Shown one piece after another: positions 1 to 64,000 of a stretch of 64,000 nucleotides of DNA (positions are counted from its first letter, which is position 1; the number at the start of each line of letters is the position of its first letter). Origin of the DNA: Roseitalea porphyridii (GTDB lineage Bacteria; Pseudomonadota; Alphaproteobacteria; Rhizobiales; Rhizobiaceae); contig NZ_CP036532.1 in NCBI RefSeq assembly GCF_004331955.1, forward strand, positions 3,249,501 to 3,313,500, read 5' to 3'. The position numbers were made by a program, and so were the translations under genes. Below the pieces are notes generated by a model. The model had not been told where the DNA came from. It saw only the letters and a list, made by a program, of their open reading frames with translations, and did not search any database.

Positions 1-91
1 CGGACCGGTCGGGAACCTGCGGACAGGCGGCATGCGCCGTCGCCACGAATACCGTCTGGATCATTGCGATCGCCAGAGCCCGTCCAATCAT
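1..91 (-). CDS. Secreted protein, N-terminal fragment
   Basis: Only the first 30 codons lie in the window; the gene continues past the left edge. The start is an ATG 7 to 8 bases after a strong AGGGAGG ribosome site. The peptide begins MIGRALAIAMIQTVFVATAH followed by AACPQVPDR, a typical Sec signal peptide with probable cleavage after Ala-His-Ala. The mature part is too short to assign to a family. It is divergent from the RiPP precursor gene and shares its upstream region, so it could belong to that locus, but nothing visible proves this. Confidence 0.6.
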   Translation of the reverse strand, partial: MIGRALAIAMIQTVFVATAHAACPQVPDRS

Positions 92-116
92 GGCCACCCT
101 CCCTGTGTCCTCATCC

Positions 117-141
117 GGCGCGTCGCGGATTGAGACGCGCC
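117..141. other. Stem-loop in the divergent promoter region
   Basis: GGCGCGTC and GACGCGCC form a perfect 8-bp stem with a 9-nt loop. It lies in the 92-353 non-coding stretch between the left-edge gene and the RiPP precursor, about 25 bases upstream of the leftward start codon. Its role is unknown: it could be an operator or a 5' leader hairpin. Apart from this and the FNR-like box, I see nothing else in the stretch. Confidence 0.35.
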
Positions 142-281
142 CCGCCGGTGGTGTGCTGTGAGTTCACGATGGTCGTCGCGCTCGTCGATAGCGCCACTAA
201 CTTGAACCATTGAGTAAAGTTTCCAGAAAAACGATCAATTCTTCGCATCATTCCAGTTTCGAGCCGTATTCGACTTCCAGA

Positions 282-295
282 TTGACATGGATCAA
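282..295. promoter_or_regulatory. FNR/FixK-like box upstream of RiPP precursor
   Basis: The sequence TTGAC-ATGG-ATCAA matches the FNR/FixK dyad TTGAT-N4-ATCAA with one substitution, and it fits the looser rhizobial FixK pattern. It ends 58 bases before the precursor start codon, a reasonable place for an activator site. Control by low oxygen would suit genes for two oxygen-sensitive radical SAM enzymes. This is a motif match only. Confidence 0.45.
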
Positions 296-353
296 AGACC
301 CGGTTCTGCCGCAAACCAACACTGCGAGAAGGCAATGTCGAGAGGAGAATCCG

Positions 354-737
354 ATGGCTGACGAAGTGTTGGATAAATTCACCGATCAGGCAATCCGCTT
401 GTTCGAAGAAGATCCGGATGCATCTCCCGAGCAGGCGAAGGCGGCGCGCATAGCAGCCGAGAAGGCGGCGGAGGCCGTCAGGGTCGACCAGCGCTCGCGG
501 GACGAAGAACTGCTGGAAATGCTCCGCACGCGAATTGCCGAAGAGGGCATGGAACCGCGCGCGCTGATCCGCGAAGTGTCCTTGCGCGCCAGTTCGGGCT
601 GCGACGGCCCCACCTGTGGCGTGGGTTGCGGGATCGGATGCGCCGGCGGCTGCCTGATCGGCGGGGCCACCCTGGTCGGCTTTGGCGCAGCCGGAGGCAC
701 GACGGGCGGTTCAGGTACCTCGATCGCCTTGAGCTAG
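354..737 (+). CDS. Cys-rich RiPP precursor peptide
   Basis: 127 residues. The ATG at 354 is chosen because AGAGGAG precedes it; an open frame extends upstream, but its earlier start lacks a ribosome site and it would cover the promoter. Residues 1-78 are a charged Ala/Glu/Arg-rich, probably helical leader. Residues 83-100 carry five cysteines (83, 88, 92, 96, 100) spaced CX4CX3CX3CX3C and separated by Gly, Val, Ile and Ala. Residues 101-127 are a Gly/Ser/Thr/Ala tail with no cysteine. A leader plus Cys/Gly core directly upstream of two radical SAM/SPASM genes is the layout of sactipeptide or ranthipeptide precursors, where Cys sulfur is joined to a neighbouring residue's carbon. I do not recognise this family by name. 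The leader/core boundary near Ser80-Ser81 is a guess. Confidence 0.7.
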   Translation: MADEVLDKFTDQAIRLFEEDPDASPEQAKAARIAAEKAAEAVRVDQRSRDEELLEMLRTRIAEEGMEPRALIREVSLRASSGCDGPTCGVGCGIGCAGGCLIGGATLVGFGAAGGTTGGSGTSIALS

Positions 738-883
738 GCGCCTGCTGCTTCGCGCGGCAAGGCGTCGCCCGGCCCGATCCCGGATGAGCGAGTGAGGGCC
801 GGCAGGCTCACGCAGTTGCTGCCATGGACGGATGCAAGCGGCTGGCACGCTGACCCGGCCCCGCGCCCAGGGAGGATCGCGTC

Positions 884-2416
884 ATGGACGGAACGTCACA
901 AAGCCGGGTAACGCTGACCTTCGAGAGTGATTCCGGTCGCTCCTACCTTTACGATGACGTCACCGGAAACATCTTTCCGTGGAACCCGCTCCGGGAAGCT
1001 GTCCTGAAAGCTGATCTTGACGGGGAACCGGAAGAAGGGCGTCAGGAGCTCCGACGGCGATTTTCCGAGCGTGACGTGACCGCAGCGGAAGAGTTCGTCC
1101 GGCGGTGGCGAAGCCTGTACGGGGCCTTCGTCCGCACGACGGGGCCCGGCCCCGCGTTTCGGGTTCCATCGGCGCGGGAACTGGAAAGCCATATTCGCGG
1201 CGGTTCGTTTGCACTGATCCTGATCCTGACGGAAAACTGCAACCTGCGCTGCGGCTACTGCTCGCTCAGCGAGGTCTATCCCCTCAACCGCGTACGCACG
1301 GCCCGGCGCATGACGATGGAGACCGCGCGGCGGGCGGTCGACTGGTACGCCGATCTGGTCGCCCCGCAACGCGCAAGAAACCCGCGCAAACGCTTTGGTC
1401 TGAGCCTCTATGGCGGCGAGCCGATGCTCAACATGCCAGTCCTGCGCGGCATCCTGGAGTATTGCTCCCAGACATATCCCGGCCTGTTTCTGCCGGTGAT
1501 GACGACCAACGGCACCGCGTTGACGCCACGGAACGTGGAAACGCTGGTCAAGCACGATGTCCTCGTCGGCATCAGCATCGACGGGCCCGCCGAGGAGCAT
1601 GACCGGCTGAGGATCGACTCGCGGGGCCGCGGAACGTTCGACGCAATCGCGAAGAACCTGCGTCACATCAAGGACAACCATCCCGAATACTGGAAGAACA
1701 AGCTGACGTCGGTCTCCGTTTACGACTGGGGAACCGACCTTGAGGCCGTCGATACGTTCTTTCGGGAGAACGAGGACATCATTCCCCGTTCGGTCTTCGT
1801 CAACCAGGTCGGTTCGCGCAACACCGATTGGTACGAGCAATATGGTCCCGACGACGCCGGCATTATGGTCGAGCGGCTCGAGCGACTGCGCCAGAGCTAC
1901 AAGAAGGCCAAGATCGGGAACCAACGGACGAGCCACTATTCGAACTGCCTGATCGGCATGGGCATTTCGATGGTCATGCTTCGACAGCGGGCGCTCGACC
2001 AGCGCGCCGGTTTCCTGCCCTTCACAGGCACCTGCGTGCCGGGTGACAAGCTGGCCGTGCATGTCGACGGCAAGATCGACATGTGCGAGCGCGTCAGCGG
2101 AGACTATCCGCTGGGCCATCTCGACCAGGGCGGCATCGACTATGACCGCGTCAGCGAAATCATCCGGGAGTATCAGGACCGGGTGATGGGCTACTGTCAC
2201 CAGTGCGCCAACACCAAGCATTGCGGCATGTGTTTCTCGCTGGCCGAAACGGCCGACGGCTTCGCCAAGGAGGCCGGGCGATGTGCCGCCATCGCCGATA
2301 ACGCCAGACAGCGGATGGCCGACTTCATGAGCATCATGGAAGGCAATCCGGAAGCCGATCTGCAGTTCGAATCCGATACTTCGATGCTCGAGCAACGGAT
2401 GCTGTTCCAATACTGA
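884..2416 (+). CDS. Radical SAM/SPASM peptide maturase
   Basis: 510 residues, ATG preceded by GGGAGGA. The radical SAM cluster motif CX3CX2C is Cys119, Cys123 and Cys126 (CNLRCGYC), and LYGGEPML follows as the SAM-binding GGE motif. The C-terminal SPASM domain is complete: a CX11GX4C pair, then YCHQC...HCGMC (CX2CX5CX2C) and a last Cys, enough for two auxiliary Fe-S clusters. The N-terminal 110 residues (SGRSYLYDDVTGNIFPW) resemble the start domains of RiPP maturases that may bind the leader, but a recognition fold is not certain. It sits 146 bases after the precursor and 10 before a second maturase, so all three are probably co-transcribed. The expected chemistry is thioether formation or another radical modification on the Cys/Gly core. 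Confidence 0.85.
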   Translation: MDGTSQSRVTLTFESDSGRSYLYDDVTGNIFPWNPLREAVLKADLDGEPEEGRQELRRRFSERDVTAAEEFVRRWRSLYGAFVRTTGPGPAFRVPSARELESHIRGGSFALILILTENCNLRCGYCSLSEVYPLNRVRTARRMTMETARRAVDWYADLVAPQRARNPRKRFGLSLYGGEPMLNMPVLRGILEYCSQTYPGLFLPVMTTNGTALTPRNVETLVKHDVLVGISIDGPAEEHDRLRIDSRGRGTFDAIAKNLRHIKDNHPEYWKNKLTSVSVYDWGTDLEAVDTFFRENEDIIPRSVFVNQVGSRNTDWYEQYGPDDAGIMVERLERLRQSYKKAKIGNQRTSHYSNCLIGMGISMVMLRQRALDQRAGFLPFTGTCVPGDKLAVHVDGKIDMCERVSGDYPLGHLDQGGIDYDRVSEIIREYQDRVMGYCHQCANTKHCGMCFSLAETADGFAKEAGRCAAIADNARQRMADFMSIMEGNPEADLQFESDTSMLEQRMLFQY

Positions 2417-2426
2417 GGAGGGTCCG

Positions 2427-3767
2427 ATGCGCTATTTCGAGCTGGCGACCGATTGTTTTCTGGTCGAGGGGCAGAACGAGGCTGCCCTATACGACGTCCA
2501 TGGTGGCCGTCTGTTCCTTCTGGACCGGTCCGCGCATGAACTCCTGCGAAGCTGCGCGGACGGCGCGCCGGTACCCGATAATTCGAGCGAGGACGCAGTA
2601 GCGTTCCTGGACGCGTTGCAGGCCGCCGGCCTCGGCTTTTTCGACGACGCGGCCGCCGGCAGTGACAAGTTGCTGTTGCACCAGCCGATCGAATGGAAGG
2701 GCATGTGCATGACGCCGCCCGACTTCAAATCCGTCGACTGGCAGATCACCAACGCGTGCGACCTCGATTGCCGCTTGTGCGGTGATGACGACAAGACCCT
2801 GTCCTGGCAGAGCTGCCAGACATGCCTTCGGCGCGATGCCGGCGGCGCTGAAGCATGGATGCCCGAGGACCTTGAGGCCTTCATTGCCGATATCGCCAAT
2901 CTGGGCGTCGGCACGCTGCATATTCGCGGCGGAGAGCCGCTTCTCGCCTGGCAAAGGCTGGAGCGCATTGCACAGGCAGCAGCGGAGACGCCGCTTACAC
3001 TGGTCGTCACCACGACCGGTATGGGCCGCCCGGCGAACGATCTGATCGCTCTGGGAAAGGGCCGCCGGTTCGGCCTCAACATCGTGATGTTCGGACATGA
3101 TGACGAGACTTCCGAGACGGCGTGTGGCCGGTCCGGCGTGCTCGCGGCGCAGGTCGCCCTGATCGATGCACTGGTCGAGGCACAGATTGCCTTTTCCATC
3201 ACCTTCCTTCTGACACCGCTCACGCAGGGGCGCCGCAACGCGATGCAGGAATTCGCGCAGCGGCGCTGGCGGACGAGGCCGGCCTTCTCCGAGGTATGCA
3301 CACGTGAGGATGTGAAGAACGGGTTCCGGCTCTCCCATCTTGACGAGCGCGAACGAAAGCCACTGGCGCCGTGGGAGTCGCCCGAGATGTTCTTCTTTCG
3401 GGTCAGGAACAATACGTGCACCTCCGGCTTGCTCGAGATCGGCGCCGATGGCTTGCTGCGGACCTGTTCAGGGCTGCCGAAGGTCCACGGCGATGTCGGC
3501 CGGCAGGGCCTTGTGGCGGCCCTGTCCGGGACCGGTCTCTACGAAAGCTGGAAACGCGGCAAGAGCGACGTCGAACCGTGCCGGCGTTGCGCCCTGCGTT
3601 ATGCGTGCAGCGATTGCTCCTCATTCGAGTTCGCTGATCAGCCCGATGCCAATGCCAAGTCCGCCTACTGCGGATATGACCCCTGCGATGATACCGAAAG
3701 CGCAATTGAACGCGAGTGGACACCAACCTCGTTCGTGCGTCCCCTGCGACTGCGGGAGCGAGCGTAA
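2427..3767 (+). CDS. Second radical SAM/SPASM peptide maturase
   Basis: 446 residues, ATG after TGAGGAGGG. The radical SAM motif is CDLDCRLC (Cys111, 115, 118) and IRGGEPLL gives the SAM-binding GGE. An unusual extra Cys pair (SCQTC) lies about 14-17 residues after the cluster motif. The SPASM domain is intact: CX10GX4C, then PCRRC...ACSDC (CX2CX5CX2C) and later cysteines. The first 80 residues (ATDCFLVEGQNEAALYDVHGGRLFLLDRSA) have the look of a PqqD-like RiPP recognition element, so this protein may be the one that grips the leader. It is clearly different from the upstream maturase, which suggests two successive or two distinct modifications. No transporter or protease follows; the next genes run the other way. 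Confidence 0.85.
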   Translation: MRYFELATDCFLVEGQNEAALYDVHGGRLFLLDRSAHELLRSCADGAPVPDNSSEDAVAFLDALQAAGLGFFDDAAAGSDKLLLHQPIEWKGMCMTPPDFKSVDWQITNACDLDCRLCGDDDKTLSWQSCQTCLRRDAGGAEAWMPEDLEAFIADIANLGVGTLHIRGGEPLLAWQRLERIAQAAAETPLTLVVTTTGMGRPANDLIALGKGRRFGLNIVMFGHDDETSETACGRSGVLAAQVALIDALVEAQIAFSITFLLTPLTQGRRNAMQEFAQRRWRTRPAFSEVCTREDVKNGFRLSHLDERERKPLAPWESPEMFFFRVRNNTCTSGLLEIGADGLLRTCSGLPKVHGDVGRQGLVAALSGTGLYESWKRGKSDVEPCRRCALRYACSDCSSFEFADQPDANAKSAYCGYDPCDDTESAIEREWTPTSFVRPLRLRERA

Positions 3768-3833
3768 CGGCCCGTGAACGAGCCACCGGCCGGTCGTCTG
3801 CCCGTCCGGCAGTCCCAGCTTCGCCGGGGCGCC

Positions 3834-3861
3834 GCCGCAGGGGCGTCGCCGCAGGGGCGTC
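3834..3861. repeat. 14-bp tandem duplication
   Basis: GCCGCAGGGGCGTC occurs twice head to tail in the 157-bp convergent spacer between the second maturase and the sugar ABC operon. No function is evident. Confidence 0.6.
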
Positions 3862-3924
3862 GCCTGTCGGGCCGTGCGGCGCAGCACGCCCCCATTCGCC
3901 CCGAGACCCGGGAAACCGGCACTG

Positions 3925-5436
3925 TCAGGCTGCCTGTTCCGTCGTGATTCCGGAAATCGCCTGGATCAGATTGTCCTCGGTCACCTCGTCGGAGGAGAAG
4001 GTACGGATGATGCGGCCGCTGAACATGGCGACGATCCGGTCGCTGACATGCAGCACCTCGGGCATCTCGGAACTGATGACGATCACGGCATAGCCCTGCG
4101 CGGCCAGGTCGCGGATCAGATTGTGGATCTCCGATTTCGAGCCGACATCGATGCCGCGCGTCGGCTCGTCGACGATCAGCACCCTTGGGTGCATCGAAAG
4201 CCACTTGCCGATGACGATCTTCTGCTGGTTGCCGCCCGACAGATTGCCCGCGATCTGCTTCCAGCCCGGGGTGCGAATATCGAGCTTGTCGCGATAGAGA
4301 TCGAAGATGGCGATCTCCGCGCCGTCCGAGACGAACGGACCGGCCGTCAAATCCTCGACCTGCGGCAGGGTCATGTTGTCCCGGCAGTTCATGCCGAGAA
4401 CCAGCCCCTGTCCCTTCCGGTCCTCCGGCACCAGCGAAATGCCCTTGCTGATCGCGTCGGCGGGCGAATGGATCCGCGTCGGCTCGCCGTCGAGAAGGAT
4501 GGTGCCCGCGCTCGGCGTGCGAAGGCCGAACAGCGTTTCGGCGATCTCGGTGCGCCCGGCGCCGACCAGCCCGTAGAACCCGACCACCTCGCCGGCGTGC
4601 ACGGTGAAGCTGATATCCTCGAACAGGTGGCCGCAGGAAAGCCCCCGCACCTCGAGCGCCACCTCGCCCAACTCGTGATGGCTGACATTGCGCGACAGGT
4701 CGAGCTTGCGCCCGATCATGAGCTGGGTCACCTCGTCCTCGGTGGTATCGGCCGTATCGAGTGTCCCGCGGTAAAGACCGTCGCGCAGCACGCTGATCCG
4801 GTCGGTGATCCGGAAGATCTCTTCCATGCGGTGCGAGATGTAGATGATGCCGACGCCCTGGTCCTTGAGATCGGCGATGACGTCGAACAGCACCGATTTC
4901 TCCGCATCGGTCAGCGATGCGGTCGGCTCGTCGAAGATCACCGCCTTGGCGTCGACCGTCAGCGCGCGGGCGATCTCCACCATCTGCTGGTTGGCGATGG
5001 ACAGGGTGCCGACGATGGTGCGCGCGTTGAACCCGACATTGAGCCGCGACAGGATGGCGTCGGTCCTGTCGTAGAGCTTGGCCCAGTCGACGCGACCGAA
5101 TCTCCTGCGCGGCAATTCGCCCAGATAGATGTTCTCGGCGACCGACAGTTCCTCGGCCAGGCTCAGTTCCTGGTGGATGAAGACGATGCCCTTGGCCTTG
5201 GCTTCGAGCGGGCTGCGCATCTGCACAGGTTCGTCGCCGACGATGATCTGGCCGGAATCGGGCTGGTGGATGCCGCCCAGCACCTTCATCAGGGTCGACT
5301 TGCCCGCCCCGTTCTCGCCCATCAGCGCGTGCACCTCGCCGGGCATGACGGCAAAGGAGACATCGTCGAGCGCGCGCACGCCTGGAAAGGTCTTGACGAT
5401 CTGCTCGAGGCGCAGAGCCGGTTTCGGTTCGCTCAT
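3925..5436 (-). CDS. Ribose-type sugar ABC importer, double ATPase
   Basis: 503 residues, starting MSEPKPALRLEQIVKTFPGV; an upstream in-frame extension lies inside the permease gene and is not used. The protein has two fused nucleotide-binding domains, as in RbsA/MglA. The first has Walker A GENGAGKST (40-48) and FDEPTASLT. The second has a degenerate Walker A (GLVGAGRTE), signature LSGGNQQK and DEPTRGIDVG, the usual asymmetry of this family. It powers import of a sugar or sugar acid through the two permeases encoded just upstream, and its ATG overlaps the stop of the preceding permease (ATGA). It is the last gene of a five-gene leftward operon. The substrate cannot be read from the sequence. 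Confidence 0.92.
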   Translation of the reverse strand: MSEPKPALRLEQIVKTFPGVRALDDVSFAVMPGEVHALMGENGAGKSTLMKVLGGIHQPDSGQIIVGDEPVQMRSPLEAKAKGIVFIHQELSLAEELSVAENIYLGELPRRRFGRVDWAKLYDRTDAILSRLNVGFNARTIVGTLSIANQQMVEIARALTVDAKAVIFDEPTASLTDAEKSVLFDVIADLKDQGVGIIYISHRMEEIFRITDRISVLRDGLYRGTLDTADTTEDEVTQLMIGRKLDLSRNVSHHELGEVALEVRGLSCGHLFEDISFTVHAGEVVGFYGLVGAGRTEIAETLFGLRTPSAGTILLDGEPTRIHSPADAISKGISLVPEDRKGQGLVLGMNCRDNMTLPQVEDLTAGPFVSDGAEIAIFDLYRDKLDIRTPGWKQIAGNLSGGNQQKIVIGKWLSMHPRVLIVDEPTRGIDVGSKSEIHNLIRDLAAQGYAVIVISSEMPEVLHVSDRIVAMFSGRIIRTFSSDEVTEDNLIQAISGITTEQAA

Positions 5437-6434
5437 GTCTTCAGCGCCTCCTTGCCCTTCACGTTCAGTTGCCGGTCGAGAATGAGCACCGCGATCAGGA
5501 TCAGGCCGATCACCAGATTGACGGTTTCGGTGTTGGCGCCGATATGGGCCAGCCCCTTGCGCAGAAGCTGGATGGCGATCACGCCGCCGAAGGTCGAGAT
5601 GATCGATCCCGATCCGCCGGTCAGCTTGGTGCCGCCGAGAACGACGGCGGTGATCACCCACAATTCATAGAGCTGGCCGTCGTTGGGATTGACCGAACCG
5701 GATTCCGAATAGAACACGACCGCCGACAGCGCTGCGAGAAAGCCGATCAGCATGAAGTTGATCATCATGTGCGGGCCCACCCGAATGCCCGCATTGACGG
5801 CCGCTTCGCGGTTGTTGCCGATCGCATAGGCGTTGCGGCCGTGGACCGTGTAGTTCATGACGAACCACAGGATCACCGTGACCGCCAGCAGGAACCAGGT
5901 CGCCGTGTGCAGGCCCAGAAACTGGGCCTCGGCGAAATCGACCAGCGTCCAGTTCAGATGCGAGGTGGGCTGTTCGCCATTGTACATGAAGACGAGGCCG
6001 CGATAGCCGAGCATCGAACCGAGCGTGACGATGAACGCGTCGACCCCCGTCTTCCAGACGATCAGCCCGTTGATCGCGCCCAGCACGATGCCCGTCATCA
6101 GCGCCAGCGCCCACGAGACCGGGATCACCCAGTCGCCCATGCCGCCGAAGATCGGCCATGTCATCGAATCCAGCAGCACGATGGCGGCGAGCGCGAAGGT
6201 CGCTCCGACCGAAAGATCGATGTTGCCGTTGATCATGATGATCGTCATGCCCACCGCGATTATGCCGATCGGCGCGGACTGCTTGAGCAAAAGCAGCATG
6301 TTGTCGGCGTCCATGAACGCCTTCTCCGACAGCGACAGGAACTCGCCGGCGATCGAAAAGAAGATCAGCTCGAGGACGATGAAGCCCCAGATCGCGCCGC
6401 TTTTGAGAAACCGGCTCAGTGTTCCCGCTTCCAT
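5433..6434 (-). CDS. Ribose-type ABC permease
   Basis: 333 residues. The start MEAGTLSRFLKSGAIWGF is preferred to a longer frame because GGGCAGG precedes it and the family begins here. It has about ten hydrophobic segments and the RbsC-family core (MINGNIDLSVG, then VLGGTKLTGGSGS near the end), which forms the inner-membrane channel and contacts the ATPase. It is paired with a second, non-identical permease 13 bases upstream, so the channel is probably a heterodimer. The stop overlaps the ATPase start. Confidence 0.9.
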   Translation of the reverse strand: MEAGTLSRFLKSGAIWGFIVLELIFFSIAGEFLSLSEKAFMDADNMLLLLKQSAPIGIIAVGMTIIMINGNIDLSVGATFALAAIVLLDSMTWPIFGGMGDWVIPVSWALALMTGIVLGAINGLIVWKTGVDAFIVTLGSMLGYRGLVFMYNGEQPTSHLNWTLVDFAEAQFLGLHTATWFLLAVTVILWFVMNYTVHGRNAYAIGNNREAAVNAGIRVGPHMMINFMLIGFLAALSAVVFYSESGSVNPNDGQLYELWVITAVVLGGTKLTGGSGSIISTFGGVIAIQLLRKGLAHIGANTETVNLVIGLILIAVLILDRQLNVKGKEALKT

Positions 6435-6447
6435 GATCCTGCCCGCC

Positions 6448-7473
6448 CTACGCGATCGGTGACCAGAGCTTGCCGCGCTTGGCCGCGATATCGAGCCAGA
6501 CGGCAAGGATGATGATGACCCAGGTGACGACATACTGAGCGTAGAACTGCAGCCCCACGAGCAGCAGCCCGTTCTGGATGAAGCCCAGGATCAGAACGCC
6601 GATCACCGTCTTGAAGATCGTGCCGGACCCGCCGAGCAGCGAGGCGCCGCCAAGGATCACCGCGGCGAGCACTTCGAGTTCCATGCCCTGGCCGACCGTG
6701 TTCTGGCTGCCGAGCGAGCGGCTGGCCTGGATCAGTCCGGCGGTCGCCACGCAGAACGCCGACACCAGGTAGCACATGAAGACCGTGCGGGCCCGGCGAA
6801 CGCCCGAGAAGGTGGCCGCCACGCCGTTGCCGCCGACCGCATAGACCTTGCGGCCGAACGGCGTCCTGGCGAGCACCATGCCGAGCGCCGCCGCCATCAG
6901 CGCGAAGATGAGGATCGGCACCGGGATGCCGGCAATGGAGCCCTGTCCGAAGACGGAGAACCAGGTACCCTCCTTGTCGGCGATGTCCATGTTCTTGCCG
7001 CCCGAATAGGTCAGCGTCAGCCCGTGGATCGCCGACAGCATGCCGAGCGTGACGATCAGCGAATTGAGCTTCAGGTAGCCGACCAGAAAGCCGATGAATG
7101 CGCCCAGACACAGGGTCATGGCGAACATGGCCGGGATCGCCATGGCCGGGCCGATCTTGTCGTGCAGGTCGAGCACGACGATCGTCGAGAACGACATCAT
7201 CGAGCCGACGGAAAGGTCCAGATTGCCGCTGATGACCACGAAGGTCACGCCGAGCGCCATGACGCCCAGGATCGCCGAGGAGCGGACCACGCCGAGAATG
7301 TTGTCGGGGTCGAGGAAACGATCATTGGCGATCGTGAAGCCGATCATGAACAGGATAAACGCGATCAGAATGCCCTGACGGGCGAGGAACGCGCCGATTT
7401 CGGCTCTGGAGAACCGTCCGGCGGGCGCGGGACTTGTCCCGCGTGCGCCCGGTTCCTTGATGAAGTCGGCCAT
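6448..7473 (-). CDS. Ribose-type ABC permease
   Basis: 341 residues, ATG after CGGGAGGA. A soluble N-terminal tail (about residues 1-32) is followed by roughly ten membrane segments. The motifs VVISGNLDLSVG and VILGGASLLGGSGT are those of RbsC-like permeases. It lies between the SDR gene and the second permease in the same leftward operon, with short gaps (13 and 24 bases). Confidence 0.9.
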   Translation of the reverse strand: MADFIKEPGARGTSPAPAGRFSRAEIGAFLARQGILIAFILFMIGFTIANDRFLDPDNILGVVRSSAILGVMALGVTFVVISGNLDLSVGSMMSFSTIVVLDLHDKIGPAMAIPAMFAMTLCLGAFIGFLVGYLKLNSLIVTLGMLSAIHGLTLTYSGGKNMDIADKEGTWFSVFGQGSIAGIPVPILIFALMAAALGMVLARTPFGRKVYAVGGNGVAATFSGVRRARTVFMCYLVSAFCVATAGLIQASRSLGSQNTVGQGMELEVLAAVILGGASLLGGSGTIFKTVIGVLILGFIQNGLLLVGLQFYAQYVVTWVIIILAVWLDIAAKRGKLWSPIA

Positions 7474-7497
7474 TGTGCTTCCTCCCGAAGCGTGTGC

Positions 7498-8295
7498 TCA
7501 CACGAGCGTCATGCCGCCGTCGATCATCACGATCTGCCCCGTCATGTAGTCGCTGTCGCGCGAGGCAAGATATGTCGTCGTGCCGGTGATGTCGGCCGGC
7601 TGCGCCACCCTGCCCTTCAAAATGTCGGCCGAGAACTCCGCCATCGCCTGACCGGGGCGCTCGGAGGCGCCGATGTCCATGAGGTCGCGGTCGACCTCCT
7701 CCCACATCTCGGTGGCGACCACGCCGGGCGCGAAACCGGTCACCGTGATATCGTGCCGGGCCAGGTCGCGCGCGCCCGACTGGGTCAGCGAAACCACCGC
7801 CCACTTGCTGGCGCAGTAGGGCGCGACATTGTCGAAGCCCTGCCGGCTGGCGATCGAGGCGGTGTTGACGATCTTGCCGCCCGACCCCTGCGCGATCATC
7901 TGACGCGCCGCTTCCTGCATGCCGATCAGGCAACCGAGCGCATTGACGTTCATGATGAAGTGCCAGTTCTCATCGGTAACGTCGAGAAAGTTCATCGGCT
8001 TGTTGACGCCGGCATTGTTGAACTTGACGTCCAGCTTGCCGAAGCTTTCCACCGTGTGGCCGATCATGTCGCGCACCTGCCCGCGATCGGTGACGTCGAC
8101 GGCGCAGTGGGTGACCCGTGCGCGATTCCGGTCGGCACGCTCGCCATTGGCCTCGGCGGTAGCTCTGGCGCCGTCCTCGTCGATGTCGGCGAAACATACG
8201 TCGGCGCCCTCTTCGACGAGTGCCTCGCCGATCGCCCGGCCTATGCCGCGCGCGGCGCCGGTCACAATGCAGGAACGACCGGAAACACGGCCCAT
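7498..8295 (-). CDS. SDR dehydrogenase in sugar ABC operon
   Basis: 265 residues. The classical short-chain dehydrogenase has the nucleotide motif TGAARGIG near residue 12, the acidic DID after the second strand (favouring NAD), NNAGV, and catalytic Ser-Tyr-Lys with YCASK. It lies between the binding-protein gene and the permeases, so it probably oxidises the imported sugar, polyol or lactone precursor. It resembles the SDR at 11407-12216 on the divergent arm (both have TGAARG and YC-SK), which suggests both act in the same pathway. Exact substrate unknown. Confidence 0.85.
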   Translation of the reverse strand: MGRVSGRSCIVTGAARGIGRAIGEALVEEGADVCFADIDEDGARATAEANGERADRNRARVTHCAVDVTDRGQVRDMIGHTVESFGKLDVKFNNAGVNKPMNFLDVTDENWHFIMNVNALGCLIGMQEAARQMIAQGSGGKIVNTASIASRQGFDNVAPYCASKWAVVSLTQSGARDLARHDITVTGFAPGVVATEMWEEVDRDLMDIGASERPGQAMAEFSADILKGRVAQPADITGTTTYLASRDSDYMTGQIVMIDGGMTLV

Positions 8296-8334
8296 CGCAG
8301 CCTCCCAACCGCAAGCGGGATTGTGGGTGCAGGT

Positions 8335-8358
8335 CGGGGCGCGGAGCGTTGCGCCCCG
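8335..8358 (-). terminator. Hairpin after binding-protein gene
   Basis: CGGGGCGC and GCGCCCCG form a perfect 8-bp stem with an 8-nt loop in the 90-bp gap between the binding-protein stop and the SDR start. There is no T-run, so it is more likely a 3'-end stabiliser or partial terminator that lets the binding protein be made in excess. Similar hairpins follow three other binding-protein genes in the window. Confidence 0.55.
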
Positions 8359-8385
8359 CGCCCGAACCCGGACGACAGAGCGGGC

Positions 8386-9345
8386 CTAGAAGACCGGCTT
8401 GTCGAACTCACCCATATTGTCCTGCGTGATCTTGGGCGTGTCGAAGTAGTTCAGGAACGGAACGTCCTTGCCTTCGAGCACGTCGATCGCGGTCTGCAGG
8501 GCGGCTTCGGCGTCATCGACCGGTGACTGGTAGATCGAGCCCCAGTACTCGCCGGCCTCCATCGCTTCATAGCCGACGGCGAAGTTGGTGGCGCCGACAA
8601 AGATGATGTCCTCGGCCCGGCCGGCGGCCTTGGCCGCGTTCAGCGCGCCCACGCCCATATTGTCGTCGCCCGAGTAGACGCCGTCGATGTCGTCATACTT
8701 GACCAGGAACGCTTCCATCACCTGCTGGCTCTTTTCGCGGTTCCAGTCGCCCGGCTGGGTCTCCATCAATTCGACGTTCGGGCACACTTCGGGCAACCGG
8801 TCCTCGAAGCCCTTGGCCCGCTCGATGGCGGTCGTGTAGCCCGGCTGGCCGGAGATCTGGACGATCTTGGCCTCGTCCTCGATGCCCATGTCCTTGAACT
8901 TGTCGCACATGATCTCGGCCGAGCGCGAGCCCTGCGTGATGTTGTCGGGACCCGAGAAGGACGCCACGAAGTCGAAGCCTTCCTCGGCGATGTTGGAGTT
9001 GGTGACAATCACCGGGATGTCGGCGTTGTGCGCCTTGCGCACGGCGGGAATGACCGCCTCGCCGTTGGTCGGCCAGACGATGATCGCGTCGACCTCCTGC
9101 TGGATGAGATCCTCGAGCTGGGCGATCTGCCGGGCGACGTCGCCACCGGCGTCCAGAACGACCGTCTCGACCTGGTCGTTGGCTTCAGCGGCGGCGATGA
9201 ATGCCTTCTCGTAGGTCGTCTGGTAGCTGTCGACGCCCACATTGTTCTGCGTGATGCCGATCCGGTAGTCGGCGGCGGCGGCGCTGCCGGCAAACGCCAG
9301 TGCAGCGATCGCCGTGGTGGCGGCAAGCGACGTGCTTACTCTCAT
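8386..9345 (-). CDS. Periplasmic sugar-binding protein (ribose family)
   Basis: 319 residues starting MRVSTSLAATTAIAALAFAG, with a Sec signal peptide ending near SAAAA. GGAGGAATTC precedes the ATG; a longer frame runs into the regulatory region and is not used. The mature protein is a class I periplasmic binding protein (Peripla_BP_4): DYRIGITQNNVGVDSYQ, then VDAIIVWPTNGEAVIPAV and YSGDDNMGVGALNA. It should bind the substrate and deliver it to the two permeases. It is the first gene of the leftward operon and diverges from the regulator gene at 9566. Confidence 0.92.
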   Translation of the reverse strand: MRVSTSLAATTAIAALAFAGSAAAADYRIGITQNNVGVDSYQTTYEKAFIAAAEANDQVETVVLDAGGDVARQIAQLEDLIQQEVDAIIVWPTNGEAVIPAVRKAHNADIPVIVTNSNIAEEGFDFVASFSGPDNITQGSRSAEIMCDKFKDMGIEDEAKIVQISGQPGYTTAIERAKGFEDRLPEVCPNVELMETQPGDWNREKSQQVMEAFLVKYDDIDGVYSGDDNMGVGALNAAKAAGRAEDIIFVGATNFAVGYEAMEAGEYWGSIYQSPVDDAEAALQTAIDVLEGKDVPFLNYFDTPKITQDNMGEFDKPVF

Positions 9346-9510
9346 CTGAATTCCTCCCACATGGGTTTTGAGTTGAGGGCCGGCGCGGCGTGACGCGCGG
9401 CTCCCGATCGACCGCCCCATCCTCCAGAGACGATCTGCCATAGCGTGCCGCGAGACGCATGGCGAAGAAGTTCCGATTATATCCAGAACGGATGCCTTGA
9501 TATCCATATT

Positions 9511-9538
9511 GGACATTTTGGCCGTTTGGCCGGACATT
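9511..9538. promoter_or_regulatory. Direct GGACATT repeats, probable operator
   Basis: GGACATT occurs at 9511-9517 and 9532-9538, exactly 21 bp (two helical turns) apart, with a related GAACATT at 9545-9551. They sit in the 220-bp divergent region between the binding-protein gene and the regulator gene, just upstream of the regulator's ribosome site. Same-face spacing is typical of cooperative binding, so this is a plausible target for the regulator encoded beside it. The 9346-9510 stretch holds no gene. Confidence 0.4.
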
Positions 9539-9565
9539 CAATTTGAACATTCTGAGGAGGCTGCC

Positions 9566-11389
9566 ATGGACGAAGAAAGCAAAGCCGATGGTCGCCGGCC
9601 ATCATCCAGGCGACGCGCAGGGGTGGAGCGATCAGGAAGCTACAAGGTGTCGGGAGGAGGAGAGAGCGCGGACCAGCAGCCCGTTTCGCAGAACGATCCG
9701 TTCGAGATGCTCAATGTCATCTCGTTCATGGAGGCGTTCGGCGAGGAGCTTGAAGACGCTCTGGGGTTCGTCGCGCCCAATCCGCAATTGCGCATGTCGT
9801 TGCATCTGATCAGAAGCCATCTGGAGGCCAAGGCGGTCACGCCGACATCGCTCATCGGCGCGTCGGGCGTGCCCTATGCGACCGCCTCGCGCCGCATGAA
9901 GCAGATGATCGACGACGGGCTGATCGATCAGCGGCCGCGCACCCGCACCGGCAAGACATTCACCCTGCACCCGAGCGAGAAGCTGCTGGAGAGCTGGGTT
10001 CAGATGACCGGCCGGCTCAAGCGCCTTGCCTCGTCGAGCTTCGGCACCGTCGACACCCCGGAGACGGTCGACGACTATTATTACGGCGGCTCGTACATGG
10101 CGGCCCGCCCGATCCCCCCGCTGCGGGTCCTGCCCGAGCCGTTGCGCGTCCCGGGCGGTCTGCGCGTGCTGGTGCATGGCGATCCGACCTTCATGGTGAT
10201 GAACCATCTCAAGCGCCAGTTCGAGCAGGTGGTCGGCACCGACATTCACCAGCGCGCCTTCTCGATCGACCGGCTGCACGAGGAGATCCTGAAGAACGCC
10301 GAGCGCCGGGTCAGCCGCTACGACATCATCGCCTTCGATCTGCCGTGGCTGGGTGAACTGGCCGCGCGCGACATGCTGATGCCGCTCGACCGGGTCGTCG
10401 ACATCTCAAGGCTCGACACCGCCGACTTCCACACGGCCGGCTGGAAAGCGGCGCACTGGGCGGGCAAGCCCTACGGCGTGCCGGCCCAGACGACACCGGA
10501 ACTGTTCTTCTACCGCAAGGACCTGTTCGAGAAGGCGGGTCTGCGCCCTCCGGCGTCGACCGGAGAGGTCATCGCCGCCGCGCGCACCCTGCACAATCCG
10601 GCTCAGGGGCGCTACGGGATCGCCTGGAACGCCGCGCGCGGCACCGCGCTCGGCCACACCTTCCTGATGACGATGGCCGATTTCGGCCAGCCGGTGGTCG
10701 ACCTTCCGCCGGCGGCCGGCGGGTTCGACACCGAACGCCTGCACCGTGGCGGGCTGCGGCCGATGATCGACACCGCGGCGGGCCGCGCGGCCGCCGAGTA
10801 CCTTCTGGAACTGCTCGACTATTCGCCACCCTACATCCTGTCGATGTCCTGGTACGAGCGCATCCGGCCGTATGCGGCCGGCGAGGTCGCCATGGCATAC
10901 GGTTACACGCTGCTGGCGCCCTACTTCGAACTCGACACGGCCTCGCCGGCGCATGGCCAGACCGGCTATCTTCCGCATCCGGTCGGACCGGGCGCGGCGC
11001 CGATCGCGCCGGTGGGCGGCTATGCGCTGGGCATCCCCCGCAACATTCCGGCCGAAAGGCAACACGCGGCCGCCGAGGCGCTTCTGGTCTTTACCTCGCC
11101 CGAGGCGCACAAGCTCTACATCCAGAACGGCAGCCGCACCAATCCGCGCTACTCGGTCAGCGCCGATCCGGACGTTCGCCGCACCTCAGACATCTTCGAC
11201 GCGGTCGACGCCATGTCCTGGCGCGACGAACTGCAGTTCTGGCCGCGTCCGCCGATCCCGCAGATCACCGAAATCATTCGCATCTGCGGCGAGGAATTCC
11301 ACGACATGCTGCGTGGGGTGGTCCCGCTCAAGACCGCCCTGCGCCAGGCGCAGGACAGGGCCGAGCGCGCCCTGCGCGCACCGATTTGA
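9566..11389 (+). CDS. Winged-helix regulator fused to MalE-like binding domain
   Basis: 607 residues. The ATG at 9566 follows TGAGGAGG; there is no signal peptide. Residues 1-45 are basic and disordered. About 50-165 form a MarR/GntR-like winged helix (LRMSLHLIRSHLEAKAVTPT, then ASRRMKQMIDDGLIDQRP). From about 195 to 600 the protein resembles family 1 extracellular solute-binding proteins (YDIIAFDLPWLGELAARDML, YGVPAQTTPELFFYRKDLFEKAG, YALGIPRN, FTSPEAHKLYIQNGSR). A periplasmic-type sugar-binding fold inside the cytoplasm, attached to DNA-binding, implies a ligand-sensing transcription factor. It is first in the rightward operon and diverges from the importer, so it probably controls both arms. 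Confidence 0.8.
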   Translation: MDEESKADGRRPSSRRRAGVERSGSYKVSGGGESADQQPVSQNDPFEMLNVISFMEAFGEELEDALGFVAPNPQLRMSLHLIRSHLEAKAVTPTSLIGASGVPYATASRRMKQMIDDGLIDQRPRTRTGKTFTLHPSEKLLESWVQMTGRLKRLASSSFGTVDTPETVDDYYYGGSYMAARPIPPLRVLPEPLRVPGGLRVLVHGDPTFMVMNHLKRQFEQVVGTDIHQRAFSIDRLHEEILKNAERRVSRYDIIAFDLPWLGELAARDMLMPLDRVVDISRLDTADFHTAGWKAAHWAGKPYGVPAQTTPELFFYRKDLFEKAGLRPPASTGEVIAAARTLHNPAQGRYGIAWNAARGTALGHTFLMTMADFGQPVVDLPPAAGGFDTERLHRGGLRPMIDTAAGRAAAEYLLELLDYSPPYILSMSWYERIRPYAAGEVAMAYGYTLLAPYFELDTASPAHGQTGYLPHPVGPGAAPIAPVGGYALGIPRNIPAERQHAAAEALLVFTSPEAHKLYIQNGSRTNPRYSVSADPDVRRTSDIFDAVDAMSWRDELQFWPRPPIPQITEIIRICGEEFHDMLRGVVPLKTALRQAQDRAERALRAPI

Positions 11390-11406
11390 CCAATGGGAGG
11401 GAAACC

Positions 11407-12216
11407 ATGGATCCGAACCGCCTGAAGGGGAAGAACATCCTGATCACCGGCGCCGCGCGGGGGATGGGCGCCGCCAACGCCGAGGCGTTCGCGAGCCAGG
11501 GGGGCAATGTCTGCATCGGCGATCTCGATCTGGATGCCGCCCAGGAGGTCGCCGACCGCATCAACGAGGCCGGCAACGGAAAGGCCATCGCGGTGAAGAT
11601 GGACGTCACCGAGCGGACGGACAATGCCGCAGCCGTCGCCGCCACGGTCGACGCGTTCGGCTCCATCAATGTCGGCCTGTTCAATGCGGGCCTGAACAAG
11701 CCCCGGTTCTTCATGGACATCGATGAGGACAACTGGGACATGATCATGAACGTCAACACCAAGGCGATGTGGCTGGGCATGCAGGAAGCCGCCCGGCAGA
11801 TGATCGACCAGGGCCCAATGGAGGGCCATCCCTACAAGCTGATCAATGTCGGCTCGATCGCCTCGCGCAAGCCGCTGGTCGACGTCACCGTCTACTGCAC
11901 CTCCAAATATGGCTGCCTGGCGCTGACCCATTGCGGCGCGATCGCGCTCGCCGAACACAACATCACGGTCAACGGCTATGCCCCCGGCGTCGTCGTCACC
12001 CCGCTTTGGGAACAGCTCGACAAGGACCTCGTCGACATCGGCTTCAAGAAGCGCGAGGGCCAGGCCTACGAGGACATCGTCCGCGACGCGCTGCAGATCA
12101 AGCGCGTCTCCTATCCCGACGACATCACCGGCACCGCCTCGTTCCTGGCCAGCAACGACAGCGACTACATGACCGGCCAGATGATCCACATCGATGGCGG
12201 CTGGTGCATCCAGTAG
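11407..12216 (+). CDS. SDR dehydrogenase
   Basis: 269 residues, ATG at 11407 after GGGAGGGAAACC. It has TGAARGMG, a DLDLDAA acidic segment favouring NAD, NAGLN, and the catalytic Tyr-Lys in VYCTSKYG. The length and Rossmann pattern are those of classical SDRs acting on sugars or polyols. It lies 17 bases after the regulator gene in the catabolic operon and is the closest relative in the window of the SDR in the divergent importer operon. Substrate unknown. Confidence 0.85.
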   Translation: MDPNRLKGKNILITGAARGMGAANAEAFASQGGNVCIGDLDLDAAQEVADRINEAGNGKAIAVKMDVTERTDNAAAVAATVDAFGSINVGLFNAGLNKPRFFMDIDEDNWDMIMNVNTKAMWLGMQEAARQMIDQGPMEGHPYKLINVGSIASRKPLVDVTVYCTSKYGCLALTHCGAIALAEHNITVNGYAPGVVVTPLWEQLDKDLVDIGFKKREGQAYEDIVRDALQIKRVSYPDDITGTASFLASNDSDYMTGQMIHIDGGWCIQ

Positions 12217-12271
12217 CCGCCGACCGGCAAACACAGGTGGGCGCAACGGCGCGCACCCGGAGGAGAACCCC

Positions 12272-13570
12272 ATGAATCTCGCATTGACGCCCAACGTCCT
12301 GACCCCGGCCGATCTCGAACCGCACTGGCGGTGGGAAGGCCGGATCCCCGCCTGGGGGCATACCTCGGTCGACTTCGAGCGGCGCATCGACCACGACCGG
12401 CTGCGCCGCTACCGCCTTGCGCGCACGCGGCAGGCGCTGAAGGCGTCAAAGGCCGGCACCCTGCTGCTGTTCGACGTCAACAACATCCGCTACGTCTCGG
12501 CCACCAAGATCGGCGAGTGGGAGCGCGACAAGATGTGCCGCTTCTGCCTGCTGACAGGCGACGATTCCCCCTATGTGTGGGATTTCGGTTCGGCCGCCAT
12601 GCATCACAAGAAGTTCTCCGACTGGCTCGAGCCCGACCATTGCCGCGCCGGCGTCGTCGGCATGCGCGGCACGATCCCGCCCGAATTCGGCCTGATGCGC
12701 AAATACGCAAAGGAGATCGCCGGCCTGATCCGCGATGCCGGCATGGCCGACATGCCGGTCGGCGTCGACTATGCCGAGACGGCGATGTTCCACGCGCTTC
12801 AGGAAGAGGGGCTGAAGGTCGTCGACGGCCAGCAGATCATGTTGGCCGCGCGCGAGATCAAGAACTGGGACGAGATCCAGCTTCTCACCCAGGCCGCCTC
12901 GATGGTCGATGGCGTCTACCACATGATCTATGAGGAGCTGAAACCCGGTGTGCGCGAGAACGACATCGTCGCGCTGTCCAACAAGATGCTCTACGAGATG
13001 GGTTCCGATGACGTCGAGGCGATCAACGCCATTTCCGGCGAGCGCTGCAATCCTCATCCGCACAATTTCACCGATCGCTATTTCCGGCCGGGCGACCAGG
13101 CGTTCTTCGATATCCTGCAGTCTTACCAGGGCTACCGGACCTGCTACTACCGCACCTTCAACATCGGTCGCGCCACGCCGGCACAGCACGACGCCTATGT
13201 GAAGGCGCGCGAATGGATCGACGCTTCGATCGCCATGATCAAGCCCGGCGTGACAACCGACAAGGTGGCCGCCGTCTGGCCGAAAGCCGAAGAGTTCGGT
13301 TTTCCCAACGAGGACGCGGCGTTCGGGCTGCAGTTCGGCCACGGGCTTGGTCTGGCGCTGCACGAACGTCCGATCATCTCGCGCGCGGTCTCGCTCGACC
13401 ATCCCATGGAGATCGAGACCGGCATGGTGTTCGCGCTGGAGACCTATTGCCCGGCCGCCGACGGCTATTCGGCCGCGCGGATCGAGGAGGAGGTCGTCGT
13501 CACCGAGACCGGCGTTGAGGTGATCTCGCTGTTCCCGGCCGAGGAACTGCCGATCGCGAACCGGTACTGA
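12272..13570 (+). CDS. M24 (pita-bread) family protein, atypical metal site
   Basis: 432 residues, ATG at 12272 after GGAGGAGAACC. The C-terminal half has the creatinase/aminopeptidase P/DddP fold: GERCNPHPHNF, FFDILQSYQGYR, FGHGLGLALHE, ETGMVFALE and ARIEEEVVVTE. Normally five residues (Asp, Asp, His, Glu, Glu) bind two metals. Here the first Asp (FFD), His (GHGLG), and both Glu are visible, but the second Asp position, expected in a TDISRT-like stretch, reads TCYYRT, so it appears to be Cys. The N-terminal half has the LLLFDVNNIRYVS motif seen in DddP and creatinase relatives. It may cleave a C-N or C-S bond in a small substrate or be non-hydrolytic. Its position among sugar dehydrogenases does not point to a peptidase role. 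Confidence 0.75.
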   Translation: MNLALTPNVLTPADLEPHWRWEGRIPAWGHTSVDFERRIDHDRLRRYRLARTRQALKASKAGTLLLFDVNNIRYVSATKIGEWERDKMCRFCLLTGDDSPYVWDFGSAAMHHKKFSDWLEPDHCRAGVVGMRGTIPPEFGLMRKYAKEIAGLIRDAGMADMPVGVDYAETAMFHALQEEGLKVVDGQQIMLAAREIKNWDEIQLLTQAASMVDGVYHMIYEELKPGVRENDIVALSNKMLYEMGSDDVEAINAISGERCNPHPHNFTDRYFRPGDQAFFDILQSYQGYRTCYYRTFNIGRATPAQHDAYVKAREWIDASIAMIKPGVTTDKVAAVWPKAEEFGFPNEDAAFGLQFGHGLGLALHERPIISRAVSLDHPMEIETGMVFALETYCPAADGYSAARIEEEVVVTETGVEVISLFPAEELPIANRY

Positions 13571-13573
13571 CCG

Positions 13574-14338
13574 ATGAAAGACCTGTTCGACCTGACGGGC
13601 CGCAAGGCGCTTGTCACCGGCGGTGCGACCGGCATCGGCGAAGGCATCGCGCTTGGCCTCGCCGCCGCCGGGGCCGATGTCGCGGTGACCTATCGCAGTC
13701 ACGCTCCGGCCGGCGCTACCGCGAAGATCGAGGCATACGGCCGCAAGGCCGCGGCGGTCCAGGCGGACTTCGCCGCAATGGACGAAGCGGCTGCCGAGGA
13801 CATCATCGGCTTTGCGACCGAGGCTCTCGGCGGACTTGATATCCTCGTCAACAATGCCGGCACCATTCATCGCCAAGAGGCGGTGGCCATGCCGCTCGAG
13901 GACTGGCGCCGGGTTCTTTCGGTGAACCTCGATTCGGTCTGGCTGCTGTCGCAGGCGGCGGGCAGGCAGATGGTCGCCCAGGGCTCGGGCAAGATCATCA
14001 TCGTCGCCTCGGTGCTCGGATCGCAGGGCGGCCTGCGCGTGCCCGCCTATGCCTGCAGCAAACACGCCGCCATCGGCCTCACCCGCGCGCTCTGCAACGA
14101 ATGGGCCGGACACGGCGTCAATGTGAACGCGATAGCCCCGGGCTATACGGCGACCGACAACACGCAGGCCCTGCGCGATGACCCGGAACGCTCGCGGGCC
14201 CTTCTGGACCGCATTCCCGCCGGGCGTTTCGCCGAGGCATCGGAGATGGCGGGGGCCGCCGTGTTTCTGGCGTCGGACGCCGCGAGCTACTGCCATGGCA
14301 GCGTTCTGACCGTGGATGGCGGCTGGCTGGCGCGCTGA
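13574..14338 (+). CDS. KduD-like SDR (2-keto-3-deoxy-sugar-acid dehydrogenase)
   Basis: 254 residues, ATG 3 bases after the M24 stop. Begins MKDLFDLTGRKALVTGGATG, the N-terminal pattern of KduD/gluconate 5-dehydrogenase-type SDRs, with NNAGT and YACSKHAAIG (catalytic Tyr and Lys). The family oxidises or reduces keto-deoxy-sugar acids with NAD(P). It is tightly packed between the M24 gene and another SDR. The KduD assignment is by overall look and is not certain; other sugar-acid SDRs share the pattern. Confidence 0.75.
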   Translation: MKDLFDLTGRKALVTGGATGIGEGIALGLAAAGADVAVTYRSHAPAGATAKIEAYGRKAAAVQADFAAMDEAAAEDIIGFATEALGGLDILVNNAGTIHRQEAVAMPLEDWRRVLSVNLDSVWLLSQAAGRQMVAQGSGKIIIVASVLGSQGGLRVPAYACSKHAAIGLTRALCNEWAGHGVNVNAIAPGYTATDNTQALRDDPERSRALLDRIPAGRFAEASEMAGAAVFLASDAASYCHGSVLTVDGGWLAR

Positions 14339-14348
14339 GAGGGGCACG

Positions 14349-15092
14349 ATGACCCAGACACTCGGAGGAAAGACCGCTCTGGTGACCGCGGCAGGAGCGG
14401 GCATCGGACGCGCGTCGGCGATGGCGCTTGCGGCGCGCGGCGCCAACGTGATCGCCACCGATATCGACGGCGCGGCGGTCGCCGAATACGCCGATGCTTC
14501 GACGGGTATCACCGCCCGACAGCTCGACGTGCTCGACGCGGCTGCGGTCGACGCCCTGATCGGCGCGCATCCATCCATAGACATTCTGGTCAACTGCGCG
14601 GGCTGGGTGCACGACGGCACCATTCTCGATTGCGGCGAGGACGATTGGGACAGGTCCTTCGGTCTGAACGCCAGGGCCACGTTTTCGATCACCAAGGCGG
14701 TGTTGCCGATGATGGTCGAACGCGGCCAGGGGTCGATCATCAACATCGCCTCGATCGTCTCCAGCGAGAAAGGCGCCCCGCGACGCTTCGCCTACGGAGC
14801 ATCGAAGGCCGCGATAATCGGCATGACCAAGTCGATCGCTGCCGATTTCGTCAGGGACGGCATCCGCTGCAACGCGATCTGTCCGGGGACGGTGCAAAGC
14901 CCGTCGCTGGAGCAACGGCTGGCGGCGACCGGCGATTTCGAGCAGGCGCTTGCAGCGTTCAAGGCGCGTCAGCCGATGGGGCGCCTCGGTCAGCCCGAGG
15001 AGATCGCCGAAATGGTGTGCCATCTCGCCTCGGACCTGTCCGCCTTCACCACCGGCCAGGCATTTGCCGTCGATGGCGGATGGTCCATCTGA
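14349..15092 (+). CDS. DHRS6-like SDR, possible 2-keto-3-deoxy-L-fuconate dehydrogenase
   Basis: 247 residues, ATG at 14349 after AGAGGGGC. The sequence follows the DHRS6/BDH2 and bacterial KDF-dehydrogenase subgroup closely: short form, ALVTAAGAGIGRAS, VIATDIDG (NAD-type Asp), NCAGWVHDGTILDC, RCNAICPGTVQSPSL, and ending TGQAFAVDGGWSI. In Xanthomonas a member of this subgroup oxidises 2-keto-3-deoxy-L-fuconate. Its stop overlaps the start of the FMN dehydrogenase gene (TGATG), so the two are translationally coupled. The link to a route that releases L-lactate is an inference. Confidence 0.72.
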   Translation: MTQTLGGKTALVTAAGAGIGRASAMALAARGANVIATDIDGAAVAEYADASTGITARQLDVLDAAAVDALIGAHPSIDILVNCAGWVHDGTILDCGEDDWDRSFGLNARATFSITKAVLPMMVERGQGSIINIASIVSSEKGAPRRFAYGASKAAIIGMTKSIAADFVRDGIRCNAICPGTVQSPSLEQRLAATGDFEQALAAFKARQPMGRLGQPEEIAEMVCHLASDLSAFTTGQAFAVDGGWSI

Positions 15093-16228
15093 TGAGGCTG
15101 GCCCGCGCCGCCTCGATTGCCGATCTTCGCGAGCTTGCCAGGAGGCGTATTCCGCGTTTCGCCTTCGATCTGGTCGACGGAGGGGCGGAGGACGAACGCA
15201 ATCTGCGCCGCAACGTCGAGGCGTTTGGCGAGGTCGAACTGACACCGCGCTACATGATCGATGTCGGCGCGGTCGAAACCGGCGTCACGGTGTTCGGACG
15301 AGACTACGCCCTGCCGCTGGGCATGGCCCCGATCGGCATGCTGAACGCGTTCTGGCCGGATGCCGACGTGATCCTTGCCAGACTGTGCAAGCGCGAGAAC
15401 ATCCCCTACGTCGCAAGTTCGGCGGCATCGACCACCCTTGAGAAACTGGCCGAGGCGGCCGACGGGAACGGCTGGTTCCAGCTTTACGTGTCGGGCGATG
15501 CGAACGTGACCGAAAGCCTGGTCGCCCGCGCCGAGGCTGCCGGTTACGATGTCCTGATGGTGACCGCCGATGTCCCGGCGGCGGGCAAGCGCGACCGCGA
15601 TATCCGCAACCAGTTGAGCGTTCCCTTCAGGTTCACGCCAGGCGTACTTGCGCAACTCGCGGGAAGACCCGTCTGGTCGTTGGCCAGCTTGCGGAACGGC
15701 ACACCCAACGTTGCCAACTACGCCGATCTGTTGAGCAGCGCGACGTCCTATGCGGACGTACAGAAGACCCTGATCACGCCGCGCTTCACATGGGCGGACC
15801 TCGAGCGGTTGCGCGAACGCTGGAAGGGGCGGCTGCTCGTCAAGGGGATCCTTCATCCGGACGACGCCGACAGATGCGCGCGGATCGGGTGCGACGGGAT
15901 TGTGGTCTCCAACCATGGAGGACGCCAGGTCGCTTTCGGACCGGCGTCGGTCGAAGCATTGCCGGCAATCGCGGAAGCCGTAAAGGGCCGTCTCACCGTT
16001 CTTCTCGACAGCGGCATCCGTCGCGGTTCCGACGTGATCCGTGCCAAGGCACTTGGCGCGGATTTGGTCCTGGCCGGCCGCGCGCTTGCATTCGGCGTCG
16101 GAGCTGGCGGCGCGGCGGGTGCCCAGAGGGGCATCGACATCCTCAAGCTGGAGCTCGTTCGTGCGCTGGGCCAACTCGGCACACCCTGCTACGCGACGAT
16201 CGACGCCTCGGTTCTGTCACACCGCTGA
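15092..16228 (+). CDS. FMN-dependent alpha-hydroxy-acid (L-lactate type) dehydrogenase
   Basis: 378 residues. The start ATG at 15092 overlaps the previous stop; a longer frame inside that gene is rejected. The protein has the LldD/glycolate-oxidase family signatures: FDLVDGGAEDE, PLGMAPIGMLN, ASSAASTTLE, WFQLYV, VTADVPAAGKRDRD, LLVKGILHPDDA and VVSNHGGRQ, which contains the active-site His and Arg. It then has DSGIRRGSDVIRAKALGAD for FMN phosphate binding. It oxidises an L-2-hydroxy acid to the 2-keto acid. In an L-fucose or L-rhamnose oxidative route, L-lactate is an end product, so this enzyme could return it to pyruvate. Mandelate or other hydroxy acids remain possible. Confidence 0.85.
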   Translation: MRLARAASIADLRELARRRIPRFAFDLVDGGAEDERNLRRNVEAFGEVELTPRYMIDVGAVETGVTVFGRDYALPLGMAPIGMLNAFWPDADVILARLCKRENIPYVASSAASTTLEKLAEAADGNGWFQLYVSGDANVTESLVARAEAAGYDVLMVTADVPAAGKRDRDIRNQLSVPFRFTPGVLAQLAGRPVWSLASLRNGTPNVANYADLLSSATSYADVQKTLITPRFTWADLERLRERWKGRLLVKGILHPDDADRCARIGCDGIVVSNHGGRQVAFGPASVEALPAIAEAVKGRLTVLLDSGIRRGSDVIRAKALGADLVLAGRALAFGVGAGGAAGAQRGIDILKLELVRALGQLGTPCYATIDASVLSHR

Positions 16229-16342
16229 CTTGCCGGCGCAGGATCAATCAGATCCCCTCCGCCAGGCAAGCGGTACGCCCACCGCCGGCGCGGCAATGGC
16301 TGAAGGCATCGCTGTCATGCCGCTGGCCGGAGCAGAACGGGG

Positions 16343-17092
16343 TCAGCTTTTTCCGGGCAGCGGATGATCCGTGACCAGCCGCATGCCCAGATGCGGAGGC
16401 GGGGCGCCGACCGCGCAGCCGCCGCGCGCCGGATCGCGCACGAGGAACGGGATCACAGCCTCGTGCTCACCACCGACGATATAGGCCGGGCATTGCGGCA
16501 TCTGCTTGGTGCCCGACCCGTCAATGTAGCAGTCCTGCGTCCACTCCCAGACACTGCCGTTCAGGTCCGCGATTCCCTCTTTCGTCATCGACCATGACCC
16601 GGACGGACGTAGGCGGCGCTCGGTTCTGTCTTCGAGCAGATAATCCGATGCCCATGAAAGGGACGGATCGGTGAAGATCGGATCGGGCGTTTCCGGCAGG
16701 ACGGGTTCGGCCATCGCATGCCATTCCCGCGCGGTCGGCAGCCGGAAGGGGTGCCGGGAGACGCGGTTGATCCAGACCAGATATTCGTTGACGTCGAGCC
16801 AGTTCAGACCGGTCGCCGGCCATTCATCGGGATTGCCGCCAGGCGGCGGCCTGAGCGCATGCGTGCACGCGCCGTCGTCATGGCATCGGTTCCATTCGGC
16901 GATCGTGACTTCACGGGCTTGCACGAAGAGCGGCCCGCCGCCCTCGGCGACGGCGGGCTTTGCCGCCATGAGCGGGATGTAGTCCATGTCAGGACCGCGC
17001 GGGACCGCAAAGGCTGCGATGACGGCGACGCACAGACCCGTCACGACCAGAGCCAGCGCTCTGCATCGCATCGATCCCGCTATCGCCGTCAT
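16343..17092 (-). CDS. nirV: NirV, formylglycine-generating-enzyme-like protein
   Basis: 249 residues, start at 17092 (MTAIAGSMRCRALALVVTGL), 17 bases after nirK. Residues 8-30 are a membrane anchor or signal peptide. The rest is an FGE/SUMF1-type domain: REVTIAEWNRCH, GLNWLDVNEYLVWINR, FRLPTAREWHAMAEP and DLNGSVWEWTQDC. Genes of this type lie directly downstream of nirK in several alphaproteobacteria and are called nirV. Their exact role in nitrite reduction is not settled. A longer upstream frame overlaps nirK and is not used. Confidence 0.82.
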   Translation of the reverse strand: MTAIAGSMRCRALALVVTGLCVAVIAAFAVPRGPDMDYIPLMAAKPAVAEGGGPLFVQAREVTIAEWNRCHDDGACTHALRPPPGGNPDEWPATGLNWLDVNEYLVWINRVSRHPFRLPTAREWHAMAEPVLPETPDPIFTDPSLSWASDYLLEDRTERRLRPSGSWSMTKEGIADLNGSVWEWTQDCYIDGSGTKQMPQCPAYIVGGEHEAVIPFLVRDPARGGCAVGAPPPHLGMRLVTDHPLPGKS

Positions 17093-17109
17093 CGCCGATG
17101 TCTCCGCCG

Positions 17110-18333
17110 TCAGCCCTGGAAGGATCGCGGCGCCACGACCTGCTCCATCAGATCGTTGTTCCATGGGCCCTCGACCACGAAGTGGGCCGTCGCACCCTTG
17201 AGGGCGGCGATGATCAGGTTGTGGTTGACGTAGGCGTAGACGCCCGGCTGCTCGAACGTGTACATCGCCGCCGCCGCGCAACCGCCGCGGACGAACCATG
17301 TTTCGACGCCCGTCAACGGCGGATCGGTGAACGATGTCTCCCAGACATAGTTGCCGTGCCCGCCGATCAGGTGCGGCCGGCTGTCCACGTTGCACGAATT
17401 GTGCACCATCAGCACGGTCTCGCCGACCCGGGCCTTGAGGGCGTTGGCGCCGGTGAGTGCGCCCACCGCGCCGTTGAAGACCTGATGCGTGGGCACGAGC
17501 GTCGCCATCGCCTCGAGGCTGTCGGCATAGTCGTCGCCGGCCGTGTCGTAGAACCTGAAGTCGCCGTTCCCGTCGCGCGGCAGGTAGTAGTCCTGCTCGC
17601 CCAGATAGGCGATCGAGTCATAGCGCAGCGGATTGCCTTCGGCGTCCTTCAGCCCGTCGCGCGGCAGAACCATGATGGCGCCGTTCATGCCGTGGCAGAC
17701 ATGGTAGGGGATCATCGCGCCGCCCGGCGCGCAGTGATAGGTGAAGCAGCCCGCCTTGGTGGCCTTCCAGCGCAGAACCGTTTCCTCGCCCGGATAGATG
17801 TGGGTGAGCGCACCGCCACCGAGCGCGCCCGTGGAGGCGTGGAAGTCGATATTGTGCTCCATGGCGCTTTCGACAGGATTGCGCAGCGTCAGTTCCACGT
17901 AATCATCCTGATGAACGATGATAAGCGGACCGGGAACCGAACCGTTGTAGGTCAGCGCCCAGATGCTCGCGCCGGTATCCTCGTCGACCGTCATCAGCCG
18001 CTCATGGGTGACCATTTCGATCTCGACGATCTTTGGCGGACCGCTGGCGACCTGCTCATGCTCGGGGGCGAAAGGCGGATCGACGAGTTCCTGGCGGACC
18101 CGCTCGAGACCGGACAGATCCGCAGGCGCGGCGTCGGCCATCGCGTCCGGTCCCGCCTCGACCTTGATGATCGGCGGGCGCCGCGTCCCGGCAGACACCG
18201 CCGGCGCATGACGTGGCAGAAGCGACGCCTGGGCCACGCCCCCGGTCAGCGCCGCGGCGCCCGCCAGGGCTGTGCCGCGCAGGACGTTGCGACGACTTGT
18301 CAGAACCTGTTCTGCGTTGATGGATTTTCTCAT
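17110..18333 (-). CDS. nirK: Copper-containing nitrite reductase NirK
   Basis: 407 residues, starting [20 protein letters not shown] after GGAGGCTGCC. The N-terminal SRRNVLRG followed by an Ala-rich stretch is a twin-arginine export signal. Two cupredoxin domains follow. Type 1 and type 2 copper ligands are visible in [29 protein letters not shown] and [10 protein letters not shown]. The copper loop resembles the rhizobial form but has PYHVCH where PWHVVS is usual, which adds an extra Cys and His beside the type 1 site. It reduces nitrite to NO in the periplasm with electrons from the adjacent pseudoazurin. It is the middle gene of a leftward three-gene operon. Confidence 0.95.
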
Positions 18334-18397
18334 GGCAGCCTCCTTGGCTTGTGCAGGCGGGCGCACCGCATGCGCGCGGTCTGCCCGCCGGTGTTGA

Positions 18398-18829
18398 TCA
18401 CAGGTTGGACAGTTGGGCTTCGAAGCGCTTGCGCGCGCGTGGCGGAATGCGGCCTTCGAGATAGTTCTGCGGCGCCTCGCTCACCTCGCCGACGGCCACC
18501 GTCATGACCATGCCCATGGCGTAGTGCGGCAGGCACTTGATGCCGTACAGGCCTTCGGCGTCGAAGGTGATCTCGATCTCCTCGTTGATCTTGCCCTTGA
18601 AAGCCTCGGCATTCTCCGGGATCATCTCGAGGATCGACTCGGCATTATGGCCCGGGTCCGCGGCGATGAACTTCACGGTGTCGCCCGGTTCGACGCGCAG
18701 GAAACCCGGCTCGAAGACCATTGGCCCGGCCTCACCCCTGTTGAGCATCTGCACCTCGTGCATCTCGGCGAGAGCCGGCCCCGCAAGGGCCATTCCGAGG
18801 GTCAGTGTGGCTGCAAGTACGCGTAGCAT
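18398..18829 (-). CDS. Pseudoazurin, electron donor to NirK
   Basis: 143 residues, starting [20 protein letters not shown] after AAAGGAGAACC, with a Sec signal peptide ending at ALA-EMH. Mature type 1 copper protein: ligands His in GHNAES, then Cys, His and Met in CLPHYAMGM. Pseudoazurins carry electrons to NirK, and here the gene lies 64 bases upstream of nirK in the same direction. The C-terminal tail (about 25 residues, Arg/Lys-rich) is the usual length. An NnrR-type box lies 67 bases upstream of the start codon. Confidence 0.93.
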
Positions 18830-18895
18830 CTGGTTCTCCTTTGCCCGCCCTGTGTTTGTCCGGGCCGAAGATGCCGCTGATCCGGAGGTTCTTCG

Positions 18896-18909
18896 TTGCG
18901 CTGCCACAA
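18896..18909. promoter_or_regulatory. NnrR-type box, TTGCG-N4-CACAA
   Basis: TTGCG-CTGC-CACAA matches exactly the dyad described for Rhodobacter NnrR targets. It lies between the leftward pseudoazurin gene (start 18829) and the rightward Crp/Fnr regulator gene, and could serve either. Position relative to the pseudoazurin start suits activation of pseudoazurin-nirK-nirV by NO through NnrR. Confidence 0.6.
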
Positions 18910-18989
18910 ACAACGACGCAGCATTTGCGCCGCGTCCGCAGGACCGTTACGGATCGTGACCGCGTGCAAGACCGGGAGGGGTGACGCAG

Positions 18990-19712
18990 GTGCAGACCCG
19001 AGGGACGCCCACACGCCCGCCAAGGCTTGACGAAAGCCTTCTGGGCGGCCTCGCGCCGTTTGCGCGCCTGACCCTTTCTGAACGCCGACAGATCCTGGAC
19101 AGGGCGACATCGTGCCGTTTCGAACGATCAAGAGCGATCTTCGAGGAGGGCGCGGCAGCGGATCGGTTCTTTCTGCTGCTCGACGGCTATGTCCGCGTCG
19201 TGCGCCAGAATGAGGACGGCAACCAGGTGATCATGCTGCATGTCCCCAGCGGACAGTTGATCGGGATCGCCCAGGCCTTTGACCGCGACACCTATCCGGC
19301 CACCGCCGTCGCCGCCAGCGAATGCGTGGCGCTCGCCTGGCCGGCGTCTTTCTGGAACGTCCTTGTCGAAGACTATCCAGGCTTTGCGGGCGCGGCGATG
19401 AAGACCATCGGCCTGCGGGTGAAGGAATTCAACGAGCGGATCGTGGAGATGGCGACTCTGCAGGTCGAACAGCGCATCGCGCACATGGTCCTGCGCCTGG
19501 TCAATCAGGCCGGCCGCAAGTCAGCCGACGGCATCGAGATCGCCATGCCCGTGACCAGACAGGACCTTTCCGAAATGACCGGGTCGACCCTGCATACGGT
19601 CAGCCGCCTGCTGAGCGCATGGGAAAAGAAGGGTTGGGTCAAGAGCGGCCGCCGCCGCATCATCGTCAGGGAGCCGCATCAGCTGGTTCTGTTGAGCGAA
19701 GGCCGAAGCTGA
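18990..19712 (+). CDS. nnrR: Crp/Fnr-family regulator, probable NnrR
   Basis: About 240 residues. The GTG at 18990 is preferred because the AGGGG site is 8 bases upstream; a GTG at 18981 would overlap that site. The N-terminal cAMP-binding-like fold has LLLDGYVRVVRQNEDGNQVIM; the C-terminal helix-turn-helix is VTRQDLSEMTGSTLHTVSRLLSAWEKKGWV. There is no N-terminal cysteine cluster, so it is not an oxygen-sensing Fnr. Its place beside nirK and between two NnrR-type boxes supports a NO-responsive NnrR role. Other Crp-family members cannot be excluded. Confidence 0.75.
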   Translation: MQTRGTPTRPPRLDESLLGGLAPFARLTLSERRQILDRATSCRFERSRAIFEEGAAADRFFLLLDGYVRVVRQNEDGNQVIMLHVPSGQLIGIAQAFDRDTYPATAVAASECVALAWPASFWNVLVEDYPGFAGAAMKTIGLRVKEFNERIVEMATLQVEQRIAHMVLRLVNQAGRKSADGIEIAMPVTRQDLSEMTGSTLHTVSRLLSAWEKKGWVKSGRRRIIVREPHQLVLLSEGRS

Positions 19713-19921
19713 GCCTCGATGGCCCGGTGCAGGTCGGCGCGAAGCGTTTCCTCGTCGACCCCGTGCTCCCGACACGCATCGACCACCGTATGGAACGGTG
19801 CGATCAGGCATCCGATGCAGAGCAGCCGGTGGTCGATGAAGACCCCGATCGTCTCCGGCCAACGCGCCATCAACTCGTCGAGCGGCAGGTCGGGATTGTC
19901 GATCGGATGTGACATCGCCAT
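19679..19921 (-). CDS. DUF1858 small protein
   Basis: 80 residues, ending 34 bases inside the 3' end of the convergent regulator gene. The pattern LPLDELMARWPETIGVFIDH followed by LLCIGCLIAPFHTV is the DUF1858 domain with its CxxC pair. Members are small proteins often found next to denitrification, NO or hybrid-cluster genes; function is unknown. A near-perfect NnrR-type palindrome lies 45 bases upstream, which places it in the same NO regulon. Confidence 0.8.
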   Translation of the reverse strand: MAMSHPIDNPDLPLDELMARWPETIGVFIDHRLLCIGCLIAPFHTVVDACREHGVDEETLRADLHRAIEAQLRPSLNRTS

Positions 19922-19965
19922 TGCCCTGATCTGAAAACGCCAAGGATAGCGGCCGATGCGGAGAC

Positions 19966-19987
19966 GAGTTTGCGCGATCGCAAACTC
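19966..19987. promoter_or_regulatory. NnrR-type palindrome upstream of DUF1858 gene
   Basis: Perfect 9-bp arms GAGTTTGCG and CGCAAACTC surround a 4-bp centre (CGAT), giving TTTGCG-N4-CGCAAA. This is a fully symmetric version of the NnrR half-site found at 18896. It is 45 bases upstream of the leftward DUF1858 start, a plausible activator position. Confidence 0.6.
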
Positions 19988-20077
19988 AATTCACGCGAGC
20001 GTCTTCGGGCGCGGACAAGGATGGCCTCGCCTCCTGTCGTCGCCCAATGCCGCCACGAACCCGGTCCAGCCCATGGC

Positions 20078-21283
20078 TCACCGACACGGTCGCGGCGCGA
20101 TCAGGAGCGGGCCGTACAGAAGGGCAAAGCCGGCAAATGCCGCGATCCACGCCAAGCCCGAGGCCAGATGAAACGCCGAGGCCAGATCGGGCAATGCCCC
20201 CGCCATCAGGCGTGCCAGTGTGGCTGCAATGACCAGGAGGTAGATCGCGGTCGTGCCAAAGCCGGCCGACAGCGTCCGGCCGGTGTGGCCGAGCGTGGCG
20301 CGCGTCATCACTGCAAGGGTCATCAGTCCGATGCCGCCGGCCATCCAGATGTGCTGCGCGGCCGCCGCGCCCGCACGATCGGCAGACAGGTTCGACAGAC
20401 CCAGAACGATGGCGCCCAAGGGCACGAAGGCGTAGCCGGCATGCAGCACCCACACGAGCGGCTCGGCGCCCGTGCGCATGCCCGCCCAGCGAAGTAGGCG
20501 CGCCGCGTGCGCCGCACCGGCCAGCACCAGCGCGAGGCCGGCGGCCGATGAACCCGGCCATGCCACCCATGTGGAAAGCGCGGCGACAAGCGTCAGCAGC
20601 GCGACCTTGTCGAACCGCGCCATTGGCGGCGTCGGCAGACGCCCTGCGCCACGCTTGACCAGCCAGTTTCGTGTGAAGGAGGGAACGATGCGACCGCCGA
20701 TCAATGCGATCAGCATGATGGCCGTGGCAAGGCCGATGCGCAGGCCGTAGCCTTGCGCCGCATAGTCGCCGCGCGCCGCCTCCCAATGGAAGACGCCGTT
20801 GCCGGCGACAAGGGCAGAGAACAGCGCGAGCACGATCAGGTTGCGCCAGTTTTTGCCCGCGACGATCTCGCGGGCGACGATCAGCGCGAACAGGACCGGA
20901 AACGCCAGATCGACCGCCGCCACCACGGGCGCCGGCCACAGCGCGGACGTTGCGATTGCCGCACGACCCAAGAGCCACAACAGGAAAAGCCCGCCGAGCG
21001 CCCAGCCGGCGATCGGCAGCCGGCCGGTCCAGTTTGGCACGGCGGTCAGAAGGAAGCCGGCGATTATCGCGCCGAGATAGCCATAGAGGAACTCATGCGC
21101 GTGCCATGACACCGGGTCCAGTCGCGTCGGCAGGCTGAAAGCGCCCGCCAGCATCGCCAGCCACAGGGTCATCGCCAGCGCCGCCCAGATGGCCCCGCCC
21201 AGAAAGAACGGCCTGAACCCGTGGCTCAGCAGGGCCGGCCCCTGCCAGGCGCGCATCCGATCCATCGTCCCGATGGCGTTCAT
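20078..21283 (-). CDS. nnrS: NnrS family membrane protein
   Basis: 401 residues. Starts MNAIGTMDRMRAWQGPALLS, then HGFRPFFLGGAIWA, the NnrS signature opening, and has about twelve hydrophobic segments with conserved WHAHEFLYGYLGA. NnrS is a haem- and copper-containing inner-membrane protein linked to tolerance of NO stress, though its biochemical activity is debated. Its start overlaps the DUF6522 stop (ATGA), and it is the last gene of the nsrR operon. Confidence 0.92.
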   Translation of the reverse strand: MNAIGTMDRMRAWQGPALLSHGFRPFFLGGAIWAALAMTLWLAMLAGAFSLPTRLDPVSWHAHEFLYGYLGAIIAGFLLTAVPNWTGRLPIAGWALGGLFLLWLLGRAAIATSALWPAPVVAAVDLAFPVLFALIVAREIVAGKNWRNLIVLALFSALVAGNGVFHWEAARGDYAAQGYGLRIGLATAIMLIALIGGRIVPSFTRNWLVKRGAGRLPTPPMARFDKVALLTLVAALSTWVAWPGSSAAGLALVLAGAAHAARLLRWAGMRTGAEPLVWVLHAGYAFVPLGAIVLGLSNLSADRAGAAAAQHIWMAGGIGLMTLAVMTRATLGHTGRTLSAGFGTTAIYLLVIAATLARLMAGALPDLASAFHLASGLAWIAAFAGFALLYGPLLIAPRPCR

Positions 21284-21549
21284 GGCAGTACCCTTGTCCG
21301 GCCGACGAGGACCGTGCGGCTGCGCTGAAGGACATGGCCGTCCTCATCGCAGATGAGCTGGAGACGGCGCTCGCCATGGCGGAACGTCAGCCGAAAGCGG
21401 CCCTCGTCTTCCCCGGCGCCTTCCTCGACGCGACCGGTGATCGCGCCCGCGCGCATGAGCGGCTGAACCTCTTCCGGCTCGATGCCGAACGGGCCGGCCA
21501 GCATGTCGGCCGAAACGGTCACGGCGCCGTTTTCGATCTCCACGGTCAT
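21280..21549 (-). CDS. DUF6522 family protein
   Basis: 89 residues, starting MTVEIENGAVTVSADMLAGP. Its ATG overlaps the nsrR stop and its own stop overlaps the nnrS start, so the three are translationally coupled. Acidic, with a compact C-terminal region (GRFRLTFRHGERRLQLICDE). Proteins like this are repeatedly linked to NnrS and Rrf2 genes in alphaproteobacteria; no function is known. Confidence 0.75.
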   Translation of the reverse strand: MTVEIENGAVTVSADMLAGPFGIEPEEVQPLMRAGAITGRVEEGAGEDEGRFRLTFRHGERRLQLICDEDGHVLQRSRTVLVGRTRVLP

Positions 21550-21989
21550 CGGTTGGCCCCCGGACCCGGCGAACCCGGCTGCGCGGCTGCCGGCAGCGCG
21601 CAGTCGGCGAGGGTGTGCGTGTTCAGATCGTCGAGGAAACGCGCCCGCGCCGCTGCCAGCATGCCCTTGAGACGACAGGTCGGCGTGATCACGCAGGCCC
21701 CGCCGTCGCGCTGGAAGCACTCGACCAGCGCCGACCTTTCCTCGAGCACCGCGACGATCTCGCCGACGCGCAAAAGGTCCGGGCTCTTTGCCAGGACCGC
21801 GCCGCCGCCTGCGCCCCTACGGGTCTCGACGATGCCTGCGGCGGCCAGCGCCTGGATCGCCTTGGTCAGATGGTTGCGCGATATGCCGAACTCGGCCGCG
21901 ATCTCGGCGGTCGAATGCGCGCGGTCAGGTTCGCCGGCCATGCGCATGAGCGCGCGCAGACCGAAATCGGTGAAGCTGGTCAGTCGCAT
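21546..21989 (-). CDS. nsrR: NsrR, NO-sensing Rrf2-family repressor
   Basis: 147 residues. Start MRLTSFTDFGLRALMRMAGE is chosen because AGGAG lies 9 bases upstream and it matches the E. coli NsrR start (MQLTSFTDYGLRAL). A winged helix (SRNHLTKAIQALAAAGIVET) is followed by three cysteines in ECFQRDGGACVITPTCRLK, the Fe-S cluster ligands. NO damages the cluster and releases repression. A perfect palindrome 53 bases upstream is its likely operator, giving autoregulation and control of DUF6522 and nnrS. Confidence 0.9.
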   Translation of the reverse strand: MRLTSFTDFGLRALMRMAGEPDRAHSTAEIAAEFGISRNHLTKAIQALAAAGIVETRRGAGGGAVLAKSPDLLRVGEIVAVLEERSALVECFQRDGGACVITPTCRLKGMLAAARARFLDDLNTHTLADCALPAAAQPGSPGPGANR

Positions 21990-22041
21990 CCGGCAGAACT
22001 CCTGCATGCTCGAGGGCGGATGCGGTGTCGTAGCAAAATTA

Positions 22042-22062
22042 ATTGGTATTTGAAATACCAAT
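22042..22062. promoter_or_regulatory. NsrR operator, perfect palindrome
   Basis: TTGGTATTTGAAATACCAA, extended by one more A/T pair, gives 10-bp perfect arms around a single central base. The ATTT-N-AAAT core is the core of known NsrR sites. It lies 53 bases upstream of the nsrR start. Confidence 0.72.
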
Positions 22063-22400
22063 ACTGTCGGAACGTGCGTTGCACACGGCGCTCCGCACGC
22101 GCCGCCTTGCCAGTGCTGGAAATCGTCAACGCTGCCGGCGATACCGCAACGGTGTTCGGTTTGAACCAGACGCGCGCGGCTCGCGAGAAGATGGCGCAAG
22201 TCTGCCAGAACTAACACCCGTGACTTGCAGGGCGAAGGAGCGTCAAGGGCGGATCAAGGATCGCCCGTCGACCGGTGGACCTGTCGCTGGATTGGGCCAC
22301 CCCTTCGGCCACGCAACTGTCGCAGGACGTAGCAGACAGTGCATCGTTCTGTACGCGCTCGGCACTCAGTCACTGGCGAAGCGAATTCCAGACCCGCACC
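22063..22400. other. Intergenic stretch, possible gene remnant
   Basis: No complete gene. A rightward frame at about 22113-22214 (LEIVNAAGDTATVFGLNQTR...) ends like the C-terminus of a normal protein but has no start or ribosome site and could be a remnant. I see no repeat or other element. Confidence 0.35.
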
Positions 22401-23231
22401 TTAAGGATCAGTCCACATCCAGCGGTTCTGCTCCCAGATCTTCTCGCCGATAAGGCAGTCGGATTCGCCGCCGGGCAGGTCGAGAATGCTGCCGCTCGTG
22501 GGCATGATGTGCGCCGGCGGTGAGGGGCGCCCTGCCAGTTCGAGGACGATCTTGCGTCGCACGGCTTCGGGGAATTCCTCCCATGACAGAACCGGAATCA
22601 GGAACGCGCCGGGGCCGCCGATGACGCAGTCCCGGTAGTAGAGGTCCAGCCGCTCGATATCGAACTGGCTGTAGATGCCGTCGCGCGTCATCAGTGGCAG
22701 GCCGTTGATGATGATGCCCGATGCAAGCGCTTCATCGCGGGCCAGGGCGACATATGGCCCCTGATTGTTCGGCCCGTCGCCGGAAATGTCGATGATGCGC
22801 CGGTTGCCGGAATAGGCGTTGGTGTCGATTGCGTTGACCGCAAAGTTGATCCCGCCGGAAATGGACGTGCGGCTCATCGAAGGAGAGCGGTGGGCAAGCA
22901 GTTGCCGGGCAAATGCCTGTGCGTCCGCGCGATCCTCGATCAGCGTCCAGTCGACGACGATCCTCTGATTGTACTGGCCTGCCCACTCGACATACTGGAT
23001 CGCCACGCGGCCAAGCAGGCCGTCGCCCATTGCATCGATCACCTCGTCGCTGACGAGGGCTTCCGCATATCCCCGGCGCTGGATGTCGAGTTCTTCCGGA
23101 GACATGGACCGCGAAACATCGACGGCGAGCACGAGTTCGACATCGACCTCGATCGTCTGTGCGCTCAATGCAGCAGCCGGCAGCAGCGACATGAATAGGA
23201 TCACGATCAGGCTTTGGAGGCGAAAGCGCAT
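22401..23231 (-). CDS. DUF1194 exported von Willebrand A-like protein
   Basis: 276 residues with a signal peptide (MRFRLQSLIVILFMSLLPAA, cleavage near ALSAQ). The body is a DUF1194/VWA-like domain: LVLAVDVSRSMSPEELDIQR carries the DxSxS metal-binding (MIDAS) motif, and IIDISGDGPNN gives a second Asp-containing loop. The family is common in alphaproteobacteria, exported and of unknown function, presumably binding a protein partner through the metal site. It ends with a Cys-containing tail (SDCLIGEKIWEQNRWMW). It is not linked in an operon to its neighbours. Confidence 0.85.
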   Translation of the reverse strand: MRFRLQSLIVILFMSLLPAAALSAQTIEVDVELVLAVDVSRSMSPEELDIQRRGYAEALVSDEVIDAMGDGLLGRVAIQYVEWAGQYNQRIVVDWTLIEDRADAQAFARQLLAHRSPSMSRTSISGGINFAVNAIDTNAYSGNRRIIDISGDGPNNQGPYVALARDEALASGIIINGLPLMTRDGIYSQFDIERLDLYYRDCVIGGPGAFLIPVLSWEEFPEAVRRKIVLELAGRPSPPAHIMPTSGSILDLPGGESDCLIGEKIWEQNRWMWTDP

Positions 23232-23505
23232 ATGTCAGTGCACCGCGTTTGCCGAGCACCGTCAATTCACGTTCTGCCGGCCGCATGAGCTTGTGAGGAT
23301 TTCTCGAGGGTAGAGAGAGGGAAGGCGATTGTGGCGAACGCCGCCCGCCTGCAGGCATCGCCGAAAACGCCGGACGGCATTCCGCCCGGAGCAGACGTGC
23401 GGGCATCTGCTTCTGCGCCGTCACGGAAGAGTGAGCGGAAAGATGAAACTTTCGACAAATTTCTCACGTCGGACAGGTTACCCGCATCTGCTCAACGGAG
23501 TTGAC

Positions 23506-24180
23506 ATGTCTTTTCCTCTCAGTCGCCGAACCGTCCTGTCCGTTGGCCTTGGCACACTTGCCACCGCCGCCATGCCCCTTGCAGCGCGTGCCAGTACGAT
23601 CTCCTTCAACAGTGGCTGGGAGCACCTGAAGTTCCGCAGCCTTGAGCCCAACACGTTCAACACCGCCGGCAACGCCCTGACCGTTGTTGCCGAAGGCACC
23701 TCCTCGATCTTGTACCGGATCTTGCCTTCTGACCTGTTTGACAGCCGCCGCGCCGAATGGACATGGCGCGTCGACAGTTCCGTCCCACCGTCGGACCTGA
23801 ACGATACCGACAATGATGACCGCAATCTGGGTGTGTTTTTTGTCAATGCTTCCGATGACGTCGCCGCACGGATTCGTCCGGGCACGGGCATCTCCAGCCT
23901 AATGCGCAATCGTAACGTGCAGGTGCTGATGTATACATGGGGCGGCAACAATCCGCAGGGCACCGTCATTCCCAGCCCGCAAGCACCGGGCCGCTTGCGC
24001 AATGTCGTGCAGCGACGTCCCGCAACCGGCCAGTTCCGGGAAAGTGTTGATTTGGCTCGAGATTTCCAGCGAGTGTTCGGTGTAGAGCTGCGCAATCTGG
24101 TGGCGCTGGCTGTTTCGTCCAACAGCGAGAACTCGGGTAGCCGTGTTCAGGCGCAGGTGAGCGAATGGGTGTTGGGATAG
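23506..24180 (+). CDS. DUF3047 exported protein
   Basis: 224 residues. The start MSFPLSRRTVLSVGLGTLAT carries an SRRTVL twin-arginine-like export signal ending near ARAS; an earlier ATG at 23443 is possible. The mature region (WEHLKFRSLEPNTFN, ILYRILP, AEWTWRVD, NDDRNLGVFFVNA, VLMYTWGG) fits DUF3047, a beta-rich family of unknown role. Base composition is a little less GC-rich than its neighbours and it stands alone, next to a gene remnant. Confidence 0.8.
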   Translation: MSFPLSRRTVLSVGLGTLATAAMPLAARASTISFNSGWEHLKFRSLEPNTFNTAGNALTVVAEGTSSILYRILPSDLFDSRRAEWTWRVDSSVPPSDLNDTDNDDRNLGVFFVNASDDVAARIRPGTGISSLMRNRNVQVLMYTWGGNNPQGTVIPSPQAPGRLRNVVQRRPATGQFRESVDLARDFQRVFGVELRNLVALAVSSNSENSGSRVQAQVSEWVLG

Positions 24181-24287
24181 CCGCTTGCTGTTGAGCTGCT
24201 CCAGTGCTTGCTGGCGCAAGTGCGCTGCCGGTGCATTTTCGGATGGAAAGGGCCGGCTGCCATAGGGCAGACCTCCAGGCCTTCGAA

Positions 24288-24440
24288 TTGGGTGGGCGCC
24301 ATCGTCGGCACATTCAGCTTGGCGCGCGGATAGTCCGGACGGGTCTTGATGCCGCCATTGGCGACGACCAGCGTTCGGCCATCCGGCATCAGGGCCATGT
24401 CGTGCGGGCCGGTTTCGAGCGTGTCGAACTCGCCCATGCG
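24288..24440 (-). pseudogene. DUF1513 gene remnant
   Basis: About 50 codons in the leftward frame read GEFDTLETGPHDMALMPDGR, then TLVVANGGIKTRPDYPRAKL, which matches the middle of DUF1513 beta-propeller proteins (usually near 360 residues). The frame then turns into unrelated sequence and stops, and nothing upstream continues the family. It is a relic cut at both ends, squeezed between the DUF3047 gene and the lactonase gene, and it marks an old rearrangement point. Confidence 0.65.
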
Positions 24441-24479
24441 GGCAGAGCCGCCGGTCGCGTCAGCGGACGTTGGTACAAG

Positions 24480-25364
24480 TCATCCAAACCGGTGTGACGG
24501 GAGCCCCTTCACGCCGAGGTCGACAGCGAAGAGCGCGCCTTCCTGTGGATTTGCGGCCAGATGGTCGGCATCCATCGTGAATCGCGCCGAGGTGACATAG
24601 AGCGTCGAAAGGTCCGCGCCGCCGAACGCGCAACTCGTCGGCCACGAGCACGGCAGGTCGACGACGCGGTCGACGCGGCCGTCCGGCGCCATCCGGATCA
24701 GGCACGCGCCGCCAACGACACGGCAGTTCCAGATGAAGCCGTCGGCGTCGATGCACGAACCGTCGGGCAGGCCGCGCTCGAAACCGGCGAGGACGGTGCG
24801 CCGGTCCCGCAGCGACCCGCCCGGCCCGATGGCGTAGGAATAGAGCGCGTTCTCCATCGTGTCGGCGGTGATCAGCCGGCCATCGTCCGTCCAGACCATC
24901 GTGTTGGTGATGCCGAACCTGTCATCGGAAAGCGGTGTGACCGCACCGTCCGGCGTGACGCGATAGAGCCGCCCGGTGCTCGCGGTGACGTCTTCGGGTG
25001 AGCCGTCGGGCGCGATGTTGTTCTGCATCGTGCCGACCCAGAAGCTGCCATCGGGCGCAACGACACCCTCGTTCAACCGGTTGCCGGGCAGGTCGGGTTC
25101 GACTTCGGCGAACGGCGTGATCGTTCCGGCGAAATCGAACCGGGCCACGGTCTTGGCCATGCCGATCACGGCCCCGCCGTCGGCCGCAAGGCCGATGGAC
25201 GTCACGATTTCCGGCGTGTCCCAACACTGCAGATCGCCGGACGGCAGTACCAGCCGGTGGATGCGCCGGCCGACGATGTCCACCCAGCACAACGCGGCAT
25301 TGCGTTCGTCATGGACGATGCTTTCGCCCACCACGTTGCGCGCATCGAGAACCATGTCGACCAT
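24480..25364 (-). CDS. SMP-30/gluconolactonase-family lactonase
   Basis: 294 residues, start at 25364 after GGAGGCAGGT. It is a six-bladed beta-propeller of the SMP-30/regucalcin family. Metal-site residues are visible as Glu in VVGESIV, Asn in RLNEGV, Asn in GITNTMVW and Asp in GLPDGSCIDADG. It should hydrolyse a sugar lactone to the aldonic acid. It diverges from the GntR regulator gene and from the operon carrying a sugar-acid dehydratase and importer, so the product probably feeds the dehydratase. A related lactonase lies at 57141-58043. Confidence 0.85.
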   Translation of the reverse strand: MVDMVLDARNVVGESIVHDERNAALCWVDIVGRRIHRLVLPSGDLQCWDTPEIVTSIGLAADGGAVIGMAKTVARFDFAGTITPFAEVEPDLPGNRLNEGVVAPDGSFWVGTMQNNIAPDGSPEDVTASTGRLYRVTPDGAVTPLSDDRFGITNTMVWTDDGRLITADTMENALYSYAIGPGGSLRDRRTVLAGFERGLPDGSCIDADGFIWNCRVVGGACLIRMAPDGRVDRVVDLPCSWPTSCAFGGADLSTLYVTSARFTMDADHLAANPQEGALFAVDLGVKGLPSHRFG

Positions 25365-25430
25365 ACCTGCCTCCGGATTTGCACGTTTTTGCTCACAGGA
25401 TAGTTGCACAGGCGTATCAGATATGTCTAT

Positions 25431-25443
25431 CCTGTCATACAGG
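25431..25443. promoter_or_regulatory. GntR/FadR-type operator
   Basis: CCTGTCATACAGG is a perfect dyad (5-bp arms, 3-bp centre) whose core fits the TNGTNNNACNA pattern of FCD-type GntR regulators. A second copy of the left arm in inverted sense (ACAGGATA at 25395-25402 facing TATCCTGT at 25428-25435) is nearby. It lies 29 bases before the gntR start, in the divergent lactonase/gntR region, so it probably controls both. Confidence 0.5.
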
Positions 25444-25472
25444 TTTGGACGAACTGGACGGAATCCGGCGAC

Positions 25473-26192
25473 ATGAACGAGATTGAAGCGGGTGGCATGC
25501 AGACGGGCGCAACCCGTGTCCACGACACGATCGGCGCGATCACGCGGCACATCCGGACGAACGCGCTCGCGCCGGGCGATCGGCTGCCGAGCGAGGCGTT
25601 CTTCTCGGACAATCTGAAGGTGTCGCGGACCGTGGTGCGCGAGGCGTTCCGCTCGCTGGCGGCCCTGCGCCTGATCGATCTGAGCGCCGGTCGGCGCGCG
25701 ACGGTGGCCCGCGTCGATCACGGCGCGATGTCGGCGATCATCGAGCATGGCGTGCATACCGACCAGATCTCGGTGCATCAGATCTATGATGTCCGGCGGA
25801 CGATCGAGACGCGCACCGCAGCTCTCGCCGCCCTGCATCGCACCGATGCGCAGGCCGAGCGCATCGTCGGCCTCGCGCAGGCCATGGCCCGCGACATCGA
25901 CACGCCGCCGGCGGTCATGGAGCACGACCTTGCCATGCACATCGCTATCGCCGAGGCGGCGCGCAATCCGGTCTTCGCGATGATCGTCGGCGCTTTCGAG
26001 GGGGTCACCCGCGAAACATGGCCGATCGGCTGGCGCTCGCGCACCTCGCGCAAGGAGCAACTGGTGATGATCGACCTGCACATCGCGCTGGCAGAGGCGA
26101 TCGCGACGGGCGATCCGGCACGCGCGGCCGAACTGATGGCCGAGCATTTCGACGTCAGCGTGCGCGCCCTGATCGCCGCCGGCATCGCCTGA
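25473..26192 (+). CDS. GntR family regulator (FCD subfamily)
   Basis: 239 residues, ATG at 25473 preferred over an upstream frame that covers the operator. An N-terminal winged helix (LAPGDRLPSEAFFSDNLKVS, then RTVVREAFRSLAALRLIDL) is followed by an all-helical FCD domain (about 95-235) with the metal/ligand residues Asp in VRRTIETRT..., His in MEHDLAMHIAIAEAARNP and His in MAEHFDVS. FCD regulators usually sense sugar acids or related carboxylates. It is followed 8 bases later by the dehydratase gene and presumably represses this module. Confidence 0.87.
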   Translation: MNEIEAGGMQTGATRVHDTIGAITRHIRTNALAPGDRLPSEAFFSDNLKVSRTVVREAFRSLAALRLIDLSAGRRATVARVDHGAMSAIIEHGVHTDQISVHQIYDVRRTIETRTAALAALHRTDAQAERIVGLAQAMARDIDTPPAVMEHDLAMHIAIAEAARNPVFAMIVGAFEGVTRETWPIGWRSRTSRKEQLVMIDLHIALAEAIATGDPARAAELMAEHFDVSVRALIAAGIA

Positions 26193-26200
26193 GCCTGGCC

Positions 26201-27403
26201 ATGAAGATCACCGCCATCGAAACGATCCGGATCGCCGAACGCCCGAACATCCTGTGGGTGCACGTCCACACCGACGAAGGTCTGACCGGTCTGGGCGAGA
26301 CCTTCTTCATCGCAGGCACCGTCGAGACCTATGTCCACGAATATCTGGCGCCTCGCGTCATCGGCCGCAATCCGCTCGAGATCGACCGGCTGAGCGGAGA
26401 ACTCGTCGGCTATCTCGGCTTCCGCTCGGCCGGCGCGGAGACCCGTGGCAACTCGGCTTTCGACATCGCCCTTTGGGACCTGTTCGGCAAGGCGACCGGA
26501 CAGCCGGTGGCCCAGCTTCTGGGCGGCTTCAGCCGGCCGTCGATCCGCACCTACAACACCTGCGCCGGCACCGACTACATCAAGCAGGCGACCGGCCAGC
26601 AGTCGGACAATTTCGGGCTGGGCGCCGATGCGCGCTATGACGATCTGAACGGCTTCCTGAACAATGCCGACGAATTGGCCCATTCGCTGCTCGAAGAGGG
26701 CATCACGGCCATGAAGATATGGCCGTTCGACCTGGCCGCCGAGAAGACCGGCGGGCATTACATCTCCGGCGAGGACCTGCGCGCCGCACTCGTGCCGTTC
26801 GAGAAGATCCGGAAGGCAGTCGGCGACACGATGGATGTCATGGTGGAGTTCCACTCCATGTGGCAATTGCTGCCAGCCCTCCAGATCGCCCGGGCGCTCG
26901 AGCCGTTCGGCACGTTCTGGCACGAAGACCCGATCCGTATGGACAGCCTGTCCAGCCTCAAGCGCTACGCCGAGGTGAGCCGCGCGCCGATCTGCGCCTC
27001 CGAGACGCTCGCCAGCCGTTGGGCCTTTCGCGACCTGCTGGAGACCGGTGTCGCCGGCGTGGTGATGCTCGACATCTCCTGGTGCGGCGGCCTGTCGGAG
27101 GCCCGCAAGATCGGCGCCATGGCCGAGGCCTGGCATCTGCCCGTCGCGCCGCACGACTGCACCGGGCCGGTCGTGCTCGGCGCCTCGACCCACCTGTCGC
27201 TGAACCTGCCCAATGCGCTGGTGCAGGAAAGCGTGCGGGCGTTCTACCGCACTTGGTACCGCGACCTCGTGACCGCCCTGCCCGAGGTGAAGGACGGCAT
27301 GATCACGGTCCCGCCCGGACCGGGCCTGGGCATGGAGCTATCCCCTGAACTCGACCGCCAGTTTTCCGCAACGCGTCGGGTCACACAACAAGCGGATCTG
27401 TGA
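26201..27403 (+). CDS. Enolase-superfamily sugar-acid dehydratase (MR/MLE type)
   Basis: 400 residues, ATG at 26201. The N-terminal cap (MKITAIETIRIAERPNILWV) and the alpha/beta barrel of the mandelate racemase subgroup are clear. Probable Mg ligands are Glu216 (VEFHSMW), Glu242 (HEDPIR) and Glu268 (ASETLAS), with His318 (APHDCTGP) as base and Lys172 in MKIWPFD. GNSAFDIALWDLFGKATGQP is typical of the family. It should remove water from an aldonic or uronic acid to give a 2-keto-3-deoxy acid; which acid cannot be read. It lies between the GntR gene and the FrcBCA-like importer. Confidence 0.85.
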   Translation: MKITAIETIRIAERPNILWVHVHTDEGLTGLGETFFIAGTVETYVHEYLAPRVIGRNPLEIDRLSGELVGYLGFRSAGAETRGNSAFDIALWDLFGKATGQPVAQLLGGFSRPSIRTYNTCAGTDYIKQATGQQSDNFGLGADARYDDLNGFLNNADELAHSLLEEGITAMKIWPFDLAAEKTGGHYISGEDLRAALVPFEKIRKAVGDTMDVMVEFHSMWQLLPALQIARALEPFGTFWHEDPIRMDSLSSLKRYAEVSRAPICASETLASRWAFRDLLETGVAGVVMLDISWCGGLSEARKIGAMAEAWHLPVAPHDCTGPVVLGASTHLSLNLPNALVQESVRAFYRTWYRDLVTALPEVKDGMITVPPGPGLGMELSPELDRQFSATRRVTQQADL

Positions 27404-27425
27404 CACGTCAATCAAGGAGGAGACC

Positions 27426-28403
27426 ATGAAACGACTAGCAGCAATCGCGGCGCTCGGCGCCGCCCTGACGGCCACCACGGCCATGGCGCAGGATGAGCCC
27501 ATGGACATCGTGTTCACCCACCATTCGAGCGCCTCCAACCCGTTCTGGCAGGCGGTCAAGAAGGGCTTCGACGATGCCTGCGAGAAGATCGGGGCGGACT
27601 GCCAGATGATCTTCACCCAGACCGAGGGCGCCATCGACCAGCAGGCCGCCAACATGATCACCGCCCTCGCCGCCGGCCCGGACGCGCTGATCACCTCGAT
27701 CGTCGACAACACGGCCTTCGATCAGGTGATCGAGCAGGCCGTCGATCAGGGGGTGGTCGTCATCGCCGCCAATGTCGACGATACCGAGGGGGCCCAGGGC
27801 AATGCCCGTGCCGCTTTCGTCGGCCAGGGGTTCGTTCCCGCGGGCTACGCGCTCGCCCGGAAGATGTCCGAGTTCTTCCCCGAGGAAGGGCCGATCAACG
27901 CCGTCGTCGGCATCTCGGCTCCGGGTCAGAACTGGTCCGAGCAGCGCGGTCAGGGCGTGGTGAATTTCCTTGAGGAGTACAAGGAGCAGAACCCCGACCG
28001 TGAGGTCGAGATCACGCGCCTGGACACCGGCACCGACGGCGCCGTGGTGGCCGAACGCGTCGGTTCCTACCTGAACGCCAACCCCGACACGACCGCCTAT
28101 TTCGATACCGGGCTGTGGCACGCCTATGTGGCCCAGGTCCTCGCCGATCGCGGCGTCGAGCCGGGCGAGGTGCTGATGGGCGGCTTCGATATCGTTTCGG
28201 AAGTGCTCAACCAGATGGAGGCCGGCTACATCCAGGTGCAGGTCGACCAGCAGCCTTACATGCAGGGGTTCATCCCCGTCATGCAGGCCTACCTGGCCCA
28301 CAATTTCGACCTGGCGCCAGCCGATGTCGACACCGGTCAGGGCCTTGTCCTGCAGGAAGACGTGCCGGCCCTCAAGGAACTGGCCGCCGAGGGCCTTCGC
28401 TAG
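27426..28403 (+). CDS. Periplasmic sugar-binding protein (FrcB-like)
   Basis: 325 residues, ATG after AAGGAGGAGACC, signal peptide MKRLAAIAALGAALTATTAM-AQ. Class I periplasmic binding fold: IVFTHHSSASNPFWQAVKKG, ALITSIVDN, GISAPGQNW, TAYFDTGLWHAYVAQVLADR and QVDQQPYMQGF. It is followed by one permease and one single-domain ATPase, the FrcBCA arrangement of rhizobial fructose/pentose importers. The linked dehydratase suggests a sugar acid or its lactone as substrate. Confidence 0.9.
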   Translation: MKRLAAIAALGAALTATTAMAQDEPMDIVFTHHSSASNPFWQAVKKGFDDACEKIGADCQMIFTQTEGAIDQQAANMITALAAGPDALITSIVDNTAFDQVIEQAVDQGVVVIAANVDDTEGAQGNARAAFVGQGFVPAGYALARKMSEFFPEEGPINAVVGISAPGQNWSEQRGQGVVNFLEEYKEQNPDREVEITRLDTGTDGAVVAERVGSYLNANPDTTAYFDTGLWHAYVAQVLADRGVEPGEVLMGGFDIVSEVLNQMEAGYIQVQVDQQPYMQGFIPVMQAYLAHNFDLAPADVDTGQGLVLQEDVPALKELAAEGLR

Positions 28404-28420
28404 GGGTCCGCAACCGGAAC

Positions 28421-28445
28421 GCGGCCGGCGCAACACGTCGGCCGC
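28421..28445 (+). terminator. Hairpin after binding-protein gene
   Basis: GCGGCCG and CGGCCGC form a perfect 7-bp stem with an 11-nt loop in the 74-bp gap between the binding-protein stop and the permease start. It has no T-run, so a 3'-protecting or attenuating role is likelier than full termination. Confidence 0.45.
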
Positions 28446-28477
28446 CAATTCTTCCGCATGCCGAGGACTGCGCCACC

Positions 28478-29461
28478 GTGCGACGATTCATCAAGATATA
28501 CATGGAGCGGCCCGAACTGGCCGGCATCGCCTTTCTCATCTTGCTGGCGCTCGTGTTTCAGGTCCGGTCCGACGGCGTCTTCCTGGGCGCCCAGAACCTG
28601 CAGGGCATATTGGGGCTGCTGCCGGAAATGGCGCTTGTCGCCATCGGCGTGACCCTTCTGATGATCTGCGGCGAGTTCGATCTTTCGGTCGGCTCGGTCT
28701 TCGCGCTGGCGCCGATGGTCATGGGCGTGCTGTTGGCCGACGGCGTCCCCTTCATCCTCGCCTTTCCGGCCGGACTTCTGACGGCCCTCGCCGTGGGGCT
28801 CGTCAACGGCGTCATCACGGTGCGCTTTGCCATCCCGAGCTTCATCACCACGCTCGGCATGCTCTTTGTCGCCCGATCGCTGACCGTCGTGATCTCGGGC
28901 GGATTTCCGCCCGTCATTCCGCCCGATGCGATGCCGCGCCAACTCTTCATCGCCTTCGTCGGTCCCGGCGACATGTTCCGCATGTCGTTTCTGTGGTTTC
29001 TGGCGATCGCCGTTCTGGTCGCGCTTGCCCTGTCGCGCACCAATTTCGGCAACTGGGTGCGCGCGACAGGCGGCTTCCTGCCGGCCGCACAGGCGATGGG
29101 CATTCCCACCGCGCGGGTGAAGATCGTCTGCTTCATGATCTGCTCGCTGCTCGCGGGCTTTGCCGGCACGATCCAGGTCATGCGCCTTGGCGCCCCGCTC
29201 CCCTCCATCGGCGAGGGGCTAGAACTGCAGGCCGTGGCGGCCGCGGTGATCGGCGGAACCGCGCTGACCGGCGGCATCGGCACGATCCTGGGCGGCATCA
29301 TCGGCGCGGTTCTGATCCGCGTCATCGACAATGGCCTCGTGCTCAGCCGGGTCGATGCGAACTGGTTCAAACTGGCGCTCGGCTCGCTGACGATCCTCGC
29401 CGTTATCGTCAACGCCTGGCTGCGCAAGAAGGCGCGCGCCATGAAGGTGGAGACCGATTGA
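28478..29461 (+). CDS. Sugar ABC permease (FrcC-like)
   Basis: About 327 residues from a GTG at 28478 (GAGG 11 bases upstream); an ATG at 28502 would also give a plausible protein. About ten membrane segments; MLICGEFDLSVGSVFALAPM-type and VIGGTALTGGIGT motifs of RbsC/FrcC permeases are present. The stop overlaps the ATPase start (TGATG). Confidence 0.88.
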   Translation: MRRFIKIYMERPELAGIAFLILLALVFQVRSDGVFLGAQNLQGILGLLPEMALVAIGVTLLMICGEFDLSVGSVFALAPMVMGVLLADGVPFILAFPAGLLTALAVGLVNGVITVRFAIPSFITTLGMLFVARSLTVVISGGFPPVIPPDAMPRQLFIAFVGPGDMFRMSFLWFLAIAVLVALALSRTNFGNWVRATGGFLPAAQAMGIPTARVKIVCFMICSLLAGFAGTIQVMRLGAPLPSIGEGLELQAVAAAVIGGTALTGGIGTILGGIIGAVLIRVIDNGLVLSRVDANWFKLALGSLTILAVIVNAWLRKKARAMKVETD

Positions 29462-30189
29462 TGGAACCGGTCATCGAAATCCGCGACCTGCACAAATGGT
29501 ATTCGGGCGTGCACGCGCTCAAGGGCGTCTCGCTCGACGTGCGGCCGAACGAGGCGCTTGGCCTGGTCGGCGACAATGGTGCGGGCAAGTCGACGCTGAT
29601 CAACATCCTGTCGGGCATGCAGACCGCCGACAGCGGCAGCATTCGGTTCGAAGGCCGGCCGGTGCATTTCGAGAACCCGCGCGATGCGATGGATGCGGGC
29701 ATCGAGACCATCTACCAGTACAATTCCATGGTTCCGACCATGTCGATCGCGCGCAACATGTTCATCGGCCGCGAACCGCTCAGCGCCTCCCTGTTCGGGA
29801 TCGGCGTGATGGACCATCGCCGCATGGCCGAAGAGAGCATGCAGGCCCTGCGCGACGTCGACCTGCATCTGCGTTCGCCGGAGGCGCTGGTGGGCGAATT
29901 GTCGGGCGGCCAGCGGCAGGGCGTCGCCATCGCCCGCGCCATGCATTTCCGCTCCAAGGTTATGATACTCGACGAGCCGACGAACCATCTGGCGGTCAAG
30001 GAGACCCAGAAGGTGATCGGCTTTGTCCAGTCGCTCAAGGACAACGACGTCACCACCATCTTCATCAGCCACAACATCCATCACGTGTTCGAATGCTGCG
30101 ACCGCATCGTCGCCATGGCGCGCGGCGAGATCGTTCTGGACCGGCGCGCCGACGAGGTGTCGATGGACGACGTGCTCGACGTTCTGTGA
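29461..30189 (+). CDS. Sugar ABC ATPase, single domain (FrcA-like)
   Basis: 242 residues. One nucleotide-binding domain only, with GDNGAGKST (Walker A), LSGGQRQG (signature), ILDEPTNHLAV (Walker B) and the switch His in FISHNIHHV. It is half the length of RbsA, as in FrcA of Sinorhizobium, and probably works as a homodimer. Start overlaps the permease stop. Confidence 0.9.
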   Translation: MEPVIEIRDLHKWYSGVHALKGVSLDVRPNEALGLVGDNGAGKSTLINILSGMQTADSGSIRFEGRPVHFENPRDAMDAGIETIYQYNSMVPTMSIARNMFIGREPLSASLFGIGVMDHRRMAEESMQALRDVDLHLRSPEALVGELSGGQRQGVAIARAMHFRSKVMILDEPTNHLAVKETQKVIGFVQSLKDNDVTTIFISHNIHHVFECCDRIVAMARGEIVLDRRADEVSMDDVLDVL

Positions 30190-30211
30190 CCGATACCGAC
30201 AGGAGGAAGCC

Positions 30212-30976
30212 ATGACCACATTGCAAGGCAGGACGGTTCTGCTGACCGGCGGGCTTGGATCGCTCGGCCGGGCGCAGGCGAAGCGGTTGTCGGAAGCCGG
30301 CGCCGCAGTGACGATCCTCGAGCGGCCGGACCTTGACGGCGCGCAGGCGCGGGCGCGCGAACTCGGCGCGCGCTTGCTGCCATGCGATCTGAACGATCTC
30401 GCCGCCGCGCGGACGACGGTCGCCGAGACGATCGACGCCGACGGCGGCTTCGACGTTCTCGTCAACAACGCCGCCCTCATCATCAATCGGCCCTATGACC
30501 AATTCACCCTCGACGAATACGAGGACCAGATCCGCGTCAATTCCTCGGCGGCCTACGCGCTGACGAGCGTGTGCGCCGAGGCGATGAAGCAGAAGGGCTG
30601 GGGCCGGGTGATCAACTTCACGTCGGTGACGCTGAAGGGCATCATCGACGGTTACGTGCCCTACATCACCTCGAAGGGCGCCATGCTCGGCCTGACCATC
30701 TCCCTGGCCCGCGAACTGGGACCGCACGGGATCACGGTCAACGCGGTTGCGCCCGGCGCCATCGTTTCCGAGGCCGAGGCGCGCGTGTTCGGCGACAAGG
30801 CGCAGGACTATTCGGACTGGGTGCTCGAACAGCAGGCGCTCAAGTCACGCATCCAGCCCGAACATGTCGCCGATCTGGTCCACTTCCTCGTCTCGCCGGC
30901 GGCCGACATGATCACCGCCCAGAACATCGGTGTCGACGGCGGCTGGCTCGGCGGCAAGGCCCCCGGCACGCAGTAG
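30212..30976 (+). CDS. SDR dehydrogenase
   Basis: 254 residues, ATG after AGGAGGAAGCC. It has TGGLGSLGRAQAKRL as the nucleotide loop, VNNAALI, and the catalytic Tyr-Lys in YVPYITSKGA. LERPDL at the end of the second strand leaves the cofactor preference unclear. It ends the operon of gntR, dehydratase and importer and should oxidise or reduce a pathway intermediate, such as the sugar before lactonase action or a keto-deoxy acid after the dehydratase. Confidence 0.83.
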   Translation: MTTLQGRTVLLTGGLGSLGRAQAKRLSEAGAAVTILERPDLDGAQARARELGARLLPCDLNDLAAARTTVAETIDADGGFDVLVNNAALIINRPYDQFTLDEYEDQIRVNSSAAYALTSVCAEAMKQKGWGRVINFTSVTLKGIIDGYVPYITSKGAMLGLTISLARELGPHGITVNAVAPGAIVSEAEARVFGDKAQDYSDWVLEQQALKSRIQPEHVADLVHFLVSPAADMITAQNIGVDGGWLGGKAPGTQ

Positions 30977-30987
30977 GGCTCGCCTCG

Positions 30988-31109
30988 GGTCTTGTCAGAT
31001 CTACCCGCATTGCTCGGGTCGGGCGGTTTCGTAGCGTTGGGGCATGAGCAAAGCCAAACGCACCGAAACCGCCCTCGCCCAATCAACGCGGTTTTGCTCT
31101 GACAAGACC
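30988..31109. mobile_element. MITE-like inverted-repeat element
   Basis: A 122-bp element has perfect 12-bp inverted ends, GGTCTTGTCAGA and TCTGACAAGACC. A second nested inverted repeat lies inside (GGGCGGTTTCG at 31021-31031 and CGAAACCGCCC at 31064-31074, with a further imperfect GCGTTGG/CCAAACGC pair). It has no credible gene. It lies between convergent operons, so a bidirectional terminator is an alternative, but the nesting and shared ends with the element at 37868 favour a small non-autonomous transposable element. No target duplication was recognised. Confidence 0.5.
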
Positions 31110-31135
31110 ACAAGTGACAACGCCTGTTGCCAACA

Positions 31136-32794
31136 TCACCTTTGCTGGTTCGACCAGTTTGGGTGTATCCACGGTTCGCTGTTGTCAGCGGCCAGCGGCA
31201 TTCGCTCCAGAATGTGGTCTGCTGCCTTCTCGCCGGTCATGATCGACGGCGCGTTGAGATTGCCATTGGTAATGCGCGGGAAGACGGAGCTGTCGGCGAG
31301 ACGCAGCCCATCGACACCGATGACCCGGCATTGCGGATCGACCACGGCCATCGGATCATCGCGCCGGCCCATCTTCGCGGTGCCGCAGGGGTGGTAGGCG
31401 CTTTCTACATTGTCGCGGATGAAATCGTCGAGCGCGTCGTCGCTCGTTACATTCTCGCCAGGCTGGATTTCGCGCTTGTAGAAGGGCGCGAACGCATCCT
31501 GTGAGAAAATCTCCCGCGTCAGGCGGATGCAGCGACGGAAATCGATCCAATCCTGCTCGTGCGCCATGTAATTGAAGCATATGCGTGGCGGCGCGTTCGG
31601 GTCGGCCGAACGCAGCGTGACCTCACCACGCGATGGGCTGCGCATCGGCCCGACATGCGCTTGAAAGCCATGCCCCTCGGCCGCTGCCTGGCCGTCATAG
31701 CGCACCGCAATGGGCAGAAAATGGTACTGGATATCGGGATATTGCACTCCCGCGCGCGAGCGGATGAAGGCGGCGCTTTCGAACTGGTTCGAGGCGCCGG
31801 GCCCGGTGCGGCTGAGAAGCCAGCGCGCCCCGACATAGGCCTTGCCGACCAGGTTCCAGTACCTGAACAGGCTCACCGGCTGCGAAGCGGCCGCCTGAAT
31901 GTAGAGTTCGAGATGATCCTGCAAATTCCTGCCGACCCCGGCACGATCGGTGATCGGAGCGATGCCGTGTTCGGCCAGATGTTCCGCCGGGCCGACACCC
32001 GAAAGCATGAGCAGCTTGGGCGAATTGATCGATGATGCCGCAAGGATGACCTCCGCCTCGGCACCGATGACTTCGATTGCGCCGCCGCGTTCCACTTCGA
32101 CACCGGTCGCGCGTCCTTGCTCGATGACCACACGCCGCGCGAATGCGCGAACCAGATCGCAGCTGTCGCGCTTAAGGGCCGGCTTGAGATAGGCGTTGGC
32201 CGCCGACCAGCGCCGGCCCCGCCAAACCGTCATATCGAAGGGGCCAAATCCTTCCTGCTGGTGGCCGTTATAGTCATCGGTCACCTCGTAGCCGGCCTGC
32301 CGCCCCGCCTCGACGAAAGCCCGGGTCAACGGGTTGTCGCGTTTGCCGCGCGTTATGTGCAGCGGCCCGTCGGTGCCGCGCCAGGCCGGATCGCCGCCAT
32401 GGCCGCCATGGTGCCAGTTTTCGAGACGCTTGAAATAGGGCAGCACGTCGGCATAGCCCCAGCCGTCTGCGCCCGTATCGCGCCAGTGGTCATAGTCCAG
32501 CGCATGGCCGCGCACGTAGATCATGCCGTTGATCGAGGATGATCCACCGATCACTTTGCCGCGGGGCGTCGCCAGACGGCGTCCGCCCAGATGCGGTTCG
32601 GGCTCGGTCTGAAACCCCCAGTCGTAGCGCTTCATGCCCATCGGATAGGACAGGGCGCCGGGCATCTGGATCAAGGGGCCGGCGTCGGTGCCGCCATGCT
32701 CGATGACAAGCACGGATTTTCCCGCCTCGGCCAGTCGATAGGCCATGGCGCAGCCGGCACTTCCCGCGCCGACAATCACGTACTCGGCCTTCAT
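31136..32794 (-). CDS. betA: Choline dehydrogenase BetA
   Basis: 552 residues, starting [23 protein letters not shown] oxidoreductase with the FAD dinucleotide motif [10 protein letters not shown], the [20 protein letters not shown] signature, and the catalytic region [20 protein letters not shown]. BetA oxidises choline to betaine aldehyde at the membrane. Its start overlaps the betB stop (TGATGA), and the betI-betB-betA order in one leftward operon beside the choline importer supports the call over other GMC alcohol dehydrogenases. Confidence 0.92.
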
Positions 32795-34251
32795 CAGTAC
32801 GGCGCCTCGACATCGCCCATGCGCACGTAGACCGACTTGATCTGGCTGTAGTGCTCCAGCGCGGCGTGGGCGTTCTCGCGGCCAACGCCGGACGCCTTCA
32901 TGCCGCCGAACGGCACTTCGACGGGGGCGTCGTTGTAGGAGTTGATGAAGCAAGTTCCCGCCTCGAGCCGCGCGATCACGCGATGGGCGCGGCCTATGTC
33001 CCGGGTGAAGACGCCCGCCGACAGGCCGAAGGGCGTATCGTTGGCGCGGGCGACGACCTCTTCTTCATCCTCGAAATCGAGCACCGCCATCACGGGGCCG
33101 AAAATCTCGTCGCGGGCGATCGTCATCTTGTCGGTCACATCGGCGAACACCGTCGGCGCGACGAAGAAGCCGGGGCGGTCGAGGCGTGCGCCGCCCGTCA
33201 CCAACCGCGCGCCTTCGGCCTTGCCTTTGTCGATATAGCCCAGCACGATATCCATCTGGCTTTCGCTGACCATCGGGCCGAAGGACGTGGCCGCATCGCG
33301 CGGATCGCCGATGACAGCGTCTCCAAGTCTCTCGGTCAGTCGAACGAGGAACCTGTCCTTGATCGACCGATGGACGAAGACGCGCGTGCCGTTCGAACAG
33401 ACCTGGCCGGACGAATAGAAGTTGCCGAGGATCGCCCCGCCGACGGCGTTCTCCATGTCGGAATCGTCGAAGACGATAAGCGGCGACTTGCCGCCAAGCT
33501 CCATCGTGACGTGCTTGAGATCATGGGCGGCGGCGGCATAGACCTTGCGTCCGGTCGGCACCGAGCCTGTCAGCGAAACCTTGGCGACGCGCCCGTCACC
33601 GATCAGCGCCTTGCCGGTCTCGCCCATGCCCTGAACGACGTTGAAGACGCCATCGGGCAGCCCGGCTTCCGTGAGGATCTCGGCGACCTTCAGCGCGCAG
33701 AGCGGCGTGTTCTCGGACGGCTTGAAAACCATCGTGTTGCCGCAGGCGAGCGCTGGCGCAGCTTTCCAGCAGGCAATCTGGGTCGGGTAATTCCAGGCGC
33801 CGATGCCGACGCAGACGCCGAGCGGCTCGCGGCGCGTGTAGACCCAGTCTTCGCCCAGTTGCATCGTCTCGCCGGTCAGCCCGCCAGCCAGCCCGCCGAA
33901 GAACTCCAGCGCATCGGCGCCGCTCGTTGCGTCGGCGACAAGCGTTTCCTGCAAGGGTTTGCCCGTGTCCATCGTCTCGAGCAGCGACAGATCGGCGTTG
34001 CGCTGGCGCATGATCTGTGCGGCGCGGGTCAGGATGCGGCCACGCTCGCGCGGCGCCATGGCGGCCCAGGCCGGCTGTGCCGCTTTCGCTGCCGCGAGCG
34101 CCTGATCGACGATGGCCGCCGTTCCCGCGTGAACGGTGGCGATCGTCTCGCCGGTATAGGGAAAGATCACATCGATGGCCGCGCCCGCAGGGTCTTCGAC
34201 GTACCGTCCATTAATGAAATGGCTGGCTTGAGGTTGCGTGTCGTATGGCAT
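32794..34251 (-). CDS. betB: Betaine aldehyde dehydrogenase BetB
   Basis: 485 residues. NAD(P)-dependent aldehyde dehydrogenase with [33 protein letters not shown], catalytic Glu in [12 protein letters not shown] and catalytic Cys in [11 protein letters not shown]. It oxidises betaine aldehyde to glycine betaine. It follows betI by 34 bases and overlaps betA by the TGATGA junction. Confidence 0.93.
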
Positions 34252-34285
34252 GGTCAGTGCTCGTAGTTTTGCGATGGACTGACGA

Positions 34286-34864
34286 TCAGTGCCGGCCGAT
34301 GGCGCGATCGAGATGGTCGGTGATCATGGCGACGGCGGCGGCACCATCGGGCGCACCTTCGCGCAGGGCCTGGCGGATGTAGAGGCCGTCAATCAGTGCG
34401 GCGAGCGAATGCGCGATCGCCTCGGCATCGCCATCGCACAGCTTTCGCAGATCGAAGGCCAGATTGCTGTGCAGCCGCCGGTGATAGACACGCAAGAGCC
34501 GCTGCGCTTCGGCCGATCTCTGCGCCTTGACGTAGAAGCTGAGCCACGCGCTGACGATCTCCGGCTTGAAATTCTGCGCCGAAAACGACGCGTGAATTAT
34601 GGCCATGAGCCGGTCGCGCGGCGTTTTCGCCGCAGCCATACCCTGACGCGCTTCCTGACCGAAAATGTCGAGGATGTGGCGCATCGTGGCGATGAAGATC
34701 TGATCCTTCGAGCCGAAATAATGGTGCGCGAGAGCGCTGGAAACGCCGGCTTTGCGCGCGATCTGACTGACCGTGACGTCGAGCGAGCCCGTGCGGCCGA
34801 TTTCTGCAATGGTCGCTTCGACCAGCGCGCTCTGGCGCAGCGGTTTCATACCGAGTTTGGGCAA
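34286..34864 (-). CDS. betI: TetR-family repressor BetI
   Basis: 192 residues, starting [20 protein letters not shown]. An N-terminal TetR helix-turn-helix ([20 protein letters not shown]) is followed by the BetI-type ligand domain ([20 protein letters not shown]). BetI represses bet genes and releases DNA when choline is present. It is divergent from choX across an 88-bp region with a dyad that fits its operator, so it likely also controls choline uptake. Confidence 0.92.
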
Positions 34865-34905
34865 GTTTCCTCCCCCGAGTGGTTGTCATGCGAAGAAAAG
34901 TAATT

Positions 34906-34921
34906 TTAACTGGTCAGTCAA
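34906..34921. promoter_or_regulatory. Probable BetI operator
   Basis: TTAACTGGTCAGTCAA is a dyad (TT-N-ACTG-GT-CAGT-N-AA) in the divergent betI/choX region, 42 bases upstream of betI and 31 upstream of choX. Placement lets one dimer pair control both directions. Confidence 0.55.
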
Positions 34922-34952
34922 TCAACCATGATTGTCAGGGAGAAACGATACC

Positions 34953-35879
34953 ATGCACAAGAGCCTTATCGCTGGCGCGGCCGCGCTGCTGATGACAACC
35001 GCCACCGCGGCGGCGCAATGTGAGACCGTAACCTTTTCCGATGTAGGCTGGACCGACATCACCGCGACCACGGCGACGGCGACTGTAATTCTCGACGCCC
35101 TCGGCTATGAGACCGACGTGAAGGTGCTTTCGGTCCCCGTTACCTATGCTTCAATGAAGTCCGGCGACATTGATGTGTTCCTCGGCAACTGGATGCCAAC
35201 TATGGAAGCCGACATTGCGCCTTATCGCGACGACGGTTCGGTCGACACGGTGCGCGCCAATCTGGAAGGCGCCAAGTACACCTTGGCGACCAATGCGGCG
35301 GGCGCCGCGCTTGGCATCGACAGCTTTGATGCGATCGCCGCCAACGCCGAAGCGCTCGACAACGAGATTTACGGTATCGAGCCGGGTAATGACGGCAACC
35401 GCCTCATCCAGACGATGATCGATGAGGACGCGTTCGGCCTGTCATCGTTCGAAGTTGTCGAGAGCTCTGAACAGGGCATGCTGGCGCAGGTTGAACGGGC
35501 GAGCGATCGGGACGAACCGATCGTCTTTCTCGGCTGGGAGCCGCACCCGATGAATGCAAACTTCGAGCTGACCTATCTGGAAGGGGGCGATGATTTCTTC
35601 GGACCGAATCTGGGCGGCGCCACGGTCTACACCAATACCCGCGCCGGCTATGTCGAGGAATGCGAAAATGTCGGGCAGTTCTTGAACAACTTGGAATTTT
35701 CGCTGGCCATGGAAAACGAGATCATGGGCGCAATTCTCAATGATGGAGAGAACCCCGAGGACGCCGCGCGCGCATGGTTGACGGCCAACCCCGGGGTGCT
35801 TGATGGCTGGCTCGACGGCGTGACAACGCTCGATGGCGGCGACGCCATGGAAGCTGTCACTTCCGCACTCGGCCTTTAG
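34953..35879 (+). CDS. choX: Choline-binding periplasmic protein ChoX
   Basis: 308 residues, ATG at 34953 after GGGAGAAACG. Signal peptide MHKSLIAGAAALLMTTATAA-AQ. The OpuAC-type binding domain shows VTFSDVGWTDITATTATATV, LGNWMPTMEADI, PGNDGNRLIQ and FLGWEPHPMN; the aromatic residues (Trp, Tyr) form the cation box for the choline head group. It is the first gene of choXWV. Confidence 0.92.
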   Translation: MHKSLIAGAAALLMTTATAAAQCETVTFSDVGWTDITATTATATVILDALGYETDVKVLSVPVTYASMKSGDIDVFLGNWMPTMEADIAPYRDDGSVDTVRANLEGAKYTLATNAAGAALGIDSFDAIAANAEALDNEIYGIEPGNDGNRLIQTMIDEDAFGLSSFEVVESSEQGMLAQVERASDRDEPIVFLGWEPHPMNANFELTYLEGGDDFFGPNLGGATVYTNTRAGYVEECENVGQFLNNLEFSLAMENEIMGAILNDGENPEDAARAWLTANPGVLDGWLDGVTTLDGGDAMEAVTSALGL

Positions 35880-35948
35880 GGCAGCGGGGGCAAGGGGCGT
35901 CTCTACTCCTGGCGGCGGGGCTGGCGATGATGGATTGGGGGTAACACG

Positions 35949-36782
35949 ATGGAGTGGCTGTCGGAGAACAAGATTCCGGTCGGCCAGGCCGCGAGCGATC
36001 TGTTCGAGTGGCTTCAGGACAATGGCCAGTGGTTCTTCGACGGGCTGGACGTTGCGCTCGACCGGTTGATCGAATCGATCCTTTGGCTCATGCAGTCGCC
36101 CCACCCGCTGATCACCATCGCGATCTTTGTCGCCATCACATGGTTGCTGCAAAAGAGTTGGCAGACCTGCCTGTTCGTCTTTGCCGGTTTTCTGTTCATC
36201 CTCAATCAGGGATACTGGGAAGAGACGACCGAAAGCCTGACGCTGGTGCTCTCCGCCTGTGTCGTGTGCATGGCGATCGGTGTGCCGATCGGCATCGCCG
36301 CCGCGCATCGGCCAAGGCTTTATGCCGCGATGCGCCCGGTGCTCGATCTGATGCAGACGCTGCCAACCTTCGTCTATCTGATACCGGCGATCGTCTTTTT
36401 CGGTATCGGCATGGTACCGGGGCTGATCGCGACGGTCATCTTCGTTGTGCCCGCGCCGATCCGGCTGACCCATCTGGGCATCAGTTCGACGCCCAGGCCA
36501 TTGCTCGAAGCGGCCCAGGCGTTCGGCGCCACGCCGCGCCAGACATTGTGGAAGGTCGAACTGCCCTACGCCATGCCGCAGATCATGACCGGGCTGAACC
36601 AGACGATCATGTTGTCGCTTTCCATGGTCGTCATCGCCGCGCTGGTCGGCGCGGACGGGCTCGGAGTGCCGGTCGTACGCGCCCTCAACCAGGTCAACAC
36701 GGCGCTCGGCTTTGAAAGCGGCATCATAATCGTGGTCGTCGCCATCATGCTCGATCGGGTTCTGCGGGTGCGGCGCACGTGA
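35949..36782 (+). CDS. choW: Choline ABC permease ChoW
   Basis: 277 residues. ProW-like permease with about six membrane segments and the binding-protein-dependent transport loop EAAQAFGATPRQTLWKVELP. LMQTLPTFVYLIPAIVFFGI and ADGLGVPVVRALNQVNTALG are typical of ChoW/ProW. The 3' end overlaps choV by 4 bases. Confidence 0.92.
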   Translation: MEWLSENKIPVGQAASDLFEWLQDNGQWFFDGLDVALDRLIESILWLMQSPHPLITIAIFVAITWLLQKSWQTCLFVFAGFLFILNQGYWEETTESLTLVLSACVVCMAIGVPIGIAAAHRPRLYAAMRPVLDLMQTLPTFVYLIPAIVFFGIGMVPGLIATVIFVVPAPIRLTHLGISSTPRPLLEAAQAFGATPRQTLWKVELPYAMPQIMTGLNQTIMLSLSMVVIAALVGADGLGVPVVRALNQVNTALGFESGIIIVVVAIMLDRVLRVRRT

Positions 36783-37831
36783 GCAACGCGGTTGAATTCA
36801 ACAATGTCTCGATCGTCTTCGGCGACAAGCCGGCACAAGCCTTGCCGCTCATGGATGAAGGACGCTCGCGCGGCGAAATCCAGGCCGAGACAGACCAGAT
36901 CCTCGGCGTCCATGATTGTTCAATCGCCGTCCCCGAAGGCGAGATCCTCGTCCTAATGGGCCTGTCGGGCTCGGGCAAGTCGACGCTTCTGCGTGCCGTC
37001 AACGGGCTCAATCCGGTCATCCGCGGATCGGTCTCGGTGCGCGAGAACGGCACCATGGTCGATGTGACCAATGCCAATTCCAGGACGCTGCGCCGGATTC
37101 GCATGAACACCGTGTCGATGGTCTTTCAGCAGTTCGGCCTTCTGCCATGGCGGACAGTGCGCGAAAATGCCGGCCTCGGGCTCGAGCTTGGCGGGATGCC
37201 CGCCAGGAAGGCACGCGAGCGGGTCGATCACCAGTTGGCCCTGGTCGGCCTATCAGACTGGGCCGACCGCAAGGTGGGCGAATTGTCGGGCGGCATGCAG
37301 CAGCGGGTCGGTCTGGCGCGCGCCTTTGCCACCGATGCGCCGATCCTTCTGATGGACGAGCCGTTCTCGGCGCTCGATCCGCTGATACGCACCCGGCTTC
37401 AGGACGAATTGCTCGAGCTGCAGGCCGAACTCAAGCGCACCATCGTCTTTGTCAGTCACGATCTCGATGAGGCGTTCAAACTGGGCAACCAGATCGCGAT
37501 CCTCGAAGGCGGCCGGATCGTCCAGGCCGGAACGCCGCAGCACATCTTCCAGAACCCGCAAAACCAATATGTCGCCGATTTCGTGCAGAACATGAACCCG
37601 TTGGGTGTTCTGCGCACCCGCGATCTGATGCGTCCCCCCGATGGCGCACCGTCGCACACTTTGCCGGCCGATATGCTGATCAAGAACTGCATGGACCACC
37701 TGATCGGTATGGAAGGTCCGGTCGGTGTTGAAGAAAACGGCCAGATCGTCGGCCAATTATCCAAGGACGATCTGCTGAAGGCGCTTGCTGGCGCTCCGAG
37801 TTCGGGCGAGGTAGCAACATCAGGGCGATGA
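36779..37831 (+). CDS. choV: Choline ABC ATPase ChoV
   Basis: 350 residues from a GTG that overlaps the choW stop. ProV-like ATPase: GLSGSGKSTLLRAVNGLNPV (Walker A), FQQFGLLPWRTV, LSGGMQQRVGLARAFA (signature) and LLMDEPFSALDPLIRTRLQ (Walker B). The C-terminal 70 residues contain a shortened CBS-like tail ending QIVGQLSKDDLLKAL. Confidence 0.92.
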   Translation: MSNAVEFNNVSIVFGDKPAQALPLMDEGRSRGEIQAETDQILGVHDCSIAVPEGEILVLMGLSGSGKSTLLRAVNGLNPVIRGSVSVRENGTMVDVTNANSRTLRRIRMNTVSMVFQQFGLLPWRTVRENAGLGLELGGMPARKARERVDHQLALVGLSDWADRKVGELSGGMQQRVGLARAFATDAPILLMDEPFSALDPLIRTRLQDELLELQAELKRTIVFVSHDLDEAFKLGNQIAILEGGRIVQAGTPQHIFQNPQNQYVADFVQNMNPLGVLRTRDLMRPPDGAPSHTLPADMLIKNCMDHLIGMEGPVGVEENGQIVGQLSKDDLLKALAGAPSSGEVATSGR

Positions 37832-37867
37832 CGGTCGCATTCCGGATGCCGTCGGCACCAAGGGGTG

Positions 37868-38021
37868 TTGTCAGAGGAAACAAATCCGACCGCCTTTCCC
37901 CGTCCACCTCGATGGTCGATAGTCGCAAACGTCTGTTTCGTATGGAGAAACCTCCATCAGAGCACCGCTGACTTCCACAACCGACCCGTCGAGATGCTAT
38001 CAGCGTGGCTTCCTCTGACAA
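37868..38021. mobile_element. MITE-like inverted-repeat element
   Basis: A 154-bp element has perfect 12-bp inverted ends TTGTCAGAGGAA and TTCCTCTGACAA. The outermost 8 bases (TTGTCAGA/TCTGACAA) are the same as in the element at 30988-31109. No gene inside, no clear target duplication. The surrounding 37832-38237 stretch is otherwise empty. The two elements sit on either side of the choline cluster. Confidence 0.5.
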
Positions 38022-38237
38022 GTCCTCTCGCTGGCACGATGATTTGGCAGTTCGGCGACAGTTGTTTCCTGAACAGAAATAGGCGTCGTATGACGGATGG
38101 CGGATCAGTCATTATCAGCGAGTTGGTGTTCGACCGATGATCTCGGCCCATTATCATCATCTGGCCAAGCGTCTTGACTTGCCACAGCCCAACTCGGTGC
38201 TCTCAAAGCGGTTGGAAGCCCGAGGTTGAATCTACAT

Positions 38238-38655
38238 TCAACGCATCCAGAGCATGGCGGCTACGATCTGCAGGAAGCCGAGGAAGTGGGTGGCGCGGGG
38301 TCAAGGCGCATGGCGATGCGGCGGAAGTGCTTGATCTTGTTGAAGCATCGCTCGACCGTGTTTCTCATCTTGTAGGCTTCGGCTTCGTAGACGATGCGCC
38401 GCCTTCTGGTCGGATTGCAGGGGATCACCGACTCGGCGCCGAGGTCTGCGACCAGCGCCCTGATGGCGTTGGAGTCGTAGGCCTTGTCGGCCAGCACGCG
38501 GCGCGGCGACAGGCCGTTGAGGAGCGCCGGGGCGAGCGGCGCGTCGCCGGGCTGCCAAGACGTCAGGACCAGCTCGAGCGGCCGGCTCAGAGCGTCGACC
38601 GTCATGTGGATCTTGGTGGTCAGTCCTCCTCGGGAACGCCCCGTAGCCGTGCTGG
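38238..38655 (-). pseudogene. IS5-family transposase remnant, frameshifted
   Basis: The leftward frame contains the C-terminal half of an IS5-type DDE transposase: GRSRGGLTTKIHMTVDALSR, VLADKAYDSNAIRALV, VIPCNPTRRRRIVYEAEAY and NTVERCFNKIKHFRRIAMRL. Just before the end one base is missing; shifting frame restores the family ending THFLGFLQIVAAMLWMR and a stop at 38238. The N-terminal half is absent. A small dyad (GTTGAAT/ATTCAAC, 38225-38242) overlaps the end and may be the old IS terminus. It is not expected to be active. Confidence 0.78.
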
Positions 38656-38824
38656 CCCACAGGAACATGCTCCATGTTACACGCATTCGCGCTCTTCGAT
38701 TGCCCAAGATTACCCGTGGCGTCGAAGATCGGGGGTTATGGTGGTCCGATCGGGTCTTTAGGGACGGTCGAGGGAGCAACATCCCCGCGACTTTGATGGT
38801 CCGCGAACCGACTGGGAGGAAACC

Positions 38825-39859
38825 ATGATCGAATTCAACTACCGGCTAGCGAAGCGCCTTGCCAATGCCGCACTGACGGCGCTTACCGCATCTGCCCTTA
38901 CCGCGGCCGTCCCGACAGGGGAAGAGGCGCATGCTCAGGAACATACGCTGCGGGTTGCCTCCGTGGCTTCCGAGGGCAACATCGACTACGAGTATCTGGA
39001 GGAACTGGCCCGTAGGGTGACTGAACGCACCGATGGCCGAATAGAGTTCAATCTCTTTCATGGCAGCCAACTCGGCTCGATCAAGGAGCAGATCTCGAGC
39101 GTCAGCAGTGGTGCGATCGACATGACGCTGCACGATTTCGCGGCGCTTGCTTCCTATGTCGAGGACATCGCGCTGTTCAATGCGCCCTACATATATCGGG
39201 ACGGCGCCCATGCGCTGACCGCGACCGATCCGCAGGATTCGGAGGTCATGGCCGACTTCAATGAGCAGGTCATCGAGGCAGGCGATATTCGTATCCTCGG
39301 CGGCCTCTATCGGGGCGCTCGGCAGTTGACGGCGAGTTTCGCAGTGTATGGACCCGACGACCTGAAAGGCGAGAAGATCCGCGGCGTGCCGCTGCCGATC
39401 TGGACCACCATGCTTGAAGGCATGGGCGCGATTCCGACGCCTGTCGAATGGGCCGAGGTTCCGTCGGCACTGGCCACCGGACTGGTCGTCGGCCAGGAAA
39501 ACCCCTTGGCGGGGATCTACCAGACCAAGATCTACGAGGTTCAGCCCTACGTGATGATCACGGGTCACATGCAGTCCGTGCTCGGCCTGTTCATCAACGA
39601 GGACAGTTGGCAGTCGCTCTCGGAGCAGGACCGGGAGGTCTTCCGCGATGTTGTCGACGAGATGGAGCAGTGGTCCCTCGATCGCGTTGCCAGCGAGGAA
39701 GAGGCGATCAAGGAACAGCTTCGCGACGAGGGCGTGACCGTGATCGAGCCGGAGGATGGACTGCGCAATGAAGAGTTCCGTCAGGCCGTGCTCGAAAAGG
39801 TCGCCGAAGACTTCCCGCAGTGGACAGATGACATCGAACGCATTCGCGCGATCGACTGA
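38825..39859 (+). CDS. TRAP transporter binding protein (DctP type)
   Basis: 344 residues, ATG after GGGAGGAAACC, signal peptide ending near EEAHA-QE. DctP fold: LRVASVASEGNIDYEYLEEL, GSQLGSIKEQISSVSSGAID, and KIRGVPLPIWTTMLEGMGAI with the conserved Arg that salt-bridges a carboxylate. It binds a carboxylate-bearing substrate in the periplasm for the two membrane subunits downstream. The neighbouring oxidoreductases suggest a sugar acid or cyclitol-like compound. Confidence 0.9.
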   Translation: MIEFNYRLAKRLANAALTALTASALTAAVPTGEEAHAQEHTLRVASVASEGNIDYEYLEELARRVTERTDGRIEFNLFHGSQLGSIKEQISSVSSGAIDMTLHDFAALASYVEDIALFNAPYIYRDGAHALTATDPQDSEVMADFNEQVIEAGDIRILGGLYRGARQLTASFAVYGPDDLKGEKIRGVPLPIWTTMLEGMGAIPTPVEWAEVPSALATGLVVGQENPLAGIYQTKIYEVQPYVMITGHMQSVLGLFINEDSWQSLSEQDREVFRDVVDEMEQWSLDRVASEEEAIKEQLRDEGVTVIEPEDGLRNEEFRQAVLEKVAEDFPQWTDDIERIRAID

Positions 39860-39873
39860 TCATTGACGATCTC

Positions 39874-39900
39874 CGGCGCCCGGCGAGGTCTCGGGCGCCG
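39874..39900 (+). terminator. Hairpin after TRAP binding-protein gene
   Basis: CGGCGCCCG and CGGGCGCCG form a perfect 9-bp stem with a 9-nt loop, 14 bases after the dctP stop and before dctQ. It has no T-run; partial termination or transcript protection would give more binding protein than membrane subunits. Confidence 0.55.
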
Positions 39901-39929
39901 TTCCCCGCAAGCCGTTGAAAAGGTGCGCC

Positions 39930-40466
39930 ATGCGCCTCATCCATGCAATGCGCAAGGGTTACCTGGCGATCAGCGTCGCCTTGCTGGCGCTCGTGACGGC
40001 ACTGCCGATCATCCAGGTGGTCATGCGAAACCTGTTTGATACGCCACTCATGCGCTCGGAAGAGTTCACAAAGTATTTTCTGATCTGCCTGGCGTTCATG
40101 GCGGCCCCCGTTGCCGTGTCCGGTGCCGGCATGATCGCCATGGACGAATTGCGTCGCGCTTTACCCGGTCTTGCGCGACGGACCTTGTCGGTCTTGATCC
40201 TTGCGGGCTCGGCCTTGATCTTCGCCGTCGCGACCTTCTCTGCGGTGCTGACGTCGGTGAAAAACGCGCATGTCTCGACAACACTTGGCGTGCCTTTCTG
40301 GGTTTTCATTCTCCCCGGCACGATCGGCTTCCTTCTGGTCACCTTCGAGTATCTCGTGCGGCTCGTCGAATATTGGCGCGACGGTGAGAGTAGCTACACG
40401 GCGGACGAAATCGCCGATGAAATTGATGTCGATCCGACTTCGTCCGCTCCTCCGAGTGCGCTCTAG
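39930..40466 (+). CDS. TRAP transporter small membrane subunit (DctQ type)
   Basis: 178 residues from ATG 39930 (AAAGG 7 bases upstream); a TTG a few codons earlier is rejected. Four membrane segments; VVMRNLFDTPLMRSEEFTKY is the conserved DctQ loop. The acidic C-terminal tail (TADEIADEIDVDPTSS) is cytoplasmic. It partners the large subunit 14 bases downstream. Confidence 0.88.
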   Translation: MRLIHAMRKGYLAISVALLALVTALPIIQVVMRNLFDTPLMRSEEFTKYFLICLAFMAAPVAVSGAGMIAMDELRRALPGLARRTLSVLILAGSALIFAVATFSAVLTSVKNAHVSTTLGVPFWVFILPGTIGFLLVTFEYLVRLVEYWRDGESSYTADEIADEIDVDPTSSAPPSAL

Positions 40467-40480
40467 CCGAGGACCTTACT

Positions 40481-41746
40481 ATGACAATCGGATTGGCTTT
40501 CCTCGTCCTGTTCTCCGTCGGCTTCCCCGTTGTGGTCGCGATGATGCTGCCGTCGATCTACTACATCCTGGCGAACGGTTTCCCCCTCGACTCCGCCGCT
40601 CAGAGACTGATCTTCTCCGTCGACTCCTTCACGCTGGTGGCTATCCCGGTCTTCATTCTGGCCGGCAACCTGATGAACACCGCCGGCATCACGTCGCGCA
40701 TCTTCAATTTCGCCAACATCGTGGTCGGACGCGTGCCCGGTGGCCTGGCTCAGGTCAACATCTTTGCCAGCCTGATCTTCGCAGGCATGTCGGGCGCCGC
40801 TCTCGCTGACGTCGGCGGTCTGGGCCGTGTCGAGATAAAGGCGCTGCGCGAAAGAGGGTTCAGCGCCGGATTTGCGGCCGCCGTGACCGCGGCGTCTGCG
40901 ACCGTGGGGCCGATCTTCCCACCCAGCATCATCCTCATCATCTATGGTGCGGTCACTAACACCTCGATCGTGAGCCTGCTGCTGGCCGGCGTGCTGCCCG
41001 CGATCCTGTGCGTGATCATGCTGATGCTGACGACCGCCATCCTTGCGCGTCTGCGCCGCTTCCCGCGCGAACCACGTTGGCCCACGCCAAGCGAAGTAAC
41101 ACGCGGCGGAGCGGCGGCACTGCCGGCTCTGCTCGCGCCTGTGTTCCTCGTCGGCGGCATGCTCACGGGCTGGTTCACGCCGACCGAGGCTGCTGCCGTC
41201 GTCGTCCTCTACATCCTTCTGGTGAGCGCGCTCGTCTACCGCGATCTCAGCCCCAGCCATTTGCTGACCTCGGCGGTCGACACAGTCAAGGCCACGGGCG
41301 CGATCCTGGTGATCGTCGCAGGGGCGCAGCTGCTGGGTTGGGTCTTTGCACTCGAGCAGGTGCCGCAACAATTTGCGTCCGCCGTGCTGCCTGACACCGA
41401 CAACACTATCGTGCTTCTGCTCGTCCTGAACCTGATCCTGCTGGTTGCCGGCATGTTCCTGGACGCCGGCGTCGTCGTGCTGCTGATCATGCCGATCGTG
41501 GCGCCGCCCCTGATCGCAGCCGGCGTCGATCCCGTGCACTTGGGCATCGTGTCGGTCTTCAACGTGGTGCTCGGGTTGGTGACGCCGCCGATGGGCCTGT
41601 CCTTGTTCCTGATCAGTGACATCGCGCGCGTACCGATGAGCCGGCTCGTGCGGGAACTCCTGCCCTTCTACGTGCCGCTGTTCCTCACGCTCATGCTGAT
41701 CACCTTCATACCGGCCATTTCGCTGTGGCTGCCAAACCTCAACTGA
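40481..41746 (+). CDS. TRAP transporter large membrane subunit (DctM type)
   Basis: 421 residues, about twelve membrane segments. DctM signatures include IPVFILAGNLMNTAGITSRI, MSGAALADVGGLGRVEIKAL, FPPSIILIIYGAVTN, GWFTPTEAAAVVVLYILLVS and VTPPMGLSLFLIS. Forms the sodium-coupled channel with the small subunit. It precedes an oxidoreductase gene by 21 bases. Confidence 0.92.
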   Translation: MTIGLAFLVLFSVGFPVVVAMMLPSIYYILANGFPLDSAAQRLIFSVDSFTLVAIPVFILAGNLMNTAGITSRIFNFANIVVGRVPGGLAQVNIFASLIFAGMSGAALADVGGLGRVEIKALRERGFSAGFAAAVTAASATVGPIFPPSIILIIYGAVTNTSIVSLLLAGVLPAILCVIMLMLTTAILARLRRFPREPRWPTPSEVTRGGAAALPALLAPVFLVGGMLTGWFTPTEAAAVVVLYILLVSALVYRDLSPSHLLTSAVDTVKATGAILVIVAGAQLLGWVFALEQVPQQFASAVLPDTDNTIVLLLVLNLILLVAGMFLDAGVVVLLIMPIVAPPLIAAGVDPVHLGIVSVFNVVLGLVTPPMGLSLFLISDIARVPMSRLVRELLPFYVPLFLTLMLITFIPAISLWLPNLN

Positions 41747-41767
41747 CCGGAAGGACGTTTCCGCATC

Positions 41768-42850
41768 ATGCGACCCCTGAAGATGCTACAGATCGGAGTA
41801 GGTGGATATGGCGCAGCTTGGCTTCGCGACTTCGTCCCGCCAGTGAAAGCCAGGGGACTGGTCGAGACGGTGGCGGTCTGCGACATCGACGGACAGGCGC
41901 TGGGCGAGGCGCGCGACTTTCTGGGGCTGCCAGAGACCCAGTGCTTCACCGATGCAGCCCAAGCGTGTCGTCAGGCCGACGCCGATTTCGCTCTGATTTC
42001 GACTCCACCGTGGGACCACGCCGATCACGTCGCGATGGCCGCCAATGCCGGCATGGATGTGCTGTGCGAAAAACCGATTGCCGCTTCGATTGAGGACACA
42101 GCGCGCATCGTCAGAACAGCCCGCGAGACGGGCCGCCGGATCGCGTTCACGATGACCCACCGGTTCGATCAGGCCCATTCCACCCTGCGACGCGAGGTCC
42201 ACAGCGGCCAATATGGCGCGCTCGATTACATTGCCTTCCGCCTCACCGGTGAACTGCGGCGGTTCGCGAGTTGGGGCCGGTTCCGCCACGAGATGGACGA
42301 TGTCATGTTGGTCGAGGCAGCCATTCATCACTTCGACATCCTGCGCGATCTGGCCGGCGCCGCGCCAGCCTCCATCTTCGCGACGTCCTGGAACCCTCCC
42401 TGGGGGGAGTTTGCCGGCGATTCCCAGGTTCTGGCGATCATGCGCTTCGGCAACGACGTCCGGGCCAGCTACGAAAGCACCGCCTGCAATGCGGTCTCCA
42501 TCAACGAGTACTTCAAGGGCACGATCCGCGCCGAGTTCGACAAGGCCACGCTGATCCTCGACGGCGGACGGCTGGAACGCATGTACTACGATCCCACCGG
42601 CCAAGAGCCCGTACGCCGCCCCGGAAGCGGGGAGACGGTTGAGCCAGTCGTGCAGGACAGTTTCGGAAACGTCTGGATCATCGAGCGCTTTGTGCAGTGG
42701 TTGCGCGGCGGCGAACCAATGCCGACGCGGCTGGAAGAAACGCTCCAGTCGCAGGCCATGGTTTTCGCCGCGCTCGAATCGGCGCGCACGGGCAAGCAGG
42801 TCGACGTGCGCGCAATTGCCGACTGGTTCGGCCATTTGGCCCGGCCATAG
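41768..42850 (+). CDS. Gfo/Idh/MocA-family oxidoreductase
   Basis: 360 residues. N-terminal Rossmann domain IGVGGYGAAWLRDFVPP, then DADFALISTPPWDHADHVAM and VLCEKPIAASIEDTARIV (EKP motif with catalytic Lys). The C-terminal alpha/beta domain has VEAAIHHFDILRDLAGAAP, where HHFD supplies the catalytic Asp/His pattern. Such enzymes oxidise or reduce a ring hydroxyl of sugars or inositols with NAD(P). It is in one operon with the TRAP transporter and the following SDR. Confidence 0.87.
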   Translation: MRPLKMLQIGVGGYGAAWLRDFVPPVKARGLVETVAVCDIDGQALGEARDFLGLPETQCFTDAAQACRQADADFALISTPPWDHADHVAMAANAGMDVLCEKPIAASIEDTARIVRTARETGRRIAFTMTHRFDQAHSTLRREVHSGQYGALDYIAFRLTGELRRFASWGRFRHEMDDVMLVEAAIHHFDILRDLAGAAPASIFATSWNPPWGEFAGDSQVLAIMRFGNDVRASYESTACNAVSINEYFKGTIRAEFDKATLILDGGRLERMYYDPTGQEPVRRPGSGETVEPVVQDSFGNVWIIERFVQWLRGGEPMPTRLEETLQSQAMVFAALESARTGKQVDVRAIADWFGHLARP

Positions 42851-42891
42851 AGCCGCGCCAACCAATCATACACCTGAAAGGAGAACCGTGA

Positions 42892-43668
42892 ATGAAGCTC
42901 GAAAACAAGATCGCCGTCGTCACCGGTGGAGGCGGAGGCATCGGCCGTCAGACATGCCGCCTGCTGGCTGGCGAGGGGGCGAAGATCGTGGTTGCCGACC
43001 GGGTCCTGGAGGATGCCGAGCGCACGGCAGCGGAATTGAGCGACGCCGGTGCGACAGCGGTCCCGATGCACGTCGAAATGGCCGACGACGACTCCATCCG
43101 CAAGTTGGCCGAGCAGTCGGTGGAGCGGTTCGGGCACATCGACATCCTCGTCAACAATGCCGGCGCGCGCGTGTTCGGACCGGTGACGGACGCCACCCTC
43201 GAAGACTGGGCGTTCATTCTGGACGTCAACCTGCGAGGCCCCGGGTTGAGCTGCAAGTACCTGATCCCGCACATGCGCCAGGGCGGCAGCATCATCAACA
43301 TCTCGTCCGCCAACGGTGTGGTCGGCCGTCCGGGAATGGCGCTTTACGATGCGTCCAAGGCGGGACTGCTGGCGTTGACCCGGTCAATGGCCTGCGATCA
43401 TGCCGATCAGGGTATCCGCATCAATGCGGTTCTGCCCGGACCGACGCTGACCGACTTTCACATCAAGCGGGCAGCCGCCGAAGGCCGCGAACTCGATGCC
43501 GGGCTGACACGGCCGCACGATGATGGTCCCGGCATATTGCGCCGCCAGGGTCTGCCGGAGGAGATCGCCGCGGCGGTCGTGTTCCTGGCGACAGACGATG
43601 CTTCCTTCGTCACCGGTGCATGCTTCAACATCGACGGCGGACTGAGCGCCATCGCACAGAGGAACTAG
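42892..43668 (+). CDS. SDR dehydrogenase
   Basis: 258 residues, ATG at 42892 after AAAGGAGAACC. TGGGGGIGRQ nucleotide loop, VVADRVLEDAERTA (Asp for NAD), NNAGARVFGPV, and catalytic ALYDASKAGLL. It lies in the TRAP operon between the Gfo/Idh/MocA gene and the TIM-barrel/AAA+ gene, and should act on the same imported substrate. Confidence 0.85.
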   Translation: MKLENKIAVVTGGGGGIGRQTCRLLAGEGAKIVVADRVLEDAERTAAELSDAGATAVPMHVEMADDDSIRKLAEQSVERFGHIDILVNNAGARVFGPVTDATLEDWAFILDVNLRGPGLSCKYLIPHMRQGGSIINISSANGVVGRPGMALYDASKAGLLALTRSMACDHADQGIRINAVLPGPTLTDFHIKRAAAEGRELDAGLTRPHDDGPGILRRQGLPEEIAAAVVFLATDDASFVTGACFNIDGGLSAIAQRN

Positions 43669-43677
43669 GCCGAAACG

Positions 43678-45447
43678 ATGATGCCGCGTGTCGACGTCCT
43701 AGAGCGTTGCCGGAAGATCCGCGCCGACGAGAACGGCATTCTCGTTGGCGCGGCCATCGGCGCGGGTCTGATGGCCGAGGCGGCCACTCGCGGCGGCGTC
43801 GATCTGCTGATCGCGATCACCGCCGGCCGTTTCCGTATGATGGGAGGCGCCTCGCTCACCTGCATGATGCCGATCGCGGACAGCAATGCGCTTACGGCAC
43901 GTTTCGCCCGGTCCGAGATCCTCAACAACAGCACGGTGCCGGTGTTCTTCGGCGCCAACTGCATGGATCCGCGCCTTGATCTCGATGCCTTCCTCGATCG
44001 GGTGCGCGACTGGGGATTCTCCGGCGTCACCAATTTTCCAAGCGCGCTCTTTGTCACGGGCGGGTTGCGTGATCGGATGGAGGCGGCAGGGATCGGCTTT
44101 GGCCGCGAAGTGGAACTGGTCAAGCGCGCGAAGGAGCACGGATTGGCGACCATCGCCTATGTCCAGACACCGCAGGAAGCGCGGGTGATGGCCCAAGCGC
44201 CCGCCGACATCGTCAATGTCAATCTTGGCTGGAACCAGGGCGGGACGCGCGGCGTCGAAAGCAGGCTTTCGGTGAGCGACGCCGGCAGTTGGGTGCGTCA
44301 CATGGTCGAAACGATAGGACGCGCCAATCCCGATGTCCTGCCCGTCATCGAAGGCGGGCCGATAACGACCGCCGAGGAACTTGTTGCCGTTTGCCGCGAG
44401 TCCCGTGCGCTGGGCTACATCGGCGGGTCAACGATCGACCGTATGCCGCTGGAAGACTCCGTGTCGGACAAGACGTCTTCCTTCAAGACGATGCACGTGT
44501 TGCGGTCGAGGCTCGATCGGCTCGAGCAGAGGCTGGAGCGCAGCCCGATCGAAAAGATCCTGCCGGGTACCTCCGATGCCGTTCGCATGGCGGTGGCCCG
44601 GACACACGAGGCGGCCGGCTCCGAACTGCCCGTGCTCATCATCGGTGAGCCCGGCACCGGGCGGCGCCAGATCGCACGTGCAATCCACCGTCACGGGCGC
44701 CGCCGAAACGATCCGTTTCGCATAGTCGGGTGCGCAGGCAAGACCGAGGAGGAATTAGCCGCCGAACTGTTCGGACATCGCGGGCCGGAAGACGAGCGTC
44801 GCCGGCTGGGTCTGCTCGAAGTGCTTCAGGGCGGCACCCTGGCGATAGCCGATGTCTGTCAGGCCCCGGCAGGTCTCCAAACGCAGTTTCTGGATATGGT
44901 CTCAAGTGGTCGGATGCCACGCTCGACGGGCGGTGAGGGACCCGGTCCCGACATCCGTCTGCTGTTCACGGCGCGACCGGCAGGTATGGAAGACGGCATT
45001 GATCCGGCCCTGCATGCGCGGATCGGCGCGCTTGAAGTGTTGCTTCCGCCGCTCAGGGAGCGGCCCGAAGACATTCCGCTCCTAGCCCGTCAGATCCTTG
45101 ACCGCATAGGCGATCGAAGCGGCCGTGCCGCGCGCGGCCTGGATCCGGCGGCTCATCGTGCGCTGATATCACATGGATGGCCGGGCAATCTTGACGAACT
45201 CCACCATGTGCTCACGCGGGCTTCAATGACGACCGGCGACGGCCCGATCGCTGCCGCGGCCATCAAGCACGCGCTGGGAACGTCCCATTCAATGACACCT
45301 CGCCCCGATGTCGTCGACGAGAAAAGCTGGCTTCTGGATGGGTTGCGTCGCAACCGCTTCCGAAGAAACCAGACTGCGGCGTTTCTCGGGATCTCGCGAA
45401 AGACCCTTTACAACAAGATGAAGCGCCATGGTCTTCTGTCGACCTGA
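43678..45447 (+). CDS. TIM-barrel/degenerate NtrC-type AAA+/Fis protein
   Basis: 589 residues. Residues 1-275 are a TIM barrel of the PEP-hydrolase-like/Tm-1 C-terminal family (Pfam PF09370): VDLLIAITAGRFRMMGGASL, GFSGVTNFPSALFVTG, MEAAGIGFGREVELVKRAKE and VIEGGPITTAEELVAVC. About 300-520 resemble an NtrC-type AAA+ domain, but key motifs are broken. Walker A is GEPGTGRR (Arg329 for Lys). The GAFTGA loop after ELFGH is missing (HRGPEDERRR). Walker B is LAIADV where LFLDEI is expected. The LPPLRERPEDIPLLA motif and a Fis-type C-terminal helix-turn-helix (NQTAAFLGISRKTLYNKMKR) are intact. It probably regulates transcription without sigma-54 remodelling, with the barrel as sensor. It ends the rightward TRAP operon. 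Confidence 0.82.
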   Translation: MMPRVDVLERCRKIRADENGILVGAAIGAGLMAEAATRGGVDLLIAITAGRFRMMGGASLTCMMPIADSNALTARFARSEILNNSTVPVFFGANCMDPRLDLDAFLDRVRDWGFSGVTNFPSALFVTGGLRDRMEAAGIGFGREVELVKRAKEHGLATIAYVQTPQEARVMAQAPADIVNVNLGWNQGGTRGVESRLSVSDAGSWVRHMVETIGRANPDVLPVIEGGPITTAEELVAVCRESRALGYIGGSTIDRMPLEDSVSDKTSSFKTMHVLRSRLDRLEQRLERSPIEKILPGTSDAVRMAVARTHEAAGSELPVLIIGEPGTGRRQIARAIHRHGRRRNDPFRIVGCAGKTEEELAAELFGHRGPEDERRRLGLLEVLQGGTLAIADVCQAPAGLQTQFLDMVSSGRMPRSTGGEGPGPDIRLLFTARPAGMEDGIDPALHARIGALEVLLPPLRERPEDIPLLARQILDRIGDRSGRAARGLDPAAHRALISHGWPGNLDELHHVLTRASMTTGDGPIAAAAIKHALGTSHSMTPRPDVVDEKSWLLDGLRRNRFRRNQTAAFLGISRKTLYNKMKRHGLLST

Positions 45448-45454
45448 TCGAAAT

Positions 45455-46081
45455 CTAACAAAGAGTTCCGTCGGCAATACGCATCGCATCGCCATGCCAC
45501 TTCCGGCCGTGCAGTACGATGGGCCTGCCGCTGATCTGTTGCGCCTCGGTGACCAGGTCGGCGTCCTTCAACGATCCTTGTGCCGCAAAAGCGTGCAACA
45601 CGATCGACTCGGGTTCGATGGCGGCCGCATGCACCACCTGATCGAGCGAACTGGCCATGGCGACGACCCCGAGACCGTCGCTCTTCAATCGATCAAGCCG
45701 AGCGATCTCGGCTGCATAGCCGGTTCCCATCGCATCGAGGCCCTCGGCGAGCGGCCCGGAATGGGCACCCATCGTCGGATAGTTGACGACACGTCCAATG
45801 CCCTTGTCGCGCAGTGTCGCGCACAGATCGTCCCAGATAGCGAAGGGGTCCGCTGCAAGGATCGCGCCGACCGTGCTCGACGAAAAGCCGTCGGTTCGCT
45901 CGAGCGCCTCGAGGAGCGCCCCGTTGACGCTGACATTCGGCATCAGCACACCCAGTTCGATCGTCGTTTCGTCGCCTCGAAACCGCCAGCGGGCGGGTGC
46001 GAGAACACCCGGCTCATCGGTTCCGGCAGGCGCCTGTTCGGTCAGGAATCGAAAGTGAACTCTGGCGTGGGCGTGGGACAT
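45455..46081 (-). CDS. Divergent TIM-barrel (PF09370-like) paralogue
   Basis: About 208 residues from ATG 46081, though no clear ribosome site is seen and a TTG start further upstream is possible. The region GIGRVVNYPTMGAHSGPLAE, then AMGTGYAAEIARLDRLKSDG, lines up with [20 protein letters not shown], then [18 protein letters not shown] in the gene at 47367. The N-terminal glycine-rich loop of the family is missing, so the barrel is short or the gene is eroding. It faces the TIM/AAA+ gene stop to stop with a 7-base gap and diverges from the UPF0261 gene. Function unknown. Confidence 0.6.
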   Translation of the reverse strand: MSHAHARVHFRFLTEQAPAGTDEPGVLAPARWRFRGDETTIELGVLMPNVSVNGALLEALERTDGFSSSTVGAILAADPFAIWDDLCATLRDKGIGRVVNYPTMGAHSGPLAEGLDAMGTGYAAEIARLDRLKSDGLGVVAMASSLDQVVHAAAIEPESIVLHAFAAQGSLKDADLVTEAQQISGRPIVLHGRKWHGDAMRIADGTLC

Positions 46082-46176
46082 GAGCGTCGAACTAGACGCC
46101 GGCCGGCCCTTCGCGCAAGCGGTCGCGCTCAAATCGCATCAGCACGACCAAGCTTCACGGTGCGAACGGGGATGCC

Positions 46177-47370
46177 ATGAGACGTGCCTACGTCATAGGA
46201 ACCTGTGACACGAAGGGCGTGGAACTGGCCTTCGTGCGCGATTGCCTTGAAAGGGCAGGTACGAGAACGCGGCTCGTCGATGTCGGGACGAGACAGTCCC
46301 CCGGCATGGCCGATGTCGCCCCGGACGAGGTCGCCATGGCGCACCCCGATGGCGCCGCTGCCGTCTTCGTTGATGACCGCGGCAAGGCGGTCGCTGCGAT
46401 GGCCGATGCGCTCCGCCGCTGGTTGCCCGACAGGGATGATCTCGCCGGTGTTGTCGGATTGGGCGGATCAGGCGGCACGGCCTTGATTTGCCCGGCGCTT
46501 CGGGCGCTTGACGTCGGTGTCCCCAAACTCATTGTTTCGACAGTCGCATCCGGCCAGGTGGGCCAATATGTCGGCGGTTCGGATATCACGATGATGTATT
46601 CGGTCACCGATGTGGCCGGCATGAACCGGGTCTCGCGCAAGGTTCTGGCCAACGCCGCCGCCGCCATGGCCGGGATGGTCAAATTCACCTCCGAGGAACA
46701 GGGCGACGACCGGCCGGCACTCGGGCTCACCATGTTCGGGGTGACGACCGCGTGCGTCGATGCCGTGCGGTCGAAAATGGAAGACCGTTACGATTGTCTT
46801 GTCTTCCATGCCACCGGCACCGGCGGCGCAGCGATGGAGAAGCTTGCCGATTCCGGCCTCGTCGACGGCTTGATTGACCTGACGACGACCGAAATCGCCG
46901 ATCTGCTGGTCGGGGGGATTTTCCCGGCTTCCGATGACCGCCTCGGCGCGCCGGCCCGCGGGCCGCTTCCCTATGTCGGCTCGTGCGGCGCCCTCGACAT
47001 GGTCAATTTCGGGCCCGTGTCAGAGGTGCCGGAACCTTATCGGAAGCGCCTTCTTTACGCGCACAATCCGCAAGTGACGCTCATGCGCACCACGCCCGAA
47101 GAGAACGTCAGGATTGGCACCTTCATCGGCGAGCGGCTGAATCGCATGTCCGGTCCGGTCTGCTTTCTGCTGCCCGAGGGTGGCATCTCGGCTCTCGACG
47201 CGCCGGGCCAGCCATTCTGGGATCCCGAGGCGGACCAAGCCCTGTTCGAGGCCATCGAGCGGACGGTTCGCCCCGGGGCGCACCACAGCGTCCTGCGCCT
47301 GCCTCATCACATCAATGACGAACAGTTTGCCCAAGCGGTCGTGGCCGCGTTCGAGGAGATCCAGCGATGA
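46177..47370 (+). CDS. UPF0261/Tm-1-like ATP-binding protein
   Basis: 397 residues, ATG at 46177 with a weak upstream site. Opens with [20 protein letters not shown], the UPF0261 signature. [40 protein letters not shown] and [15 protein letters not shown] are conserved glycine-rich loops that bind ATP in the plant Tm-1 N-terminal domain. It ends with the family motif [15 protein letters not shown]. Its last 4 bases overlap the TIM-barrel gene, so the two probably form one complex. The bacterial role of the family is not known. Confidence 0.85.
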
Positions 47371-48224
47371 ACTATCACGCCAATGGTGCCGCCGATCCGG
47401 CTTTTCGACGGACCGACCTGTTGCGGAACTTCCGGGACATGGCAGAAAAAAGGATACCGATCATCGGGGGAGGCGCGGGCACGGGCCTTTCCGCCAAATG
47501 CGAAGAGGCGGGCGGCATCGACCTGATCGTCATCTACAATTCGGGCCGCTATCGAATGGCCGGCCGTGGCTCGCTTGCCGGTGTCCTGTCCTATGGCAAC
47601 GCGAACGAGATCGTGCTCGACATGGCGCGCGAGGTCCTGCCAGTGGTCAGACATACGCCCGTTCTGGCAGGCGTGAACGGCACCGATCCGTTCCTCCTCA
47701 AGGAGCCGTTCCTGCAGACGCTGAAGGCCTGCGGTTTTGCGGGGATCCAGAATTTTCCAACGGTGGGCCTGATCGACGGTACGTTCCGGGCCAATCTTGA
47801 AGAGACCGGGATGGGTTACGGCCTCGAAATCGACCTCATCCGCGCGGCGCGCGAACTCGACCTTCTGACGACGCCCTACGTGTTCAACGAGGAAGAAGCC
47901 GTCGCAATGGCCGAAGCCGGTGCCGACATCCTCGTCGTGCATTTGGGGCTGACCACCGGAGGATCGATCGGCGCGGAGACAGCACTGACACTCGAGGAAT
48001 GTCCGGCACGGATTGATGCGTGCGCCAAGGCCGCCCTCGATCACCGACCCGACGTTTTGATCCTGTGCCATGGCGGGCCGGTCTCAAGCCCCCAAGACGC
48101 CCGCTACGTCCTGAACAACTGCGAACACTGCCATGGCTTCTATGGGGCCAGTTCCATGGAGCGACTTCCCATGGAGCGCGCAGTCACGGAGCAGACCGCC
48201 GCCTTCAAACAGATCCGCTTCTAA
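47367..48224 (+). CDS. Tm-1-like TIM-barrel protein (PEP-hydrolase-like family)
   Basis: 285 residues. Complete PF09370-type barrel: [20 protein letters not shown], then [91 protein letters not shown] and [17 protein letters not shown]. It overlaps the UPF0261 gene by 4 bases. In tomato Tm-1 these two domains are one polypeptide. The name PEP hydrolase is from annotation of the family; activity on phosphoenolpyruvate is not shown by the sequence. Confidence 0.87.
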
Positions 48225-48238
48225 CCGGAAAGAGTCCG

Positions 48239-48667
48239 ATGCCTAGAGCTTACGCCAGTACCGTCATCGACGCCCCCGCAGACCTTGTCTGGGCACGAGT
48301 TCGAGATTTCAATGCTTTGCCGAAATGGCATCCCGACATCGCAACCTCGCAGATTGAGGAAGCCAAGGCGTCCGATCAGGTGGGATGCGTGCGCAACTTC
48401 CAGCTCAATTCCGGCGAGACGATACGTGAACGGCTTCTCGCCCTATCGGACCGCGAGCGGTTTTATGTCTACAATTTCGAAACCTCGCCGTTCGAGGTGG
48501 AAAACTATATCGCCACTTTGCGCGTGACACCTGTTACAATCACAAACAGGAGCTTCGTGGAGTGGTGGGCCGAATTTGACTGCGAACCAGCCAATTCCGC
48601 AGATTGGATCGATCGATTCGCGACTAACGTATTTGCAGCCGGTTTTGATAGCCTCGGCAAAATGTAG
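48239..48667 (+). CDS. SRPBCC family protein
   Basis: 142 residues, ATG at 48239, 14 bases after the TIM-barrel gene. START/Bet v1-like fold: STVIDAPADLVWARVRDFNA, LPKWHPDIA, GCVRNFQLNSGETIRERLLA, FVEWWAEFDCEP, with a C-terminal helix (WIDRFATNVFAAGFDSLGKM). The fold holds a hydrophobic ligand. It probably shares the UPF0261/TIM-barrel transcript. Slightly lower GC at its 3' end leads into the IS-scarred region. Confidence 0.82.
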   Translation: MPRAYASTVIDAPADLVWARVRDFNALPKWHPDIATSQIEEAKASDQVGCVRNFQLNSGETIRERLLALSDRERFYVYNFETSPFEVENYIATLRVTPVTITNRSFVEWWAEFDCEPANSADWIDRFATNVFAAGFDSLGKM

Positions 48668-48966
48668 CCCCCCAATATTATCCGGATCACAGAGTTCCTC
48701 CACGGGGCGCCGGCCTCACCAACTCCGCGCGAAAACTCATTGCTGACCTGCTGCAATGGAAGCGGTGCTCTTTTCGTTGCGCCGTTTGACCGCAGCATGA
48801 TCGCTGCCAATGAATTCAGGAGTTCGTTCTTCCGGGGCAGACAACGTTGGATCCCGTCCCTCCCTCTCCGCCACCGCACGCGACTGGGATCAAACTCTCT
48901 CTTTCGGGTCGGTCGCGGCCAAAATCGCGCAGCACCTACCGCCGAGCGGATTCAATCTACCTTTGA
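48668..48966. other. Intergenic stretch beside IS remnant
   Basis: No credible gene. Short open frames on both strands lack ribosome sites and family resemblance. Composition is less GC-rich than the flanking genes. It leads directly into the IS6-family remnant and may be debris of the same insertion. Confidence 0.4.
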
Positions 48967-49311
48967 CGCGCCGTCGATTACGAAGGCGAAGTGCTGGACG
49001 AGGTCGTAACGAAGTCGCGTGATCGCAGAGCGGCACTGAAATTGTTGCGAAAACGGCTGAAACGGCGTGGCAGGCCCGCGGCCATCGTCACCGACAAGCT
49101 GAAGTCCTATGGCGCGGCGCTGCGCGAACTGAGTATCGACGCCAGCCGCCACCAGACCTCTGGCCTCTGGATCAACAATCGGGCCGAGAACGGCCACCTG
49201 CCATTGCGAAGACGTGAGCGCGCGATGCTCCGGTTCCGGCAGATGCGAAGTTTGCATAAGTTCGCCGCCGTCCACGGCTCGGTCGAAAACCACCCCCGGG
49301 GTCAAGCTTGA
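48967..49311 (+). pseudogene. IS6-family transposase remnant (C-terminal)
   Basis: The frame reads RAVDYEGEVLDEVVTKSRDR, AAIVTDKLKSYGAALREL, then NNRAENGHLPLRRRERAMLR, the C-terminal half of IS6-type DDE transposases including the conserved Asp (TDKL) and Glu (RAEN). Just upstream, a TGA replaces the Trp usually found before RAVD, and the N-terminal half is missing. A second remnant of the same type and orientation lies at about 61325-61425. Confidence 0.8.
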
Positions 49312-49562
49312 GCGCGTGCTTCAACCAGGAACGTCATCTCTACAGCCGATCAGATTTCAAGGAAAACCGCACCGCCGCTCCTGCCGAGTGGCGTCGGCTC
49401 TTGGCGGCACAGGGCAGGGCACGTCCGTCAAACAGAGACCCGTTCGCGTTTGTGTGACACCTCCCACCAGGCCACTGAGGCCTTCGGGTCGTCCAATTGT
49501 CGGCCTCCGCCGCGCTCTGGCGGAGGTTGCTCCGCATGGATCAAGTGCTTGATGTCATCCTC

Positions 49563-50342
49563 TCAAACACCGATTCGGGCGCTCAGGCCGCCATCGATGA
49601 GGAAGTCGGCGCCGGTGGTGAACCCAGCCGCGTCGCTGCAAAGATAGGCGATGAGCGCGCTCGTCTCGGAGACCTTGCCAACCCGGCCAATCGGATGAGC
49701 GCGACCGAAGGCGGCGATCATCTCTTCCTCCGACTGCCCGTCCGAGGCGAGGCTGCGCGCGGAGAACTCCAGAAGCGGCGTGCGGATCGAGCCGGGGCTG
49801 ATCGAATTCACCCTGATGCCATCGCGGGCGCAATCGACGGCCATGGCCCGTGTCAGCGCATGGATCGCGCCCTTGGTGGTCGCATAGGCCAGAACGCCGT
49901 CCTGGTTGGCATGCCCCTGAACGGACGAGACGTGCACGATCGCGCCGCTGCCGGCGGCCTTCATCAACCGGTAGCCGTGATGCGCGGTCAGATAGCACGA
50001 TCGCAGATTGACCGCGATCGACCGGTCCCAGTCGGCGGGCGTGGTCGTCTCGATGGTTCCGTAGGTCTGGATCGCGGCCGCATTGACCAGAATATCAAGG
50101 GTCGGCGTGACCGCGGCAATCGCGTCGAACCAGGCCTTCACCGAACCGTCGTCCGACACGTCGACCTGATGGACGCTGACCGCAAGGTCACCGGCCGCCT
50201 TTCTGGCCGCTTCGTTCAGGTCGGCATCGATGCCGGCCAGAAACACGCGTGCCCCTTGCCGCGCCAGATGCAGAGCGGCATCGAGCCCGATGCCGCTGGT
50301 TCCGGTCACCGCTGCGGTCTTGCCGGTGAAATCGTATGCCAA
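49563..50342 (-). CDS. SDR dehydrogenase (hexuronate module)
   Basis: 259 residues, starting MAYDFTGKTAAVTGTSGIGL. TGTSGIG nucleotide loop, NAAAIQTYG, catalytic Ser and LAYATTKGAIHAL (Tyr, Lys). It follows the UxuA-like gene by 15 bases and is the last gene of the leftward arm of this module. It may carry out a fructuronate/mannonate-type redox step in place of UxuB, which is not present in the window. That role is an inference. Confidence 0.82.
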   Translation of the reverse strand: MAYDFTGKTAAVTGTSGIGLDAALHLARQGARVFLAGIDADLNEAARKAAGDLAVSVHQVDVSDDGSVKAWFDAIAAVTPTLDILVNAAAIQTYGTIETTTPADWDRSIAVNLRSCYLTAHHGYRLMKAAGSGAIVHVSSVQGHANQDGVLAYATTKGAIHALTRAMAVDCARDGIRVNSISPGSIRTPLLEFSARSLASDGQSEEEMIAAFGRAHPIGRVGKVSETSALIAYLCSDAAGFTTGADFLIDGGLSARIGV

Positions 50343-50357
50343 TGTGTCCTCCCGTCG

Positions 50358-51404
50358 TCAGCGCGCCAGCAGCGCCTTCATGTAGCCGATGGCAAATGCC
50401 TTGCCGGCATGCCATGGCGCGTTGCAGTGCAGTTCGGGCGTGTGATCTGGAATGAGAACGCCGTCATAGCCATTGTCCTTCAGGACCGCGATCATGCGCG
50501 CCATGTCGATGTCGCCTTCGTCGATGAAGACTTCATGGTAGTTGGGCACCTTGCCGCGCACGTTGCGGAAGTGGATGTAGCCAATCCGGTCCTGACGCGC
50601 GAACTCGGCGACCGTGTCGTAGATGTCGCCATCGGCCATTTCCTGCAGGCATCCCAGGCATAGTTCCGCCTTGTTGGCGGGCGAGGCCGAAAGCGCGAAG
50701 GCGCGCCGATAGGCATCATGGGAATTGATCAGCTTGGCCGTCATGCGCAGGGTGTCGACGGGCGGGTCGTCCGGATGGGCCGCCAGCACTACGCCCGCCT
50801 CCTCGGCGACAGGGAGGAGTTCGTCAAGGAAACGGGCGTAGCGCAACCAGATTTCGTCGCTTGAGACCGGCCGCTGGCTTTCCGGCCCGAGCCGGTCTCG
50901 ATAGGCCATGTTCCAGACCATGCCTTCGGGGATTGGCGCGTCGCGGTCGATCCGGTCGATGTCGAACCCGACCGACATGGCGCCTCCCCGGGCGAATGGC
51001 CCGCGCACCCAGCCCCATACCCCCGTCACCGAGAAATTGTAGCCGATGCAGGGAACGCCGGCCTGGCCGGCAGCGCGGACGATCGATTTGAGGTGCTCGA
51101 TCTGCGCGTCGCGCTTGGGCCCATCGAGCAGAACGTCGTGCCAGTGGGCGACGGCGAAGTTCTCGATGGCGGCGAGTTCGAGATCGTGCGCGGCTAGGTC
51201 GGCCTTCAGCCGGTGAAAGGTCTCGGCGGTCCAGTCCTCGGCACAGCTTGTCCCCCAGTTGTCCCGGCCTTCGGCGACGAGCTTGGGATCGGCGGAGAAA
51301 TAGTCCTCAAGGTGCGCAACCACATGGCTGACGCCGAGCTGCTGCGCGAAGCGGTAATGGTCTTCGTTCAGCATGCGCCGGTAAAGGCCCAGTCCGATCT
51401 TCAT
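50358..51404 (-). CDS. UxuA-family protein (mannonate dehydratase-like)
   Basis: 348 residues. TIM-barrel protein with the UxuA metal ligand pattern: His in LAAHPDDPPVD, Cys in LCLGCLQEM, His in YIHFRNVRG and Asp in IPDHTPEL. The usual RPDHG is changed to IPDHT, and the protein is about 40 residues shorter than the true UxuA gene 31 bases upstream. It is likely a relative with a different acid or stereochemistry as substrate. Same leftward operon. Confidence 0.82.
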   Translation of the reverse strand: MKIGLGLYRRMLNEDHYRFAQQLGVSHVVAHLEDYFSADPKLVAEGRDNWGTSCAEDWTAETFHRLKADLAAHDLELAAIENFAVAHWHDVLLDGPKRDAQIEHLKSIVRAAGQAGVPCIGYNFSVTGVWGWVRGPFARGGAMSVGFDIDRIDRDAPIPEGMVWNMAYRDRLGPESQRPVSSDEIWLRYARFLDELLPVAEEAGVVLAAHPDDPPVDTLRMTAKLINSHDAYRRAFALSASPANKAELCLGCLQEMADGDIYDTVAEFARQDRIGYIHFRNVRGKVPNYHEVFIDEGDIDMARMIAVLKDNGYDGVLIPDHTPELHCNAPWHAGKAFAIGYMKALLAR

Positions 51405-51435
51405 GTTTGCCTCCGCTCGGCCTGCATTGCTGTCA

Positions 51436-52608
51436 TCATGCCGGCCGCGCCGAAAAGGCGCGCATGACGCCGCGCAACTCGGCCAGCCCTTTCAGGCGCC
51501 CGATCGCCGAGTAACCAGGATTGGTCTGCTTGCCGATGTCGTCGAGCAGGAGATGGCCATGGTCGGGACGCATCGGTATCTCGGCGTCGGCCCGCCCTTC
51601 CGCGCGACGTCGCGCCTCCTCCTCCAGCAGCACGCCGACAAGGCCGACCATGTCGACATCACCGTCCAGATGGTCGGACTCAAAGAACGCACCCGAGTCA
51701 TCGCGCCGGACATTGCGCAGATGGGCAAAATGGATTCGCGGGGCGAATTCACGCGCGATCGCGATCACGTCGTTGTCGGCCCGCGCGCCCAGCGAGCCGG
51801 CGCACAACGTCATTCCATTGGCGACCGACGGAACCGCCGAGAAGATCTTGCGGTAATCCTCCGCCGTACAGACGACGCGCGGGAGGCCGAACAGGGGCAT
51901 TGGCGGGTCATCCGGATGCAGGCAGAGCCGCGCACCGGCCTCCTCGGCCGCCGGAATGACGCGCTCCAGAAAGGCGATCAGCGTGCCGCGTAGATCGTCG
52001 GCGCTCATGCCGGCGAATTCGGCGATCGCCGCGCGGATGTCTTCGCGCCCATGAGACTGCTCCGATCCGGGCAGTCCGGCGATGATGGTCGTCTCCAACG
52101 CCGCGACTGCGTCCTCGTCCATGGCATCGAGGCGCGCCCGTGCGGCGCGTGCGACCGGTTCGGGATAGTCCGCATCGGCGCGACGCAGAACGAAGAGGTC
52201 GTAGGCGGCGAAAGCGACCGGATCGAAGCGCAGCGCAAGTCCGCCGCTCTCAGTACGGTGCCGCAGGTCCGTTCGGGTCCAGTCGACCACCGGCATGTAA
52301 TTGTAGCAGATCGTGGTCACGCCGTTGGCGGCCAGATTGCGCAGTGTCTCGACCCAGGCGTCGATATGGCGGTTCGCATTGCGCGCCCCCTGCTTGATGG
52401 CCGGGTGAACGGGGATGCTTTCGGTCACCGCCCATGTCAGACCGGCCGTCTCGATCGAGGCCTTGTGCTTGACGATCCGGTCGCCGGGCCAGGCCTGACC
52501 GTCATAGAAGTCGTGCAGGGCGGTGACGATACCGGTGGCGCCGGTTTGCCGGATGTCGCCAAGCGTCACCGGATCACCGTGACCGAACCACCGCCAGCTC
52601 TCGAGCAC
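51436..52608 (-). CDS. uxuA: D-mannonate dehydratase UxuA
   Basis: 390 residues, starting MLESWRWFGHGDPVTLGDIR, the standard UxuA opening. Metal ligands are visible as His in RLCLHPDDPPMPLFG, Cys in TLCAGSLGARADND, His in HFAHLRNVRRDDS and Asp in MRPDHGHLLLDD. It converts D-mannonate to 2-keto-3-deoxy-D-gluconate in glucuronate breakdown. It diverges from the GntR gene, with two operator-like boxes between them. Confidence 0.93.
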   Translation of the reverse strand: MLESWRWFGHGDPVTLGDIRQTGATGIVTALHDFYDGQAWPGDRIVKHKASIETAGLTWAVTESIPVHPAIKQGARNANRHIDAWVETLRNLAANGVTTICYNYMPVVDWTRTDLRHRTESGGLALRFDPVAFAAYDLFVLRRADADYPEPVARAARARLDAMDEDAVAALETTIIAGLPGSEQSHGREDIRAAIAEFAGMSADDLRGTLIAFLERVIPAAEEAGARLCLHPDDPPMPLFGLPRVVCTAEDYRKIFSAVPSVANGMTLCAGSLGARADNDVIAIAREFAPRIHFAHLRNVRRDDSGAFFESDHLDGDVDMVGLVGVLLEEEARRRAEGRADAEIPMRPDHGHLLLDDIGKQTNPGYSAIGRLKGLAELRGVMRAFSARPA

Positions 52609-52667
52609 CGTTGAGTCTCCTTCGTCCCGATCCGTTTCTCGCTTGTCGCGCTTCCAATTTCAAGGCT

Positions 52668-52679
52668 TTTGTTGGACCA
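52668..52679. promoter_or_regulatory. Operator box, TTTGTTGGACCA
   Basis: This 12-mer has a perfect inverted partner at 52798-52809 and contains TTGGACCA, a near-palindromic GntR-type half pair. It is 59 bases upstream of uxuA in the divergent uxuA/gntR region. The space between the two boxes holds no gene. Confidence 0.45.
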
Positions 52680-52797
52680 GATTGATGCGGCTAACCTCAA
52701 CGCCGCGCCAAGTCCGCTGGATCAGGTGAAGAAATGGGGCATTTCGGTGTTGCAAAGCGCCCAATCCTGCGGCATGTTCTTTGTGGCCCAACAAGTT

Positions 52798-52809
52798 TGG
52801 TCCAACAAA
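52798..52809. promoter_or_regulatory. Operator box, TGGTCCAACAAA
   Basis: Exact inverse complement of the box at 52668-52679; with the preceding T it includes the palindrome TTGG-T-CCAA. It is 36 bases upstream of the gntR start. Two boxes 130 bp apart in opposite sense suggest looping or control of each divergent promoter by the same GntR protein. Confidence 0.45.
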
Positions 52810-52845
52810 TAGCGATGAAGGAGATTGCAAGAGGTGGCCGTCTCG

Positions 52846-53529
52846 ATGCTTGCCGATGTTGGCGGAAGCGCCGTGGATACGCTGGTGCGCCAGATCCGGC
52901 AGTATATCCACGATCACCGCCTGACGGTCGGCGACGCGCTGCCGTCGGAGCGGGAACTCGGGGAGCGGTTCGATGCGGCGCGCAACACGGTGCGCGAAGC
53001 GATCCGTATTCTGAAGGCCTATGGGGTGATCGAGGTGCGGCCGAAGGTCGGGGCGATGATCGTCGATCGTCACATGGACGCGGTGCTCGATCTGTTTTCG
53101 TTCCAGATCGGTCTGTCACGCGAGACGTTTCTGGACATCCAGGGATTTCGCCGACTGATCGAGGTCGGCGCGGTCGACACGATTTTTGCGGGGCTGAGCG
53201 AGGAAGGGCTCGCGACGCTCGGGGCGATCAACGCTTCCATTCTCTCGGCCGGATCGGTCAAGCAGGCCGCGCAAAGCGATTTCGACTTTCATTGCACGAT
53301 GCTCGGCTTCACGGGCAACAAGACGCTGGTCGGCGTCTATAAAACCATGCAGCCGATGATCACGCGGCTGATGGAGACCGGCAAGGCAACGGACGGGCTC
53401 GAAGGCACTTTCGAAACCCATTCGGCGATACTGGACGCTCTGGCGCGGCGGGATCGGCTGGCGTTCCAGTATCTCATGGACCGGCATCTCGACCACGGCC
53501 TGAAATACATCGACGGTTCAGTGATGTGA
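52846..53529 (+). CDS. GntR family regulator (FCD, UxuR/ExuR-like)
   Basis: About 227 residues from ATG 52846 (GAGGTGG 8 bases upstream); a GTG at 52834 with AAGGAG upstream is also possible. Winged helix: LTVGDALPSERELGERFDAA followed by RNTVREAIRILKAYGVIEVR. The FCD domain has the metal/ligand residues Asp in DFDFHCTMLGFTGN, His in THSAILDAL and His in LMDRHLDHGL. Members of this group respond to hexuronates or their breakdown products. It controls the divergent uxuA operon and probably the importer that follows. Confidence 0.87.
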   Translation: MLADVGGSAVDTLVRQIRQYIHDHRLTVGDALPSERELGERFDAARNTVREAIRILKAYGVIEVRPKVGAMIVDRHMDAVLDLFSFQIGLSRETFLDIQGFRRLIEVGAVDTIFAGLSEEGLATLGAINASILSAGSVKQAAQSDFDFHCTMLGFTGNKTLVGVYKTMQPMITRLMETGKATDGLEGTFETHSAILDALARRDRLAFQYLMDRHLDHGLKYIDGSVM

Positions 53530-53588
53530 GATCACGGCCGGGTGCGCCGGTCCGGAAAACCCAAGCAATTTCAAATGGGAGGAAGACC

Positions 53589-54548
53589 ATGAAATTCACA
53601 AGACTTTTGGCCTCTGCCACAATCGCCCTCGGCTTCGTCGCAGGCCCCGCCAGCGCCGATGATCTGACTGTTGCCGGAATCGTGTTCCAGCAGGATCAGT
53701 TCTTCCGGACGATCCAGATGGGCATGCAGGCGGCCGCCGAGGAGGCCGGCGCCACCCTGCTCGAGGGCAATTCCGATTCTCAGCCGGACAAGGAAATCAG
53801 CCTGATCGACACCTACATCGCGCGCGGCGTCGATGCGATCGTCATCTCGCCCGTTTCCGGTGTCGCCTCGATCCCTCCGCTGGCACGCGCCAAGGAGCGC
53901 GGCATTCACGTCGTGACGTATAATTCGACGATCGAGGACGACAGCATTCCCGTTTCCTACCTGAATTCACAGCAGCGGGACCTGGGCAACACGACCGGTG
54001 ACATGGCGGCAGCGTTCATTCGTGATCAGCTTGGCGGCGAGGCCAACGTGGCCACGCTCGGCTTCCAGGCGCTGTTGCCGGAGATTTCCGCTGACCGGGT
54101 CGACGGGTTTGTCGAGAAGGCCGAAGAGGGTGGCACGCTCAACATCGTCGCCCAGCAGGACGCCTGGCTGGCCGAGGATGCTGTCCAGGTGGCCGGCGAC
54201 ATCATCACCGCCAACCCCGATCTGAACATCATCTACGCCGCCAACGAGGGCGGCACCGTCGGTGCCGTGCAGGCTGTGCGCAACGCTGGCAAGCAGGGCG
54301 AGATCTTCGTGTTCGGCGTCGATGGCACCGAGCAACTCGTCGGCTTCCTGCTCGATGAGGACAATGTGCTCCAGGGTGTAACGGCGCAGCAGCCCTTCGT
54401 GATGGGCCAGATGGCCGTTCAGTCGGCGATCGCGGCGGCCAGGGGCGAGGAGGTCGAGCAGACCGTGATCGTGCCGGTGCTCGGCCTTTCGCGCACCGAC
54501 CAGGCGGGCGTCGAGGAGTTCCAGGACTATCTGCGCTCGCTGAACTGA
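53589..54548 (+). CDS. Periplasmic sugar-binding protein (ribose family)
   Basis: 319 residues, ATG at 53589 after GGGAGGAAGACC, signal peptide MKFTRLLASATIALGFVAGP-ASA. Class I binding protein: LTVAGIVFQQDQFFRTIQMG, VDAIVISPVSGVASIPPLAR, NIIYAANEGGTVGAVQAVRN and VFGVDGTEQLVGFL. First gene of the importer set in the hexuronate module. Confidence 0.9.
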   Translation: MKFTRLLASATIALGFVAGPASADDLTVAGIVFQQDQFFRTIQMGMQAAAEEAGATLLEGNSDSQPDKEISLIDTYIARGVDAIVISPVSGVASIPPLARAKERGIHVVTYNSTIEDDSIPVSYLNSQQRDLGNTTGDMAAAFIRDQLGGEANVATLGFQALLPEISADRVDGFVEKAEEGGTLNIVAQQDAWLAEDAVQVAGDIITANPDLNIIYAANEGGTVGAVQAVRNAGKQGEIFVFGVDGTEQLVGFLLDEDNVLQGVTAQQPFVMGQMAVQSAIAAARGEEVEQTVIVPVLGLSRTDQAGVEEFQDYLRSLN

Positions 54549-54566
54549 GGCTGCAACACACCGACA

Positions 54567-54594
54567 TCCGGGCGCTGGCTGACCGGCGCCCGGA
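54567..54594 (+). terminator. Hairpin after binding-protein gene
   Basis: TCCGGGCGC and GCGCCCGGA form a 9-bp perfect stem with a 10-nt loop, 18 bases after the binding-protein stop and before the ATPase. No T-run. Same position as the hairpins after three other binding-protein genes in the window. Confidence 0.55.
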
Positions 54595-54667
54595 CCCGTC
54601 TCATGCACCCGCCGGCGCCGCTCGTCGGCGCTGTTCCTTGTCCGGTACCTCCAAACGAAGACGCAGC

Positions 54668-56166
<1,499 letters not shown>

Positions 56167-56167
<1 letters not shown>

Positions 56168-57126
56168 TGGCGCTTGCCGGCCTGTTCCGGCGCTACCCGA
56201 TGGAAATCATCCTGGTGGCGATGTATCTTTATCTCGTCTTCGCGGCGCCCGGTTTCGCCACGATCGACAACCAGCTCAACATTCTGCGCAACATCACGAT
56301 GATGGGCATCATCGCCTTCGGCATGACGATGGTGATCATCTCGGGCGAGATCGACCTTTCGGTGGGCTCGGGCGTCGCCTTCTCGGGGTGTCTGACCGCT
56401 TGGGTGACACGTGAACTGACGCCCTTTCTGGGGCCTTACCCTTCAATCGCCATCGGGGCCGTGGCCGCCATGGTCGCCCTGGCGGCGATCGGCGTGTTCA
56501 CCGGCAAGCTTCGCCAGCATTTCAACATGCCCACATTCATCACCACGCTCGGGCTGCTCACTGTGCTCTCGGGCGCCGCCAACCTGATCACGGGCGGCTT
56601 TCCGATCACCAGCTTTCCCTACGAGTTCAGCTTCCTGGGATCGGGCTTTTTGTTCGGCATCCCGTTTCCGGTCTACATCTTCGTCGCGGTATTCGGGTTG
56701 GTCTTCTTCCTGATGAATTACACCAGCTTCGGCCGGTCGCTGTACGCGGTCGGTGGCAATCTGGAAGCGGCGCGCCTTTCGGGGATCGATGTGTGGAAGA
56801 CGAAGACGCTGGCGCTGGCGCTCACTGGCGTCTTCACGGCGATCGCCGGCGTCCTGATCGCCTCGCAGATCCTTTCGGGAAGCGCCAGCGCCGCGCGTGG
56901 CTGGGAACTGACCGTCATTTCGGCGGTGATCATCGGCGGCACCAGCCTGTTCGGCGGAAAAGGCACGATCCGCGGCACGCTGATCGGCGTCCTGTTCCTC
57001 GGCGTGATCGTGAATGGCATGACGCTGCTGAACGTCAGCGAATACTGGCAGCTTGTCGTGCGGGGCGCCCTGATCATCGGTGCGGTTCTGATGAACCACA
57101 TGCTGGAAACCCAGGCCAGGCGCTAG
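56167..57126 (+). CDS. Ribose-type ABC permease
   Basis: 319 residues, RbsC-like, with about ten membrane segments, MVIISGEIDLSVGSGVAFSG and VIIGGTSLFGGKGTIRGTLI. Coupled to the ATPase gene by overlap and followed 14 bases later by the lactonase gene. Confidence 0.92.
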
Positions 57127-57140
57127 CGGGGGGATCGATC

Positions 57141-58043
57141 ATGGACGAGGTGAGGTGCATCGCGCCAACCGGCGATCATTGCGGCGAGGCCGCGACATGG
57201 GACGAGGAACGCGGCACCATCTATTGGGTCGACATCAACCGCTTCGTCCTGCACGCGCATAGGCTGGAAAGCGGTGCCACCCGCAGCCATCTGTTCGGCG
57301 AACCGGTGGTCGCCCTGTCGTTGACGGACCGGCCCGGCGTGCTGCTCGTTTGTCTCGCCTCGCAACTCGTGCTGTTCGACACCGCGACCGGGCGGCACAC
57401 GGCCCTGGGCGTGATGCTTCCCGGTTGGCCCGATGTCCGCTTCAACGATGGCCGCACCGACCCTTGCGGCGCCTTCTGGGTCGGATCGATGGGCAACAAT
57501 GTCGGCCCGCAGGGCCAAAACCTTGATCCCGTCGACGGCAAGGGGCGGCTGTTCCGCTATCACGCGGGCGGCGATCTGCAGGAGATGGAAGCTGGCATCG
57601 GCATCGCCAACACGCTTTGCTGGGCGCCCGATAGGCGCACCTTCTATTTCGGCGACACGCTCCGCAACCAAATCCGCGCCTATCCCTACGACGCGGCGAC
57701 CGGAGACATCGGTCCCGGGCGCATCTTCTTTGAAGGGTTCGAGCGCGGCCTGCCGGACGGTTCGGCGATCGACGCCGAAGGCTGTTTGTGGAACTGCCGT
57801 TTCGGAGGCGGCTGTATCGTCCGGGTGACGCCCGATGGCACCATTGACCGCATCGTCGAGATGCCCGTCGCCAACGTCACGACCTGCGCCTTCGGCGGCA
57901 GAACGGGTTCGACCTTGTTCGTGACAACCGCAAGCCTGATGAGGAACGAGGGCGACCGGCTTGCCGGAAGCCTGTTCGCCATCGAGACCGATACGCGCGG
58001 TCTCCCCGAAAACCGATTCAAGACAGAAGGATCAGCCCGATGA
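57141..58043 (+). CDS. SMP-30/gluconolactonase-family lactonase
   Basis: 300 residues, ATG at 57141 after GGGGGGATC. Beta-propeller lactonase with Glu in HCGEAATW, Asn in VRFNDGRTD, Asn in GIANTLCW and Asp in GLPDGSAIDAEG for the metal site. It shares FERGLPDGS-ID and WNCR with the lactonase at 24480-25364, so the two are paralogues. It likely opens an aldono- or glucaro-lactone formed after sugar oxidation. Its stop overlaps the RraA-like start. Confidence 0.86.
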   Translation: MDEVRCIAPTGDHCGEAATWDEERGTIYWVDINRFVLHAHRLESGATRSHLFGEPVVALSLTDRPGVLLVCLASQLVLFDTATGRHTALGVMLPGWPDVRFNDGRTDPCGAFWVGSMGNNVGPQGQNLDPVDGKGRLFRYHAGGDLQEMEAGIGIANTLCWAPDRRTFYFGDTLRNQIRAYPYDAATGDIGPGRIFFEGFERGLPDGSAIDAEGCLWNCRFGGGCIVRVTPDGTIDRIVEMPVANVTTCAFGGRTGSTLFVTTASLMRNEGDRLAGSLFAIETDTRGLPENRFKTEGSAR

Positions 58044-58693
58044 CAGATCTGACCGAACGGCTCGAACGCTGCTACACCGGCGCCGTCTACGACGTCATGC
58101 GCGAGCGCGGCCAGGAGAACTGCGTTCTTCCGCCCGAAATCTGTGGCCTGACCCCGCAGACGCGGGTGGCCGGGCCGATCTTCACCCTGCGCGGTGTCGC
58201 CTTCGACACCCAGCGAGACAAGGATGCCGACTATCTTCTGCCGTGGGTCCGTTTCCTGTCCGAAGCGCCCGCCGGTCATGTGGTGCTTTGCCAGCCCAAC
58301 TCCGGCCGACTGGCCCTGATGGGCGAACTGTCGGCCGAAACGCTCAAGTCGCGCGGCGTGCGCGGATACATCGTTGACGGCGGTTCGCGTGACAACAGCT
58401 TCATCTGCGAACTCGGGTTTCCGGTCTTCTGCCGCTTCCGCACGCCGCGCGACATCGTCGCCAAATGGGTCCCCGACGCGACCGGAGCGCCGATCACCAT
58501 CGGCGACGTGCTGATCCGCACCGGCGATTATGTGCTGGCGGACTTCGACGGCGTGGTGATCATCCCGGCCGAGATCGCCGAAGAGGTCGTTGCCGCCGTC
58601 GAAACCGTCATGAGCGAGGAAGACAAGGTCCGCGAGGCGATCCGCGCCGGTCGCGATCCGGTCGAGGCCTATCTGGAATTCGGCAAGTTCTGA
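58040..58693 (+). CDS. RraA-family protein, possible keto-acid aldolase
   Basis: 217 residues, ATG overlapping the lactonase stop. RraA/HMG aldolase-like fold with RVAGPIFTLRG and RGYIVDGGSRDNS, the conserved G-x-D-G-x-x-RD motif that binds metal and substrate in 4-hydroxy-4-methyl-2-oxoglutarate/oxaloacetate-type aldolases. In a catabolic operon an aldolase or decarboxylase acting on a keto acid is more likely than the RNase E inhibitor role of E. coli RraA. Confidence 0.8.
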   Translation: MTDLTERLERCYTGAVYDVMRERGQENCVLPPEICGLTPQTRVAGPIFTLRGVAFDTQRDKDADYLLPWVRFLSEAPAGHVVLCQPNSGRLALMGELSAETLKSRGVRGYIVDGGSRDNSFICELGFPVFCRFRTPRDIVAKWVPDATGAPITIGDVLIRTGDYVLADFDGVVIIPAEIAEEVVAAVETVMSEEDKVREAIRAGRDPVEAYLEFGKF

Positions 58694-58700
58694 GCGACCG

Positions 58701-59726
58701 ATGGGGCCGGCCGGAACCGCGAGCATCGTCTGGCGGCACGGTGTGTGCGCCGTGCAGCCGCTCGGGGCAATGATCGGGCCTGCGCTGTTCCTTTTGCCTG
58801 ACGGGCGGCAGGTGGCACCGCTGCACGTTGCGCCGTGGTGGCGCGAGCCGATCGCAGCGACGTTGCCGGGGGTGCTGCGTGGGCTGCGCGGTGAGTGGCC
58901 ATGCGTCCCCTTCGGCCACCAGACAAAGGCCCATACCGCCTTGCCCGAGGCCTGGGGGGTACCCGGCGACCCCGAGCCGTCGGCCTGGCTGCACGGCTAT
59001 CCGTCCAACCATGATTGGTCGATCGAGAACCTGTCGCCGAACGCGGTACGGCTGATGATCGACCTTCCGGCCAACGAGCCGATCGCGCGGATCGAGCGTG
59101 AGATCAGCGGCGATCCCGACGCGCCGGCGCTCGATTTTCTCCTGCGTGTCCATGCGCGTCGATCCTGCGCGCTTCCGCTCGGCCTGCATTTCACGTTCTC
59201 GCTGCCGGCACAGCCTCTGGCCGCCTCGATCGTCGTGCCGGATGCGGCCTGGGGGCGGACCTATCCGATGCCGACCGAGCCGGGCGTCTCGCGCTTTGCG
59301 GCCGATGCGCGCTTTGAAGCGCTTGATCTTATGCCGCTGGCAACCGGCGGAACCATGGATGCGACGCGCGTGCCCTTCGCGTTCCCGACCGAGGAGATCG
59401 CGCTGGTGTGTGGTCTGGAGCGTGGCGAGGCATCGCTCGTCAACGTTGCTGCGGGTTACCGGGCGACGATCCGTTGGGACGAACGCCAGTTCCCGGCACT
59501 GCAATTGTGGTATTCCTGCAAGGGGAGGGGCGGACCGCCCTGGAACGGCCGACACATGGCATTGGGGCTTGAGCCGGTCTGCTCGGCTTTCGATCTTGGC
59601 GAACGCATCTCGGGCCGCGACAACCCGCTGTCGGTCTCCGGCGTGCCGACCGCCGTCCGACTGTCGCCCGAGGAGCGGTTCGAGGCCCGATACCGCCTCG
59701 AGGTTTCGGGCCTTTCGATCGATTGA
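58701..59726 (+). CDS. Aldose 1-epimerase-like (mutarotase fold) protein
   Basis: 341 residues, ATG 7 bases after the RraA-like stop. The pattern VWRHGVCAVQPLGAMIGPAL, PCVPFGHQTKAHTALPEAWG, WLHGYPSNHDWSI and FRVxARYRLEV-like ending fits the galactose mutarotase-like beta-sandwich family, with a His in HGYPSNHDW as candidate catalytic residue. The exact subfamily is not recognised. It closes the operon of importer, lactonase and RraA-like protein, so conversion of sugar anomers before oxidation is plausible. Confidence 0.65.
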   Translation: MGPAGTASIVWRHGVCAVQPLGAMIGPALFLLPDGRQVAPLHVAPWWREPIAATLPGVLRGLRGEWPCVPFGHQTKAHTALPEAWGVPGDPEPSAWLHGYPSNHDWSIENLSPNAVRLMIDLPANEPIARIEREISGDPDAPALDFLLRVHARRSCALPLGLHFTFSLPAQPLAASIVVPDAAWGRTYPMPTEPGVSRFAADARFEALDLMPLATGGTMDATRVPFAFPTEEIALVCGLERGEASLVNVAAGYRATIRWDERQFPALQLWYSCKGRGGPPWNGRHMALGLEPVCSAFDLGERISGRDNPLSVSGVPTAVRLSPEERFEARYRLEVSGLSID

Positions 59727-59817
59727 GGTTCGGAAATGCGAGCCCAACGCGATCGGCGAGGGCCGGCATGGCCCGGCGCGAGCCACCGTAATGTGGCGAG
59801 TTCTTCGTGTTTCACCG

Positions 59818-60397
59818 TCATGCTTGCTGCCGGCCGCTAACGCGCAATTGCGTGCGTACGATCCGCTGGCACTTGGAAACCGGCGCGCGCTCAATCCGCT
59901 TGAGAAGCAGATCGGCCAGGTTCCATCCCGCCTCGAAACGCGAATAGTAACGGGGCTGGCGTACCGATATAGTCGGCGAGATTCGTGCCGGCGCGCATGG
60001 AAAAGCCCACCGATCCGAAATTCTCTCCGAGCGCGGCTCGTGCGCCGGCGCGCGCGCCCAGGAAGGCAAGCTCGTTTACGCAGACAAAGCCATCGGCGCC
60101 CGCCCCGGCCAGTTCTGCGGCGGCGGTCCGCGCCAGATCGGCATCGACATTGATGTGCCGGATCAATGTCTCGTCCATCTCAAGTCCGGCTTCGTGCAGC
60201 GCTTTCTCATAACCGCGCCGGCGCTGCCGCACGAACATGTAGCGCCGGTCGCCGTCGATCAGGGCAATTCGCCGCTTGCCGGCCGCAATCAGCGAGGCCG
60301 TTCCCTGGTGTGCGGTGAACTCGTTGTCGATGTCGAAATAGGCATGCTCGGAGAACAACTCGGTCCGTCCGAAGGTGACGAACGGCATGACCATCAT
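59818..60397 (-). pseudogene. LacI-family regulator remnant
   Basis: The leftward frame from 60397 reads MPFVTFGRTELFSEHAYFDI, GTASLIAAGKRRIALIDGDR, YEKALHEAGLEMDE and ADGFVCVNELAFLGARAGAR, the effector domain of a LacI-type repressor. Near 59965 the frame shifts; the other frame supplies the normal ending YYSRFEAGWNLADLLLKRIE and a stop at 59818. The DNA-binding N-terminus is gone: at 60397 the sequence jumps into a binding-protein signal peptide. It is inactive as a repressor. Confidence 0.75.
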
Positions 60398-60545
60398 CGA
60401 CTAAGTTTCCGAAATGCGTGTAGAAGGTGAATTTTCCGGTAACCTCGCCACCGAACTCCTCTTCGGCCGCTGCCGGCGCGGTCAGCGCGAATGCCGATAG
60501 CGCGGCGCCAAGCGCCACTGCTCTTAGCTGATCATCATATTCCTC
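60398..60545 (-). pseudogene. Solute-binding protein remnant, signal peptide end only
   Basis: Leftward frame reading RAVALGAALSAFALTAPAAA then EEEFGGEVTGKFTFYTHFGN, a signal peptide and first strand of an extracellular solute-binding protein. GGAGGAAT precedes an ATGATG, but that start is out of frame with the signal peptide, so a small frameshift is also present. The rest is replaced by the LacI remnant. A deletion has joined two genes of a former sugar locus. Confidence 0.6.
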
Positions 60546-60916
60546 CCAGTGATTACTGTGGGCACGCGGCCCGCCTCCATCAGGAAAGTCGAGGTTTAAC
60601 GTTATCCCTATCGGTAGAATCTTTCTATTTTGTTGGAGAAGCTTGCGGAATTAACGATCAACTCTACCGTTGCAGACCAATCTCCAGTTCCGTTCTAACC
60701 GATCTGGCGAAGTTGGCCCAATGGCCGGAGATAGAATCAACTGCCGGTAGAGCGGCGTGAACAAGCGACGGTGAGTGTCATCGCATTCCATTTCCCTACA
60801 CCAACCAACGAAACTGGCGACTGTCCGGCACACTGCGGGCGGCAAATGCGCAGAAGCGCGTACTTCCCAAAGCGAACGCGTTTCGGGTTGGCATCCATAC
60901 GCGCGTTGGGGCGGCC
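60546..60916. other. Former promoter region with repeated GGTAGA motif
   Basis: No gene. CGGTAGA occurs at 60612-60618, inverted (CTCTACCG) at 60662-60669, and again at 60745-60752. TAGAA-TCT-TTCTA at 60615-60627 is a small perfect dyad overlapping the first copy. These may be operator copies left from the sugar locus whose genes are now broken on both sides. Confidence 0.4.
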
Positions 60917-61309
60917 TCAATTCACCCTCAGGCCCGTGTCGGGGTCGAAGGCCTGAAGCTTCGCCGCGTTGACTGCGACCGGCAGCCGGTCGCCGATCCG
61001 AACCGGCGCTTGCGGGTCGATGCGCAGCGGGACCTCCTGCTCGCCAACGCGCCCGTGCACGAGCGTGTCGGAACCGAGCGGTTCGACGAACGTGACATCG
61101 ACATTTCGCGCGTCTCCGGATTGGACACGGAAGTCTTCGGGTCGAATGCCTAGCCGAACGGTGCTGGCCTCCTGGTCGGGCAGGCTTATGGGCCAGGTTG
61201 TCTTCCCGCTGACCACTTTTCCGCCCTTCTGAACTCGGGCGTCGATGAAGTTCATCGGATTGGTGCCGACGAAGTCGGCCACGAAGAGGGTTGCGGTGCG
61301 CTCGTACTA
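60917..61309 (-). pseudogene. UgpC/MalK-type ABC ATPase remnant (C-terminal)
   Basis: The leftward frame begins after a stop with YERTATLFVADFVGTNPMNF and continues through RLGIRPEDFRV, VTFVEPLGSDTLVHGRV and LQAFDPDTGLRVN, the end of the ATPase and the OB-like regulatory domain of CUT1 sugar importers. About 230 N-terminal residues, including both Walker motifs, are missing. The break lies next to the IS6-family remnant. It is non-functional. Confidence 0.75.
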
Positions 61310-61324
61310 CGGGAACTTCGTATC

Positions 61325-61425
61325 GGCGCAAGCCGCCACGAAACCGCGGCCGCGGGGTCAACAACCGGGCCGAGAACAGCCACCTGCCATTGCGAAGACG
61401 GGAGCGTGCGATGCCCATCACATCA
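61325..61425 (+). pseudogene. IS6-family transposase remnant, short
   Basis: A short rightward stretch matches the remnant at 49140-49230: AAGCCGCCAC near the left, then a frame reading VNNRAENSHLPLRRRERAM. One base is lost between the two parts, shifting the frame. After the RERAM codons similarity ends. It is a scar of an IS6 element in the same orientation as the one at 48967. Confidence 0.65.
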
Positions 61426-61585
61426 GCCTCGGCAGGTTTCCTGACACACGTCAACAACGGACCCCGAAAGCGAATTCGGGTCGTTGTATACACTGATACA
61501 GCGCATTCCTCGCGGGCTCCCGATGATCGGAGGCATCGTGTGCCGGGATCCAACGCCCGGTCGAGCAAGGGAGGCTTAAGTGAAC

Positions 61586-62599
61586 ATGAAATCGAAATCC
61601 CTCGCGACGATTGCGACCGTCGCTCTCACCATTTCAGCATTCGCCCCGGAGGCTCGCTCCGAGGAGGTCATGCGGATCTCGAGTTGGCTGCCGCCAAGCC
61701 ACGTGAACACTGAGATCTTCCCGACTTGGATCGAATGGATCGAAGAAGCGACAGACGGTCGGGTGACGGGAAAAATCGAATATGATCTGGCCTCGCCGCC
61801 CGACCAAATCGACATCGTGACCGATGGAGCGGCGGATGCCAGCTGGATCTTCCACGGGTACAATCCCGGCCGTTTCGTAACGACGAAGCTCATTGAATTG
61901 CCCGGTCTTCTCGCAGACGCCGAGGCCAGTTCGGTCGCCCATCAACGCGCATATGAGACCTATCTCAAGGACGCCGGTGAACATGAAGGCGTCGTGGTCG
62001 CGGCGATGATGACGCACGGGCCGGGCCAGCTTTACATGCGCACCGCTCGTGATGGCCTCGCAGCGCTCGATGGTGCAAAGATCCGTATCGGTGGCGGCGT
62101 ATCGGCCGATGTTGCCGAGGCGCTGGGCATGGTCGGGGTCCAAGTGCCCGCCCCGCAGGTGTACGAGACCCTGTCGGGCGGCGTCGCCGATGGCGCGATG
62201 ATGCCGATCGACACCAATAAGGCGCTGCGCCTGTATGAGGTTACTCCGGAAACCTACATCATGCCGGGCGGCTTTTACCGCGGTTCCTTCGCGCTCATCT
62301 TGAGCGAGGCCTTCCTGGCGCGCCTTAGCGATGAGGACCGCGAGGCTGTGTTGTCGACGACCGGAGAGCGGCTGGCCGCGATGGCGGGCGCGGCCTGGGC
62401 CAGGGCGGATATTGCCGGGCTCGAACTGGTGGAGGAGGTGACAAGTATGCACACCTTCTCCGACGAGGATCAGCAAACCTTCGCCGGCATCTCGGCGGGC
62501 ATCCGGCAAGAGACGATCGATGCGGTCGCCGACCGTGGCGTCGACGCTGCGGCAGCGCTGGAGATGATTGAAGAAACGGCGCGGGCCTACGTTCAATGA
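61586..62599 (+). CDS. TRAP transporter binding protein (DctP type)
   Basis: About 337 residues from ATG 61586; a GTG at 61580 is nearer the AGGGAGG site and equally possible. Signal peptide MKSKSLATIATVALTISAFA-PEARS. DctP fold: VMRISSWLPPSHVNTEIFPT, ADASWIFHGYNPGRF, KIRIGGGVSADVAEALGMVG (Arg that binds carboxylate) and TYIMPGGFYRGSFALILSEA. Belongs to a second TRAP system, distinct from that at 38825. Its stop overlaps the next ATG (ATGA). Confidence 0.9.
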   Translation: MKSKSLATIATVALTISAFAPEARSEEVMRISSWLPPSHVNTEIFPTWIEWIEEATDGRVTGKIEYDLASPPDQIDIVTDGAADASWIFHGYNPGRFVTTKLIELPGLLADAEASSVAHQRAYETYLKDAGEHEGVVVAAMMTHGPGQLYMRTARDGLAALDGAKIRIGGGVSADVAEALGMVGVQVPAPQVYETLSGGVADGAMMPIDTNKALRLYEVTPETYIMPGGFYRGSFALILSEAFLARLSDEDREAVLSTTGERLAAMAGAAWARADIAGLELVEEVTSMHTFSDEDQQTFAGISAGIRQETIDAVADRGVDAAAALEMIEETARAYVQ

Positions 62600-63143
62600 G
62601 CGACAGGCCCGAGAGCGGTGCTTCCGATCGCGGCAATCGGGTGGTCGACCATTGGACCACCCGGCTTCCGCTCTATGCCGGGGGCTGATGCTCATGATGA
62701 TCCTGGCGCTGACTGTGGTTGACGTTTTCGGACGTTACGTACTGAGCGCTCCGGTGGACGGAAAGACCGAACTGACCCGTCTCATGATGGCGACGATGAT
62801 TGCTCTGGCCCTGCCCATTGTGTCGGCTCGCAGCCAACACATCACGGTCGACCTTTTTGATGGTCTGTTCAGTGCCCACGCCGCCCGAGTCCGCGACGTG
62901 CTGGTCAACCTGCTCTGTGGCGTCTCCGCCGTCATCCTCGCCTGGTGGGTAATGTTCCGGGCCGAGCGATTGATGAAATGGGGATATGTCAGCGATTTCC
63001 TGCACCTGCCGCTGCACCCGGTAGCCTATTTTGTGGCGTTGATGCTGGCGATTACAGGATGTGTGCTGCTCGGCAAGGCGGTTTTCTGCGCCTTGATCCC
63101 GCTATCCTCCAAGGGCGGCGACCGGTCGTTGGACAGAGTTTAG
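62597..63143 (+). pseudogene. TRAP small membrane subunit (DctQ), apparent frameshift
   Basis: The ATG overlapping the dctP stop opens a frame of 30 codons ending DHWTTRLPLYAGG at a TGA (62686-62688). The next frame, starting with an ATG that overlaps that TGA, continues LMLMMILALTVVDVFGRYVL, KTELTRLMMATMIALALPIV and two further membrane segments to 63143. Read together they make one normal DctQ protein, so one base seems lost near 62686. The TGATG overlap could allow restart and give a 151-residue protein lacking the cytoplasmic N-terminus. A sequencing error is possible. Confidence 0.7.
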
Positions 63144-63153
63144 GATATCTCGC

Positions 63154-64000
63154 ATGGCGATCTCGCTCTTGGGCTTCGCTGCCGTCATTTCGCTTGCCTT
63201 CCTGCGGGTGCCGATTGCCTTCGCCATGGGCCTTGTCGGCGTCATCGGTTTTGCCTGGCTGAACGATTGGAACTGGACAGCGACGCTGTCACCGGCGGCC
63301 GGCACGGTACTCGACTCGCTACAGACCGAAATGCTCTCGGTTATTCCCCTGTTCGTTCTGATGGGGTTGCTCGTCAGCCGCGCTGGGCTCGCCGGCGAAC
63401 TCTATCAGGCATCCAATGCGTTCTTGGGTCACCGACGCGGCGGTCTGGCGATGGCGACCATCATTGCCTGCGGCGGATTTTCGGCAATATCCGGATCGTC
63501 GCTGGCGACTGCGGCGACGATGTCGAAGGTCGCTATGCCGGAGATGCGAAAGTACGGCTACGATGACCAACTCGCCACCGCCTCAATCGCAGCGGGCGGA
63601 ACGCTCGGCATTCTCATCCCGCCTTCCGTTATCTTGATCATCTACGGCGTCATGACCGAGCAGAGCATCGACAAGCTCTTCTTGGCCGGCATCTTGCCGG
63701 GACTGGTCGGAATTGCTCTGTATCTTGCGGCGGTCAGATTCATAGTCTGGCGTCGGCCAGATTTCGGCCCGGCGGGTATGTCGACCGGCTGGCGTGAACG
63801 TTCGACGGCGGTGCGGAACGTCTGGCCGATCGTACTTCTCTTCATCGCGGTGCTCGGCGGCATCTATTGGGGCATCTATACGACGACCGAGGCTGCAGGA
63901 ATCGGAGCGGCAGGCGCCCTTCTGATCGCGCTCGTGCGCCGCAAGCTCGGGCGCATGGCCTTGCTGCAGGCACTCGTGGAAACGTTGCAGACGACCGCGT
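63154..64000 (+). CDS. TRAP large membrane subunit (DctM), partial
   Basis: The frame from ATG 63154 stays open to the right edge (282 codons seen of about 430). It reads SLAFLRVPIAFAMGLVGVIG, VIPLFVLMGLLVSRAGLAGE, FSAISGSSLATAATMSKVAM, GTLGILIPPSVILIIYGVMT and TTTEAAGIGAAGALLIALVR, all DctM signatures. It forms the channel of the second TRAP system with the small subunit 10 bases upstream. Confidence 0.9.
   Translation, partial: MAISLLGFAAVISLAFLRVPIAFAMGLVGVIGFAWLNDWNWTATLSPAAGTVLDSLQTEMLSVIPLFVLMGLLVSRAGLAGELYQASNAFLGHRRGGLAMATIIACGGFSAISGSSLATAATMSKVAMPEMRKYGYDDQLATASIAAGGTLGILIPPSVILIIYGVMTEQSIDKLFLAGILPGLVGIALYLAAVRFIVWRRPDFGPAGMSTGWRERSTAVRNVWPIVLLFIAVLGGIYWGIYTTTEAAGIGAAGALLIALVRRKLGRMALLQALVETLQTTA

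Follow-up and report, generated by a model that had tools for sequence, protein, structure and literature searches.

A three-gene locus in Roseitalea porphyridii encodes a five-cysteine RiPP precursor and two unlike radical SAM/SPASM maturases, probably for a sactipeptide

The window analyzed here, a 64-kb stretch of the Roseitalea porphyridii genome, contains a RiPP locus of three genes: a precursor and two radical SAM/SPASM maturases. Sequence conservation in a near-copy from a distant phylum shows that a five-Cys precursor with two maturases constitutes a real family, and assignment of the locus product as a thioether RiPP is well supported. As with thuricin CD and thuricin Z, antibiotics from Bacillus, the two radical enzymes probably staple the precursor into a hairpin. 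The reading we favor, with a probability of roughly 0.7, is a sactipeptide in which a two-enzyme pathway forms as many as five S-Cα thioethers, nested as a hairpin. The locus comprises the following features.

282..295, + strand: putative FNR/FnrL-type palindrome, TTGAC-N4-ATCAA, 58 bases upstream of the precursor start codon
341..347, + strand: AGAGGAG, ribosome binding site for the precursor, read from the sequence
354..737, + strand: RiPP precursor ORF, 127 aa, with a homologue of identical Cys spacing in the near-copy (L027)
600..653, + strand: five-Cys stretch CX4CX3CX3CX3C, residues 83-100, a sequence motif
654..734, + strand: Cys-free Gly-rich tail, 27 residues, with proposed thioether acceptors (inferred, register +8)
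884..2416, + strand: maturase 1, a CcpM/RumMC/TrnC-like radical SAM/SPASM protein, 510 aa (NCBIfam models, Cys motifs, 58% identity to L027)
2427..3767, + strand: maturase 2, a divergent radical SAM/SPASM protein, 446 aa (Radical_SAM match, Cys motifs, 43% identity to L027)

The ORFs and motifs confirm the three-gene locus claimed in a preliminary description of this DNA, including the CX4CX3CX3CX3C precursor and its Cys-free tail. A charged, Cys-free leader (residues 1-82) precedes cysteines at residues 83, 88, 92, 96, and 100. A six-frame search of the window finds this spacing a single time, and the precursor, used as a query, has one copy in the source genome. NCBIfam models gave no match to the precursor at E values up to 10, so the huazacin peptide model NF037972 is likewise unmatched; 72,556 plasmid records gave none at E 0.1. 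A chance ORF was rejected as an explanation for the precursor, given the conserved copy in L027. The locus lies between a TPR-like gene and a ribose-type ABC operon, and an island defined by composition was also rejected, as GC (0.634 vs 0.640 for the window) and GC3 (0.75-0.78 vs 0.83 for the neighboring ABC gene) give no strong signal.

Both enzymes retain a CxxxCxxC radical SAM motif (residues 119-126 of enzyme 1 and 111-118 of enzyme 2) and the full complement of SPASM cysteines (C384x11Gx4Cx36Cx2Cx5Cx2Cx16C467 and C331x10Gx4Cx37Cx2Cx5Cx2Cx17C415, respectively), yet they share no detectable pairwise similarity (BLASTP E 0.15), which bears out the initial view of two complete but unlike maturases. 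The arrangement expected of a sactipeptide, a CxxxCxxC and SPASM maturase adjoining a Cys-rich precursor, is present. Enzyme 1 matches TIGR04068 (E 3e-58), TIGR04148 (1e-50), and NF035951 (4e-45), all below curated cut-offs; among the matches listed, which span 25 of 62 families, it falls below the cut-off of every family, and its best models represent sacti- and ranthipeptide-type maturases. CcpM/RumMC Cys-rich peptide maturases are among the best family models in that set, although enzyme 1 scores less than half of their curated cut-offs (198 of 500 and 154 of 720 bits). Membership in the SCIFF or PapB ranthipeptide maturase families was rejected on score (66.5 vs 425 and 119.9 vs 340 bits), as were the Cys-every-fifth (CefB) and CXXX-repeat systems (62.9 vs 600 and 50.2 vs 350 bits). 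Enzyme 2 falls just under the cut-off of Pfam Radical_SAM (E 2.8e-6). A PqqD-like match at its residues 18-46 reached an E of only 0.085 and was not seen in the enzyme 2 counterparts of L027, genome G1315, and Ruminococcus albus. An N-terminal RRE (strands, then helices) in the enzyme models was too weak to count, the predictions having mean pLDDT values of 48 and 51 and resting on shallow alignments of 3 and 4 sequences.

Enzyme 1 also matches the PapB ranthipeptide maturase model (E 1e-34), together with lachnocin and SCIFF maturase models, and with the PapB match, Cβ or Cγ links are conceivable. The same enzymes would then join Cys to the β or γ carbons of tail residues, not the α carbons, a distinction that sequence alone does not make. 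We nevertheless consider a ranthipeptide unlikely. In layout and Cys spacing the locus agrees with the α-linked thuricin Z and thuricin CD, and PapB- or SCIFF-type maturation is not known to use a paired second radical SAM enzyme. Moreover, freyrasin-type ranthipeptides link to Asp, and the window tail contains neither Asp nor Glu.

Scanning 84,980 species genomes with the SPASM region of enzyme 1 gave three loci (L027-L029); an earlier genome-collection scan with an enzyme 2 pair and N-terminal patterns found nothing. L027, from a Blastocatellia MAG (JAHFUG010000051.1), is an independent near-copy with the gene order of the window; no published description of L027 was found in the literature searched. 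Its precursor keeps all five cysteines in a CX4CX3CX3CX3C arrangement and matches the window at 28 of 43 core residues. Across these 43 aligned codons, nucleotide differences number 11, 13, and 26 by codon position, and 20 of the 28 identical residues are encoded by a different codon. Since the trio, its order, and its cysteines are kept in one independent genome, the locus is more than chance. Precursor homologues mostly away from radical SAM genes, or lacking the cysteines, would have counted against the preliminary description; the sole clear outside homologue, reached via enzyme 1 with few precursor-first searches made, adjoins both enzymes and retains the five Cys. A conserved Cys core with a variable leader, also anticipated there, holds in this one available pair (82 residues before the first Cys in the window and 18 in L027). 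When the L027 precursor was searched against five genomes, only the two known loci and two chance-level matches (E 0.3 and 0.5) were returned. The huazacin model NF037972 did not match peptides from L027, L028, or L029 at E up to 0.001, and the 13.3 kb of L027 contain no FNR-type box.

Loci with two maturases also occur at greater distance, in R. albus, a Clostridia MAG, and Pseudopropionibacterium. The R. albus locus carries a huazacin-family annotation, both enzyme types, an ABC transporter, and a CX3CX7CX3C precursor that matches NF037972. Among 297 Acidobacteriota genomes searched, 38 gave matches at E 1e-12 or better; of these 38, loci were read in the 4 genomes below 1e-40 and at two further places in G1152. 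For enzyme 1 matches in four Acidobacteriota genomes, six further stretches were read, leaving out the match in G1188. G1315 encodes a C-terminal fragment of enzyme 1, enzyme 2 (40%), and an ABC ATPase and permease together; G1188 encodes an enzyme-2-like protein and no enzyme 1 within the 12 kb examined, and its sole enzyme-1-like match lies on another contig. A small ORF reading CX4CX3C adjoins the distant maturase pair of G1274. Besides the source, 16 of 199 host-family genomes gave weak enzyme 2 matches (E 7e-10 to 8e-4), which were taken as generic radical SAM proteins; the three read (L003-L005) we take by eye to be heme/PQQ-type proteins, with a presumably UspA-like gene alongside. Viral contigs yielded at least 600 stretches and at least 129 relatives, of which the best 80 were kept (79 loci). 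Within this best 80 of at least 129, 27 of the 79 loci matched enzyme 2 weakly at E 1e-5, and no precursor-like ORF appeared among the matches listed (25 of the 27). Phage records gave no match to enzyme 2.

An ABC ATPase and permease lie 3' of the L027 maturases. In the window, the interval bounded by the TPR-like gene and the ribose-type ABC operon contains no transporter or peptidase gene, and the L027 permease finds no match in the source genome. These absences would suit a peptide that stays in the cell as a metal/redox peptide or signal, which we regard as quite unlikely: an ABC ATPase and permease adjoin enzyme 2 in both L027 and G1315, and unlinked transporters are known to export RiPPs. 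The missing transporter would also suit an L027-type cluster that was captured in part and is decaying, its product no longer made, as would the lack of a comparable enzyme 2 among sampled relatives and of a close enzyme 1 in four congeners. With three intact frames, catalytic Cys kept, a GC content close to that of the window, and an FNR-type box and ribosome sites in place, decay is very improbable. For the sactipeptide reading, export would have to rely on genes elsewhere in the genome, and the product likely acts on membranes or is antibacterial in some other way.

An array of four evenly spaced Cys with an additional fifth points to a nested hairpin. The first ring made in Trn-α links C13 to residue 21; applying this thuricin CD register (+8) to the precursor selects V108, A112, T116, S120, and A125 as acceptors, all conserved in L027. 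In no other register are all five positions non-Gly and the same in both genomes (V-A-T-S-A at +8). Over 200,000 shuffles, P was 0.007 for register +8 and 0.061 for any register; with the window sequence alone, 67% of shuffles fit some register. The rings would most likely be C100-V108, C96-A112, C92-T116, C88-S120, and C83-A125. Trn-α acceptors lie at residues 21, 25, and 28, placing the third ring off a strict i+4 register. Closure might proceed from the inside outward, as in thuricin CD; a review describes the opposite order for thuricin Z, whose rings join Cys4/8/12/16 to His38/Tyr34/Thr30/Asp26.

In the proposed pathway, enzyme 1 (TrnC/CcpM-like) would cleave SAM and take α-hydrogens from residues of the Cys-free tail, to which the cysteines would be joined as S-Cα thioethers. 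Enzyme 2, a TrnD-like partner by position and size, may bind the leader and enzyme 1 and raise activity. An FNR-type regulator would probably increase transcription at low oxygen, control that fits O2-sensitive FeS enzymes. The perfect TTGAYNNNNRTCAA (site forms as in PMC5398030 and PMC4634722) is the only one in 64 kb, with 0.18 expected and at least one present in 18 of 100 shuffles, a count made after the box had been seen.

Because it keeps all SPASM cysteines, enzyme 2 may also be catalytic. Labor could be divided, with enzyme 1 installing the four thioethers at regular spacing and a different modification, on the offset Cys83 or elsewhere, left to enzyme 2. CxxxCxxC and seven SPASM Cys are kept by enzyme 2 of the window, L027, G1315, and R. 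albus; a CX4 offset interrupts the CX3 repeat in both the window and L027 and recurs in the G1274 ORF. However, R. albus has a full-SPASM partner without the offset, and the radical cluster of the partner enzyme is dispensable in thuricin CD, leaving this division of labor unlikely. A bolder form, speculative and rather unlikely as a whole, is an oxygen-controlled, five-ring Gram-negative sactipeptide in which both enzymes are catalytic, enzyme 1 forming four CX3C-spaced rings and enzyme 2 the offset fifth, in a line common to the host lineage and Acidobacteriota. If true, the product would exceed the four nested rings of thuricin Z. Under the favored sactipeptide reading, two-enzyme sactipeptide biosynthesis, studied in Bacillus, extends to Gram-negative lineages with a testable five-ring prediction. 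As its SPASM domain is complete vs the reduced domain of TrnD, enzyme 2 offers a natural helper-or-catalyst test for the second radical SAM protein.

The preliminary description proposed a sactipeptide- or ranthipeptide-like product; the part that stands is a RiPP precursor served by two radical SAM/SPASM maturases. Its view of the two-maturase layout as new, with no named class combining two maturases and such a core, is not supported: thuricin CD (TrnC/TrnD, CX3CX3C) and thuricin Z/huazacin (ThzC/ThzD, Cys4/8/12/16), both two-maturase sactipeptides, have that layout. Fifteen thuricin-CD-like clusters were listed in 2011, the word proteobacteria being absent from the main text of the thuricin CD mining paper of that year; a 2021 review cites a mining of anaerobes that gave 16 sactipeptide clusters in proteobacteria.

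Like the window locus, thuricin Z/huazacin (thzA, thzC, thzD) directs two unlike radical SAM enzymes to one precursor, and its CX3CX3CX3C core, which forms a nested S-Cα hairpin, is spaced like the final four Cys of the window precursor. It differs in having no fifth, offset Cys, a doubled precursor gene, and ABC transporters in the cluster, and the HuaA model is not matched by the window precursor. Thuricin CD (TrnA/B, TrnC, TrnD) shares a TrnC-like seven-Cys SPASM enzyme with a second radical SAM protein and has a CX3CX3C core whose first ring spans +8, but it has two precursors with three rings each. The TrnC SPASM region (C383x11Gx4Cx36Cx2Cx5Cx2Cx14C464) is spaced as in enzyme 1 except for the last gap (x14 vs x16). 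TrnD and enzyme 2 have near-equal Cys numbering (109/113 vs 111/115; 383/386/392/412 vs 385/388/394/415); TrnD carries a three-Cys TWITCH, whereas enzyme 2 has a seven-Cys full SPASM, is not classed as TrnD, and may not be a TrnD-type helper. The huazacin-annotated R. albus pair, to which the window enzymes are 28% and 26% identical (21-26% for enzyme 2, depending on the alignment), served as a proxy for TrnC/TrnD and ThzC/ThzD, which were themselves compared by published Cys features. Of the traits of TrnCD/ThzCD-type systems, the three-Cys TWITCH in enzyme 2 and an ABC transporter in the cluster are absent; a pair of unlike radical SAM genes next to the precursor, CX3CX3C spacing, and TrnC-like seven-Cys spacing are present. 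Relative to both thuricins, the window locus is distinguished by no adjacent transporter, a fifth Cys, a seven-Cys SPASM on both enzymes, a long leader, and a perfect FNR-type box just upstream.

Three adjacent genes on the forward strand of a 3.54 Mb single contig are best read, from their sequences, as a real two-maturase sactipeptide-type locus, a reading supported by one close independent copy in another phylum-level background described below as L027.

354-737, + strand: precursor ORF of 127 residues, with a good ribosome site ahead
884-2416, + strand: enzyme 1, radical SAM/SPASM, on the same strand as the precursor
2427-3767, + strand: enzyme 2, radical SAM/SPASM, beginning 10 bases after enzyme 1

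The preliminary description of a three-gene RiPP locus is borne out: the precursor places cysteines at residues 83, 88, 92, 96, and 100, its last 27 residues are Cys-free, and two adjacent maturases follow. This five-Cys pattern is unique in the window (six frames, 64 kb). Each maturase retains CxxxCxxC and seven SPASM cysteines, and the two are as unlike each other as had been claimed (pairwise E 0.15). The best NCBIfam models for enzyme 1 were CcpM (TIGR04068, 3e-58), the radical SAM peptide maturase TIGR04148 (1e-50), the RumMC sactipeptide maturase (4e-45), and the PapB ranthipeptide maturase (1e-34), all matched under the cut-off of the respective model. Its nearest solved structure was 5wgg (9e-19), named as a radical SAM domain protein; for enzyme 2, no solved structure scored better than E 0.2. 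Family matches of enzyme 2 were all weak. The grasp-with-spasm maturase model matched at 2e-16, most strongly over the SPASM portion, and the Radical_SAM match fell slightly under the Pfam cut-off, which is passed by the homologues from L027 and from an Acidobacteriota genome, G1315. A PqqD-like match at residues 18-46 (E 0.085) was not seen in three enzyme 2 homologues, those two among them.

Three loci (L027, L028, and L029) were retrieved when a collection of species genomes was scanned with the enzyme 1 SPASM region. The trio sought in other genomes is present in L027, from a Blastocatellia MAG: a precursor gene preceded by a GGAGG site of its own, then enzyme 1 (58%) and enzyme 2 (43%). 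Farther 3' lie genes for an ABC ATPase and for a putative permease lacking an NCBIfam match; the genome that contains the window yielded no match to this permease at 0.01. The precursor cores share 28 of 43 residues with all five cysteines in register, and the residues ahead of the first Cys number 82 in the window precursor vs 18 in L027. Because nucleotide differences within the core number 11, 13, and 26 at codon positions 1, 2, and 3, and 20 of the 28 identical residues are encoded by different codons, selection seems to act on the precursor peptide itself.

More distant loci preserve parts of this arrangement. L028 (Clostridia MAG) pairs a small Cys-rich CX3CX3C ORF with enzyme 1, and L029 (Pseudopropionibacterium) pairs enzyme 1 with a small ORF of six cysteines, all CX3C spaced; enzyme 2 is broken or split in both. 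A transposase-like gene (labeled by eye) interrupts the Pseudopropionibacterium enzyme 2 at L029 8396-10768. Plasmid pRUMAL03 of R. albus 7 encodes two identical huazacin-family-annotated peptides (CX3CX7CX3C), enzyme 1 (28%), and enzyme 2 (26%), along with an ABC transporter. A search of Acidobacteriota gave matches in 38 of 297 genomes at 1e-12, three of them, besides the L027 genome, below 1e-40. G1315 carries a C-terminal fragment of enzyme 1, enzyme 2 (40%), an ABC ATPase, and the permease (39%), with no recognizable precursor; the locus appears to sit at a rearrangement or a chimeric join. In G1274, enzyme 1 runs off the contig end, and enzyme 2 (22%) is directly followed on the same strand by a small CX4CX3C ORF (L136 4927-5139), with an ABC exporter-like protein also downstream. 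G1188 encodes an enzyme-2-like protein (19%), with no enzyme 1 within the 12 kb read around it.

Other radical SAM genes also lie near Cys-rich ORFs. G1274 has radical SAM proteins adjoined by small Cys-rich ORFs of other patterns (L156 4288-5847 and L155 364-2015). Additional proteins of radical SAM/SPASM type, named by eye as are their neighbors, are encoded in the Blastocatellia genome G1152 (L138 2672-8270, L055 4956-6026, and L158 3657-5906); one is flanked by an ABC exporter-like protein and by a sigma-54-type regulator, and another adjoins a 99-residue Cys-rich ORF. Among 79 IMG/VR contigs retrieved for their radical SAM genes, at least 7 bear ORFs rich in CX3C/CX2C repeats; most of those listed here lie no more than about 2 kb from the matching radical SAM gene, as if Cys-repeat peptides with maturases were encoded by phages.

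L130 6284-7228: IMG/VR-contig Cys-repeat ORF
L074 935-1642: IMG/VR-contig Cys-repeat ORF
L090 3368-3841: IMG/VR-contig Cys-repeat ORF
L133 10386-11090: IMG/VR-contig Cys-repeat ORF
L129 1429-1635 and 5522-5836: IMG/VR-contig Cys-repeat ORFs
L116 7743-7958: IMG/VR-contig Cys-repeat ORF
L119 8999-9547: IMG/VR-contig Cys-repeat ORF

Around the host, enzyme 2 proper was confined to its own genome in a draw of 199 from the family, where 16 others gave weak matches (best 7e-10, residues 106-293), and likewise in draws from the order (397 genomes, cut 1e-8) and class (289, cut 1e-9). The phylum draw (349 genomes, two-sequence profile, cut 1e-10; the four draws overlap) added one match, a distant radical SAM pair in G888. 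In this 1.5 Mb genome, the tandem proteins (L021 1085-3785) each bear an N-terminal extension of ~100 residues. Enzyme 1 was matched at 1e-6 in four of five genus genomes; the three other than its own are considered generic, since they reach 26-28% identity over about 155-220 residues only. Upstream, a divergent gene for a secreted TPR-like protein (L022 18546-19097) reaches window position 97 and has relatives of only 27-29% in four other species of the genus. The closest plasmid-record relatives of the downstream ribose-type ABC operon are from Marinovum, Pacificitalea, and Tritonibacter (79-82%), which would suggest a Rhodobacterales host. A candidate FNR-type site, TTGAYNNNNRTCAA, lies upstream of the precursor at 282-295; it is the sole perfect copy in 64 kb (0.18 expected) and in a 19.8 kb stretch overlapping the locus (0.01 expected), counts that are post hoc because the search was made after the site was seen. 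Reference sites include TTGACGCGGATCAA and TTGACCCAGATCAA for Rhodobacter capsulatus FnrL (in the portion of PMC4634722 consulted) and TTGAT-N4-ATCAA plus TTGAC-containing sites for Dinoroseobacter (likewise PMC5398030). L027 has no such site.

By analogy with the thuricins, cysteines in an N-terminal arm would be joined to acceptors in the tail through nested thioethers. An acceptor register mirroring the Cys spacing was slid along the tail and compared between both genomes. Register +8 (C100 to V108, outward to C83-A125) alone gave five acceptors that are all identical and non-glycine in the window and L027, and we predict these residues (V, A, T, S, and A) as the acceptors. When the tail's pattern of identical, non-glycine positions was shuffled 200,000 times, +8 fit in 0.7% of shuffles and any register in 6.1%; for the window tail alone, some register fits in 67%. 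A span of +8 is that described for the innermost ring of trn-alpha, whose third ring departs from strict spacing (acceptors 21, 25, and 28; excerpted from PMC3132745). The +10 register of thuricin Z would here require two glycines as acceptors.

The preliminary description recognized no named class with this core pattern and two maturases. That view fails because the layout is already known from thuricin CD (TrnC/TrnD) and thuricin Z; the proposal of a new sactipeptide/ranthipeptide-like product is supported as to a sactipeptide-type locus, and not as to a new layout. As far as searched, the new features are the five-Cys core, the host lineages, and the full-SPASM partner enzyme. The consulted part of PMC3132745 describes 15 thuricin-CD-like clusters in three phyla and does not contain the word proteobacteria; section 12 of the review PMC8172795 cites 16 proteobacterial sactipeptide clusters. 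According to the same portion of that review, thuricin Z has two radical SAM enzymes and rings Cys16-Asp26, Cys12-Thr30, Cys8-Tyr34, and Cys4-His38, with closure said to proceed from the N- to the C-terminus, opposite to the order in thuricin CD. Compared by published spacing, enzyme 1 matches the cysteines of TrnC (given as C383x11Gx4Cx36Cx2Cx5Cx2Cx14C464) save for the last gap, and enzyme 2 has cysteines near the positions of TrnD, described as a three-Cys TWITCH protein, plus the extra cysteines of a full SPASM domain.
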